A stretch of DNA of 64,000 bases, taken from NCBI GenBank assembly GCA_021399435.1, contig JAJTUP010000020.1:744001-808000 (forward strand), written 5' to 3'. How positions within the stretch are numbered: the first letter of the stretch is position 1; every line of letters starts with the position of its first letter. The notes beneath the pieces were generated by a model. The model was not told the DNA's origin. It worked only from the letters and a program-made list of their open reading frames with translations, and ran no database searches. The stretch comes from Diaporthe sp. PMI_573. Taxonomy: Eukaryota; Ascomycota; Sordariomycetes; Diaporthales; Diaporthaceae. This document shows, in pieces, positions 1 through 64,000 of the stretch. Both the position numbers and the translations under genes were made by a program.

Positions 1-3000
1 GTTCATCGTCCAAACCGGCTGCCTGGAGGTTCTTGTAGCACTCGTCGTCCTCGGCGCTCCACTCCCTATGCTCCGCCAGAAGGGCCGCAGCTGCAAAGTG
101 CCGGTTCTTCCTGGCGTACAACACGGCCCTCATGTACTGTTCTCTGTATGCCCCGTCAGTGCAAGCACCGTAGTTCAGCAACAGCTGAATTGTGTCGATC
201 CGGCCATGCTCCGCTGCTCCCTCCAGTGCGGTACGACCGTGCTTCTGGGCTCCCCAGGCATTGACATCTGCACCATGTTCCAAAAGAAGGCGGCTTATCT
301 CCAGATAACCGTGAATACATGCAAGCTGTAGCGCGGTGCCGCCCGAGTCCTCGGCCGCGGGTGCATTGATACAAGCGCCGCGATCTATGAGAAGGGTCGT
401 GAGCCTCAAGTTCCCCTTATCTACCGCAGCTTGTAATGCAGTTCGTGGTGCGCAGTATCCCATTGGCTCCTTGGCTGGCATTTCGTTGGCGCTCACACCT
501 GCCTCCAGAAGGAGCTCCACCAGTTCCGCATTCTCATTTGAGGCCGCTACTTGCAAAGCAGTGGGACACCACGGGTGCCGGTCGTGGTCATCGATGCTCA
601 AAATGCTTGGCCAGCTCGCGAGACATTGAAGTCGGCCCAGGAGACGTAAATTACCCTTTGCAACAGCTATGACGACCGTGAGTGCATCAGGTTCGTAAGA
701 GCAGGCCAGCAGACAGTTCAAAATGCTATCGGAGAGAGACTCATGAACACCACGGTCGGGCGTTGCTGCTATACCCATGAGCGGAGAGCACGCAACCCAA
801 TCCCGGCAACCTAGATCGTCTGTTGGGTCCATCCATTTAAGTGGGTTAGTATGGTTTCGCGGGTCCAAGAACGAGGAGAAAGCCTCTTTCGGGATGCGCG
901 CCACTTTTATCGCGGAAGTCGTACCTGGCGTGACAAGGATACTCAATATGTCAGGCCGACTGAACATCACAGCGACCAGCAGGGTTGTGTTCTCCCTTTC
1001 CCAGTCACAGTTATCCTCTGTCCGTCTTCTCACCAAGGTCTGGACGTCCGTGAGTCGAAAATCATGGTCTCTGAACAAGTCACGCTTCAGCGCCCGTAGA
1101 ACAATCGCAGTCAGTGCGCCGGAGTCGTAAGCTGCAGGACAAAGATGTAAGGTTTCCCTCAGTGCATCACCGTGGAACTTGAGCGAACAAAGCTCCAGCA
1201 ACGACTGTCCAGGTATTTGCATCCGTTCAAGATCTGGCGTCGCGCGGATGAGTTCAATCTGGGTTCGTTTGGATAACACTGACACCGAACGACACCGTAG
1301 GGCATCTATCAGGTCTTGTGTGCCGAAATTGACCCCTTTTCCAAGGAGCAACCGAACCATCGTCTCGTGGCCCCATCTAAGAGCAAGTCGCAAACAATTT
1401 CTCTTCGTTCTCTCTTTGCACAATTCCCAGTATCCAACATCAATCAATATCTCTAGAAGGTATATCAGTCCCATCTTCACTGCTAGTGTGATCTCCCGAT
1501 CTGTGGCTTGGCAGCCCTCTCTAACAAGATCGAGAGCGATACCTTCGTGACCAGAGATTATAGCAAATTCCAGGGGGCTCTCAGCCCCAAGTCGTGCGAT
1601 GGAATCGAGGGGTGTAGCGCACTGTGAGGACTGAGACCATAAGAATTCCTCGTACGCATGGACCCGTTCGAATGGTGAGCCGAAGCATCGAATGCGATAA
1701 TTGATATCAGCACCTGAATCAATAAGTAGGTGGAAGATTCTGGTAAGTTCGTAATAGTCTGTACGCTGATGCTTTGTCCCATGTCGTGAAAGAAGACGAT
1801 GAAAGGGCGATGCCTGAGAGCCGAACGCATGGTGCGTCCGAGGGATGTTGACGGTTGCCCCGGAATACAGCAGCAGGGAAACAACGTCATACTGCAAATC
1901 CTTCCTTAGACAAGCTGCGTCTAAACAAGAAAACCCAAAACAATTGAATCCGCGCACGTTTCCTCCGCACTGCGTCAGAAATTGGAGGGTGGTGACATTA
2001 GCACCGAATGATGCCAGAATCATCGTGTCTAATGTTATCGCAGCCCCTTTCCCTAGAAGGTATTTGAGGCTGACGATGATGTCGTACCTTTTACACCCAG
2101 GTGCGTGAACATTCGTAGTCCCGGTCATTACCACATCGCAGTCGCAGTATTGAAAGCCTATTATATCAAGGCAAACAAGGCCCAGTAGATTTGCCGTCTC
2201 GAGCTTGATGTGACTGAGGCTTGAAATAGTATGTTGGTCGAGATCATCGAGGTAATTGAAGTCCAAGTGAAGGGACCAATCAGACTCAAGCATGTGATCG
2301 GCGGTGGCGAAATCCCCGGCAAAAATAACATGCTTCAAGCTCGTTTGGCTATAGACTGCACCTGAATTGAGTAGGAGGTCGGCGATATCATTTTTTCTTC
2401 GCCCAAGCGAGTAGTCAAGAGCGGAGACGCACGTTCCAAGAAATTTGTCATAGATCTGCTGATTGGGGTCGGCCCCAAATCGAAGCATCAGCTTCACCAA
2501 GCTGAGATCGTGGCCAGTGATGGAGATTTCGAAAAGCTGCTCGATCAAAGATCTGGAAGTAGATCCTGCGCCCGCTTTTAGAAGACCTTCCCAGCTCGAG
2601 CTAGTCCTGGCCATGAATTTGAATGTATCCCCGAGTTTAACCAGTTGCCAGTGGTTTGCGTAATGGACATCGCCTATGGAGAGCTTGTTTGATATCTTGA
2701 ACAGGTGAAGGCCAAGAAGGGTGACGATCTGAGGCTCGCTGGGCTCTCCTGGAAGGGGCAGGGGTTCCATTCCGATTGTTCGATCACTTTCTGACCACCC
2801 TGACATAGCCATATCGGATCTGTCAAGTTGCACAAAATCGAAAGGTGGCTTTTGCAGCCCACACAAGTCGATCAAGGTGACAGGAAATTGAGTTATTGTC
2901 GGGAGGTTGATATTGGTCAAGTCCTCGATGTCAAGGATTGAAGCTATGGGTGTCAACTCAAAGTCTGCAAGACAGGGGGTTAGTCTTTTTCCAGCATCCT

Positions 3001-3756
3001 ATCTTTAGATCACTCCTGGAAAGCTAATGAGCAAGATGGGTTGCACGGGAGATGGCTAATAGAGGTTCATGCGATATCGCATCCTTGTGTTATACAATGT
3101 TGCTGCAGAGGAAACAGAGGTGTGACATACGCCATTGTAGTTCACGGACGAATTTCATCCAAGGCAATGATGAAATTGGTCTGATAGGACCCAGGGGAGA
3201 ATGCTGCACTTCTGTAGAGGCATTTCGCAAACTCGATTCAGCTAATGAAGGCGGGGTACAGATCACCAAGTCGATACCTTCTGGACATGTTGGACTGGCT
3301 GTTGTAGTACTTCAGCTGGCAGTTCTACACTTAAGACTCTTGCTATCGACATTTGGGGAAACTTACCACCCGGTGCTTGGAGCAGAGTGGGACGGTCATG
3401 TCGCCTGGTTTCCTTAACCACTTTGGCGTCTGGTATAAGAGCGCCATTGAAAATGACAGCGCTAGCCTTCTTGCTTCTCGCTCGCTTTTGCACCTTGTGA
3501 CTAGCATACCTCCACGCCTGCTGTGTGAGGTTGGCTCGCATGCCCCAGCACTTAAGCTGGTATTCGAGTTGTGACTTTCTAAGCAAGGATTAGTAGTGAA
3601 TGGGAAGAATAAATAGATATGTGTGACTAACGTAATGCTAGTTCCGTCCCGGGAGATTTCCTGTGCTACGTCTTTTCGAGTTTTGCCTATAGACAAAAGA
3701 CGTAAGATATCCGGCTTCAGTGCTTGCCAATCTATTGCTGTTGAACCTGGCGGCAT
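1..3756 (-). CDS. Clr5-domain ankyrin-repeat protein (3' end beyond window)
   Basis: Three exons on the minus strand: 3756-3632, 3578-3367 and 2964 to beyond base 1. The introns are 3579-3631 (53 nt, CTAAT branch, donor GTTAGT) and 2965-3366 (402 nt, donor GTAAGT, branch CTAAC). Frames agree at both joins. The first about 60 residues form a Clr5 domain: IDWQALKPDILRLLSIGKT near the start, then QLEYQLKCWGMR after the first intron. This fold is shared with fungal Clr5-type proteins and is often found at the N terminus of large ankyrin proteins. The third exon stays open for about 987 codons and carries degenerate ankyrin units, clearest near the left edge (for example TALQLACIHGYLEISRLLLE). An in-frame upstream ATG at 3795 is an alternative start. 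A TATA-like element lies near 3894-3904. Ankyrin repeats imply protein binding; the partner is unknown. Intron 2 is long for this genome and could hide a small exon. Confidence 0.85.
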
Positions 3757-3795
3757 GATGGTGACGGACACATCTGCCCAGATAAGAACACACAC

Positions 3796-4531
3796 GAGAC
3801 TAGATCGAGAAGCAGACTATTCGACTCAAAGGTCAGTGGGCTTGGCCTCAAGGTGCGAGAATGGGTGATAGAAAAAGGTTGACCACCCTGCCTCTTATAT
3901 TAGGCAGCAGCTGAACCACCGTTGGGGTGTCTGGGCTTGGGGACTACATGCGAGGAATCTTATTGGTTGAGACCACAATCTGAAATGAGCCCTGGTAAGC
4001 AAGGAGGATGACCTGCTGTGCGACATATAATCTGTGTCAATTGGCTATGACCAGAATTTGAAAGCAGTGGACCGTGAGAGGTCGGGGGCTGCATGTAAAT
4101 TCCGGACTAGCATGACGTACCTAAGCGCCGTTCAGAAGCCAGTTCGCCCAAGCTGAGGAACCACCACATCCTGACCGGTGCGGGTGCGATCCAAGACATT
4201 CGATCAAATGAGATTGGTCCTTACCATTTTCTGAATACATAGGTACTTCAGGAGCCACTTGAGTCAATTCAATTGGTCATGGCCAAAGTCGGACTTCTGG
4301 TCAGCAACGCATGTAGCACATAGAAGACTGCGCCTCATGATTAATCGGACTGTCATTGACATCGGACACAAACACACCAGCCTTGCAACAGCGAATTTGT
4401 ATTTAATAAGAAGTAAAATCATGCATTCGTCGCCCCTTGGATTTTTTTTAGACCCTTTGCAGACTTGCTTATTCCCCTTCCTCCTCCCACTTTCCATTTT
4501 GCCTGAATCACAGTTTTCTGAACGGACCGCA
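3796..4531. other. Intergenic, upstream of the Clr5-ankyrin gene
   Basis: No supported gene. A TATA-like element for the minus-strand Clr5 gene sits near 3894-3904. A pyrimidine-rich stretch at about 4460-4530 precedes the small plus-strand membrane peptide and could be its leader. Confidence 0.5.
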
Positions 4532-4675
4532 ATGGCCTCGTCAGCTGAACTGATAGTTGCCATTATCGGAGTCATTGTAACAGTCCCGTCCGCAGTCCTC
4601 GTTTTCTTAAAATACGGGCGGAACCGACATTCGACATCATCTTTGCCTCTCACGTCTGGTCCGTGTTTTCCATAA
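4532..4675 (+). CDS. Possible 47-aa single-span membrane peptide or truncated gene
   Basis: An ATG at 4532 opens a 47-codon frame. Its first 27 residues are one hydrophobic span (MASSAELIVAIIGVIVTVPS, then AVLVFL), followed by a basic turn KYGRNRH and a short Ser/Pro tail. From memory, N-terminal anchors of this shape occur on other fungal membrane proteins, but I cannot name a family. A CT-rich leader and AT-rich promoter-like sequence precede it. No downstream exon extending it was recognised, so it may be a micro-protein, the first exon of an unmodelled gene, or a relic. The frame is open upstream to 4259, but that part looks non-coding. Confidence 0.3.
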   Translation: MASSAELIVAIIGVIVTVPSAVLVFLKYGRNRHSTSSLPLTSGPCFP

Positions 4676-7600
4676 AACTTTAGAGTGGACACCGGGTGCT
4701 TTCCAAGTATATCTTCAATTAAACTCCACTGACAGTCACTAGATCAGCTGGAAGGCCGATCACGGGCATATTATTTCGTCGCAGACGTGCGAGTCTATCG
4801 GAGATACCCGTGAAGAAATATGACGCAAGAGATCCAGAATTCATGGGACGGCAAATCTTCTGAGGAGCAAGGGGTCAACATTGTCTCATCCAATTCATAT
4901 TTTCGGTGTTGTCTTTCTTTTTCTGGTTCTTTATCTCCTGTAGGAAAGCTACTCCAAACCATGAGAAGCCCGTTTAATCTCGTATTCACTGTATCTGAGC
5001 TTGCTTTTGGTGAGGAGTTGGTTGCGTGACGACGCTTTGTTCATGAGGCAGGGATGACTGCTCCGGGAGAGACAACATAGTTCCGATATTAAAGGCTTCA
5101 GGAACGCATTATCAGGTGTTAAAACTAGCGTTCACCCTAAGAATTGCCTCATCCTGCCTTGTGGTGGGTCTGATGTGTTGAGGGCTTTTAAGGATGGGGG
5201 TTCGTACAGTTCCAGGACCTCAGCTAATGGATTTCCTCGTGCATTCATATATCATTGCGAGAGTTTAGTGATTTCAGAGGAAGTGATAGTGGAGTTGAGG
5301 ATCTTTTGTACAGAGCGGGTAAAGTTCGGTCATGACAGGCGCCAGTCCTCATGTTGCTAAAGTCTTACTCTCTCACATTCTGCGATTTGACAGCTCCGAG
5401 AGATTCCGGAATGACAGGAGCCCTAATCTCACCCTTTCTCTCTCGCAGCCAGGTCCCGTTGAGTCGCCGCCTGGACCCTCTCACGTCAAGCCATCTGGTC
5501 AGAGCACCTTCACCTCCCTCTTCGTGGTAACTATACGCCTTCACACATTCCCTGATTCGTGGCTATCCGTCGCGAAAACCGAGGTCCAACACGATGTTCC
5601 CTCCCAAACCAATATTTTCTGATAATGTCCTGGGAACCCGTTCTTGTCTCAATTTGTGTACATATTTGAGCCACGCAACACATGATTGTCATTGACTCGC
5701 CACGACTTCAGTAGGTTGGGAATGACACGTTGCCGACTTTGAGTTAGAGGATTGATTCTACCGATGCAAAGTGTCGGCGGCCGCACACCTTCCCTCCTGC
5801 CTTCATAATAATAAAGCAGAAAAGAACGCGGATTCCTAGACAAGTGTTTGATACGGAACAAACCAGAGTCAGTTCAACACTCCTGGTGCTTGTCTTTGCT
5901 TCACTGTGCCCAATACCTTTTGATAGATGTGTTGAGTGATCCAATATCCAATTTCCAGATGCGTCTGGTAAAAGCCGCCACAGCGCAAACTCATGAATGC
6001 TGGTTAGTGAATGAAATTGGCTCATCCATTAGAGTACACCATACATTTCGACGAAAGATTGTATTAGTGACTGATAAGGACGATACGGATCAAAGACACG
6101 GGCTGGTAGTTCGGCCGGAATGTTCGGGCGTGACTGTCAAGGACCCGAGAAGTAGTGCCCCACTGGCAGTGGGAGTTCTGAAGAGAAGATCTTTGGAATT
6201 TGGGCTGTTTATGCAGGAAGTGACCACTCCGTGAGGTCGAATGAGAGTTTGTAACCAGAGGGCAGGCCTTGATAAACGGCCGCTCAGTGAAGCTGGGGGA
6301 TGGATTAGTTCAAGGTGCTGGTAGGTATTCGCCAAGTACATAGCTGGAATAGCCAGTCTCATGAATCCTTGTAAGCTGCCATACGCCTGGTGGTCCTGCG
6401 GCGATTCCAGTGTCGGACTTCGCAATTGACAGGCTGAGAGTATAAGAGAAAAAAGCCGAAAGACCCCATTGAGAAGTTCCTGCGGCTTATGGAACCTGTA
6501 GCCGGAATCCTATATATTGGAGGTTCTTCCATAGCGGTTTCGGCAGTAAGCACTACTCAGGTGCTCCATGCTGTGGCCAAGTAGCGGACAGTGGAGCAAA
6601 GCTCCGTATAGCTAACGAGACGGCGTTAGAGAGCTGGCTCCAAGTGAAGGGGGGTAGTACAAGGGTTCCTCCAATCTTGGAGTTTGGCAGGCAAACACAC
6701 GAGTTTGTTCCAGCCAAGGAATGTCGTCGTGAGTGGTAGCAGAGAGGCGAGGAGGGTCTTGACGGGAACTTCCTGAGCTGCAGTTGTACAATGGCTCCAT
6801 GTGAGGACATCCGTCACATTCCGTAGGCTATGAAAGTTGGAGATGTTGCCTAAAGATGATTGGCGAACACACTGGCCCGGTTGTCGTGATTATGGAGTGG
6901 CCAGAAGGTCGGACTCAATGATTGATCAAACACCGACATCGCTGAATTGTACATGAAACAGGACGGCTTGTGGTCAGCGCGATGCATGCGTTTTTCAAGG
7001 AGCATGCATGTGTTATTTCCAAAAAAGAAGCAGGCTAGTTTGATGTGGGTGAACACCTGCGTGCTGGACGACGGGAGCAAGCATGCCGAGGTGCAGGTGT
7101 CTGGTGGGCGCAGGCTGCCTTGTACGGCTACTTCATGATCATCTTGCAGCCGAAGTCAAGGCAAAATTTGGGATGCCCTTTATGGAAGTCCTCCATTGGC
7201 CTGCACAGGTGGGTCAAGGCAGCCTGTCCTCGCTCACTGGCCCCCATGCTTTCGTCTGGAATCGTCTCTCGCACGGACCACCGCTTATTCGAACCTCACC
7301 CATATTCTGCCTGAGGACTTACACCGGCTAAACCTCGGCCGTAGCGGATAGAATGAATGCACAGTGCCTTGAACTTCGACTGCTGCTTTCAGCGCCCATG
7401 AAGTAATTGCCTTGTTGAGGCAGCCTGCAGGAGGCAGCCTCAGCTGTGAAAGGCGTGTGGGGCTTGTGGCCAGGCTCGTTAGAAAAGATCATTCATGCAG
7501 CTGCCAGCCGAGTTTTCAGCACGTCCAGCCTACTCCCTTCTGCAGTGCTGCTGTTGTCCCATAAAACACGTCGGATGCCGTGGAGTGGAGGGCTGGCCCA

Positions 7601-8383
7601 TCTTTGTCATTCTGACGTCCCACTCTTTCCGATGGGGCTCCCTCGCCGTGGGCAACCACACCCTCGCTTGTCAGGCCTGAGAAGCTGAGACCATCATGGA
7701 TGCCTACAAAACAGATCTTGGATCTTCAACATGGGCAAGAGTACCCATAGGCCTGGCAAAACCGAGCGCTAAGTATCTACGACTAAACGGATCAACTACC
7801 TATTTCTCGCCCCGGTCGGCAGTGTATCCGCTCGTGCGATAGCTTCAGTGGCAAAGCTGTGGGCGAGATGACTGTTTGTAGGAGACTATTCTGTGTTGTG
7901 ACGGCCGGCGAGTCGTTGGGGAGTGGATTACTGTCTGTGAGAAACTCAGACTGTCTATGAAGGATCTAATGTGTGGCATACCCGCCTGGGAGACGCATCG
8001 TGGAATGGCTTCCTACCAAGCAGTATCCTATAGCTTCTTGTTTGCTGGACAGTTGTCGTGGTTGAGCGGCAGAGTTCGCCTCGCCGTACCGTTTACCTGG
8101 ACATTGTTACATGCTAGCACTACAGCTGGGGGAGAGTCTGAGCTCGAAAGCTCTGACGGAGTTCTGAGCAGCTTTGGGGCTCTACCTGGCTTGACCGGAG
8201 CTCCTAGCTCTTTCCTGGTCGTCCACCAAAACCCGCCAACTGACCTTCCCTGCTGCAAACTCTTCCCTCCACAACCACAACCTTCTTCCATCTCCCAACC
8301 ATCAACCAGCAACAAGCAACCAACCGACTCCTCAGAATCAAGAATCAAGAACCCAACACAATCCTATCATCATCATCGTCAAC
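4676..8383. other. Gene-poor intergenic stretch of 3.7 kb
   Basis: Only short overlapping frames on both strands, with no recognisable domain, signal peptide or consistent splice pattern. No transposon termini, long tandem repeats or strongly AT-biased (RIP-like) blocks were noticed. The last 150 bases are rich in C, A and T (CCAACC, CAACAAG), typical of a fungal 5' leader, and lead into the Myb-like gene. Confidence 0.5.
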
Positions 8384-9031
8384 ATGTCTGACTCTACCAA
8401 GAACGGTGAGAAGCCCGTCCTCTCTGATCGAGACGTCGAGTTGTTGGTTTATTACATTCGAACCGCCGAGGGCGGACTCCCCAAGGTATGTTATCTCCCC
8501 TTGCTTTTGGCTCTTCACCCCTCTCTTCGCATTCCCAACCATTCTCAAGTCCTCTTGCGTCGAATTACTTCCCTTCAATACGTTGTTGTCGACACTTGTT
8601 CGCAGCAACTCCCCCACCACTGAAATGACACACATGCCCTTCGACCTCACTACCACACAAACGGCGGTGACCTCGGGGTGTCCACATGAATGCTCGTTTC
8701 TAACAGTTTGGCGGTTCAGGCGGACTGGGCCAAGTTCGCCGAGATGGCGGGATTTAAGAACGCGCACTCTGCCTCCGTCTCCTTCAGCTCCGTCAAGCGC
8801 AAGGTCCTGGGCACGGCCGACGCTGGTTCCTCCAAGCCCGCTGCCAAGAAGCCGATTCCCAAGAAGCCCACTCCGTCCAAGCGCAAGCAGGCCCCGGCGC
8901 TCTTTGAGCCTGTCCACACCGACGACGAGGACTCCCAGGAGTCCCCCTTGAAGAAGCTCAAGCCCACCCCGAAGAAGGGCCTGAAGAAGAAGCAGGAGTC
9001 CGACGACGAGGGTGGCTCTGCCTACCTCTAG
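8384..9031 (+). CDS. Small Myb/SANT-like nuclear protein
   Basis: Two exons, 8384-8485 and 8720-9031, with intron 8486-8719 (GTATGT...TTCAG), give 137 aa. Residues about 12-57 (LSDRDVELLVYYIRTAEGG then ADWAKFAEMAGFKNAHSAS) match the short Myb-like DNA-binding domain common in small fungal nuclear proteins, where a conserved Trp/Tyr core precedes SVKRK. The remaining 80 residues are Lys/Pro-rich with KKP repeats and acidic patches (HTDDEDSQES), resembling histone-H1 or nuclear-localisation tails. A chromatin or transcription role is inferred. A probable intron lies in the 3' UTR at 9046-9109 (GTAAGT...CCTAG). The intron is long for this window, but the frame joins cleanly. The long minus-strand frame across it is a shadow. 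Confidence 0.8.
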
Positions 9032-9877
9032 ATTCACACAGCTTCGTAAGTATCTTGCACTGTGACTTCATTACATCAATCCTTGACGCTGACTGTCGCC
9101 TTCCTAGCTTCGCACGTCTACGGCAATACGGATCAGGGGCGCATCGTTTTGATTTCCTCACGTGGTTCGGTCTGGCTCGTGGCTGCTTTGAAGGGGTTGA
9201 GTCGCATTGGACATCTCTCTGGTCTTCTCATGGGGTATCAGACATTCTCAAGGGTTTTGTGGTAGCTCAGACGTCAGTGTTGGTTTGGACACGCATCGTC
9301 GTCGTAATGCATGCTGATAGGCTGCACACTTGACACGACTTTGATGACGGTCGGGCACATAGGAATGAACTGACATCAATCGGAACAATGGTCCGATTTC
9401 TTACGTGCTCCTTTACTTGGCCGTGACATGTTTTGAGGCGAAGGATGGCCTAGTTGGCGTGGCCCGAGCTTACATACTGCAGATGAACGGCACCACCGTT
9501 GAGATTCCGCGCGTCGCTGGCCGCCGCATTGGCTGATGCCCGAGCCACTGCCAAGGGCGATGCTGTATGCGGCTTAGCCCACCACACAAAGCCTGTAAGC
9601 TCCCTCAATTGCACAAGCTCCCTAAGCTAGATTCAGCGAAGCGTTAACCAGCTGAACACTCAAAGTGTAGAAATAGGTCTAATGATATAACGCCGCATCG
9701 CCCGTATTACTCGTATCGACCGAGGTCCAGCGGAATTATTTTGTGAAAGAAGAAACATACAAAGCCTCTCCGTCCCGCATTGTGTGAGAGTTACCACTGG
9801 CGTCTTCGAGATTCCTGCCTGAGACGAAAAGAGGTGATAAGCCCGAGACAGCTTTGTACGCGCTGAATCAAATTACA
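9032..9877. other. Intergenic, 846 bases
   Basis: It starts with the likely 3' UTR of the Myb-like gene, including the probable UTR intron at 9046-9109. No gene, RNA or repeat was recognised in the rest. Confidence 0.5.
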
Positions 9878-10454
9878 ATGCACCAAACTTCGTCAACCCT
9901 CCAGGGCTTTGTCGGCCCTGAGGACGCCATCCACCAGGTGGAAAAAAGCCCCCAAGAGCATGAGCATGAATCACCACCACCATACAAATCAGCGATAAAT
10001 CATCAAGCACCACAGGATCCTATGTACGAACCCCTTCTCAAGATATCTAGTCCCCAACTGACCATCCCGGCAGCATCTCCAGCGAAGATTTCTCCAAAGA
10101 CGACCCGCCCGAGCCTGTGCCCAGCAGCCTCGCCGGAAATGCCTACACCAGGGAGCCGCCCATGTCCGCCAACTCGGGAGATTCGTGGAGGAAGTACGAC
10201 GACACCCCAGGTTGCTGCTGCAGCACCACCGGCGGCTGTTGCTTCAGCAGTCGTGGGGGTTGCTGCTTCAGTGATACCGAGGGCTGTTGTTTCTCCACCA
10301 CCAAGGGCTGTTGCTTCAGCAGCAATGCCGCGTGTTGCTTCAGCGGCCGCGGCGGCTCGCCGTTCTGCTTTAGCAAGGTACGTATGCTCTCGCTTCAGTA
10401 ACACCCCCGGGCTGCCAGCGCGCTGACAGATTATTCTCACAGAGTCGAAAGTAG
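9878..10454 (+). CDS. Small cysteine-rich protein with tandem CCFS repeats
   Basis: The supported core is the frame at 10051-10377. It encodes an acidic Pro-rich lead-in (EDFSKDDPPEPVPSS), then GDSWRKYDDTPG and a tandem array of Cys-Cys units: CCCSTTGG, CCFSSRGG, CCFSDTEG, CCFSTTKG, CCFSSNAA, CCFSGRGG, ending PFCFSK. The last intron 10378-10442 (GTACGT...CACAG) joins to a three-codon exon (SRK, stop) ending at 10454. The 5' end is uncertain. One model starts at ATG 9878 and splices 9938-10050 (weak donor GTGGAA), giving about 132 aa; another starts inside at ATG 10159. No signal peptide is seen. Paired cysteines on a 7-8 residue period suggest metal binding, S-acylation or a disulfide-rich role; none is proven. 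The competing 190-codon frame has a proline-rich N-terminal section that could also be exonic. Confidence 0.5.
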
Positions 10455-10706
10455 ATCACGAGCGTTACGCACATAGTCTTACGAGTGGAAGTATCGGCGT
10501 TCCGGGAGTACAGGTGCATCTGGGAGGAATCATGCGTGGTAGACTGTCGTTGGACCACTATCACAACTTTACAACAGATACGAAGTAGTACGAATAATCC
10601 GAGTTGACCCGGAGATGAATGAGATTCTACACGAACTGCTCTATCTATGTGACATTGTACGGACTAAAGTATGGACAAGAAAGAATAACATCTACACAAC
10701 AACAAA

Positions 10707-11976
10707 TCAGGCAATGGTAGCACCGATCCCCGACCCACTGGCAGGAGCCAGGAAGCTGCTAGCCGCGACCTTGCCGTTGGACCCCCTCTTGCCCTGCACG
10801 AGGCTGGCGTCGACGCTCTTGAAGCTGGAGTCGGTCAACTTGGTGCTGCTGTCCCACGAGTTGCCGCTGGACGTGGCGCCCTTGAGGGAGACCTGGTCGG
10901 CCTGGGTGGTGCTGCCTCCGCTGTTGAGGGCGGCGACGTTCTTGGAGAAGGTGCCGGTCACGCCGGTGGCGCCCGTGAGCTGGAAGCCCACGCCGCCGTT
11001 CTTGTAGGCCGTGTTGCGCGTGAAGGTGAAGGCTCCCGGCTGCTTGTTGTCCGTGAAGCCCTTGGCCGAGTTGCTGAAGGCGATGCTGTTGGTCACGACG
11101 TGGTTGGCCTTTGTCGTGCTGCCGCCGCCCAGCTTGAAGCCGTTGCCGTCGCCCTCGAAGGGGGTGAAGGACCACCGGTTGATGCCGTTGCCCCACGAGA
11201 TGGTGTCCTCGATTGTGATGGGGGATGCGAACTCCCTTTTGGTTGTCTCTGGTTAGCAATCGTGTTCTATCATGGCATGGTCGCATCATCACGAGGCTTC
11301 CTTCAGGAGTCTAGGCTTACCAGAGGTCAAGACCGTCGTCAACGTTGTTCCAAAGACGAGCCCCCTTGATGATGTTGCCCGTGCCGCTGCCCTCCTTGCA
11401 AGCGAAACCGTCCGCGCTCTCTCCGTTCTTGCGCGGGTCGCGGTTCATGTACGAGTCCAGGTACAGGATCTTGTTGTTGGACAGGCTGCCCTGCATCTGG
11501 AACCCAGACTCGTAGTTGTCGTGCGTGACGATCCGGTCAAAGATGTTGTTGTTGCCATCCTGGAGGTAGACTCCGTAGGGCCCGTTGATCAGCGTGATCT
11601 TGGACACGTTCCAGTAGTTTGTGCCCTCGAAGTGTAGCACGCCGCGGTCGGCCCGGCCCAGAGAGCCACCAACCTCGGCGGGAGTGCCTGTCAGGCCCTC
11701 GCCGTCGATGATCACCGACTCGTCCCCATACGCGGTCAGTGTGTAGTAGGCACTGGCCGTTCCGCTCTTCTTGATCGAGATGTTCTTGGTGGGCTTGTAC
11801 GTGCCGCCGCGGAGGGAGATGATGTCGCCTGCCACGGCCTTGTCGACGGCGGTCTGGATCGAGGCGAAAGGGCTTGCCAGCGTTCCGGTCCCGCTGCTGC
11901 TCCCTGTTGGGGAAACGTAGTAAGTCGCGGCCAGAGCAGCTGGCAACGAGGCTAGGATAACGAGGGGAGACGGCAT
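10707..11976 (-). CDS. Secreted pectate lyase, polysaccharide lyase family 9
   Basis: Two exons, 11976-11321 and 11235-10707, with intron 11236-11320 (GTAAGC, branch GCTAAC, acceptor AAAAG), give 394 aa. A signal peptide MPSPLVILASLPAALA leads the mature enzyme. The YYVSPTGSSSGTGTLASPF opening, IQTAVDKAVAGDIISLRGGTY and the series of beta-helix rungs are typical of PL9. The splice rebuilds the NVDDGLDLWEF segment, where family 9 places the calcium-binding Asp cluster. The reaction is beta-elimination of de-esterified pectin outside the cell, which fits a plant-associated life style. Length fits fungal PL9 enzymes. It lies just outside the biosynthetic cluster and is probably unrelated to it. 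Confidence 0.94.
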
Positions 11977-12938
11977 GGTGGCTGTGATTAAGGAGTCGGC
12001 TTAGGAAGACGAGATACTCGGGAGGGATACCGATCGACGCCAGCATCCATTCGGTTTCGTTCCTGGCCACGCGACATCTTATACCTGATATCCAACCAGC
12101 ACCCCATCACGATAGTACAACAAAAATGCAACTCAGTGGCGCACTCGGCCTCATTTCGACTTTCTTGCTCGGGGCCGCCAATCTTACTGAAAAAGGGCGG
12201 GCTTGGCATTGCGGGAGATCTTCATTCGTGGGATTTGCGAACCCGCCCGTGTTGGCGCACACCTTGTGGAGAGCAGCGTGGGTCCGGCTGTGTCCCTTTC
12301 ATGTTCTCCCGCCGGCACATCTCCTGAGCCAAGAAAAGCCAAGACTACGGAGTGCAGGGCTCCCTCCGAGAAACAACACAATACGTATGTGGCAGGAAGC
12401 CCGTCCCGCTGTAACAGGTGCCTAGGATGAGATTGCGATAGGCGCATAAACACGCTAAATCACGCAAGATGCTAAAGAAATAGTTAAAATCGAGCTCAAA
12501 ACAAATCGCTTGGAGAAAAAAGTGGGAGTGGTCGGCGCTCTCTGAAAACTTCATGAGACTGGATGATAGGGGCTCAAGTGGGAACGATGTGGGTTGGCCT
12601 TTTTGTAAATGTACGACCTTCCAACTTTTACCATAGAAATGACTCTTGCTATCCCTGCTGACATGGGACCAGTTGGATTTGCGGAACCTCAGCGGTATAG
12701 ATGCGCGCTGAATGCTTACTAGTTAGAACAGGATTGGCTACAACAGCTATTTCCCATTTCCCCCGAGCATTGTATCATGACAAGTGTCAACAGCTTGGCT
12801 TGCACAAATGTCACCATCTTGCCCCGCCTGACAAATCCCAGGCCGTACACGAAATGACCTTGGTCATTCTTGAAAAAGGAAGATGCGGTCTTCAAGCCCA
12901 GTCACCTCCTCCAAATTTACTCTCGTCCCAGGCTTTAT
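11977..12938. other. Intergenic between pectate lyase and prenyltransferase
   Basis: Upstream region of the pectate lyase and downstream of the prenyltransferase. A plus-strand frame at 12126 begins with a signal-peptide-like stretch (MQLSGALGLISTFLLGAA) but continues without recognisable features and was not called. Nothing else is seen. Confidence 0.45.
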
Positions 12939-14311
12939 TTAGAACGGCAGAGGGAACTCAACGTTCTGAGCCATGTACGAAGTCATGTATACACCTCTGT
13001 CTTTCGTGAAGCAATAAGTGCACCAGGTATGGACCATACTTGGGCCGGGGACGCCGCCGGCGCCGCTGAGTGGAGTCAGTCTTTCATGTCAACGCCACTG
13101 AATGGGGCCATTTGAACTTACAAGGTCTTGTTGAAGAATTGTGGGTAATCTTCACCAATTCTTTCGTCCCAAGCCCATTTACCCATCACATCTCTGTCTC
13201 GAAGTCTCGTGAATATTCGGTCCAAGTTCTTCGCAACGGCTTCATCGCTTTTGTGGTACAGCCACATTGGCACATAGACTTTGACATCCGGTAACTCTAC
13301 GCCCGCCCTGATTTCATAAGACACAAACACACCCGGGAGAGCATTGTCTAATTTGTTCCGGGGCTTGTTCCAGTCCGCGCTGATGCCTTCGGGCTCATCA
13401 AGAAGAAGGTGCCAGATATCCCCTAGTATCTCCATGCCCTTCGTAGTATGCTCGTCGTTAAGCCGACCACTCAACGTCATGGCGGTGCGTATAAAGTCAA
13501 ACCGGGCAGTATCAGTCGCCATGTACAGCTTGACCCGGGCTTTTCCGGGGTCCGCGCAATCGATGCCGATGAATTGGTTGCCGAGATAGAAATCCCCAGT
13601 GCGGGTGGCCAAGTAGTCCTCTAACAATTTCACAGCTGGACGCAGATCCGGCCCGCCCGGCTGCAGGTTCTTGATCGCGTCAAAGACAATTTCATTCTCC
13701 GACCTGCCCGTCATGATATGCTTGATAAAAGGGCTCAGGTAAACCTTGAGATTCCTCCGGGGCCCATCAAAATCGACACCCGCGGCTAACGCGACCCGCC
13801 TGCTGTAGTTCTTGTACAACAAGGAGTCTGCCGCCACACTGATTGCGTCGGGGCTCGGGTACAAGGCCATGAGGCAATCGAGCCAGCGCAAGTCCACGCC
13901 CGAGTCCTTATCCTCGGCGAAGCGAGCGAGAGCCTCATATGAAGTCTTTACCCCGAGAGGGTCCTCAGCCGTGAATGACTGTGGGCCGTTGACTGCAAAC
14001 CCGAAGCGAGTCAGGACTTTCTTGGCTGTGAAGTTGATGCTCGGGTCACTCGGTCCGCCGTGTGGAGCAATGGCCATTCGAGGTTTCCTGACGGATGGCC
14101 GGGGGCGGGGACCTATGGCAGGGATGATGTACCTTCGAATAAAGTCCCGATGGGATGCGCGCTCTGCCTCCGAATAGTGCCCGGCGTCCAGCAGTGGATC
14201 GATGTAGCGCTTGCAATAGTCGTCCCAAAACGCGAGGTCTTTCGCTGCTGGTTGTTCATAATCAGGAAATATTATGGACGAGCCTATGCCATTGCTTTCG
14301 TTGAGTACCAT
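12939..14311 (-). CDS. Aromatic prenyltransferase, DMATS type
   Basis: Two exons, 14311-13122 and 13065-12939, with intron 13066-13121 (GTAAGT...CTCAG), give 438 aa, the usual size for the dimethylallyltryptophan synthase superfamily. Features are DLAFWDDYCKRYIDPLLDAG at the N terminus, the central Lys/Arg/Tyr-rich diphosphate-binding strands (RVALAAGVDFDG, VKLYMATDTARFDFIR), and a C-terminal strand recovered only by splicing (HTWCTYCFTKDRGVYMTSY), which matches the family's terminal beta-strand. The enzyme would transfer a prenyl group from dimethylallyl diphosphate, or a longer donor, to an aromatic ring or Tyr oxygen; it is soluble with an ABBA barrel. Its place beside a PKS-NRPS recalls cyclopiazonic acid pathways, where a DMATS acts on an amino-acid-derived ring. 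The acceptor here is unknown. The unspliced frame would lose the last 42 residues. Confidence 0.93.
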
Positions 14312-14871
14312 GTTGTGCGGTGAACTATTTTCCGGTGTGTTCTCTGCTGTGCTTGGCCGGATGCAGGTCGAATCTTGTTAATGCGATGAGATCTTTGCCT
14401 TAAAGGTATCCGTGAGAGGTGAAATTAAATGATTAGGAAGGGCTATGATATCTGCGCGCATGTCTGAGGATGCAGCTCTACCCTATACAGCTGGACTTCA
14501 GCTGCTTCTCGCAAGAATATCTCCAGTGATTCGGCTACCAACTAGCTTCGAACGCAAAATCATCCCTTCTCGAATTTCTGTCGGTACTTTTACTATTTTC
14601 CACGCGCGAAATTTCAATACCGGGAGTTATTTTAGGACCGTGTTATTGAATGGGCTGTTGTTAACAGAAACTCCGACAAGAGTATCCAAAGTCCATTCAT
14701 GCACATGCCTGCATCACACCAAAAAGTCAAAGCAACCGGACTCTACCCGCATAATCGCCGGTTCCATCTGCCCTAACGGGCCGAAGTTCCTCTGAGCAAA
14801 GAAATGATACCTCCTCAGCAAAAGCTGTTCACAAACCAACTCAAAATGAAATCGCCAGTTCACGTTTCACG
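14312..14871. promoter_or_regulatory. Divergent promoter region between prenyltransferase and MFS gene
   Basis: 560 bases between two divergent cluster genes, so it must hold both promoters. No confident TATA box or binding-site pair was identified. Shared control is inferred only from the arrangement. Confidence 0.4.
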
Positions 14872-16731
14872 ATGACACGCCTACATCGGCCAAACATGGC
14901 CTCTCATGGCTGGGACTTTTGGGTAAGGGCTCTAAATCGTCTCAGACTTTCACCGTACTAGTACTGACTATACACTCACCACTGGCAGTTGGTCATGGCG
15001 GCGCTGTCTGTCACCTCACTCCTGTCAGCCTTGGATATCTCGGTCATGTCTACAGCGCTGCCAAGCATTGTTTTCGACCTGGGTTCCAGTCCTGCCTATT
15101 CCTGGGTCGCCAATGGCTATTTCCTCACCTCGACGGCGTTTCAGCCTCTCTTTGGACAGACGGCGAACATCTTTGGACGACGGACCCTAACGCTCTCTGC
15201 CGTGCTGCTGTTTACCGTCGGGTCAGCCATCTCAGGCTCGGCGGCAAATATCGCTGCCCTCATCGCTGGACGTCTCATACAGGGGATCGGAGGTGGAGGG
15301 TTGAACGTGATGACGCCGATCGTTGTGGCGGACCTGGTCCCATTACGTGACCGGTCCAGGTTCATGAGCATCATATTCACTTTCTATTCAATTGCTTTCT
15401 CTATCGGTCCTGTCGTCGGTGGGGCGCTTGTGGATCACTCGTCTTGGAGATGGATCTTCTATCTCAACCTTCCTGTCGCCGGACTCTCCCTAGTTTTGCT
15501 TTTCTTCTTCCTCCATGTTCCTTATAATGCAACCTTCAGTCCGAACATGCTTCGACGTGTTGACTTTGCAGGCAATGCTCTTCTTATAGCATCGGTCGTT
15601 TCCGTCTTGATAGCGCTGAATTGGGCAGGCGCAGAGTATCCATGGTCTTCCTGGAGAGTTATTGTACCTTTGGTGATTGGGCTCATGGGTATTGGTGGCT
15701 TCCTCATACTCGAATCGACGACGTTAATTCCGGAGCCCACAATGCCGTTCAGAATCTTCTCCAACCGGACTTCATTGCCAACCTTCGGGCTCGCCTTCAT
15801 CCAATCGATGCTCACGTACTGGAGCTCTTATTATCTCCCGGTGTATTTTCAGGCAGTACTGGAAGCGACACCTACTCAATCCGGCGTCGACGCCTTACCC
15901 AGCGTCTTTATTGCCATGCCGTTCGCGATGGCTGCGGGAGTAGGCCTGTCCGCCCTCAACAGATTCAAGCCATTTATGTTCTTTGGCTTTGCACTGTTAG
16001 CATCGGGGTATGGTATGCTCAGCCTTCTTGATCAAACTTCGTCTACCGCGTACTGGGCAGCATCACAGGGCATGGCGGCCGCTGGTACCGGGACGCTCAT
16101 GACCGTAACATTACCCGCCATCCAGGCACCTCTCGCCGAAACAGATCAGACCATTGCGACAGGAGCTTGGGGATTTGTTCGATCTTTCGGTGGGATCTGG
16201 GGCGTAGCGATACCGAGTGCGGTCTTCAACTCCAAGGTCAACGCTCTGCTTTATCGCGTGAGTAATGACACGGTCAGCAATGCACTCTCAGATGGTGGCG
16301 CATATTCCTTGGCTACTCGGAGTTTTATGAGGAGCCTGAATTCACAGCCAGCTCTCAAGAGTCAGGTTCTGAGTGTCTATGTTGATAGTTTGCAGCTCGT
16401 TTGGCAGGTGGGCATTGCTTTCAGCTTGTTGGGATTCATCATCACGTTCATCGTCAGAGGGATGCCGCTTCGTGAGAACTTGGAACGGGACTTGGAAGCT
16501 GCCGAGGACGAGAAAGCCTTGATGCCTCCGTTGGAAAAGTCATCTCTTCCAGAAGATGTGCTCATCGCACCTCCGAAACAGACGAGAGGTCGAGGGGTTA
16601 TTAGGTCGTTTTGCTACATCGGTTCTCTTCATTTCAGTGGAAAATGGGGAACTGAGGCACTAGAGCTCATGCAATATTTTGAAAGCATGGACAGCCCCGA
16701 AATCCTTTATAAATATGGTAATTGGATTTGA
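14872..16731 (+). CDS. MFS drug/metabolite exporter (DHA14-type, 14 spans)
   Basis: Two exons, 14872-14922 and 14989-16731; intron 14923-14988 (GTAAGG...GGCAG) restores the typical start of span 1 (WDFW then LVMAALSVTSLLSALDISVM). The protein is about 597 aa. Diagnostic motifs are RLIQGIGGGGLNVM, the antiporter motif SIGPVVGGAL, and SSWRWIFYLNLPVAG, all standard for the DHA2/DHA14 proton-antiport family. About 14 hydrophobic spans are followed by a cytosolic acidic tail (LERDLEAAEDEKAL). The likely role is plasma-membrane export of the cluster product or self-protection. The start is inferred: ATG at 14872 or 14896 are both in frame, and the second exon has no ATG at its own beginning. Confidence 0.92.
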
Positions 16732-18064
16732 GGTTCACTGACAACGAGCCTTATGAGCCATGTTCATGTTTTGTAATACACTCGCTAAGGTTCTGAGACG
16801 CTTGTAAATTCCTTCCGTTTGCATTAACGGAGAACCCCACAGTTGCCCAAAATAATCGACAGATAAATCTGACACAGTTTTCACCGTGACCTTTTCCTGT
16901 CTTTCTCGGAATTTAGGACTTTGAGCGGGCTGAAGTAATTGTTTGACGAGGTAAAGTGTCCGGGTCAATGGCAAAGGCAATAAGAAGTCCTACTCTCTTC
17001 GCTAACTTCACAACAACAATGATCAAAACCAGGGCATAATGAATTATCTATACTTGCATTTGATCTGGAAGTATTTGCTGGCTATTAAATGCATTACAGT
17101 CCTGATTTCTTTCTTTTCTTCTTTTTCTTTTTCCTTCAGGCATGACGAGACTTGCCATTTGCCATTTGCCTCTCAATGCTGGGGCGAAGTTGCAATTTTC
17201 CTGCGCTACGCAGGTGACAACCGAGTCGAGTATCCCTTCCCCCGTGTGCGAGCACTGAGCTGCGAATCTGGAGAGCAGGCCAGAGTTCAATATGTGACCT
17301 GCCGAACAGGGCTAATCATACTAAGGAAATAAGTTTTCGAGGCGGAAGCAATGATCTCCTCGGAAGTAATAAAACCTTGGGTGCATTGACGTATTCTCAC
17401 AAAGGCCATTGAATGCAACCGGAAGTGGCTTGCATCCTCTCGCCGTTATCGACACGCACATTGCGCCGTAAGTAGAGCGCGGCACTCACGCGCTGACATG
17501 AACAAATGTTCCGAGCAGATCAGACGACCAATGTGGCCGCCCACTTTCCCGAGTGGAAATGCCATGATCTTGTAGCTCGTTTGCCAAGGGCCGGATCCAC
17601 CGCCCACGTTCCCGAAGGTGTGCTCGGAGTATCTAAGAGAACTATTTCCGCTAACGTGAAACAAAGCCTGAGCTATTGCATTGTAAAGCCATTGCGTATG
17701 AGGGTTTCTGAGCCCTCTTGCCGAAATCTGTGCCTCGAAAGCCTGCGGCAACACTCGAAAGAATCGTGCAACTTCTATGGTCAGATTCAGCATGACACCT
17801 TGCAGTGGTCGGTTGGTTGGCGCACGAGAGAATTACAGACGTTTCAAATGCTTGAGCTGCAGAGGCCCATGTGAAGACGACAGAAAAGTGCCGATGCCTT
17901 TGAGGAAGCATGTTAAAAGAAATTGGCTGTGTGCCGGTTGACTGTACAAATGTTGATCAATAAGAACAGATAAAATATCCCTTATTGTTTGATACCAGAG
18001 AATCGTATTATCAAGTAGCATTGCATGTATCTCACGGAACTCAACCCTCCATACCTTACCCAGA
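16732..18064. other. Intergenic inside the cluster, 1.3 kb
   Basis: Separates the MFS and dioxygenase genes. Only short, unconserved frames were seen (the longest about 120 codons, overlapping on opposite strands), with no Zn2Cys6 or other regulator motif. A TTTGCCA/TTGCCAT short repeat lies near 17150-17170. A small unrecognised gene cannot be excluded. Confidence 0.45.
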
Positions 18065-19216
18065 ATGGCGAACCTCCCAACTCTTGATTTCTCGAAATTC
18101 ACCCGCGGTTCGCACCTCGACCAACTGAAGCTGGGCAATGCGTTGGTCAAATCTTTCAAGGATCACGGATTTGTGAAATTAATCAACCACGGGCTGTCCG
18201 ACGCCACCACTGAGGCCTTACTAGAGTTTGTACGAAAGTCTCTTAAAAAGCCATTGAAAATACGCTTCACAAACCTTATTGCATATTGACTGCGTTTTGA
18301 CACAGTCCAAGGCCTTCTTCAATCTTCCAGCTGAGGTCAAGGACGAAATTATCTGCATTCGCAGCCCTCATCCTCAGCGAGGCTGGAGCTGCGTGGGATC
18401 AGAGCAAACGTCAAAGTTGAGAAAGGAGAACATTGTCAATCGCGATGCGAGTGAGCTGATGGATGAGAGAGTAAGTCGAAAGCCTCCACTGGACTTTTAT
18501 TCTCTTGAAAATCATCTTACAAGGGTGGAAAGGAACATTTCGACGCCGGGCCGCTGGACGACGCCCAATATCCCAACCTCTGGCCTCGAGAGGATGCTTT
18601 ACCTGGCTTCCGAAGCTTCATGGAGAGGACGTATGAGGAACTTCAGGGGATTTCACTACTTATAGTGGCAGCCATTGAAACCGGCCTCAGCCTGGAGCCC
18701 GGCGCACTAGTGGGCCGCTGCTGTCCGGCAGCCAGCGAAATCCGCATGAACCGCTACCCCCCAGTATCTGTGGAACGCCTGGCGGACGGTCGCGTCAAGC
18801 GCACCTGGCCACACACCGACTTTGGGATCATCACCCTGCTGTTCCAGGACCATGTAGGCGGCTTGGAGCTCGAAGACCGGGCACGACCGGGGACATTTGT
18901 CCCGGTGGCGCCGGTCAAGGTCGGCCCCGGCCAGAAGAGCGAGATGGTTGTCAACATTAGCGATACTTTCCAGCGTTGGACCAATGGTGTCATCAAGGCT
19001 GGCCTGCATCAGGTTTCAGCTCCCCCCGCCTACAAGGCCGCTGCCGCACCAGACGACATCCTGCCCGAACGCCACTCGTGTGTGTTCTTCTTCAAAGCGA
19101 GCCGCAACACCTCCGCCGGCCCGCTGCCTGAATTTGTCACGGCTGATAACCCTGCTCAGTATGACGAGATCACTGCGCTGGAGTACCAGCAAAGAATGAC
19201 CAAGGAGCTATACTAG
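18065..19216 (+). CDS. 2-oxoglutarate/Fe(II)-dependent dioxygenase (isopenicillin N synthase-like)
   Basis: Three exons, 18065-18229, 18306-18470 and 18524-19216, give 340 aa. The introns are 76 and 53 nt with GTACGA and GTAAGT donors, and all joins are in phase 0. The N-terminal DIOX_N part is PTLDFSKFTRG...GFVKLINHGL, then SKAFFNLPAEVKDEI. The catalytic half holds the iron triad: His and Asp of HTDFG, and the distal His of GLHQVSAP. The Arg-x-Ser pair that binds 2-oxoglutarate is in ERHSCVFFF. Such enzymes hydroxylate, desaturate, epoxidise or rearrange secondary metabolites in the cytosol. Between the exporter and the enoyl reductase it is best read as a tailoring enzyme acting on the released product. 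Confidence 0.92.
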
Positions 19217-19530
19217 CTTACGTGACGCCGTTACGTTGGATGCCAGAGGCCGAGTTTGCCCCATAGAATAAGTACCAATGAGATAGAAAAATAGAAAGAA
19301 ACATTGTGTAAGAGGATGAACTGTGTAAATATAAGCGAGGAACAACATGAAATTTGTGCTTCACTGGCATGCCGTTTCAAACAATTCACAATGGGAGGGT
19401 GATGTACGTAGAACAGCGGACCACGCTGGCAGCAAGATTGACAATTATAGCGGTAACGACTAACTGCTTCCGATAATGCGCACAAACAGGGGTTGAGGTA
19501 AATAATATTCAAAGTGCAGGCCATTCTTAA
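19217..19530. other. Tail-to-tail intergenic, 314 bases
   Basis: The dioxygenase and enoyl reductase genes converge here. AT-rich 3' UTR-like sequence with no gene seen. Confidence 0.5.
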
Positions 19531-20633
19531 CTAAGCTATTGTGTACACAAGCTTCCGGCCTTTCACATGCCCACTCTTCAGATCTTCGATGCCAGTCAAG
19601 ACGGCTTCAAGACCGCCGGTTCGGACCTCGATTGGATGCGGCTTAATGAGTCCGTCCCAGATCAGTCGCTCAGCCACCGCAAACAGAACTGAAGCAAATT
19701 TGCGATCCTCCGTACGTCCGGGCCTTCCATATACACCAGACAGCCGCACGGGGCTCCCAAATAGCGACCATGTATTCTGCCATTCAGCTTGCACGTCCCG
19801 TCTCGTATATTGTGTATGGATGGAAAAGGGTTCCAGCGCAACATACTTTCCCCCACCGCTGCCGATTGCTTCGTAGCACATTTTCATAGACTGGTCCTGT
19901 GTGACGCAGTCAAGCACGTGGCGCAGGCTGTTCTTGGTGTAGTTGCGAATCTCCATGCCGCAGGTTGACGAATTGTAGTCAAATGTTTCTTCAGCGCCCA
20001 AGGACAGTACAAAGTCTCTGCTTTTGGCTGAGCATGTTGCGATGGGTGTTAATCCAGATCTAGCGAAGGTCAGCCGCCGATCAGAGAGCGAATTAGGGTT
20101 TCTCACGCTTTCAGCAGTTGGATCGCGATTGAGCCGGTTGCCGATGCTCCCCCAGACACCAGCACGAATGATGGTATCTTCTTGTCCTGCATGGAGCCAG
20201 GAATTGGCAGACGCAATGCTTGATACAGTGCACTTCCAGCTGTGCCAATCGGTACGCCCAACGTGCATGCCTCTTCAAAAGTCATGTGTGGCGGTATTGT
20301 GCAAGCCAGGTCCTCCGTGGCTAGGGCATAGCAACAAAATGCCCCTGTCAGCTTGTCCGTCGGATTCAAACCAAACATCATTCCAAAGATCCGGTCTCCC
20401 TCTTTGAATCTTGTGACGCCTTGCCCGACTTGAATGACCTCCCCGGCGAAATCGTTGCCTCCTATTGAATCTTTTGTTGCAGAGAATTCGACCATTTTCC
20501 AGTCAGCCGGGTTCAGAGCGACAGCCCTGACTTTGCAGAGCATTGTTCCCGGCTTTACCTTTGGTACTTCCATAGCTGTGGATAGCTGATATTGCCCGCC
20601 ATCACCAGGGACAAGTGCGACTTGTGTAATCAT
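19531..20633 (-). CDS. Trans-acting enoyl reductase partner of the PKS-NRPS
   Basis: Two exons, 20633-20107 and 20059-19531, with a 47-nt intron (GTGAGA...GCTAG), give 351 aa, close to LovC/TenC-type enoyl reductases. It is a medium-chain zinc-independent dehydrogenase: N-terminal GroES-like part with VRAVALNPADWKMVE and GGNDFAGEVIQVGQGV, the NADPH motif GGASATG in VLVSGGASATGSIAIQLL, and a C-terminal GRKLVYTIA. In fungal highly reducing hybrids the built-in ER is inactive and this partner reduces selected enoyl intermediates during chain growth. Divergent placement next to the synthase fits this. An upstream TTG would add nine residues; the ATG at 20633 is preferred. Confidence 0.95.
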
Positions 20634-21409
20634 CTTGAATTCACCCGATTGACGAATCAAGTGTTACGGAGAAGGGTCATCGAATTTGTGTGAGTGCGAA
20701 GGGATTTGGTCTCTATATCACCAGGCAAAAGCCAGTAATGCAATCACCTTGGCGTACACGCGGACGATTCCACAACGTTGGAACTCTCAGAACTAGCAGA
20801 ACTTGGTGGTGCATCTGCAATCATTGAAAGGAGTCATTATCTTAGCCTCGCAACAATATTTTCTCCAAGTTGGCCCACAGACGAGAATTCGAAGTGTTGA
20901 CCCTTGCTTACATGCAGGGTCACCAGCAGGGATGACAGTGAACAAACCCGGAATAACAGGAAGTCCATTTGTGGCCCAAGCTACAATGCATACCACCCGA
21001 GGAATATCAGTTACCCCCCGGAATGACCGTGTCACGCTCTTCTAGTTTCGCACCATTAGCTGGGCTCCGAACTTGCGAGTTGAGAGCATCATATCCTTTT
21101 ACTGATTGTTTTCAATTTGCTCGTAAGGAATATCAAAACAAGAGATCACCAAAAAGACTCTCCGGAACGGAATGTGGGGTTTGATTATGTCTGTGCGAAA
21201 TTCCTATTTGCCTTGGGCCATATCACCTAGATATGCAAGCAAGATGGGGGCAGTGTTTCCCATATGGGGGGTTGAGTCCATCTCGCATCCATTGTTCTGC
21301 TAGACAAGGGGTTTCCTACCCAAATTTGTGTTGGACTTTCGGCCGCTGAGCTCCTCGACGCAAAAATTGTCCCTAGCCGCGACGCCAGTTATTATTTTTG
21401 CAAGTCATA
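20634..21409. promoter_or_regulatory. Divergent promoter between enoyl reductase and PKS-NRPS
   Basis: 776 bases flanked by the starts of two genes that must work together, so co-expression from a shared control region is likely. No clear palindromic Zn-cluster site or TATA was assigned by eye. Confidence 0.45.
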
Positions 21410-24400
21410 ATGGCATCCAATTATTCAGGACCCGAGCCTGTGGCCATCATCGGAGGTAGTTGCAGGCTCCCTGGCGGAGCCTCGTCTCCGTCAAAACTGT
21501 GGAACCTTTTACAAAATCCCCGAGATCTTTTGAGCGACATCCCGAAATCGCGCTTTAATGCGAACGCTTTCCATCACAATGATCCTGAACATCATGGTGT
21601 AAGTTGACAATGGGTTTCTTGGATCTTTAGCTCCCTATGAGTACAAACACTGTAAACACTCTCAGGTGAAGCGCGATTTAGGTGATAGGGGTGGAAAATT
21701 TGACGAGGATATGCCCCGGGAGGCAGGCACAACCGCGGGCGGCTGAACGATGGATTTACTTTCAGAGACCAGGATACCATTGCTAAACAACACTAGTGCT
21801 CGAATGTCACCAAATCATACATGCTCGACGAGGATACTCGATTATTCGACCACACTTTCTTCAACATAAGCCCGAAAGAAGCCGAGTCTACGGACCCACA
21901 GCACCGTGTACTCCTAGAAACCGTCTACGAAGGAGTAGAGTCAGCCGGCTACTCCATTCAGAGATTGAAGGGGTCTGCAACGGCGGTCTTTGTTGGGCAG
22001 ATGACTGCCGATTACTACGATGTTCTCGCTCGCGACTTCGATACAATCCCGCAGTACATGTCCACTGGCACCTCGCGCTGCCTTACGTCGAACAAGATTT
22101 CTTATTTCTTCGACTGGAAGGGGCCATCTGTCACTATCGATACTGCGTGCTCATCGAGTCTTGTCGCTGTCCATCAAGCTGTCCAGGAGCTCAGGCACGG
22201 CGAGTCAACATTGGCCATAGCTGCGGGCGTCAACTTGATTCTCGGCCCTGAGAATTACATCCATGAGTCTAAGGTATGTGCAAAAAACATCATTGTTTTC
22301 ATATCTGTTTGATTGAAATTTGGAGGCATGGCGAGTTCTCCTCAAAGATCGTATCGGGTTCAGAGGCAGAAGCCAATGCCGGACTTAAGGAATTTCTCGA
22401 TGTAGGAGGGTTGTTGTTTTTCGTTTTAAATTACAAATACTAATGTGGCTTGTAGCTTCACATGCTCTCACCCACAGGTCGATCGCGTATGTGGGATGCC
22501 GAAGCTGATGGCTATGCACGTGGAGAAGGCTCCGCAGCCGTTGTACTCAAGCTGCTTCACCAGGCTATCGCCGACGGTGACGACATCGAGTGTATCATTC
22601 GGGAAACCGGGGTCAATCAAGATGGTCGCACAGCCGGCATCACTGTGCCCAGTGTTTGCTCGCAGACAGAGTTGATTCGGTCGACCTATAGACGGTGTGG
22701 GCTGGACTGCTCAAAGCCTGAGGATCGATGTCAGTACTTTGAAGCCCATGGTACTGGAACATTAGCTGGTGACCCCGTCGAAGCTGAGGCGGTACGGAAT
22801 GCATTTTTCGACAAGCTTCGGAACTTTGAAGATACCCCGGTTGATTCCTTACCAGAATTGCTACACGTTGGCTCCATCAAAACAGTCGTTGGCCATCTCG
22901 AGGGAGCTGCGGGCCTTGCTGGTCTTCTAAAAGCTTCTCTGGCCATTCAACATGGGCTGATCCCTGGCAACATGCATTTCAACCAACTAAACCCAGCCAT
23001 CACGCCATTTTATGACCACCTCCGTGTTCCAACAAAGCCAACTCCGTGGCCAGAGTTACCCCAAAGTGTTCCGCGCCGAGCAAGCGTCAACAGTTTCGGT
23101 TTTGGCGGCACCAACTGCCATGCGATTCTTGAGAGATGGGAACCAGACGGAGCCACTTTACCTACTGGCGCATTTCCATGTGGACCTTTCACAATATCGG
23201 CAAACTCGAAGCCGTCTTTGCGCTCAGCGATCGCGGCACTGGCAGACAAGCTCAAAAACACAGAAGAGAGCAAGATCAATCTTGCCGACTTGGCATTTAC
23301 TCTGCAAATGCGCCGCAGCGTACTTCCGTTCAAGGCATCTGTCTCCGCAACGACCTCGCCTGAGCTCATAGGAAAACTGGCATCTTACCTCTCAGCGTCA
23401 CAGGATGCAGAAAGCAACTCGCCCTGGTGCACCGCTTCCGCCCGGGTCACCGAAAGCTTGCCACCCAGGATACTCGGCGTTTTTACTGGTCAGGGCGCTC
23501 AATGGCCCAGAATGGGAGCCTCCTTGTATGAGAAGTCGGCAGGTTTCAGAAGATCGATGCAAGAGCTCGAGAGATCACTCGCTAGTCTTCCAGATCCACC
23601 AGAGTGGTCCATGGTATCAGAACTACTGGCCGCAGCTCCAACATCCAGAGTACACGAGGCGGCCATCTCTCAGCCCCTTTGCACTGCACTGCAGATATCC
23701 CTCGTGGACCTTTTAGCATCGTGCGGAATCGCTTTCCACGGGGTCGTGGGTCATTCGTCAGGTGAAATCGCCGCTGCCTATGCTGCCGGCTACATTAATG
23801 CCCACGATGCCATTCGCATCGCCTACTATCGGGGTGTCCATGCAGACTTTTCATCCCATAGGGACGCGCCCGGGCGCATGATGGCAGTCGGAATGGGTTT
23901 CGAGGAAGCACGGAATTTCTGCCTGAGAGACCAATTTGTGGGCCGGATCGTCGTGGCTGCTAGCAACTCACGGTCCAGCACCACACTTTCCGGGGATGCG
24001 GACGCAATTGACGAAGCCAAAAGTCTTCTGGACTCCATTGAAGTCTTCGCGAGGATACTGAAGGTCGAGAAGGCATATCATTCCCATCACATGGATGCAT
24101 GTTCTCAGCCTTACTTGGACTCCCTTCGCCACTGCAACATCGCTGTGCAGTCCAACAGCCAAGACAATTGCAAATGGTTCTCGAGTGTGTATGGCCCGGA
24201 TGGCAGAAGTATTCACAATCCAACAGCACTCAAGAATGAGTACTGGGTGGAAAACCTATCGCAACCAGTCCTATTTTCTCAAGCGTTGGACAGAGCCGTG
24301 ACGGAGTCGTACTGCTATGACATGGTTCTGGAAGTCGGACCTCATGCAGCACTCGAATCTCCAGCAAAAGAGACTTTGAAGACACTCACTGGTGTCGACA

Positions 24401-27400
24401 TCCCATACGTCGGATGCTTGAGTAGGGGAAAAAATGATATGACCGCTTTTTCTGATGCCCTCGGATTTCTGTGGCGGCATTTCCAGTCTCCGACGCCAGT
24501 CGTTGATTTTCAAGGTTTCAGGAGGGCCTGCATTGGCCAAGAGGCAGCGGACAAGGCTTCAGTCGCCAAAGGACTACCTACCTACGTTTGGGACCACGAC
24601 AAGATTCTTTGGAACGAGTCCCGGGTTTCCAGATTATATCGAGAGCGGAAGAGCCCACCTCACGAGCTTTTGGGGACCACGATCTCAGACGGCGACATGA
24701 AAGAAGTCAGATGGCGGAACATATTCAAACTCCGAGAGATGGAATGGCTACGCGGTCACCAATTTCAAGGCCAAGTTCTCTTCCCGGCGGCAGGGTACGT
24801 TTCCATGGCCATTGAAGCGGCCATCAGACTGGTCGATAGTGAGCAACATGCATTTGTCCAGTTTGTTGAGCTCAAGGACCTCATCATCCACGATGCTATC
24901 ACACTAGAGGAAGACTCACGAGGAACAGATGTGCGATTCGTCATACGAGTGACCGAAAGAAGTTCTACCTGGATCGCCGCCGATTACACTTGCTATAGTG
25001 CAGATGTGGATGGTTCGTCGCAAGGCATGGACAAGGTCAATTTCACCGGCCGTGCTGTAGTGACTTTGGGAGTATCTCCGAAGCCACTCGCTTTGCCAGC
25101 CAGAGAAGCACCCCGACTGCCCCTTGCAAATCTCGAGCTGTCTCGTTTCTACTCGTCACTCGAGGATATCGGACTGCATTACACCGGTGATTTCGTGATG
25201 GAATCGGCTTCCCGGATGCTCAACACGGCGACCATCACTGCCCGAGATCTTGGCTCTCCTCTTCTGGTACATCCTGCGACGCTTGATGCTACTTTTCAAG
25301 GAGTCTTCGCTGCATATTGCTTCCCGGGCGATGGGAGGCTGCGCTCGGGCTATCTTCCAACAAGCATAGAATGTGTTAGGGTTGATGTTTCCGCTTTGAA
25401 ACGTTCACAGTCAATCGAAGATTCCGAGCTGATTCACACAGCAGACTGCTATGTCAGGTCCACATCTGGTAGCGAAATATCCGGAGATGTCAGCATATTT
25501 CAGGGGCCTGACCACCATCCTGAACTCCAGATTGAAGGACTTACCTGCACTTCTCTTGAGCGAAATCTCGCCAAGAATGACCGCAAAACATTTGCGCAGA
25601 CCATTTGGATGCCGGACATTTCCAGTGAATTGCCCCTCGGTGCTCCGTGGTGTCCCGAGGACAAGGAACTCTCCGAGAAGATCGAACGTGTCGTGTACTT
25701 CTATCTGAGGAACCTTCGGGATGAAATATCCACGGACGAGATCCCTGACATGGACGACCATTTCCAATGTCTGATGGACTGGGCCATGAATCACGTATTG
25801 CCTCGCATCGAGTCCGGGAGGCACCCACGAGTCAACGCTGCGTGGAAGGATGACACTCCGGAAATGATCGCATCATGGAAAGCTCAATTCAGCGGGAAAA
25901 TCGACATGGACCTCATCACGGCTTTGGGACAAGCCTTGCCAGCCATATGCAGAGGAACGCTGCCCACGTTGCAAGTGCTGATGGAGAACGACATGCTGAA
26001 CAGATTCTACAAAGAGGGCCTTGGCTTTCCGCAAGCAAACCGCCATCTAGCAAGCCTGGTCTCAAGGTTCTCCCACAGATACCCTCACATAAAAGTCCTC
26101 GAAATCGGTGCTGGTACTGGTGGGGCAACTGCTCACGTACTCAAAGCTCTGTCACCTCAGCTCGAATCGTACACATATACGGACATATCACCAGGGTTCT
26201 TCGAGAATGCACGCTCTCTGTTCCACGAGTACCTCCCGAAGATGTCGTTCAAAACGCTTGATGTCGAGCGAGATCCCATGGACCAAGGTTATGAGGAAGA
26301 GTCCTATGACTTGATCATCGCATCCAACGTACTGCACGCCACCAAGGTCCTCGCCAACACGCTGCAGAACTGCAGGCGCTTGTTGAGGCCCGGCGGCCAA
26401 CTCCTGCTCATGGAGATCACCAGTGCCGAGGAGACGGTCCGACTGGGGTTCATCACCGCCGGCTTGCCGGGATGGTGGCTGGGAAGGGCAGACGGCAGGG
26501 TTCACGCCCCGACCATCAGCGAGGCGCAATGGGACCGCGTTTTAGCCGAGAATGGGTTTTCGGGAGTCGATGTGGCACGCAGGGACTTCGATGAATGCCA
26601 TTACAACACTGTCATGGCGACACAGGCGATCGACGACAGAGTCGCTATCCTCCGCGAACCACTATCGATGAGAAATGGGTCTAAGACGGACAATTCCCTT
26701 GTGCCACACATAAACAAATTGGTTATTGTTGGAGGCAGAGAGCCACCCCAAAGGAGCGTTGTGCGGGGCCTACAGAAACTGCTACAGCCATTTCTTCGCG
26801 ACGTCTCGGTGGTGGAGAGCCTCGAGGACCTTGTTACCGAATCCTTCACATCCGGAATTGTGACTTTGTGTCTCGCGGACCTGGACGAACCTGTCTGGAA
26901 AACTATGACTGAAATCAGGTTCAACGGAATGAAGAAGCTATTCATCGGATCCAGTCATATTCTCTGGGCCACACGAGGGCGATCTGACGACGAACCATAC
27001 TGCAACATGACAGTCGGCATGGGCCGCTCGTTCCAGCTAGAGTCCCCCCACGTCTCTCTACAATTCATCGATTTCGACATGATTGGTACACAAGGATCCG
27101 AAGCCGTTGTACTAGCCGAGTCGCTTCTACGGATGATGTGTGTGAGCAGTCCGGAATTCGACGGAGTACTCTGGAGTTTCGAGCACGAGCTCTGCATGAA
27201 AGAAGGGCGGGCTCACATTCCACGAATTCTTCCAGATGATGACCTGAATGATCGTCTCAACTCATACACGAGACCGATAGAGAAAGAAACTTGCCCCTTC
27301 ACTTCCTGTGTCGAAGTTACTCAACGGGACGGACAACTAGCGCTGACCCAATCCGAGCAGCACGCCAACTGCATCACAGCACAAAACAGCTGCGAGAACA

Positions 27401-30400
27401 GTCTCATCCGTGTCCAAATGTCATCGTTGTTTCCTTTCAAGACGCGAGATCACCACGCGTTCTTCATTTGCGTGGGCTCAGAGTTGGGTTCCGATGCCAA
27501 GTTTCTATTCCTGTCTCAAAGCAATGCATCCGTTGTTTGCGCTCCCTCCGATCAGAGGATTGAATGGGATCAAAGGCTGAGCGATGTGGATGCCCTCCAT
27601 GAGATCCTCGCGCACCTCATCGCTGAGAATCTTTTCCACGGGGTTAACGGCTCTCTATGGGTGCACGAAGCGGATGACCGACTTGCCAGATGTCTGATTG
27701 ACTGCTCGAAGCGCCAAGGTCTGAAACTGTTCCTTAGCACTGCATCTCCCCAAGAAGACCCAGTGCGCTGCTTCATTCATCCACGGACTCCTGGGCGTGA
27801 CCTGGCTAAGTTACTGCCAGCTGAATTTTCACGATATGCAAATGCAGAACATGGAAATTTAGAAGAATTTTCTGACGCTTTCTGTTCCTTCAGTGAAAAA
27901 CGAGGTGCTGAGGTTCATAGGCTCATTAGCAATGTCCGCGGTCGGCAGAGCGTTGCTCTCCAATTCCCGCAACATGCGATGTTAGACATTTTGTCAAAAG
28001 AATGTCTTCGCATGTCCTCGAAAGACACCAAGCATTTCTCAAGTGACACACCTGCCGAAGTCACCGAGGCCACTTCTGTAAAGGGCCTACCTCTTGCCGA
28101 GAAAGGCCCTGCCCACGTCCTTGCGTGGAGAGGCAGGGGCACTGTCCCAGCGCTCGTTCAGTCATTCGAGTCGACAAAGCTCTTTTCCGACGACAAGACA
28201 TATCTTTTGGTTGGTCTCACCGGAGAAGTCGGCCTATCGCTCTGTAGATGGATGGTAGGCTGCGGAGCCCGCCACCTAGCCATCACCAGCCGGAACCCGG
28301 ACATTCCTGTCGCCTCGCTCCAAGACCTGCAAAGACGCGGTGCAAGAGTCAGAGTCTTCTCGCTGGATATCTCCGACCGCGAAGCATTAACCAAAGTCCA
28401 TTCGGAGATCTGCGGCACGATGCCGCCAATCGCAGGAGTGGCCAACGCGGCGATGGTGTTAAAAGACAGAGCTTTCGAAAACACCACACTGGATGACTTT
28501 CAAACAGTATTTGCGCCAAAGGTTCAAGGGAGCAAGAACCTGGATGACCTCTTCTTTTCAACGGATCTGGAGTTCTTTGTACTCTTCTCCTCCATCGCCA
28601 GTGTTGTCGGCAGCAAAGGGCAGGCCAACTACGGAGCTGCAAACTTGTTCATGCACAGTCTAGCACGTCAACGCAGAAAGCGCGACGTGGCAGGTTCTGT
28701 TATGGACATTGCGATGCTGCTGGGCGTGGGTTATGTGGCTCGCTCCTTGGACCAGTATGAGTCCCAGATGAAGCAATACAGCTACATGGCGATATCAGAG
28801 CCTGAGTTCCACGATATCTTTGCTGCTGCTATTTTGTCGGGCAGACCAGGATCTAACCATTCGCCGGAGATTATAACCGGCGTCGGCCCCGATGCAGACG
28901 CTCCATGGACGACAGACCCGCGCTTCTCGCACTTTGTCTGCCACGAACAAAGGACAGCTGAGGTCGCGGAGGCGACACGTTCTTCTGGAAATGTATTGAG
29001 TCAATTGGCTCAATCAGAATCTAGCGAGGCTCTCAGCATCCTGGAGGCTGCTTTCTCGAGCAAGGTCGAACTGATGCTCCAACTTGAGCTGGGAAGCATG
29101 GACTGTCAGGCACCTTTGGTCAGGGTGGGCATTGATTCACTCGTCGCCGTTGAGCTTCGGTCTTGGTTCCTGAGGGAGCTGGACATCGACATGCCGGTTC
29201 TCAAGTTCTTGAATGGTGCGTCTGTGTTGGATATCTGCAAGGATGCTTTGGCTCGGCTTTCAGAGTCATCTCGGACACAAAGGACTGCTGACAACTCCAT
29301 TGAAATCGATGCATCAGAGACAGGGCCCCTGTTTTCAGACCCACCAAGCCCATACGAGAGCGAACCAGAAGCGCAGACGCCGGGTTTGGATTTTGTTCTG
29401 GACTCTCCAAACGAAAGTGCGGATATGACCCCATTTTCAGGCACCACCACGCCAGACAACGAAATAGACAACAAGCAAGTCAATGGCGGCAGCACTAAAT
29501 TTTCGTCCTACGAGAGGATCGGTCCGATGTCCGTCGGGCAGACTCGATTATTCTTTCTGCAGGAATACAGCCAGAAAAAGTCTGCATACACCGTCATCAT
29601 GCTTGGAAAAGCTCAACATACAGTCAACATCTCCAAGCTTCAGAAGGCTCTCGATTCTGTTGCCCAAAAGCACGAGAGTCTTCGAAGTGCCTTCTTCATG
29701 GACCAGCCATCCGGGGAGTTCGTGCAAGCGGTCACAGGCACCTCTGGAATTAGCCTTGAGCACAAATTCGTGACCGGGCCGGAGGACCTAGCCTCGGTGG
29801 TTGAAGCTCATAAGACCTTCGAGTTCGACTTGGCCAACGGCCAAACGATCAAATTTTTGATTCTATCTGAGCCTTCGGGCGGCCAGTACATACTTATCTG
29901 CTATCATCACATCGTCCTGGATGGCTTCAGCGCCATCATGTTCCTCAAAGATCTGGACGAAGCATACTCAGGTCGGACACTGGTACCACCCGCGCAGCAA
30001 GCCATAGACTTGTGTGCGAAACAGCGTCTCACCCGCGTGCCCAGCAACCTCCAAGACGAGCTTCAATTCTGGGCCAAGATCCACAGCCCGCCAGCGGAGA
30101 CGCTACCTTTGATGCAATTTTCAAAGGTAAGGAACCGGCAGATCTTGCGCAAATTCGACGTTGTATGGCACGATGTCATCTTCGATGCCGAGGTGACAAG
30201 GCGTGTAAAAGCCATGGGTACGAGGCTCGGTGTGACCCCGTTCAACATCTATCTTTCCACCTTGGCTGCATTTTTATCCCGCTCCCTTGATGTCAAAGAC
30301 CTGAACATAGGAGTCATGGACAGCAACAGGCTCGATACCCAGGATTTGGAGACCTTCGGGTATTTCATGAATTTCTTGCCGCTGCGCTTCTCTGTGCAGC

Positions 30401-32712
30401 CCAAAGAAGCCTATAGGTCTCTTGCACGCCGGACCCGAGATATGATGTACGATGCTCTCGCCAATTCGCGGGCACCCCTCGCCACGATCATAGACCATCT
30501 CAAAGTGCCAAGGTCTGGAACGCACCATCCTCTGTTCCAGGTCGCCCTCAATTACCGGCAAGACAACTCGACTCGATCGAGCTTTGGAGATGTTCCTATT
30601 GAATGGCTCGATGGTACCAACCTTGGATACCCGTATGATATGAAGTTCGATGTCAATGACACACCAGATGGAACAAGGTTTTGTCTTGTGACCCAGAAGT
30701 ATCTCTATGGGGCGTCGGACGCGAAGAGACTGGTGAAATGGTACGAAGCAGCGTTGACCGCATTTCTCCATGATCCCGATATCTCAATCGGCTCCTACTC
30801 TCTGAGCAATCAGCAGGGCGATGCAAAGGCCTTGGGGTTGGGCGAAGGACCTCGGCTCCCTCTTGATGTGCACCACCACACTTTGGCACATCAGATCGAG
30901 GAGATGGCAATCTCGTACCCTGATTCGGTGGCGATTGCCGATAACCAGGGATACCATCTGACGTACTCGGAAATGATGGCCAGATCAGAGAAGATCGCTA
31001 CGGTTTTGCAGCGCGCAACCCAGGACCGGCTCGGCGGTAGTGTGGCTGTATTGCTGACGACGGGTCCTGACTTGGCCTGCTCATTGCTTGCAATCATGCG
31101 CCTCGGGCTCGTGTACGTCCCTTTGGACCCTCACAGCTCCACCGAGCATCTCGAGGTGATGGTCTCAGACTGCCAGCCATCGGCAATACTGTGCCATGGT
31201 GCAACCAAGACGCAGGCTGGTCACCTCGCTACCGCGGGAATTCCTATCACCAACATCGATGATCTTGAAAATGAGACAGCGGTGGACGAAAATCCCACAG
31301 AAATCCTCGCGACACCCGGTCAAGTCGGCTTTGTGATGTACACAAATGGCACTTCTGGGCCGCCAAAAGGCGTGCTCCTCACCCACTCTGGACTCATGAA
31401 TCAGATACGGGGCATCACGTCCCAATTCGGAATTGGCCGTGAGGTAGTGCTGCAGTCAGCTTCACCGGAGTCAGACCTGTCACTAGAACAGATGTTCATC
31501 GCCCTCGCCAATGGTGGAACTCTTGTCATGTTGCCCCAATCTGCCAGGGGAGACGCCGCTGAGATGGCCAACATCATGCTTGCCGAACGCATCACATACA
31601 CTACCTTCGCACCATCGGACTACCTGCACCTTCTGAAATCCGGATCCAGCGTGCTAGAGAAGTGTGCCTCGTGGCGCTCTGCATTCGCTGGTCGCGGAAA
31701 GGTCTCAGCGAGGCTTCGACGCGGGATCAGGGACCTGGCGCTCCCCGGGCTAGAGCTCGTTAGTGCTTATGGACCGGTCGAGGCCAGCATTTCCTGCTGC
31801 AGAGCTAGGGTAAACTATCATGACCCAGTTGAAGACATTTCAGACATTGCAGGTGAAAGCTTTTGCGGGTTCGCAATGCCGAACTACTCCATCGTGATCG
31901 TGGACCAGGATCTACGGCCGGTACCAATCGGTCATCCCGGAGAGATCTGTATCGCAGGGCCGGGACTGGCTGGAGGCTATTTGAATAGGCCGGACGATCA
32001 CGCTCAGAGATTTACCGACAATCCGCATGCCTCGTCTGATGATATGATCCGGGGATGGGCAAAGCTTTTCCGCAGCGGCGACAAGGGCCGTCTCCTTGAG
32101 GATGGTTCCGTACACTTCATTCGACGACTGAAGAGCAATAGGGATGTCACGATCCAAGACAACCTGGTCAATCTAGATGAAATCGCCGACGTGATAATCA
32201 CAGAGGAGAGCCCGAATATTCTCGATGCGGCTGTCTCGTGGCGTGAAGAGTCGGGGGTGCTTGTTGCCTTCGTCACGCTCGTTGACGAGTCTGCGGGCGA
32301 CATGACTGCTTTCTTGCGTCAGCTCAGGGTCAAGGTACCTCTACCAACCTATATGATCCCAGACGTGATACTCCCAGTCCACACCCTACCCAAGACCCTC
32401 AGTGGAAGGAAGGACTTCCACGCCATCGACAGGCTACGGGTTCCTGGAGAGTCCATCGGGAGGGCCAGTACAGGTGCATTCTCACCGTTTGAGATGAGGC
32501 TGAAAGGGATTTGGGAGAGCTTGATGTGCGCAGGTCGGGTGTCCGAGCTGAAGCCGGAGTCGGACTTTTTCTGTGTTGGAGGCAGCTCCTTGCTTCTCAT
32601 TCCTCTCCAAGCTGCGGTACGAGCCGACATGGGGTGCAACCTCAGTCTCCCCGACCTGTTCCAATTCAGAACTATTCGATCAATGGCTGCATGTATTCAG
32701 GGGAGGACATGA
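21410..32712 (+). CDS. Highly reducing PKS-NRPS hybrid synthase without a release domain
   Basis: Three exons, 21410-21598, 21797-22273 and 22456-32712; introns of 198 and 182 nt; phase-0 joins; 3640 aa. Approximate domain order: KS 9-440 (active Cys about 181 in DTACSSS; His in EAHGTGT and GHLEGAAG); AT about 560-880 (GQGAQW, GHSSGE); DH about 960-1260 (His in [10 protein letters not shown], Asp in LDATFQG); C-methyltransferase about 1430 (EIGAGTGG); silent ER region; KR about 2140-2330 (VGLTGEVG, Ser in FSSIAS, Tyr in NYGAAN); ACP about 2447 (GIDSL); C about 2560-2990 (intact HHIVLDG); A about 3010-3540 ([20 protein letters not shown]); T about 3598 (GGSSLL). It stops just after the T domain, without the reductase/Dieckmann domain normal for this class. 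Motif A8 is degraded ([11 protein letters not shown] where KLRGxRIEL is usual) and A10 reads LSGRKD. Product: a methylated reduced polyketide, possibly amidated; its identity is unknown. Confidence 0.97.
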
Positions 32713-33360
32713 CATGTGGAGGGATGTTAGGCCTCGATCTACGACAGACTGCTCGATCATAGCTCGCTCCAATGCGTTGCAAGCAAACCTTGGAAGAGGG
32801 TGGTGCAAATGACCATAAACACTACCAGGTTAATAACGCCGTCGAACTGAGTCTGGACGAACCCATCAACCTGTATCATTCAATCCGACTGGAAAACTCT
32901 GCAGCGAGATAGTCGAGAGCTCATAAAAGTGAAGAACGAGTAGTTTCAAAATAGTATTCTGTCTTCTAGATGCACTGAATTACCATATACCTGTATTACC
33001 GACATCACACATGGACAGTATCAAGTCAACTCAATCGCTGTTCATAGTCAAACTAAAGTACATTCTCCTCCTGACTTGACTTCTCAAAGTGCCGTTCAAC
33101 AGACTCCAGCTGCCATATACTTGTCAATTTGATGATGATGAGTTTGGTGGCCCGTTTAGGGAGGTCTAAGTCGATCAGCGATCCACTGTACCCGAGCCAG
33201 CCTTTTTTTTTTTTTTTTTTTTTTTTTTGATCATGAGAGCCTGAAGACCCGATTCGCAATCTCTACTGGAAGCGCAATGCATAGTGATCTGTCAGATGGG
33301 TATATCTTTGGTCCCATTTAGTCGCCACCTTGTCCGAGTATGACGGACCATTGCGTCTTC
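32713..33360. other. Tail-to-tail intergenic between PKS-NRPS and P450
   Basis: 648 bases of 3' UTR-like sequence containing a 25-T run. It is too short for, and shows no remnant of, a reductase domain in any frame. Confidence 0.6.
33204..33228. repeat. Homopolymer run of 25 T
   Basis: An uninterrupted T tract between two converging cluster genes. It could be the poly(A) trace of a retro-inserted sequence on the minus strand, slippage, or an assembly artefact. Confidence 0.9.
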
Positions 33361-35274
33361 TCACTCGCCGACCGTCGCAAGGGGCGCTTCTCGAGGGTTC
33401 GGACTGATGCGCGTGAGGTAGCAGTGTAAAGGTATCCTCGCCCACAGCGCGTAGCTCCTCTGTCTTTCGATCCACCTGTGGCTGTCTTCGGCAAGTCTCA
33501 GGTCGAAGTTGTAAATCAGACGTGCTAAAACAATGCGCATCTCAACATAGGCCAGACTGAGTGATTGTGTTTCGTTAGTGGCCACATTGTTCTCAAGGGG
33601 CAAGCAGGACGAAGTCTGGGGCTACAATAGTAAACTACTTACTTGCGTCCGATGCAATTACGGGGGCCCACACTGAAGGCTTGCAGGGCTTCCAGTTTAT
33701 TTCCTGGTAAATCCTCAAGGAATCTTTCAGGCTTGAATTCCCACGGATCGGCCCAGTTCTCCGCACTGTGGTTCATGGACCAGTGCTGGCACTCGACCAT
33801 TGTCTTCCGAATCGTTAGTAAGTGCTGCTGGACCATTTCGGCAATGCAGTATAAAGAGAAAAGGCAGCCGGGTCAAGACTTCTACTTACACCCTCGGGGA
33901 CCCAGATATCTGTAATTCTGTCACCACCTGGGGGCACCACCCGCACTAGGCTGGATGTCACAGGCGGATATAGCCTTAGTGCCTCGTTGAGAACCCCGAG
34001 CATATACGTTAGGTTGTTGACGGAGCTTGCCGTGATCTCGCTCTCACTCCCAAATTTCGACCGAACCTCATGCTTCAGTTTCTCCATCTTGTCTGGATTT
34101 GTGAGCAACAGGTAAGTGCAGCCCGAGAGTAGCGTTGCTGTGGTCTCGCTACCGGCGAGCACAAGGATCTCGGCGTTGGCCGAGAGCTTCTCAAAAGACA
34201 TTTTCTAGTAACACAAACGGAGCCAGTGTCAGCAGTGTATCTTCTAATCCGTAGCGTGGCAGCCAGGCAAAACAGACAAAATACTCACCCATTCAGCTTG
34301 CTTCTTAACCATCCCGTCAAACAGGTCATTCCTCTCCTCGTTCAAATTTAGTCTCGAGACAACCATGTTGGTTGTGTACTGCTTGAGCTGCTCCATGTGC
34401 TTGCTCCCAACATAGCGGAAGAACAGCTGGACAAAAGCAGCACACCCCACATAGATCAGGGCCGACATGGAAGCGCCGTACTTGATGCTTTCCAGCATGG
34501 AGTGGACCCAGGGATTGTACTCAAACTTGTCGAGGCAGCCAAACGACAGGCCAAAGACCAGATCACCGACGACGTCAAAGGTCGTCCAGTTGTACCAGGC
34601 CTCCATGTTTAGCGGCTTTCCCTCTTGGCACCGGTCTTTCAGGCCTCTTATCAGCTTATCGACGTGTTTCATGATGAGCGGCTCCTGCGATCGGATAGAA
34701 GCGTCGCTGAAACCATGGCTCATTGCCCTTCTGAGGCGTTGATGTTCCTCCTTGCCCGAATTGATGATCGTAATGGGGAGGTCATCAATCGGGGCCGAGG
34801 TGACGCGCGACTTGGACATCTCCAACTGGTGATGGCCGTCTTTCTCGCTCCCGGTGCGGTGGCCATAGATGTCCTTCCATGCTCTAGGATCGGTGAAGGA
34901 GAGGTGGTTCGGCCCGATGCGCACCACGGGCCCATATTTCTCGTGCTGCCGGTGCGTGTAGAATGCCTGGACACCGACGGACTGGCGCAGTGCCCACGGC
35001 CACGGCGTTGCTCGGGACAGCAGAGGCCCCGGAATAGCGCGTAGCGGGTGGAAGAAGAGGTTGTAGATGATGAGGCCCAGTTGGTGGGTCAAGATCTATT
35101 TTGGTCAGCTTGATGACACCACATCTTTGTCTGCCAACCGGAAGATGCCATATAGTCTTGGAGTCTTCCAAATGGCAGATGGTGGTCATATCTCACCGCG
35201 CCAAGGATGACAACAGCAACTGCCACGGGACGGACCGAGGCCCCTGCATCCGCAATACCGTTTAGGATAGCCAT
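33361..35274 (-). CDS. Cytochrome P450 monooxygenase, membrane-anchored
   Basis: Five exons: 35274-35197, 35095-34289, 34204-33890, 33803-33643, 33556-33361. The four introns of 84-101 nt have GTGAGA, GTGAGT, GTAAGT, GTAAGT donors and frames agree; 518 aa. The N-terminal anchor runs across the first splice (VAVAVVILGA, then HQLGLIIYNLFFHPL) to the proline hinge RAIPGP. Further motifs are the I-helix AGSETTAT, the K-helix ExxR in NEALRLYPP, the PERF motif in FKPERFL, and the heme loop FSVGPRNCIGR with the ligand Cys. This is a class II fungal P450 of the ER membrane using NADPH-P450 reductase. It closes the cluster on the right and should oxidise the polyketide or amino-acid part; the position of attack cannot be read from sequence. 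Confidence 0.96.
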
Positions 35275-36099
35275 AGTGTTGTCCTTATCCCCTCTGGGTC
35301 GATCTGATGATGGTATCCAGGATGATGAGTTGGAACTTGGACGTAATGATAGTGGCAAGAAGCGGGTTCAAGAGCATGTCCGACGACATCCAGATGCCCA
35401 GGTGCCGAGAATCTCGTGCGGGGCGTCTTGACGAGAAAGCATCCCAGCAATGATGCTACGTTGAAGATCGGCCGCAGCGGAAACGTGCCTTCCGGGGTTT
35501 AACAGGGCCCGCTCGGTGCGCATGTGCTCCGCGTGTTTCGTATCCGTATTTCATTTTACTTTCCATGAAGCTGGTGTGATGTTGCACTGAGCACCACATT
35601 TGGGGAAGACATGATACTTCCCCTCTGCCCTGTCCTTCACACTCTGCAATGTGTGCAAAGTCAGGTCTGTTGGTGTTACCATAAAGTGCATGTACTGTGG
35701 CATGTGTGCATGAAGCTCATACCGTTTCGGCACTGTTGTTTCGCGTTGAGTCTGATAGTGAAGCCTATAGGTACAGGCCGGTCCCCACATTTCCACCAAA
35801 GCAATCAATCTCGCCCACGAGCAACTAACCCTTTCCAATGGCTTGCGAAGGAAACACAGCAAATTTAAAAAATTTCCGTCAAATTACATGGTATCATCAT
35901 GCAGTAGCAGAATGAGAATGAACCATACCCCTTCCTGTTCTTCAGCTGAAGGCTCAGTCAACGAAAGCTTTGTCTATAAAGGTCAGGATCACGCTAGGTG
36001 CATTGTCTGAGCAGAAGCGGATATGCAGCCTCTATGTCCGCACGCGCGTATACAGGAATCTATGGAAAGCCCTGGTCACCGTATAATCCAGGTCGTCTC
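35275..36099. other. Intergenic, 825 bases
   Basis: Promoter side of the P450 and 3' side of the membrane-protein gene; probable right border of the biosynthetic cluster. No gene seen. Confidence 0.5.
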
Positions 36100-37781
36100 C
36101 TATTCCAATGTTTCTCGCCCGGGGACAGGGCGGGAGAGGCGAGTAGAATAAGCAGTGGACTCCTTAAAGTCAGTTGTCAGGGCGAAGTCCACGCCGCGTA
36201 CCTTGAAACAAATCTTTGCCGAATCGGTACATTTTCCTTCCCGATGGAGCCGCGGGACGAGCATCAGAGCCGGACCAAATAGGATGTAAGCCAGCTTACC
36301 CCTGATGCTCGCCAGGCGCCAGAGCCGCAACGCAGTGACGTTGAGTTGGTTCTCGATGCCTTCAGAGAAGCCTATTTTCAATTTGGCATCCAGCGGGAGG
36401 TTCCCCGTGTTTTTTTTGGTAGTAGCGCCCTCGATCGCCCGTTCTTGAAGCTTGAGTAGGTTCCGGGCTGATTCCGTCGCGTTGGCCAGCTGGCCGATGA
36501 TGCTCGTGATGGCAAGCAACCCGGTGGAGATGGTCAACAGCAGGGCGTAGGACCCCAGCTGGGACGTGGTCGCGTCATTCTTGTCCATCGAGGTCCACGG
36601 CGCCAGAAGGGTCGCAAGACAGATGGCGAGGAGGGCGGCAATGTTGGCGAGCATCTTTTCGAGCACTGTTTCGGCAGACTTTTCATATGCCTTCAGTTCT
36701 GCGTCGCGCACCGGCTTGGTGAACTTGTCAAAATCAGATTCGGCTCTGTCTGCGGACCGAGCCTTGAGGTGAGACTGGCGCCTTTTGTCATTGTCTGCCC
36801 AGGGCTGCCAATCAAATTTGTTGTCGGCCCCTCCTTCATGGCTCCAGCTACCCACAGTATCCGTGCCCTCGAATAAGAGTTGATGAGTATACGACCGTTC
36901 TGCTTTGCCAAACAGTTCGAGATCCAGGGTCGCCCACACCTCTCTGGAAGAATCTTGTAGTAATTCGTCTAGATAGAGATCGAAATAAGTGTCTTTGCGA
37001 TGAAACCGATAGTCGCTGCCCTTTAGGAATATGAAATCGTTGCAGATCAAGGTCCAGCACGACTGAAAGACAGCATAGGTGAAGTTGCGATAGAGTTGAA
37101 CCGAGATATGCCTACCAGTATCAACCGCAGCTTACCGTCATTAGTGATATTGTTCGTCGCAAAACCATTGTAAATGACGGTGTTCACAACCATCGCAAGA
37201 ACCATCCAGAAGCTGACGTGATTCCATACGGCAACTTGAACCAAGCTCTTCATAACCGGTGAGAACGTTCTGACCTTGATGGCCCTTTTGTCGCTGGGTT
37301 GAATCGGCTGTGATGTAGCCAGTTCTTGAACCTCGCTAGAGCCCTGAATCCCATAGACTTCAGCGCCCCTGACAATTGGTAGGCGTTGTGATCCCTCTTT
37401 TGTGCTTACGCCAGAGTAAGCCTTGCAGAAGAGTACCCAGGCCAACCCGTTCACAAGCTGGGGCATCTTTTCTGTCGAAGGTCCCATGTACTTTTCCGGC
37501 CATGTCTTCGATAGAAGAGCGGCGATATTGTTCTCCAGGAATCTCGGGGGCAAGCCAATCTCGTGTGACAAATCGGGTGTGTATCTCATCAAAATCCAGT
37601 AGGTCGCTGCTGTTAACACAAAAATGGCACCGGACAGGGAGGTATTGACCCTCTTGCTTAGCTCCTTGGTTTGGGGCGTAAGGATGCTGGAATTGCTCGA
37701 GGTTTCAGTCGCCAATACAAGCTCAGGGGCCACAATTGCTGGCAAGCAACCAGCTGAAACCACCAAGATGAGATAGACCAC
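36100..37781 (-). CDS. Multi-span membrane protein, unrecognised (5' end uncertain)
   Basis: Two exons are supported, about 37781-37116 and 37062-36100, joined by a 53-nt intron (GTAGGC...TTTCAG); about 540 aa as drawn. The first frame is open up to about 37975 but has no ATG there, so at least one upstream exon is missing, probably within 37800-38240. Hydrophobic segments include VVYLILVVSAGCLPAIVA, GAIFVLTAATYWIL, FWMVLAMVVNTVIYNGF, ANIAALLAICLATLLAPW, LLLTISTGLLAITSIIG and KLAYILFGPALMLVP, about six spans. A charged cytosolic block before the fourth span (DFDKFTKPVRDAELKAYEKS) may be helical. I do not recognise the family; no catalytic motif is visible. It is next to the HET gene on the same strand. 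Confidence 0.62.
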
Positions 37782-37975
37782 GAGATGGCAAGAGCGTATT
37801 CGGAACCCCGTTGCCTCTTGTCGACTTCTGCGCGGACTGCCCAGATAGAGTAATGCGATGCGAAAGGGAGAACAAGGAGGCTCGCGTCGAGATTGTGCGG
37901 ACTGTTCTGTGATATCCGAATTCGCATGTCTCGATGAACTCCCACAAGAGAGAATGCGGGCTATGGGCCTGATTT

Positions 37976-38450
37976 AACAGCCCATAGTAACGAACCATAT
38001 CACGGGAAGTATTCCGATATTTCAGCCGCATCTTGCACTTGTGAGCAGTGTGGTAAGTTAAGTGGTTTCGTTTTCTTGTGGCTTGGGAGGGCATGCAGTA
38101 GTCCTTCAGCTTTTTCAGCTCGGAGGACGGTGGCTTTTTGTTGACACAGGTACTTGCCAGAAATGCAGAACAGCGTGGCTTTATAATTAGCCCTTCATCC
38201 AGGTACCTTGTACCTTCATAGAATTTTATTCCAATCAACACATTTTGACGAATTGAATTCTGATGTGCACTATGCGTGGTGAATCAGCGTTCGGGCAAAA
38301 ATGACAATGAGATGCACCAAGTTGAATACAGAAGACAGACGTGAAACATGACGTTAGACCCTTATCTGACCTCCGAGCTGACTCCTACCCAACACGCCAT
38401 TGGAGCTCCAAGGTCTCTGCTCTTACCGCCTTCCCTATCTTGTTTCCCTG
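37976..38450. other. Intergenic or unmodelled first exon
   Basis: Probably holds the missing 5' exon of the membrane protein; open minus-strand frames reach 38241, but the splice choice is not decidable by eye. Confidence 0.4.
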
Positions 38451-40571
38451 CTAGTGGAGCTCGGCCAAAGAGCCAGGCTCATCTAATTTGATCCAGCTGC
38501 CAGGCAAGTATCCAGCTCCCAACCTCATCAATACACGGCGTCTCCCGGCTGTGCGACGTTTTGAGTCAGTCACGAACAGCACGAAATGTTTAGTATCATG
38601 GGCCTTTCGCGGAGGACCCCTCAGCCTGCCCAGGATGACACATTTCATCAACGGATCAGGTCCGTCCGTCTGGGGTGGAATGTCAAGAACCATCATCGCC
38701 TCTTCCCTTGACACTGTTATGCCCCATGTGAAGTTTCGAGCATTCACGCTCAACCCGAGAGAGCTTGATGTATCATCGCTGCTGTGCCACTTTGCTTGAG
38801 CACTCTCCCATGGTGAGAGCACGTCATCGTCCCATTCGACTTTGTCGAACGGCAACTCGCAGTACTCGATGCCGCCCTTGTACATCATCCACGACCATGT
38901 TGGCGGGCAAGTGCGCGGTGCGAAGCTAATCGCTTCCAAGGAAGCGCACTCGTCCACGGCCCGGTGCCAGAGCAGACTGCGGCGGAGCAAGCCGGGATGT
39001 TTCGGATCATCGAAGATGCCGAACCCACCGTGCACGTTGAGAGTCTCAATTAAGCGCTTTTCGAGTCCTGCGATGGCATCGGGACGGTCCTGTTGTTTGC
39101 TAAATCGCAAGCGTGAGTACTGTTTGTACAGGTCTTGACACAACAGGATTTTTCCACCACGAGTGGATTCGAAGGCTATTTTGGGGAAAGCTGGGTCACC
39201 CAAGAAGGAAGCGAGTTTGCTATGGTTTGGCGGCTGGTCAGTAGATCTTCGTGCAGGTTTCGCTGGTCTGCCAACTTGCTTTAAGAGACTATGGAAGACT
39301 GAAAAAGACGATTTCTTACTTGGTCATCTTTGTGAATGTCTCGCACCGTATCCCTGCACCGCATTCAAAGTATGTCTGTGTCTTGGTGAAGTAGATTGTT
39401 CGCCGCGCAAGCGCACGTTCTTGAAGTACCCATCCTCGCTGATTAAGGCCACTTTCAAGGACATCTTTGTCAAATCTGTCGATGTAATCGCAGATGTACA
39501 GCGGATTCTCACCATTGAGCGGGAGACGTAAGAAGTGGCGGGACTCTCCTAGCCGGCGTGCTCCATCATGGCTTCTCAAGAAACCGCTCTGCTGGCCCAA
39601 TGCAGAGCTCGCGGCAAGTACGCAAAACGCTTGGCTGAACACGTTCTCCATCCGTTTTGATTCTTGGCGGAAATCGCCATCAGGACCTTGAATGATGCAG
39701 ATCGAGTCGATCCAGAGGTAACTATAGCCCAGCTTTCTCGTGATTACCACTGCATCCCTGAATGTTGCGGGTAAGGCTTCCATGTCAATACCAAGCTTGT
39801 GCTGCTCAAGGTTGTCGGGATAGGTGCAATAGAATGGCCCAACTCCCCAAGGGTGAGACAAGGCGAGGTAATGCACCATCCGTTGAAGATTCTTGGTCTC
39901 AATCAGTTTCAGAACTGGAACAGTCTGGTCTCGATGGCCAACGTAGATAAGTCGCGTAGGCAAGCTTGATTGATTCCCAATTAGCTTGCAGTTGAAGTGC
40001 TGTTGGTCGCAATCATCCAGCCAGTGTCTCATGATAGCAACATGGGAATCGCTCCCGGCAGCTTCAAGCTGAGGAAGACCTATCTGGATGGATGGCACTT
40101 GGTCGACTTTCTCGAAGCCTTGAGGTCAGCCAGATTGCCAGTTAGCGTCGCTGCGGCAGCGTTGGCATTAAACAGACTCGGCTTGGCAAGCAACCTACCT
40201 GGAGGTCTGCATAGGGCCAATACCGGTGGGTATCGCTCGTTCAGTCTCAGCGTAGAATCCACTTTGCTGAAATGGACAGTGGCTCCAATGGGCCCGCGGC
40301 GCTTGCACTGGTTCCAGCGCATTCGGCAAAAGTCGCACGTAGAAGACATGGTTTCGAGTTCTGCTCTGGTCTCGCTCACGTGGAAGTTTGGCTTCCAGAG
40401 CTCCATCTTCTGGCATTTCTCGCATAAGCGTGCCACTTCTTCGAGGTCACTCGAGGCCCTGACTGTTTGTGAGAGATCCGGTGACCCATTGAATGCGTCC
40501 TGTGCGTAGACGTTGTCGACTGGAGTCTCCCATTCTTTACTGAGCTGTGATGATATGAGAAGCCGAACCAC
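38451..40571 (-). CDS. HET-domain protein (heterokaryon incompatibility type)
   Basis: Three exons, about 40571-40199, 40118-39320 and 39267-38451, with introns of 80 and 52 nt (GTAGGT with GCTGAC branch; GTAAGA); about 662 aa as drawn. The HET domain shows its conserved blocks: YLALSHPWG, then LGYSYLWIDSICIIQ, then GWVLQERALARRTIYFT. A Cys-rich N-terminal part (LCEKCQKMELW, STCDFCRMRW) is typical of this subgroup. The C-terminal part (FLGDPAFPKI, RTCPPTWSWM) is also typical. HET proteins trigger cell death after fusion of unlike strains; whether this one does is unknown. The frame begins without ATG at 40571, so the true start lies upstream. A possible earlier exon with FGNLELKSLNCGSASHIIT lies at about 40545-40625. 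Confidence 0.88.
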
Positions 40572-41012
40572 AATTCAAGGACTTCAACTCGAGATTCCCA
40601 AACTCACTGGCTTCAGAAAAGCAGACACAAGGTAAGATTAGCCTAGTTTAGCCAGGTTTCAAGGCAGCAAGATATCCTACCGGCTGCAAATATTTGGTCA
40701 GTTTTATGTACCGTATGAATTTAATCATCAGTACTGACAGGCTGTGATTTAATGTCAGAAACCTTGTACAGTACTCCATTGTACACAAGTATGGAAGAAG
40801 GTAGCCACCTTGGACCATCACTTACTTGCTACGGTATGAGACGCCCAATTTCTCGTTAGCACAGAGAAAATAGCCGTCGTTGATCGGTCATCAAGCACTA
40901 CGTACGTACTAAGTACGCGTCAGCTCTCGAAGCTTTATAAAATTGTTTTCTGGTGACTTACATTCTGTTCAATGATGTTCGAAGTGTTAGCCAAAGCAAG
41001 AACTAGAGCAGA
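40572..41012. other. Intergenic between HET gene and kinase
   Basis: 441 bases. May contain the first HET exon near 40545-40625. A 13-base palindrome (CGTACT A AGTACG) lies at 40905-40917; no function is assigned. Confidence 0.45.
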
Positions 41013-43066
41013 TCACAGGATGGACTGAAAACCCACATCAATCTTCCCCGGAGGCTCAGCAAAAAGGCCTGCTGAAACTGGTACAACCATATTCTTGCTG
41101 CGAACTGGAGCTTCTAGTCCAACTTGTCCACGTGTTGCGTTGGGTGATAGGCTTGTGTTCCGCAACACCTGGATAGCGTTTCTTCTCTGACCTGGATCCC
41201 AGTAAGCCTTATTCTTCTTGCACTCACTCAGTATGGTTTGTATTGCATCGTGGAAGTCTTTCGCAGTACATCTGAAACCCTCAAGACTCTCTTGGTATGA
41301 AAGGCTGTCGTCCATGGGTGATTCATCCTCAGGCTGGGAAATTGTCATAGTAGGTAGTTCAGATCGACTAGGATGAGATGGCTGGGACAAGTTGAATGTA
41401 CTGTCTGCTGAAGTTGCATTGCCAGTGGGTGTGCCGATAATGGGAGACGTGTCATGGTCCTCGTATGTTTTGTAAAACGTTATCCTGTTTGGAGGCAGGT
41501 CAACCACCAACAGCTTGGTCTCAACCACCTTAAAGAGGTCCTCCAGGGCGTTGCGTTGGGTCCCGTTGGACTCGAGGTCCTTGCTGATAAGTTTCATGAA
41601 TGCTCTCACTCTATGATGAACTTGCGCCTTGCCATTGTCGCCAGTTTCCCAATAAGGACTCTCCACCTCTAGATGACTGCCCTTGAGGCTTTTGTTGAAG
41701 CTGACCAGTTCATCATAACCATACAGTAGCCAGATGATCATCTCCAGCACAATGCAGCCCATAGACCATATGTCATACAGACGAGATCGGGCTGCCTTCT
41801 GCCTTGTAACAACTTCTGGAGGCTCGTACATACGAGTTCCATAGCGGGTGCTGGTAGGTTGAAGTCCTCGAACACCAGTGGGAGCGAGGTGATGCTTGGC
41901 AAGCCCCATGTCGGCAATCTTCCACTTGCCGACAAGCTCCTGTGTTTGATCGCTAAAAATGAGGATGTTCTCAGGCTTCAGATCGCCATGACGGTATGAC
42001 TCCGTACTTTCCTTACGGCTGCCTTCATTGCCGTTGAAATTGTGTAGGCTGTGTATTGCGTCTGCCAGACCTGAAAGCTGATCAATTATGCCAAGGATCA
42101 GATCATTGGTCACGGTGGGATGCATGTTGGCTGTGTAGTAATCCTGCAGGCTTCCCATATCTGCCCATGGGAACAAGAAGTACTGTCGTTGTCCCTTTTT
42201 GATGATAGCGTTGACTTGGATCATGTGTTCATGTCCCAGATCTTTGACGTCTCGTAATGCCCTTGCTTCGAGCTCCCAGTCTTTGTGAAGTTGTTTGTCT
42301 TCCTCTGAAGCATCCTCATGCAGAGAAGCTTTGAGCTCCTTGATAGCGTGGGTCGCAAGCTCACCATTCGCCTGTGAAATGGTTCTATCAGTCATTGGAA
42401 CCAAAAACAGAGGTAGTCGCTCATTCCATATGCTGTGTACGGCCTTACCTTGAGCAAGGGGACCTCTTGATGAGATGCATGTATCGTGACTTGATAAACA
42501 TTGCCAAATGTCCCCTGCTTCTTGATCGAGCCCACTTCTGTAAATGGCAAAATGTGATCTTCCTCAAGGTCCATCGTCACGGAGCTCGAAGCAAAGACAG
42601 GCGCAAGGTACATCCATTGATTAGTCGTGAAGTCCACACAGGTCCTGTGATTTCTGATCCAAGGTCCCGTCTTGAACAAATTATGCTCAGTGAGTGTGAT
42701 CTCGACATCATCCGTGGTCAAAAGCTCGGGGTATTTTCTGCCAGAGATGGGTAAATCTGTGTCCTTAAGTCCGCCTTGGTGAAATATTCTCATCACCTCA
42801 TACAGACCATTTCCACAGAGGCGAGCTGAAAGGGTAATGCAGAAGAGCAGCTTTGCCGATGTATATATGTAGTCAACAATCTCATCGTCAATAGCTGAGC
42901 CGAGTTGAAGTCTGAATTCCAGCTCTTCACGAATGCGGCTTGGAGTGAGAAGCTCAGTGACGCAGCTCTGAGGTATGAATCTGTGCATAGATCCATCAGG
43001 GAACGGAGAACGACACCGCCGGGACAGAAGGTCTTCATCAAGACATCGATGGTCTGGCTCAGGCAT
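41013..43066 (-). CDS. Protein kinase with long N-terminal region
   Basis: Two exons, 43066-42449 and 42371-41013, with a 77-nt intron (GTAAGG...TTCACAG, phase 0) inside the N-lobe; 658 aa. The first about 180 residues have no recognised domain. The kinase domain follows: Gly loop QGTFGNVYQV, catalytic Lys in THAIKELK, catalytic loop HGDLKPENIL (HGD in place of HRD), metal motif ADMGLAK (DMG in place of DFG), activation end YEPPEV, and DIWSMGCIVLEM. Lys and both Asp are kept, so activity is plausible. A Ser/Thr/Pro-rich tail follows. It lies next to a HET gene and faces away from a second kinase of similar build, suggesting a shared signalling role. Confidence 0.86.
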
Positions 43067-45118
43067 CTTGCTGAAGATTCTTCAGATTTTTGAAAGCATG
43101 ACCCTGAAAGACAGCCGGTCTGTTGCCCTGAGACTTTGACACTGCGCTGCTTTAGCTAAAGTATGCAGATGACTGGGATCTCAATGAGGCTCAGCCGAAG
43201 GTGGAGCTTGGTCAATGAGTTCAGAAACTAGCCAGGAAAGTGACCAATATGACTGTGGATCTGCGTGCTGCGATTGCACATCGCATGAGGCAGGCGATCG
43301 AACAAATCATTGGCGACTGACCTGACCTACCCTACCTTTCCGGTGTGGTTGTACGGCATCCAAGATGGTGGAGAAGCAGTAGTCTTCATGCAACGAAGAC
43401 TTATCACCAATCAGACTTTGTCCACAATGCAGGGATAACACGCTTGCTTAATATGATGAGCTACGACTGGAAATTATGATAAGCTGCAAAACCCCAAGCG
43501 GCCGCAAAAAGGGCCTCACAACATTCAGCCTGCATCTACCTCGTTTTGGCAGGTAGGCAAATGGCCCGCATTATTCTGGCCCCCTTTACAGGCACAGTCC
43601 TTTCCAAACAGTGGCCCTGAACAAACGACTGAAGCTTCTTGGTGTCACCCGTCAACAAACATACCTATGTAGACAAAACTTGGCCGGGCTTTCGAATGAC
43701 AATGCATGCTGGTCATCCTTGGAGACCATCCCTGCCACCTCTCATATTCTGCACCGCATGATGTCGTCCAAGGATAGACGGCCCGGAGCACGAATACTAT
43801 ACACGTTCTGCACCACCTAGAGGGCAATTGATTAGCTGGGCGGCAGAGCCTTGCTGCGTCGGAAGTTCACCTACACATATCTCATATTCTCCGGGACCGA
43901 AGCGTGATTTCAGCAGTGTGGACAATTTTCTCGGGTGGATTTGTCTCACTGCTATGTCCTGGGACTGCCTAGACATGATTGTGGGGCCACTGTCACGTTC
44001 AGACAGTGTTCCTATGTCAACACACGACATCTGATAGGCAGAACGTAACCAATAGGTTGGAAGCGTCAATAACTGGATATAGGAATGACAATGAGAGCAA
44101 AAAAGGCTTTGATATTTCAGAAGTTCGCCGCAATGTGTGAGAATGAAGACAGGTTCCTCTTTATATCAGTGTCTGCGATGCTCGTGGTTGTGTTTTGGGC
44201 CGCAGCGGAATGGGGCCAACCAATGTTAGCAGGAGAAGTAGAAAAACACAATGGAGCCAGCTGAGAGACATTCGCAGTTGGTGTGCTGGGCCGCGGCCCA
44301 GACTGCGACTTTGCAACCACACCAAGCTGATAGCGTCCACCTACTTCACTATTCATGTTAGCACATGTGCGCCTCATTTAACCATAGCCACACACCCACG
44401 GGCTCGCTTTGTTGCCCGCTTCATATGCTTCATGATGGTTCTAAGGCCTGTGATAATTGCACTTTGCGGTCCGAGCGGGCTCTTCTGCCTATCATTAGTA
44501 ACGTGAGATTTTCGCCCCGGCTGGATGTGATGCCCCCTTTCAGTACACCAGGTAAAGATAGCAGAGCTGTCATACCCTGCTTCTCATGGCAGAAGTTTCT
44601 GCAGGCCCCCAACCTCCACCTCTCTCCCTGGCGTGCCGTCAAGTCGCGCAAAATCGGTGCAGCTCGTTTGTTTCACACTCATCCTGTCCCTCCCAATACT
44701 CTCATATTATCTTAGGTATAATCAGGAAATACGGTGTCCAAAATAGCTAACGTCAAGAAATACGGTACGTGTATAGAAAATCAATAGTCGAGGCTGAGCA
44801 CTCTGGCTAGGATCGGCTTTGGTGATTTATCCCTGGCTATTTATTTCGACAACCGAGGCCAATTTGTAACCGCTGCCGCCCCTGCTTGGGGGCCGGCTAC
44901 CCTCCAGTCCCATGCGCAAGCGCCGCGTTTGCGGCCGCAGGAAGTGTAATAATTACATTTGAAATCACCTACGTATGAGTTCTGTGCTATGGCCTAAAAT
45001 TGGATAGGTGGACAGCATTAGGGTACAGATTGTCAGCTGACAGCCTTGTGTCCCCAGCCCATCCCCAATCGCCATTTTCCACATGCTGTGAGTGAAAGAC
45101 AGCAGTTGTCGATCGGGC

Positions 45119-45126
45119 TATATATA
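45119..45126 (+). promoter_or_regulatory. TATA box of kinase 2
   Basis: TATATATA about 330 bases before the ATG at 45457, followed by a CT-rich leader; consistent with a 5' UTR near 300 nt. Confidence 0.5.
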
Positions 45127-45146
45127 CCCGCGGTATCGTGCTCTCA

Positions 45147-45212
45147 ATGAAAGAAGCACTGTTTTCTACTCTACATTCTGCATCGAGCGACTTTCGCCCT
45201 CAGCGTTGGTGA
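45147..45212 (+). other. Upstream open reading frame in the kinase 2 leader
   Basis: ATG at 45147 opens 21 codons (MKEALFSTLHSASSDFRPQR, then W) and stops before the main ATG, shortly after the TATA box. If transcribed it could damp translation of the kinase. The sequence itself resembles no known peptide. Confidence 0.35.
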
Positions 45213-45456
45213 ATCAGGTAGCTTCTAAATCAAGGCGACCCTGTCTTACTTTTTGATCGGGTGCTTCGATCTACTTTGAGACTTGAGATTCTTTTACATA
45301 TTGCTTCTATTCCATTCCGCAGCACAAAATATTTCTCCCAGTCCTAAAACTCGTGCTCCCTCGTCTTGTCCTAGAGACCTCGGCACAATCTGATCTACGG
45401 TCTTGGCTTCAAGGGAGCAGCGGTCGCCTGCTCAAAAGCCCACCATCTAAGGCAGT

Positions 45457-47610
45457 ATGACTGCTCATACCTCTTCGGTGTGTCTCTTCCTACATTGAGC
45501 ACTTGTGTCTGGTATCTAATCTGGAGGTGCCGCAGGAGGAAGAAAGAGTCTCGCTACACAAACCAACTGATAACCAATCCAGCCCCGACAGAGAACGAGG
45601 AAGCACAATCCCTAGAGACCCTGGAAGTCTTTCATCAGATATACGTGTTGGGAATCATGTCTTTCCCGATTCTGACATGGTAATCCATGAGCGTACCGAT
45701 CCACTCAGAAGCCCCGAACTTGCTTCTTCAGTGCCAACGGACCACATCTCTGCCTCTAAGGAAGCAGTCACCCAGGCTCTTGATGTTCGCATTCTTGGCA
45801 AACTTAGAAATATTCCTGGGCATGGGGAAAAGAAAGGCTTTTTCCCAGAAAAGACCTTGACCAATCTGATGGACCAAGCGTCGATAAGTGAACAGTTGAA
45901 GCAGCACCCTGTGAACCTCAGCCCCGAGGTAATCGAAACGTGGAGTCGAAGGATCTGTGGGCTCGGTGAAGAGAAGCTAAGCTTCAAGAAAGTCTTCACA
46001 TTGCTGGTTCTCATCGACAAAGTGACCGATATTCCTCTTTTCCTGGACGAGTTGGTATCTGACGACAAGCTGCCCCTGCAAAAGGTACCGCGTCAGGAAC
46101 AGAACATTTTCGACCTTGCCTTCAGCACCAACACCTTGGATCACACAGCGAGTCCACTACAATGTTTCCAAGGCTGGAGGCCGGCGGTCGTTAGGAGTTT
46201 CGAGGAATGGCAATGGCCGACTTTGGCGCCTTTCTTCCCTCGCGTGCAATATAGAGAGGTCCCTCATTTCAATTTCGAAGACGAGAGACCTTTACCTTTC
46301 ACCAAAGACAGTCGTTTCGGGAAGGCCTCTGCTCAGGAGAAAACGGAATTTGAAGGTGGTTTCAGCAGTGTTTTCAAAGTGCAAATACACCCCGAACACC
46401 ACGATCTTCACGACATTCATGATAACAATCAAGCGACGGCGTTTGAGAGTACCGGGAGGCAATGTGCGCTAGGCGCTAACTCATCACGGCACCAAGACCA
46501 AACCCAAGAGTTTGCCATCAAGCGTCTTCTCTCTCGTGACGAGGAAGAATTCAAGAGAGAAGCCGAAACTCTCCGGAAGTTCAGCGACGGCACTTACTTG
46601 CACCTTATTTCCCTCCTTGCAACATATGAGCAGTACAAAAGTTTCTACCTGGTTTTTCCTTGCGCAAGAGGGGATCTCAAGGATTACTGGTCGAGGCAAA
46701 ATCCGCAGCCTGAGATGGACATAGAGACTGTCCAATGGGTTGCCAAACAATGCCACGGCATTGCAGAAGGTCTCGGCCAGGTCCATCGGTATGTGAGCAT
46801 CTACTCCAGCCAGCGTGGAGTCTCCTCCGAGAAGCTCTATGGAAAACACGGTGATATCAAGCCTGAGAACATATTGTGGTTCAACGACAGTCATCATCCA
46901 AAAGGTATTCTCAAGATCACGGACTTCGGCCTGGCCGAGTTCAAGACATCATTGAGCACCTTCTGCAGGCCTCAGACTCGTGTGGTGGTCTCACCGTCTT
47001 ATCGTGCGCCCGAGAGCGATATCAGCCAAGGTGTCGGTCGGTCCTCGGATATTTGGGCCCTGGGCTGCGTGTATCTGGAAATGGTCACATGGTGGCTCGG
47101 CGGATGGGTCCTAATAAAGGACTTTATCGAGGCGCGAAAAAGTATCGACCCAGGCTGGGGAGATATGTCGACGGACGCGTTTTTCGAATTCATTCTGGAC
47201 GCAGATCCGCCATTAGCGCAGCTGAAGAACACTGTAAAAGAGGTATGGGACCCACCCCAACCCGATGAGCTCACAACTCATCGGATATTGTTACTGACCG
47301 GGCCTCTCAGTTCATCAACCAAAAGCTTCGTACTCATCAAAGATACACAAAGTATATAAGGGACTTTCTTCATCTCATTGAGTCATGCATGTTGATTCCT
47401 GCCGAGCCATCGGAGGCAGAGAAGCACATTCACACAGGGCGTATTAAAATCGACGTGCTCAGCAGTAAGCTGCGAAAGTTGAACCGAAAGTGCCAGAGTA
47501 TTTGCTACGCTTTGCATACAGAACAATGCAGCTGCTGTCCGCAATTGCTGACGCAGGACTCGGATTACGGCACGGACGAGAGTTTGGAGCGCGATGCGCG
47601 TCTTGGGTGA
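45457..47610 (+). CDS. Protein kinase, HET-neighbour type
   Basis: Three exons, 45457-45477, 45536-47242 and 47311-47610, with introns 45478-45535 (CTAAT branch) and 47243-47310 (ACTGAC branch); 675 aa. The first exon has only seven codons; it was chosen because the long frame has no ATG at its beginning. About 290 residues of unrecognised sequence precede the kinase domain: Gly loop GGFSSVFKVQ, Lys in FAIKRLL, Glu in EFKREAETL, catalytic loop HGDIKPENIL, DFG in ITDFGLAEF, SPSYRAPESD, and SDIWALGCVYLEM. All key residues are present. The C-terminal exon ends with a Cys cluster (CSCCPQLL) and an acidic tail. Same general layout as the minus-strand kinase, so probably distant paralogues. Confidence 0.87.
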
Positions 47611-48405
47611 GCCTTGAAGGGCTTAGATAGAGGAGGAAAGAAGCGTTCAGCAGCTTTCAGAATATTTCTTCGCCCCGAGCTTGACCACTGGACTTTGAAA
47701 AGCATGCCACGGTACCCACTGAAATGCTGTGGCCCGCTATATAAACAAACACCTTAGCTTCGCTCGCGACTTGTAGCTTCTTGTCTTCCTCTCTTTGCGC
47801 AATAAGTTATCAACCATGACTTATCCTCCAGCACTGTGACAAAGCACGCACTGAATTACAGTCTCAAGAGGGACACATTGATCAATTCTAGTCTGTGCTG
47901 AGGCTCTAACCAGACTTAATATGACGTTTCAAACGCCGTGGGTCAGGAAAGTTGACTGGACATAACCTGAAATTATTGATCACGGCAGCTATAAAAAGCC
48001 TCCCACCTGATGTCTCCTAGCTGGGGGTTCTAACACGTGCTCGAAATGAAGAAAAAGCACCAACGGACATAGCTCCAACATCGACATGAGCAGCAAGACA
48101 TCTTCAAGCCACCACGTGCCCCCCATATGCACCCAAGACCTGCAAGCAACCCAAACACACAATAATAGTGTGATACTATACAGGCGATCGTGCTCCCCAA
48201 ACATTCAACCAGGTAGCAATCTCGTGGCATATACTCCGAGATAATATAGCCGCCTGGGCAGTCAGTCCCACGTTACTAATCACCACCGTTGACAAACCAT
48301 CCCACTCAGACTCTGATAGCGAACAATCTCATTGGGAGAACTTGCCCTGCCTGCCTACGTAATTAATTTACCAGCCACACACATAAACAGGGTAGTGTTT
48401 CTCAT

Positions 48406-48416
48406 CCCCCCCCCCC
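48406..48416. repeat. Run of 11 C
   Basis: Homopolymer in gene-free DNA; length prone to sequencing error. Confidence 0.85.
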
Positions 48417-48535
48417 TGCGATGGCAAGCATGCCGGCTAGGTCATGTTACTTACCTCTAGACTACACAGTAGACAGAGACAAGCAAAGTACTTACCGAAA
48501 CCGAGCACCACCTCTCCTCTCAAGATTACTGAGCG

Positions 48536-48549
48536 CCCCCCCCCCCCCC
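48536..48549. repeat. Run of 14 C
   Basis: Second homopolymer C tract 120 bases after the first; length prone to sequencing error. Confidence 0.85.
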
Positions 48550-49485
48550 AAGATAGAGAGCAGCCCTCCAAAGAGCCACATGGTGTTTCAAACCCAGCCT
48601 CGAAGCCAAGGGGAAGGGTACCATCCCACCGTACACGAACCTCAAACAGTGATAACGCACTGTCTGTCTGCTCCCTTCACATAGAAGGAAATGAACCACT
48701 CCAGTTGCCGAAACTATCGAAACCCCACAATCCACCAGCCAATCCATTCCAGCTTCGCCCCAGGACTGGCACCATGTAGAAAAAAGAGAACCACCGTGCG
48801 TGCGGTGTGACAGCTGCATGCATGCAGGGCAAAAGTAGAGTAGACCCGGCGACTACACTACACTACTGCAGAAGTATGTGCCAGGCTGCCAGGGGAGAGC
48901 ACGGAAGTACATTCGGTGGGCCACCACCACCGCAACCCTGAAGTGCCCCCCGGCCTCGCTTCGCTCCGATCCAACCACCTCCGACATAGCCGTATGCAAC
49001 CGAGATGCTGGGGCGCGCCCGGGTTCTCCGGCCGTGAGTGCCGAATGCGGGACCCCTGCCCACGGGGCACAGACCGTTTTAGGGCAGACAACGTCGGCAG
49101 TGCGCGCGGTCTCTCGTCTCTGATACTGTGTAGTTAGTGACAAGTGCTCAAGCACGATAATCCAGGCAAGAAGCTAAAGTATAACACATGGGCCAATGAA
49201 CAGAGGAGGAAGGGCTTTATTAGCCTGAGAGTACTGGTAGTATAGGAATGGAAGGAAATCTCAATATAATTACTGGTAAGCCATAGGACGTCGGCTCGGA
49301 GCCCTCATTTCGGGATGTCTTCATCGCAATGGTCTAATTAGCATGTGCCAGACCAGACCCACCCCCGGGAATACGTCCGACGCAGCTCAGGACAATGTCC
49401 CGTAGTGTGACGCAGCCGATACTACTCCCGCACCCATCCTAGAGACAGTGTCCAAGCCCATCAACGGGGTCACCACGAGGCCGAA

Positions 49486-49497
49486 GGGGGGGGGGGG
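49486..49497. repeat. Run of 12 G
   Basis: Homopolymer in gene-free DNA. Confidence 0.85.
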
Positions 49498-52400
49498 CAG
49501 AAACAGGTTCAATCCGGCGAAACGAGTCTTCGATAGGAACCCAGTATTAGTACCTAGGGACCGGACCACGAGCAAAGATACGCAGTGCCCAATTAACACA
49601 GTACGCACCGCATCCTGCCACTCCCACCACCACCATCGAGGCCGCCATGTCCTTGACGCAGCTGGCACCTTTCACCCCACGCGCGTGATGGCATCACACA
49701 CCATCCATCGGGAACATTCCACATGCGGCGAATCCTGCGAAAGACCGTCCAAGAGAACAGACGGTAAGGCCTTCAACACACCTTCACACAGCCAGCCAGT
49801 GAGGAAGAGACCAGGTCGTGCGCTGAGCACGCAACCCCATGAAACCTGTGATAGCAGCTCGCAGTCAAAGTCGTCGCAAGATGGCGTGATGTAGGTCGAA
49901 AAGCTGAGTGGTTTGCCTCTTGCTCATTGCGCAAGCCACCCACAGTGAACGCAGACATCACTGGCCATCTCATCTCAAGAATGGACGGCCGCAGAAGCTT
50001 CCGAGATGGCCTTCGATACATATAGCAATGCATTGCCAGTGGGTGGGTCACTTGGCCCAAATATAATCGACCAGGGGCTTAATGCCAGGGCTTCAGACGG
50101 CACGGCACGAGGAGGCGCGCGTATGCACATGCATTGCTCCTTGGTCACTTGACCAGGTTCGTCTGATCGTCGCGCTGGTTGAACGGATTGGCGACTTGTT
50201 TTTTCCACCTAGAAAGTGGGCGACAGACTATGCCCCAGCGCCAGGTTAGCTCAATTGCCGGTAGAGTTGGGGGTTGGCATAGGTGGGCAGACGGGGCCAG
50301 ACCTCGTACGATTCCTCAAGACGGATAGTGCCGTGGAGGTATATGTCATCCCAGTATTCGTGTGGGGACAAATACAATTTACATAGCACAGTGCTTCATA
50401 CACCCTCGTGCCCTTGTTTCTGATAAAGGGCAGCCTGGGCTTCTATCGGATATTGCCGGTAGGATCTAAAGTTTAAACTGTTGGAGATTGTGTCGCTTGA
50501 GAGGAACAGATCACACAGTTTTTCTCGAGATCGCGCAGGTCCTACCTTGAAATGGATGTTTGCAAAGCCTGGGAGATCATAATTAGTGGACAGTGGAGGT
50601 GCGCACAAGACTGCGTCGTCGAGGAGTCACCCTGTACGGTTGTTCCTGAACCAGTACAACGCGGGTAGACCAGTCAGTCGACACTTGGATCTGGATCGAC
50701 TTCAACCCAGGTGTGAAGTCCCCCGGCAAGTGGGTTTCGGAATGAAGCAAAAAAAACGCACGTTGTTGGCTGAATATTGGAATTAGCTGCCCCGGGAGCC
50801 GCGTCGAGTTGCAATTGTAGGGATCCCTGGTCTCGACGCGCTTGGTCCCGGGCGATTGCAATTCTCCGCGACCTGATCCCACCGTCCCGGATACGCAAAG
50901 ACAAAGGCTGAATACCGACAACTGGCTGCATAGTTACAATATGTTCAGGAGCGCAGACCAGCGTTGTTAGGAGACGTTGCGCACGACAACAGCAAGGTGA
51001 TGGGACTTGACGCCAGCAGTACCTAGCGCGCGCGGCGGGCTGGTGGGCGCCGGCGGCGAGGATCAAACCGGGAGGACATGTTTTTTTTGTTTTTCGATGG
51101 TCGAGAGGCGGACGCTCCCGGGAGCTAGCTAGTCAACAGTGGTGCTCCACAAGCGGCTTGGGGAGTAGGGGATCATTCTCATTCAAAGCACACTATGGGC
51201 GGGCTAGGAGTAATCCGCGGGCGGGGAGATGGTGTCCCAAGTAGCCGGGAGGGGCTAGGCAAAGCAGTGAAAATTAAATCTCCGCCAGGGCTCCCACGAA
51301 ACGGCGACGGCCAGCGCGGAAGCAATCATTGCTTCCGTGGGCGGGCTCAGGTCGGAATGCTGAAATGCGAGATATGCGTCGACGACAACGTTGGTTGGAG
51401 AGTAAGGGAGCTGATGTTCAGACCCGCTCTTAGGGCAAAGCAACAACAGTGCACTGTGGGTTCGTGCTCCTGGCTGCCTGGGTCGCGAAAAGATGGAGCT
51501 TACCTGGCGCGGCAATCCATGTGACAGGAGTTCGTGGTGAGCCCACCAATTGCCCACTTGCCCACTTTCCACGCCAGGCCACCCCAACTGCTCAGGACCC
51601 TTGGGATCCTTGGGGATGATCCGGGTACCGAGTCAGTGACCCGTTCCATCACAGATTCTTGTCGGGTCGATTGAGTGGCTCGTGTGCCAGTGCGGTTCCT
51701 GTTTCGTCGGTGGAGGTGGGACAAAGCTGTCGGATCTCCAGACCGTGTGCCCAAAACCGCGAGGGCAGTGTAGATCGGAGGATCAGGGCGGCCAATCAGG
51801 CCTCAGAGGTGCCCCTGGGGAAGGGCGTGCGTGGGCAGCTAGCTGCGCCGGATGTTGGCGGGTTGGGCAGCGATACTCTGTGCACAGCTGTACTGTTCTC
51901 TGAATGTGTGCCAATCTTGGTTGATCCTCGGGATGGCGCAGTTGTCTCGAGTGCTTTGGGAGGCTTGCATGGCTTAGACGGATGTGATCCGGACCATCGA
52001 CCATCAGCCCATGCCCGCAATCACCAATGGTTCTCTGGTGCCGAGCTTCTGAACAAGACTCGGGAGTTGGGTCGAGCAGACGATGTGTTCTCGTGATTGA
52101 TACTGTGTTTCTCTCTACTTGAAATTCGGTTCGGGAGGCTCGAGCGTGGTTGATCCCAATGAGTGACTGCCGCGAACCCCTCGAGGGTTCGCCGAGCACC
52201 AGGTGCATGTCGAAGTGTTTGCTGCTCTACTGTGGTATTATTCATGCGTGGACGGCACGACGGGTGGGGCAGAAACGTTGGAGAAGGCTCCGAGAAGCAA
52301 GAGTGGAGGACCAGGCGGAAAAGGGAGGGCGACAGGGCGACCGACTTTGAGCACAGGTTTGACAGGCTCGCGAAGGCCATAGGGAAACGCGCTAGGCGTG

Positions 52401-54044
52401 CTACCCCTTGCGCCTTCCCTGGCATTCCCTGCCGCATCCTTGCCCCCACTGCTTGGGCTCTGCCACACCTTCCTCCCCTGCAGCTTTGGTTTGCTGTGCC
52501 TGTCAGTCACGACTTTCCACAAAGTGCGTGCATCAATAGCAGCAAGCTCGACCATGCAGCCTGGCAGGCCACGCTAGACCGTGCTCAACCTGGGAAGGAG
52601 GGTGACATTGATGCACTGCAACTTCCCCTTTGCCCGCTGCCAGGGGTTGTCACTCTGCGTCTTGTGCATATTGTGCATCTTATGAGGAAAGCGATGTTCT
52701 AATAGATACGTACCTGGCACCTGGACATCCAGTCTCTCTTCAACCGTCAGTCCATGTCCAGCATTGGTGTCCGTTACATCACCGTGATCTCGTTTGCTCC
52801 CTCCCCCACGTCCGTCGCCACACAAGGTCTCACTCGGCCAGCCAGCCAGTCAGTCAGTCGGCCAGTCTTGCTAGTCTACCAACGATTTGGATCTTTTGGA
52901 TGGTGTCGCAGAGACAAGGTCGAACAGAGTGATCCAGACCACCAGCACAACTTACACACGCACGCGACGGGGGACGAACCAGAGTCACTCGCGACTGCCA
53001 CACACACGCCATTCCCTTCTTCTGTTCTGCCCGCATATCTGAGACATCTCACGCAATTCAAAGACACCGTCATCGTCCCCTCCCAGTTCCTATCCTCTCG
53101 TTGCCTCAACTCAGCTCCACTCCTGTCTGGACTAGTGCGTGCTTCCAGCTTTCTCTCAGTTTGGCAGTCAGTTCACCGCCCCATCGAACATCAGCACAGA
53201 AGCTGAGAGGCTTTGGTTTCGTCTGATCGCGCTGCTGTCTCCCGCCTCTTCCCTGTCAACCTCTGGCTCCCGTCCGCCATCCGATCCCATCCACGCCATC
53301 CTAACCAATCCTGGCCCTATCACAACATAGCACAGCACACCACAGCACACCACAACACGAGCTCGCCGTCACATTCAGCTCTTTTCAAATCTCAACCGTC
53401 GCTGGCCTCACTCGCCAATCTCGTTTACACCACACACAATGCCAGCCTGACCAGGCTCGCAATCTGGGTCTATTGAACTAAATCGGCTTCCGATACCACA
53501 GTAACGCGATCCACCTCTCGGCACGCGGGTCTGGAAATACTGCCCGCCCCGTCAAACCTGCGTACGGCACACAGACAGTATCCACCAGATCGGCTCTTAT
53601 TCCAATACCGCTGCTGCTATACAGGCTCCGTAACACCATCGACCAATTACAGCCTCGCGAGTCACGGACCCAGTAGGGCGTGGCAAAGGCAAGGCAGCGC
53701 AGACACAGCCCAAGGCAGCGACCACACAGGGGCCAGGGCCTCAGATAAACCCACGAGGGTCTTTTCCTGCCTGTGTCGTATTCCACATTTCACGCTGTTC
53801 CGCAAATAACGCCGCCTCCCGGACAGGCATGATCCCGTACCCCGGTGCGTGTGTCTCATTCTCTCCTGGCTGCTTGGCCCATCCCCATCATTCGCTCGCC
53901 ATGTAGTGTAGGCCAGGACTGACTTTTTGGTCACATTTCAGCTGCCTTGATCTTGTTGGCTTGTTGTGAGACCGAGACCATTCCCACGGCTCCTGTTGGT
54001 CACACCTAGGGTGACGTCCCTTCTTCCCCGTCCCCTCCGTCATC

Positions 54045-57000
54045 ATGGAGGGACCTGCGGCTCAAAGTCCGCGACGAGACCGCCGGAGGCCTTCCTTCCA
54101 CTCACCAAACAGCTCTCGCACCGTCTCGCGCTCAAGTAATCGCACCTCGTCTGCGCGGATGCCTCCCCAAACCATGAACGATTCCTCGTCAAACATCGCC
54201 CCGTCGCCTAGTCAGAGATACGCACAGCCTGTCGGTTCTCGTTTCCCCCAGCGTAGAGGCTCCATGGGCTCCAACGCGGATCGGCCCCCTACCCCGGTGT
54301 CCAAGAGCTCTGTCAGGGGCTCACAGTCCAGCACTCATCAGGAGCCTGCCTCCACCCTGCTGCAGGAGAAACTGCAGCGGGAACGGAGGTCAGAAATTCA
54401 GCGGAACCTCAACAGGCTGGCCGATGAGATGAGCATAGCAGACAATACGCAGCCGGCAGCGTCAACCCCGGTGCGGTGCGCCACAGCCGATGGCAAACGC
54501 CCGGGATCTAGCGACGCGAATGGCGACGCTGGGAAGAAGAAGGGCTTGGCCCTCAAAGAAATGGAACAGGTACTAATGGCTCCCTTGACTTGCAGCGTCA
54601 TCAACAGTGCTCTGCCCTCTACTGCTCATGAGTACAGGCCCTTGATCATCCATGTCTTCCCTACCATCATTTCTCTTGTCTTCCCGGCCAGCGCTTCACT
54701 GTGGCCCCCATTGCAGACGCCATGAATCAGAGAATGTTGTCGGAGTTGCTGACAAGACCCTGCACAGGCAATGTCGACTCTCCACAAGCAAAACTTTGAC
54801 CTCAAGCTCGAGCTCTTTCATCGTCGGCAACGGCAGTCCGTCCTGGAGGACAAGGTCGAGACGTTGGAAGCAGAGAAGTCACAGACCCAGGAGACCAACG
54901 ACACACTGATACATGAGCTTGAAAGGCGGGACAAGGCGGTCGAAGAGGCCGTCACAATGATTGTGACCCTGGAAGCTCGCATAGAACTCCTCTTACGCGA
55001 AAGGGAGATGGTTCGCCAGGTCGAGGCCGACAGAGCCCTCATCTCCAAGCTGGCGGCGTCACAGTCCGTCTCTGGAACCATCCAACCTGACACAACGAAC
55101 GCGCAAGATACTGTGTCAAATGATTTTGGAAGGAGCCTCGCACGGATGCCCAGTTTCCTTTCAGAGCGCACCGAGAACACTGAGAACCTCCGGCATGTTT
55201 ATCTGGGAGCGCAGGGAAGCATTCTCAGCTTGTCAAAGACAGATCCGAGGGCGGATAATGGTGGATTCGTCAGCCCAAATATGAGCATCTTGAGTGAGAG
55301 CTCGTTCATCAGTATTTACGGAAGGCAGACTACTCTACAAGACCACTCATCTCCCCAAGCTGGAAACGAGTCACGGCTTGACGATAACGCCGTTAAAGGT
55401 GGCGGCCGCAGTCTGTCTATGTCGATGCACGACGCCACCCCCACCAGGTCAAGCGCAAAGGAGGCGATTGAGAACGGAGAGACCACCTCGCCCCTGCGGA
55501 AGCTCGAGAAGCTCGACTCGTCGCCTGCTATACGCGAAACCTCGGAGGCAACGCCCCTGGGAAGGGATATTGAGCGGCCAGCTACCTCCATCAAGCTCTC
55601 CAAACCACAGCCACTCCTTCGAGTCAGGAAAGCCAGGGAGAGGCCAGGATCGACTCGCAGAGTCATTACGGACATACCTTCCTCTCGCGCGCACGCGTTG
55701 CCTCCAACTCCCGACACTATGTCAAGCTCGATGAACCAGAGTCTTTGCTCTGACGACACCACGCAACAGGGCCGAGGTGACGGGGAAGCAACGTATCCTG
55801 TGATGTCACGACCAACCTTGGATCAGACTGATGAGATCGAGCCGGGCCACTGGCGGTTCAAGGGTACCGGTGTTGCTCATCCACCATCAGTCACAGCATT
55901 TACAGGCAGGAAAGACCACTCGGCCGTGAACCATACCGACATGTCGTTGGCCCTACCGAGACGCCCCCGATCCGCTGACGAAACCACAATATCTCGTAAT
56001 AAGCTTGACTGGGATTCAGGAAGTGAGTTTGATGATGCAGCTTCGGAGGTGTCCAGTTTCGATCACTGGATTCGAGAAGGTCTTCGACCCAGTCGCGGTG
56101 GCCAGGCTCAGGCGCAAAACGGAGCGGCAGTATCCCAAAGACACACCAGCCGAGGCACCCCCGATCTATTCGGGTTCCCGTCTGATGCTAGAGGCTGGCA
56201 GTCAAATGACATGTTCGGGGCTCTGGGTGGAAACGGCTATTACGGCGCAGCGGCTCCTAATGCGACAGTGTTAGATGCTCTTGGAGATTCGTTGCCAACA
56301 CCTGAGGCCGGCATCTACGGCTCAGGGCTTGCAGGAGCCAGTTCCCCTCGACCAACTGGTAACGCGGTTGCCCCACCACCGGCACCTCATCGCAAGTCTA
56401 GTCTACGAGCCCGGACATCTGCACCTGGAACTCCAATGACCACACGTCCGCCAAGGTCCTTTGGGAGACATGGCGAATCTGAGTCGAGCAGAAAGAGTTC
56501 TTTAACCGGACAGACACAGACGAATTCGGATCGATGGCCGGCACCCAACTCCCGCAGCATAACGCCGACTCAGCCGGATCGTCCTCAGGCTCAGTCTCAT
56601 GAGGAGGCCTCGGCCCCCAAGCGCCACTACCCGCCGACCGCCAGTCACCAGCAGCAAGCGCCTGCGCGTCCTCGAAGTAGAGGAATCACTAGCCTTTTCC
56701 GACGTTCTCTGGGCTCAAGTCATCCAATCCAGCCATCCACCTCGGTCCCGAACAATCAGTCGCCATTTTCCCCACCCGCAAGTGCCGACCCCCCGCCGGC
56801 ACCTGTCGGCGTTCCGACCTGGGAGCGGAGGAACGAACGGGGCGACGAAGAGATGTCAGCCACTCCGCCGCCGATCATGCGCAAAAGGGCGCCCACACAC
56901 GATATGGGCTTCGGAGACCATACAGAGGCGCAAGATACCACGGGACCAGCAAAGGCAGGGAAGCCTCACCCTCTCCGCTCCCCGAGTCCAGGCTTGGGCG

Positions 57001-57203
57001 CTGGCTTGAGCAACGTCTTGGCCTCGCATGAGGGTGGGGCTCCTCTCACGTCCCACGGTGGACACGATCAGGAAAGCGCTCCGAACTCGGCGTCTACCTC
57101 TGGCCATGGCAGTGGACATGGACATGGACATGGACATGGCCACGGCCACGGGAGGAAGTGGTTTGGTTTGCGGGCCACGAGCTCTAAGCACAGTGGGACT
57201 TAG
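54045..57203 (+). CDS. Centrosomin N-terminal motif (Cnn_1N) protein, MTOC-associated
   Basis: Two exons, 54045-54569 and 54768-57203, with a 198-nt intron (GTACTA, GCTGAC branch, CACAG) that joins the motif in phase; 986 aa. Residues 1-160 are Ser/Arg/Pro-rich and disordered. The splice creates LALKEMEQ plus AMSTLHKQNFDLKLELFHRR, the centrosomin motif 1 that recruits gamma-tubulin complexes. A coiled coil follows to about residue 290 (VETLEAEKSQTQETN, EARIELLLREREMVRQ). The rest is low-complexity Ser/Pro-rich sequence with basic patches (RPRSRGITSLFRRSLGS). The protein ends in six His-Gly pairs before RKWFGLRATSS. The likely site is the spindle pole body or septal microtubule-organising centres. 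It is shorter than Mto1/ApsB-type proteins, so it may be a different Cnn_1N family member. Confidence 0.86.
57114..57149 (+). repeat. Hexanucleotide repeat coding Gly-His pairs
   Basis: Four GGACAT units followed by two GGCCAC units inside the Cnn_1N gene; encodes a run of Gly-His near the C terminus. Confidence 0.85.
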
Positions 57204-58049
57204 GGTCGATCTTGTGCATCACACCAGTCCGCATGGGGATTTCTGGTTTCGTTAAATCATGGTTGCGTGTTTTCACGATGGAGTAAGGATGTCATCTACA
57301 AAAGCGGCCGGGTCGTCATGACCAGAGCACTCATTTGGTCTTTCCGTCAGCATGTGGGTCCCTATGGCTGTTACACACACGTGTCAGCTGGTGTTTATTA
57401 AGAGGTGATCAGTTTGGATTGGGCCTCAACGGGTGTTCTTTGTCAGTGAGCGACACATTGAACCTCGAATGGTGTAGTTGGGAGTACTTTGGCGCTCTTG
57501 TGTTTGTAGAACGAAAAAGTTCGGGCTTGGTTTACTGTGCGCAAAAGTACAACATCATTGTGTGGCAGGATGTAATAAGCTTGGCATACATCAGGTAGTA
57601 CGAGGTGCTATTACCATTTTCAGCGCGTTAGCGACGCTATCAAAAACCTTTCAAGTCTAGCTTGGGTCACCAGACTGATTTGTACCACTTCACTTGATAT
57701 TTAATTTGAACCTTCTAGGCGGACTCGGCATCACTGGCAGGTAAGCAGGACATCATAGATCTGTGTAACGTGTTCAACATTAATGAGTGTTACTAGGTAT
57801 CTGGATGGCACCACAGCCCGACATGTTTCCATCTAGAATGCTAGGAAAGTTCTGAACAACAAATCTGTCTATCCTTGACCCCTGATAGTTTCGCAGCTAA
57901 CCAGAGCCTTGTGCGAATCATCACCATGTGTGGCCTGCACCATGGTATTTTCCCCGCCCGCCAGCCACCACAGTCCCCCTTTCCCTCAACCACCCGCCCA
58001 CCATCGTCATGAACCGAGCCCAAAAATAGCTAGCCACTGGCAGACCTTT
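57204..58049. other. Tail-to-tail intergenic, 846 bases
   Basis: 3' regions of two converging genes; no gene seen. Confidence 0.5.
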
Positions 58050-59347
58050 TTAAGCGGAGAACCTCAAGGCTCGCTTGGCCGGCGCTCCCTCGGCGACAGG
58101 TACCTCCGGGACAGGAGTTTCGGTCGGCTGCAGCGCGGCCTCGATCGCGGCGACGGCGGCCCCGGATGCGGTGTCGGTGACGAAGTCCTGGGCTATCTCC
58201 TTGCCGGTGTCCTTGGCGCCCTGGACGAATCCTCCTGAGCTTGAGCCTTGGTCCTTGCTGCTGGAGTCGTCTTTGGGAGTGTTGTCGCTGCTGGCTGGGG
58301 GTGGGGGTGGGCTGCCGCTGGAGGAGGACGACGAAGAGCTGTCGCTACCGCCGCTGGAAGAAGAGGAGGAGGAGGAGCTGCCACCGCCGCGGGAAGAACC
58401 CCTCGACCCGCCCCTGCCCTTCCTCTGGCGCTTCTGGACGGCCCCATCCCGCGCCTGGAGGACGGTATTATCCGCCGTGGGCACCTCATCACCCGTGAAG
58501 ATGGGAATGCCCACGTTGGGGTCTAGGCCTCCACACAGGGGCGGGATTCCCGCGCAGGGCTCCTTCTTCTTGTACCCACCCTCCTGCTCGTTGATCTTGC
58601 GGGCACGCTCCAGCCATTGCTCAAAGCTGTCGTCGTCCTTGTCCTTCGGGGTGCGCTTCTCGTTGTTGTTGCTGTCGACGGCCTCCTCGGCGCCCCACGA
58701 GAACAGGTCGCTGAGAAAACTGCCCCCGCCCCTGCCGGCGGCCCCTCCGACGCCGCCGAACCTGGGGTCGCGCTTCTGGACTGGCTGTGCTTCCCCAGAG
58801 GTGGCCTCGTCAACACCATACCAGATGCCGGTGGAGATACCATCGGCAACAACGTCGCCGACGATATCCTTTCCGATTTCCTTTCCGGCGCCTCTGAACT
58901 TGCCGCCCTTGGGGCTACGCTTGACACGTGCATTCTCGTTGGTAGCCTCGTCCACGCCATACCAGATGCCCGTGGAGATACCATCAGAAACAACATCGCC
59001 GACGATATCCTTGCCAGCTCCTCGGAACCTGCCACCCTTGGGGCTGCGCTTCTCAACGGGTGCCTCCTCGGAGAGGGCCTCGTCGACACCATACCATATC
59101 CCGTCCGAGATGACACTGGAGGCGGTCTTGGTGGCGATGTCCTGGGCTAGAGAGCTTCCTCCATCCTGCTGCCCCTCGGAAGGCTTGCTAGACGAGCCAC
59201 CCTTGCCACCCTTGCCGCCTTTTTGTGGTGACCTCTTGGCTGGTTGTTCCTCGGCAGTAGCTTGATCGACTCCGTACCATATCCCGTCGGAGATCAGATT
59301 TGAAGCAGTTCCGGTGACGATGTCTTGGCCTAGCGAGCTGCCTCCGC

Positions 59348-59385
<38 letters not shown>

Positions 59386-60185
59386 CCAGACGAGCGTCCC
59401 TTGCCGGATGAACCACCCTTGCCGCCCTTTTGTGGTGATCGCTTGACTGGCTGCTCCTCAGCGGTGGCCTGATCGACTCCATACCAGATCCCGTCAGAGA
59501 TCAGATTTGAAGCGGTTCCGGAGACGATGTCCTGGCCTAGAGAGCTGCCTCCGCCCTGCTGCTGCTGCTGCTGCTGCTGCTGCTTGCCAGATGATCCACC
59601 CTTGCCACCTTTCTGTGGTGCTCGCTTGTCGACCTTTGGCTCTTCTTTCTTGTCTTCGATGGGTTCATCTTCCATGTTTTCGTCGCCTTCCTCGTCCTCG
59701 CAGTCCTCGTCACCTGACTTCGCTTCGTCATCATCGTCACCGAGTAACTTGGAGAGTCTCGACGGCTCGTCCTTCTCCTTGTCGTCCTCGGACTTCTTGC
59801 GGGTACAACTCTTGGTAGGTTCTTCCGCTGCGGCATCGCTCTCCTCCAGCTTGTCGTCCAGCATGGTCTTGAGCCCCGCCATAGCGTTCTTGCCCGCCTT
59901 CGCCCCCTTGGCCTTGGCCATCTCGTTGGACTTTCCCTTTGGCGCGGACTTCTTGGGGTCTCTGGCGAAGATGATTGCCCCGGGCACGCTTTTGAACGTT
60001 GGGTCGAAGACCTCGTCTAGTCGTGCGGGCTTGACCCCCCCTTCTTGTTGTTCGAGATTCTTGACGATGCCTTGGTCTCCAGACATCGAGATGATGTCTG
60101 AGTTTGGTTTGTCTGCAACAATTGGGGCACAATGGGCCATGGTGAAAGCAACCAGAAAGGCGCCGAAGGTGGACTGGGGATGCAT
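58050..60185 (-). CDS. Secreted Kex2-processed repeat precursor (KEP-type)
   Basis: Single frame of 711 aa from ATG 60185; the frame is open further upstream, but this ATG gives a signal peptide (MHPQSTFGAFLVAFTMAHCA). Residues 21-188 are a Lys- and acid-rich pro-region. Then come units ending in Lys-Arg: 189-249, 250-318, 319-380, 381-423, 424-472 and a degenerate 473-511. Units 1-5 start APQ/SPQ/SPK-GG and each carry GIWYGVD (at 232, 301, 362, 406, 453), preceded by a D-I-V/A...S/ADGIS helix-like stretch and followed by E/QAxxE. Later KR sites at 585-586 and 704-705 leave a final ALRFSA. Residues 544-552 hold CAGIPPLCG. KR after each unit is the Kex2 cleavage signal, so secretion would yield several near-identical peptides. 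Repellent, pheromone, effector or RiPP-type roles are possible; no DUF3328 oxidase gene lies in this window. Confidence 0.9.
59349..59384 (-). repeat. CTG/CAG trinucleotide tract, 12 Gln
   Basis: Pure glutamine run in precursor unit 2 (residues 268-279), coded by CAG on the minus strand. Confidence 0.9.
59556..59582 (-). repeat. CTG/CAG trinucleotide tract, 9 Gln
   Basis: Glutamine run in precursor unit 1 (residues 202-210). Confidence 0.9.
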
Positions 60186-60485
60186 TGTAACGGAAACTTG
60201 TGATGGTGACAAAGAATAGAATGGGGGAAGGGGGCTTGGAGCAGGGGAGACGGGTTTGTTGGAGTTATGGTGGCAAAGGAATGGTATCGGTGCACTGGCC
60301 TGCAGTATTGCTATCACCAGGATAGGAAACAAGTTAAGGAGTGGATAGGTGAAATCACAGAAAAGACAAAAAGGGACTACTGCCAGAGTAGATCCCAGGA
60401 AAAAGAAGAGAAAGCGGGCTGGAAGTGAATGATTGTGATGATGATGATGGAAAAGAAATGACTCCAGGGCAAAGAACCACCTTCA

Positions 60486-60493
60486 TTATATAG
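60486..60493 (-). promoter_or_regulatory. TATA box of the repeat-precursor gene
   Basis: TATATAA on the minus strand, 300 bases before the ATG at 60185. The sequence between has CA/CT-rich leader character. Confidence 0.45.
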
Positions 60494-63400
60494 AAATTGG
60501 ACTTGGGCATTCCGACAGCAAAGATTCAACAGACTGCGAGCTTCAACAGTCCATGAGACTATCACCACTCCTCCCAGAGGGCCCACGAGGCCTGTTCCAA
60601 CGAGAGGTCATCTCACACGGCCGTTTCACGCCCTCGGATACTAATTCAGGAGTTTGTTTGTTTTCTCGAGTGGATGAGGCTTCACCAGGCAGGAAACATC
60701 CGCCACAAAATGCAGCCAGATACGGTTGCTTACAGTTCGCGTGCTTCTGCGTATCGGGTAATAAATGGAGCCACCTGCTTACCCGCCCCCAGATTCCTTG
60801 CATGCATGCAGTCAGCACAGGTGGCATGATCGCATACGGATTCATGAACATATCATATTTCGGATCCGAGGGAAGTTCCTATTGAGGGCCAACGGGCCGG
60901 ATATTATGGATTTGGTGGGGCCGGGCAGTAATCACGAAGACCTACTCGAGTGCTGCCTATCTGCTTACATATTTACGTACTTGTTGTCCACAGTGCCACA
61001 AACAAATGCAAACTTCAGTCAATTGCGCTTAATACGACAGAAAGCACCATTCTGTAATAAAATTCCTCAAAACTTAAATGAGGATTCCTTACTGTATCTT
61101 GTAAAATCCTGCAACAGTCCGAGGTGCCAAAACAGGTGCGACGTCGAGGGCGAGGGCGGACACCCAACGAGCTCTTCCCCAACCTGCAATCCAACCACGG
61201 CCATCCTGTCACCTGCAACTGTACCGCCTCCTGGGACCCGGGGGATCATGGGAGGGCTGATGAACAGCCTGTCGGCCGTCGAGGCCTTGATCATCAAGTG
61301 GCCGCCATGCGCGTGGTGGTCAAGGGGTTTTGGTCCGCCGATGCTTTAGCCACTGTCACATCCTTCGATGACCGGTGGGATTCCGATCAATCACAAAATC
61401 AATGAGTTCTGTGGAATTCCAAAGGATGTATTCAAAGAGGCTGCTGCCACTTTAGAAGACAAGTCACAAGAGGCTCGGAATGGTCCCGCGACATGGTAGC
61501 GAAGTAGTGCACCTTCTTAGAGCAAGTTGGTAGCTTTTGCTGTGTCCGCTAGAGTAGACTATCCAACACAAAAGAGGATGAAAAGGGCCTGAAAAGTTCG
61601 AGATATAATCAAGGCTAGTCGGCGGCACGGGTTATCCATGTAACGGACCTCTAGAAAATTTGCAGCCCTCCCTTGGTCCATGGTCACTGACGCGTATCGC
61701 ATGCAGTTTTCTAGTGCAGAATACAAAACATAGTAGGAATACGGCTGTTCATTTTAAGGGGCAAGACTCTTTCCTATTGTTCGTCTAGAATTATTGCTTG
61801 GGAATTGCATTTCACATAGGTCCAGACGTGAATATTTGGTAGAAGGCACCCACATTGGGCTGACTAAGCGTCACAACTTACTCACACATGTAAATAATTA
61901 TTTACAAGAGTGGAAGCGTTCTACAGTATCTATCTGAGACGTTTCTGCCTCAATTCTGGGAGTTATTGCTTGTTCAGACTAGAGGATTTTGGCACATCTC
62001 CAACATTTGATAGCATTGACATTTTCTAGAGGTTCAGGTGTGATCTGCTCAATCCTTCCCTTCAAATAAAAGCAAAATTGCTCCCGGTCTGCACCCCTTT
62101 CCGCCCTAAATTCGCAGACCGAAATAGGAATACTATAATTTAACCATGACAGAAATCGTAATTGAAATGGGCAATAATACCAACTAAGGAATATTGATCA
62201 CTGATCACCTCGTCGGACAAAAGGTGGTCACTTTCGCGGCCTCGAAGGTCGACCCCGGCTGATTCGCCGACCCCACCCGCCCGGCACACCAGGGCAGATT
62301 GCGATGTTTCATGTTTCACAGAGGATTCTGGCAGCCTACTCCAGATGGCTCGAGAGGATTCCAATGGTTCGAGTCTCATATGTTGGAGTCTGGGAGCTGC
62401 TCAATGGGCACATGATGCCGTCGTGCGAATCATATCATGGCCCAGGCGCAGGCCAAAAATCCCGTGCAAGGAGAGTTCCTGAAGACCAACCAGATTTCCA
62501 TATATTTACATGCTGAGATTCTCGGATAACTTCGGAAATTCAACATGAAACTCTTGTGGGTATGGCCTTCTGTCAAGCCTTGACTGTTCCGAGCCTCGAC
62601 GTTTAAGGACAGCCGGAATGCATCTGGGACACGCAATTGGACAGGCCAGGGCATGTTGCTATCTCTGTCCATGAGACATTCTCCACCTAATCTAGAAAGC
62701 CAAGATAGCCTAGCCTCTTCACCAGACGAAGACGGAGGGAATTTCCTCTACAAACGTGGCCATCCTCTAAGAAGATTGGGAAAGGTGCCGGATAGTATGA
62801 TGAGCCTGAAGTTATGAGATGGTACGAAGATATGGTCACTACACTTGGGCAACCTGTCATGTATATAATAATAAGACTGCCCTCCATTTTCCCCAGGGCG
62901 CCATCTTCACTCACAGAAACTTGGATGGCCATCATTCAAACTCATATCACAACATTCCCTTCATTTGATTCCATCTGCTTTTTACCACAGCCGCAGTCCC
63001 TCGCACCGCATATGGTCTACCTATAAGATAAGAACACAAAGAGCCATTAGATCGTAGCTGACTTGAAATGATAGTTAGCTGCAATTGAGCTACGTGACCA
63101 AGATGTTACACTCTGACTAGTACTTACGATCGATCTGAAGCCACAAGCATAGCAGTGGTGAATTTGTACCGCACTCAGGTCTGATCAACTTCAAACATTA
63201 ATTTTGAGGTCTAGTGTCTGGTCGCTTTAATTTAGTGGCAATACCGAGAGCCACCTCGGACTCGGAAGATCATCCCTGTAAGAGGCTCAACCGATATTTG
63301 ACGTCGTCGCCCCAGGGCTTGGGGTCTAAATGGCTGGCGGCGCAATCGCAGACCCCCCAGCCGTGTGGCTCTGTCAAGTCGAGGCCGCTGACGCGAAGGC

Positions 63401-63809
63401 TGTGATGATCAATCCTGAGCATGCAGTGTAGCAAACGAAGGGAGAGGTTGATACTGATTAGCGCTGCTGTTGTGCAAGCCGGGATGGCTAGGCACACACG
63501 GGTAATGCATTGGCGATTTGAGGGGTCGACACAGATGTAACACGGAGAACAGGTTCTTCAATTTGGCCCACCTCCATGCGAGTGGCTTTTGGGGGCTAGA
63601 AAGGAAGCCAACATACTAATGCTACCTTCGATTGAATGGGTGTCCTACCAATGCTGCTACCTAGCTGGGGCGGCTGGGGTCATTCCGGCCCCATCGTGTC
63701 ATCGAAAGCCATTATTCTGTGGGAGCTGAAATGCAGCGCATCTTTGCATGATCATTCGACAGGTTGGAAGAGGCTGTCACATTCTGCATATTCGTAAGAC
63801 CCTGATGGC

Positions 63810-63817
63810 TATAAATA
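63810..63817 (+). promoter_or_regulatory. TATA box of a gene starting at the right edge
   Basis: TATAAATA, then 25 bases later ATCATG immediately followed by GTAAGA, a splice-donor-like sequence. This suggests a plus-strand transcript with a 5' intron whose body lies beyond the window. Confidence 0.35.
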
Positions 63818-64000
63818 CCCCCGTTCCGTTCTCTCGAATATCATGGTAAGAAAAAACCCCTCTCGATTTACTTCAAGATCCTCCCACACAGACACCCATC
63901 CTCAGCTGTTGCTGAACCTCCTCGCCTCTCATTTAGCCCCGCAGCATCACAATTGCTTCAGTACATGAAGAAGTGCTTGCATCACCTGAATGCACTCGCG

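Follow-up and report, generated by a model that had tools for sequence, protein, structure and literature searches.

Kex2-processed repeat proteins (KEPs) are a known class of fungal precursors, for which 838 types have been published according to the main text of Umemura 2020 (PMC7329392). The same text delimits the class by at least three repeats of 8 to 100 aa between dibasic sites and reports a DUF3328 gene among the 15 nearest genes for 22% of KEP genes, at a mean of 3.09 genes away. The main text of Le Marquer 2019 (PMC6339444) requires the repeats to account for 15% or more of the protein, and describes X-Ala or X-Pro dipeptides after the Kex2 site as the Ste13 signature of alpha-pheromones, in ascomycetes generally dedicated to alpha-type pheromones. 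That text gives the signature as absent from Rep1, the cyclic-peptide toxin precursors and the epichloecyclin precursors, and proposes KEPs that carry it as good hormone candidates.

The window analysed in the present study is a stretch of 64,000 nucleotides from Diaporthe sp. PMI_573 (contig JAJTUP010000020.1, positions 744,001 to 808,000). A first-pass annotation, made from the sequence alone, had described a secreted, Kex2-processed repeat precursor near its right end. By the published repeat criteria the description of a KEP holds, with five units of 61, 69, 62, 43 and 49 aa between dibasic sites (measured without the repeat-scoring program of Umemura 2020), which at the smallest unit size of 43 aa amount to about 30% of the 711 aa.

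The precursor gene and its surroundings

The precursor is encoded by one open frame of 711 codons in a single exon (58050–60185, stop codon included), as had been proposed; its strand, left unstated at the time, is minus, and all parts of the gene are given on that strand. The frame is real: four of its eight homologues (P0002–P0005) align with it over its whole length, C-terminal hexapeptide included, and its repeats are under selection. Residues 1 to about 20 (60126–60185) form a predicted signal peptide, with a boundary placed by eye; the S-T-F-G-A-F-L-V-A-F block within it corresponds to the hydrophobic N-terminus common to P0001–P0005, and AlphaFold models a helix at residues 4–18. An acidic pro-region of 168 residues follows (residues 21–188, 59622–60125) and has KR at its end.

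Next come six units whose outer bases are those of the interval 58653–59621 singled out by the first-pass annotation. All five of the KR-ended units said to contain an exact GIWYGVD were located, namely unit 1 (residues 189–249, 61 aa, 59439–59621, core motif at 59472–59492), unit 2 (residues 250–318, 69 aa, 59232–59438, motif at 59265–59285), unit 3 (residues 319–380, 62 aa, 59046–59231, motif at 59082–59102), unit 4 (residues 381–423, 43 aa, 58917–59045, motif at 58950–58970) and unit 5 (residues 424–472, 49 aa, 58770–58916, motif at 58809–58829). Unit 6 (residues 473–511, 39 aa, 58653–58769) has a decayed core, in line with the earlier description, and retains a DPRF start and a KR end, as does the corresponding unit of P0004, in which the core is recognisable. 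CAG-type runs encode 12 Gln in the linker of unit 2 (59349–59384) and 9 Gln in that of unit 1 (59556–59582), and the length of these runs likely varies among strains.

Downstream of the repeats lies a spacer of 75 aa with KR at its end (residues 512–586, 58428–58652), which contains a two-cysteine segment also found in P0002–P0005. The C-terminal unit (residues 587–705, 119 aa, 58071–58427) combines a Ser-rich linker with a divergent core that lacks Trp-Tyr (residues 659–685, 58131–58211), and the residues after its KR are Gln-Arg, not X-Pro. A hexapeptide, ALRFSA (58053–58070), follows the last KR and is the same or similar in P0002–P0005. The C-terminal unit, ALRFSA, the acidic pro-region and X-Pro after seven of the nine KR sites all extend the original description. 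KR dipeptides number nine in the precursor versus 2.4 expected from its composition, and none of 5000 shuffles reached nine.

The left neighbour of the gene encodes a centrosomin-motif protein (54771–57203) and the right neighbours a DUF6536 protein and an NPHP3_N/NACHT-like protein. The right flank was covered as open reading frames to contig position 836000, and Pfam scans of five of these returned the DUF6536 and NPHP3_N/NACHT-like proteins, a sub-threshold ankyrin match and two frames without a family. A DUF3328 (UstYa) gene had been suggested as something to look for just beyond the window. UstYa (PF11807) has at least 81 matches in the genome, and the only two on the precursor's contig, among the matches listed, are at 279–281 kb, approximately 521 kb from the precursor at 802–804 kb (the contig ends at 1070 kb). 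Tyrosinase has at least 57 matches in the genome, none of them on this contig among the matches listed. Given the 22% of KEP genes with a DUF3328 neighbour in the main text of Umemura 2020, a precursor without one is the common case. Exon matches to UstYa are often tightly grouped, for example on contigs C142, C215 and C112, which suggests UstYa-type RiPP clusters elsewhere in the genome.

Elsewhere in the window, Pfam matches at 13118–35095 outline a biosynthetic cluster with a PKS-NRPS hybrid (KS-AT-DH-MT-KR-ACP-C-A-PCP), a tryptophan dimethylallyltransferase, an MFS transporter, a 2OG-Fe(II) oxygenase and a partial P450, a combination of genes reminiscent of cyclopiazonic-acid-type clusters.

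Homologues and processing sites

Seven homologues were obtained from a search of a public protein collection and one more from a search with a relative as query. Since these searches scored approximately 8000 candidates with the most shared words, the family may be larger. A search with a profile of the cores returned seven of the eight known homologues and no new one, missing P0007 though its cores are in the profile. By their source names, P0004 is from Diaporthe australafricana, P0007 from Staphylotrichum longicolle and P0008 from Parachaetomium inaequale, and the family spans a Diaporthe and two Sordariales. P0001–P0005 share 48–56% identity with the window protein in alignments, as fits a Diaporthe-like source for the window. 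The last 90 to 105 or so residues of P0006–P0008 comprise an extra KR-bounded peptide, which starts with X-Pro and carries an Arg-Ile/Leu-Ile-Pro stretch, and then a hydrophobic C-terminal segment, both of which are missing from the window protein. The nine proteins are related, so that counts made across them are not independent. A core and the KR sites are retained in the homologues; their loss, which the first-pass annotation had named as telling against its reading, did not occur.

Scans against Pfam and NCBIfam returned no family for the window precursor, in agreement with the earlier remark that no known family was recognised by its core, and a Pfam scan of four relatives gave a single sub-threshold match. 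A genome search for paralogues with the whole precursor retrieved, among the matches listed, the precursor itself only. P0006 as query gave a weak match elsewhere in the genome (E 0.05), which we attribute to chance as its reading frames contain no KR-bounded core. A degenerate DNA pattern for GIWYGVD matched five sites in the 83.7-Mb genome, all inside the precursor gene, compared with no control matches. The family is not named in the main-text passages covered from Le Marquer 2019 (PMC6339444) and Umemura 2020 (PMC7329392), and among titles and abstract openings of the literature on KEPs or on the sequence motif we recognised no description of it. Judged by this coverage it is a new family of the known class, and it may stand among the 838 types in the supplements. 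One candidate home is type G-7, which according to the main text of Umemura 2020 (PMC7329392) takes in Valsa, Cytospora and Chaetomium and has 49 of its 50 members without DUF3328.

Downstream of each of the 48 recognised cores of the nine proteins there is a KR or RR ahead of any further core, and 47 have such a site upstream too, the exception being the first unit of P0004. For this per-core scoring the upstream site was the first KR or RR after the previous core. By that rule the window's C-terminal core was credited with the X-Pro belonging to the decayed unit though its own KR precedes Gln-Arg, and X-Pro was therefore counted over all KR sites. It follows 47 of 76 KR in the nine proteins compared with 32 of 489 other Lys or Arg residues, while the second Ste13 dipeptide, X-Ala, shows no enrichment (4 of 76 versus 35 of 489). 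In the window precursor X-Pro occurs at seven of nine sites (AP, SP four times, DP and TP). Across the family X varies between S, A, D, E, N, G and T, the dipeptide is doubled at some sites (DPDP, EPDP, DPEP, NPSP and SPSP), and one site of P0007 reads AAAAEAEADP; a variable first residue and a variable number of dipeptides after KR are also features of alpha-pheromones. A (K/R)GG box is found near the start of 38 of 47 units.

The genome has exons of a Kex2-type P-domain (PF01483) and DPPIV/Ste13-type peptidase exons (PF00930). It is very probable that a secreted precursor would yield linear peptides via Kex2, Kex1 and a Ste13-type peptidase, and the X-Pro trimming signature fits predicted products that are linear. 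The genome also contains a separate alpha-pheromone precursor with five WCFWKGQGCW copies, three of which follow KREA or KRDA by eye. Its gene (L010:730-1881, contig C1) is approximately 4 kb from a DPPIV/Ste13-type peptidase gene (C1:1816358-1817476), and the precursor and this candidate trimming enzyme may be linked.

Conservation, charge and periodicity of the core

The five GIWYGVD copies show 37 synonymous differences over 43.3 sites and no nonsynonymous differences over 166.7 sites, summed over the ten pairs, and the corresponding proportions for the whole 27-residue core are 0.59 and 0.23. From these substitution counts, GIWYGVD is under constraint within the five units. The first-pass annotation had called the Trp-Tyr pair conserved. 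This is upheld within the gene, where the pair is invariant in five units, and in part among the nearer relatives, where the window protein and P0001–P0005 together have it in 20 of 30 recognised cores; it fails for P0006, P0007 and P0008, where all 17 recognised cores lack it. The cores of P0004 include IYTG and VSAG alongside three WYG, and two of the three finder-detected cores of P0005 have ILYG. In the other three proteins the equivalent residues are IMFG, IMIG and ILFG (P0006), IVAG (P0007), and FGVG and AGVG (P0008). Two core subtypes can be distinguished by eye within one precursor, separating window units 1–3 from 4–5, and likewise in P0006.

Of the cores, 42 were detected by the core finder, which passed over all those of P0008, the C-terminal one of P0005 and several others that are decayed or C-terminal. 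Five cores of P0008 and one of P0005 were added by hand. Processing-site counts are based on 48 cores, including the added P0005 core, and the position, moment and permutation tests on 47, without it, or 41 once copies that are identical within one protein are counted a single time. Ser occupies position 14 in 36 of the 41 cores. Gly occupies positions 16 and 20 (GxxxG) in 37 and 39 of 41, respectively, counts that are partly built in because the alignment anchor favours both residues. Positions 18 and 19 are variable, with Trp at the former in 20 of 41 and Tyr at the latter in 21 of 41.

Net charge was scored in 44 units of 35–81 residues, dropping first fragments (one P0004 unit) and fragments >90 aa. 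Every one of the 44 is positive ahead of the core (+1 to +4) and negative over the core and its C-terminus (-2 to -9), with whole-unit charges of -6 to +1 (median -1). The five mature window units have net charges of -1 to -4.

The hydrophobic moment peaks at 88–91 degrees in each of the 41 cores, equivalent to a four-residue period, part of which is built in by anchoring the alignment on a GhxxGh pattern. Column permutation reached the family moment peak in 61 of 20000 trials on the Eisenberg scale and 43 of 20000 on the Kyte-Doolittle scale; on an interface scale that rewards Trp and Tyr the period was not significant (5115 of 20000). The columns upstream of the anchor alone peak at 87 degrees (107 of 10000 permutations), and core columns 16–25 alone show no period (6579 of 10000). 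A plain amphipathic helix is not supported, as the moment is low at 100 degrees (0.060, permutation p 0.85) and peaks at 89–90 degrees. The column pattern resembles the LIxxGVxxGVxxT spacing of glycophorin, but the cores are too acidic for us to regard them as transmembrane.

AlphaFold modelling of the full precursor with nine sequences gave no ordered core (mean pLDDT 41.6), the helices modelled being just the one at the N-terminus and a short one at 521–530. Unit 5 alone gave a low-confidence helix at its residues 10–28 (mean pLDDT 68.5) that stops just before GIWYG. As predictions, these models neither prove nor exclude ordering of the core on assembly.

Candidate functions and comparison with known systems

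The architecture, conservation, charge blocks and period described above are well established at the level of sequence, and on these grounds we tentatively prefer a reading in which linear, Ste13-trimmed, self-associating KEP peptides exert a physical effect at an interface, be it the hyphal surface or some other. The pro-protein would be secreted and cut by Kex2 after KR, the KR would be taken off by Kex1, and a Ste13-type dipeptidyl aminopeptidase would remove the X-Pro start, or X-Pro-X-Pro in some relatives. The predicted products are five related linear peptides of approximately 39–65 residues and the C-terminal unit. In all five mature peptides the (K/R)GG box and a variable linker behind it would make up a positive, Gly-rich tail, and the 27-residue core would be anionic and carry the four-residue hydrophobic period and GxxxG. 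Contacts of tail with core and of core with core may let the peptides self-associate, and their role at the surface would be physical, neither that of an exact-sequence hormone nor that of a cross-linked RiPP.

Across the family the charge blocks, period and GxxxG persist although individual core residues change and the linkers vary freely, as would be expected if selection acted on a physical property, for instance self-association, and not on an exact fit to a receptor. We put self-assembly first because this pattern is kept over the identity of residues and because the anionic charge is unlike that of a classical lytic peptide. Trp-Tyr, largely kept in the cores of the window protein and P0001–P0005, counts against self-assembly, as an exact-sequence role predicts such retention. 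Trimming by itself does not point to a surface role, the precursor of the surface-active Rep1 being without the Ste13 signature in the main text of Le Marquer 2019. A more specific and, to us, doubtful proposal is that of an undescribed secreted peptide family matured by the Kex2/Kex1/Ste13 route of mating pheromones and non-mating itself, in which one precursor supplies two complementary, block-charged types of GxxxG core that together build a surface layer or membrane complex, and in which charge blocks and the four-residue period, not sequence, are under selection. Among the main alternatives we rank self-assembly at the hyphal surface or a similar interface highest, ahead of a non-mating hormone, with a membrane-active pair third and a cross-linked RiPP last.

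That the peptides are linear, Ste13-trimmed hormones, sensed by the fungus's own receptor in the manner of an alpha-pheromone and unconnected with mating, appears unlikely. X-Pro after KR is the mark proposed for hormone-like KEPs in the main text of Le Marquer 2019 (PMC6339444), and both the invariance of GIWYGVD in five units and the retention of Trp-Tyr in 20 of 30 cores are what such a role would favour. The core residues nevertheless drift between and within precursors (IYTG, ILYG, IMFG and IVAG), and units of 35–81 residues are set against the short, near-identical repeats of pheromones.

The first-pass annotation had also raised membrane activity, and the GxxxG cores could instead insert into the membranes of competitors or host cells and form oligomers there, in the manner of two-peptide bacteriocins or candidalysin. 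The presence of Gly at both positions of GxxxG in most cores and the coexistence of two core subtypes in one precursor (window and P0006, by eye) are in keeping with this, as is an excerpt of PMC6382864 in which GxxxG motifs are described as important in two-peptide bacteriocins. We judge it rather unlikely in view of the anionic window units, which differ from classical lytic peptides, the several acidic residues within the cores, and models that contain no membrane helix predicted with confidence.

Kex2 often removes pro-domains only, and the repeats might act as one cell-wall or effector protein in which KR is cut partly or never. Long low-complexity linkers and the 168-residue acidic pro-region would suit a single repetitive protein, but KR and X-Pro are retained where units meet, unlike the linkers, whose length and composition vary, and this reading is quite improbable.

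A UstYa-type RiPP with Trp-Tyr oxidatively cross-linked by tailoring enzymes encoded elsewhere, the ustiloxin-like option raised by the first-pass annotation, is the least probable of all and is not supported, since the many UstYa and tyrosinase exon matches in the genome and the invariant pair in five units (20 of 30 cores with P0001–P0005) are outweighed by the distance of some 521 kb to the nearest UstYa on a contig lacking tyrosinase among the matches listed, by the 17 cores of P0006–P0008 without Trp-Tyr, and by the reported absence of the Ste13 signature from cyclic-toxin precursors in the main text of Le Marquer 2019. Conservation of Trp-Tyr within one gene need not imply oxidative cross-linking.

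Among the systems compared, the sea-cucumber NGIWYamide precursor shares GIWYG, also in five copies (in the part of PMC3432112 that describes the precursor), a likeness we reject as coincidence given that NGIWYG is bounded by KR there and GIWYG runs on to Val-Asp here. The ustiloxin/phomopsin-type (dikaritin) precursors resemble the present one in their Kex2 repeats and aromatic core residues. They differ in that it has no UstYa or tyrosinase neighbour among the matches listed, carries the Ste13 signature and has an aromatic pair that is not family-wide; a conserved core aromatic, expected of dikaritins, is not seen with Tyr 19 in 21 and Trp 18 in 20 of 41 cores. Class IIb two-peptide bacteriocins offer an analogy only, through GxxxG motifs and two related core subtypes; they are bacterial, with a different leader and export. 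GxxxG motifs matter for such two-peptide bacteriocins according to an excerpt of PMC6382864. In Candida albicans, Ece1 resembles the present protein as one precursor giving KR-bounded peptides of approximately 30 or more residues, among them candidalysin, which is amphipathic and lytic, unlike our five anionic mature units. Candidalysin is cationic. Rep1 of Ustilago maydis likewise gives several related Kex2-cut peptides, and surface assembly is what we propose here; its peptides are similar in size to the precursor's units, and amyloid-like surface fibrils would be expected of a Rep1-like repellent. Rep1 differs in being without the Ste13 signature (main text of Le Marquer 2019, PMC6339444).

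The likeness to alpha-type pheromone precursors lies in KR followed by X-Pro and in peptides that are presumably linear; the present units are several times longer and divergent. The alpha-type pheromone motif is that of a short peptide of the W-C...G-Q-x-C-W type, and an identity with alpha-pheromones was rejected as the five genome-wide matches to this motif are all in one other gene, on contig C1. The family carries the Ste13 signature yet is not an alpha-pheromone, the canonical one being elsewhere in the genome. With KEPs, of which a signal peptide and the lack of a membrane anchor are also expected, it shares repeats between dibasic sites, its own N-terminus being signal-peptide-like, and it would provide an accessible system, with a testable biophysical design, for asking what non-mating KEP peptides do.
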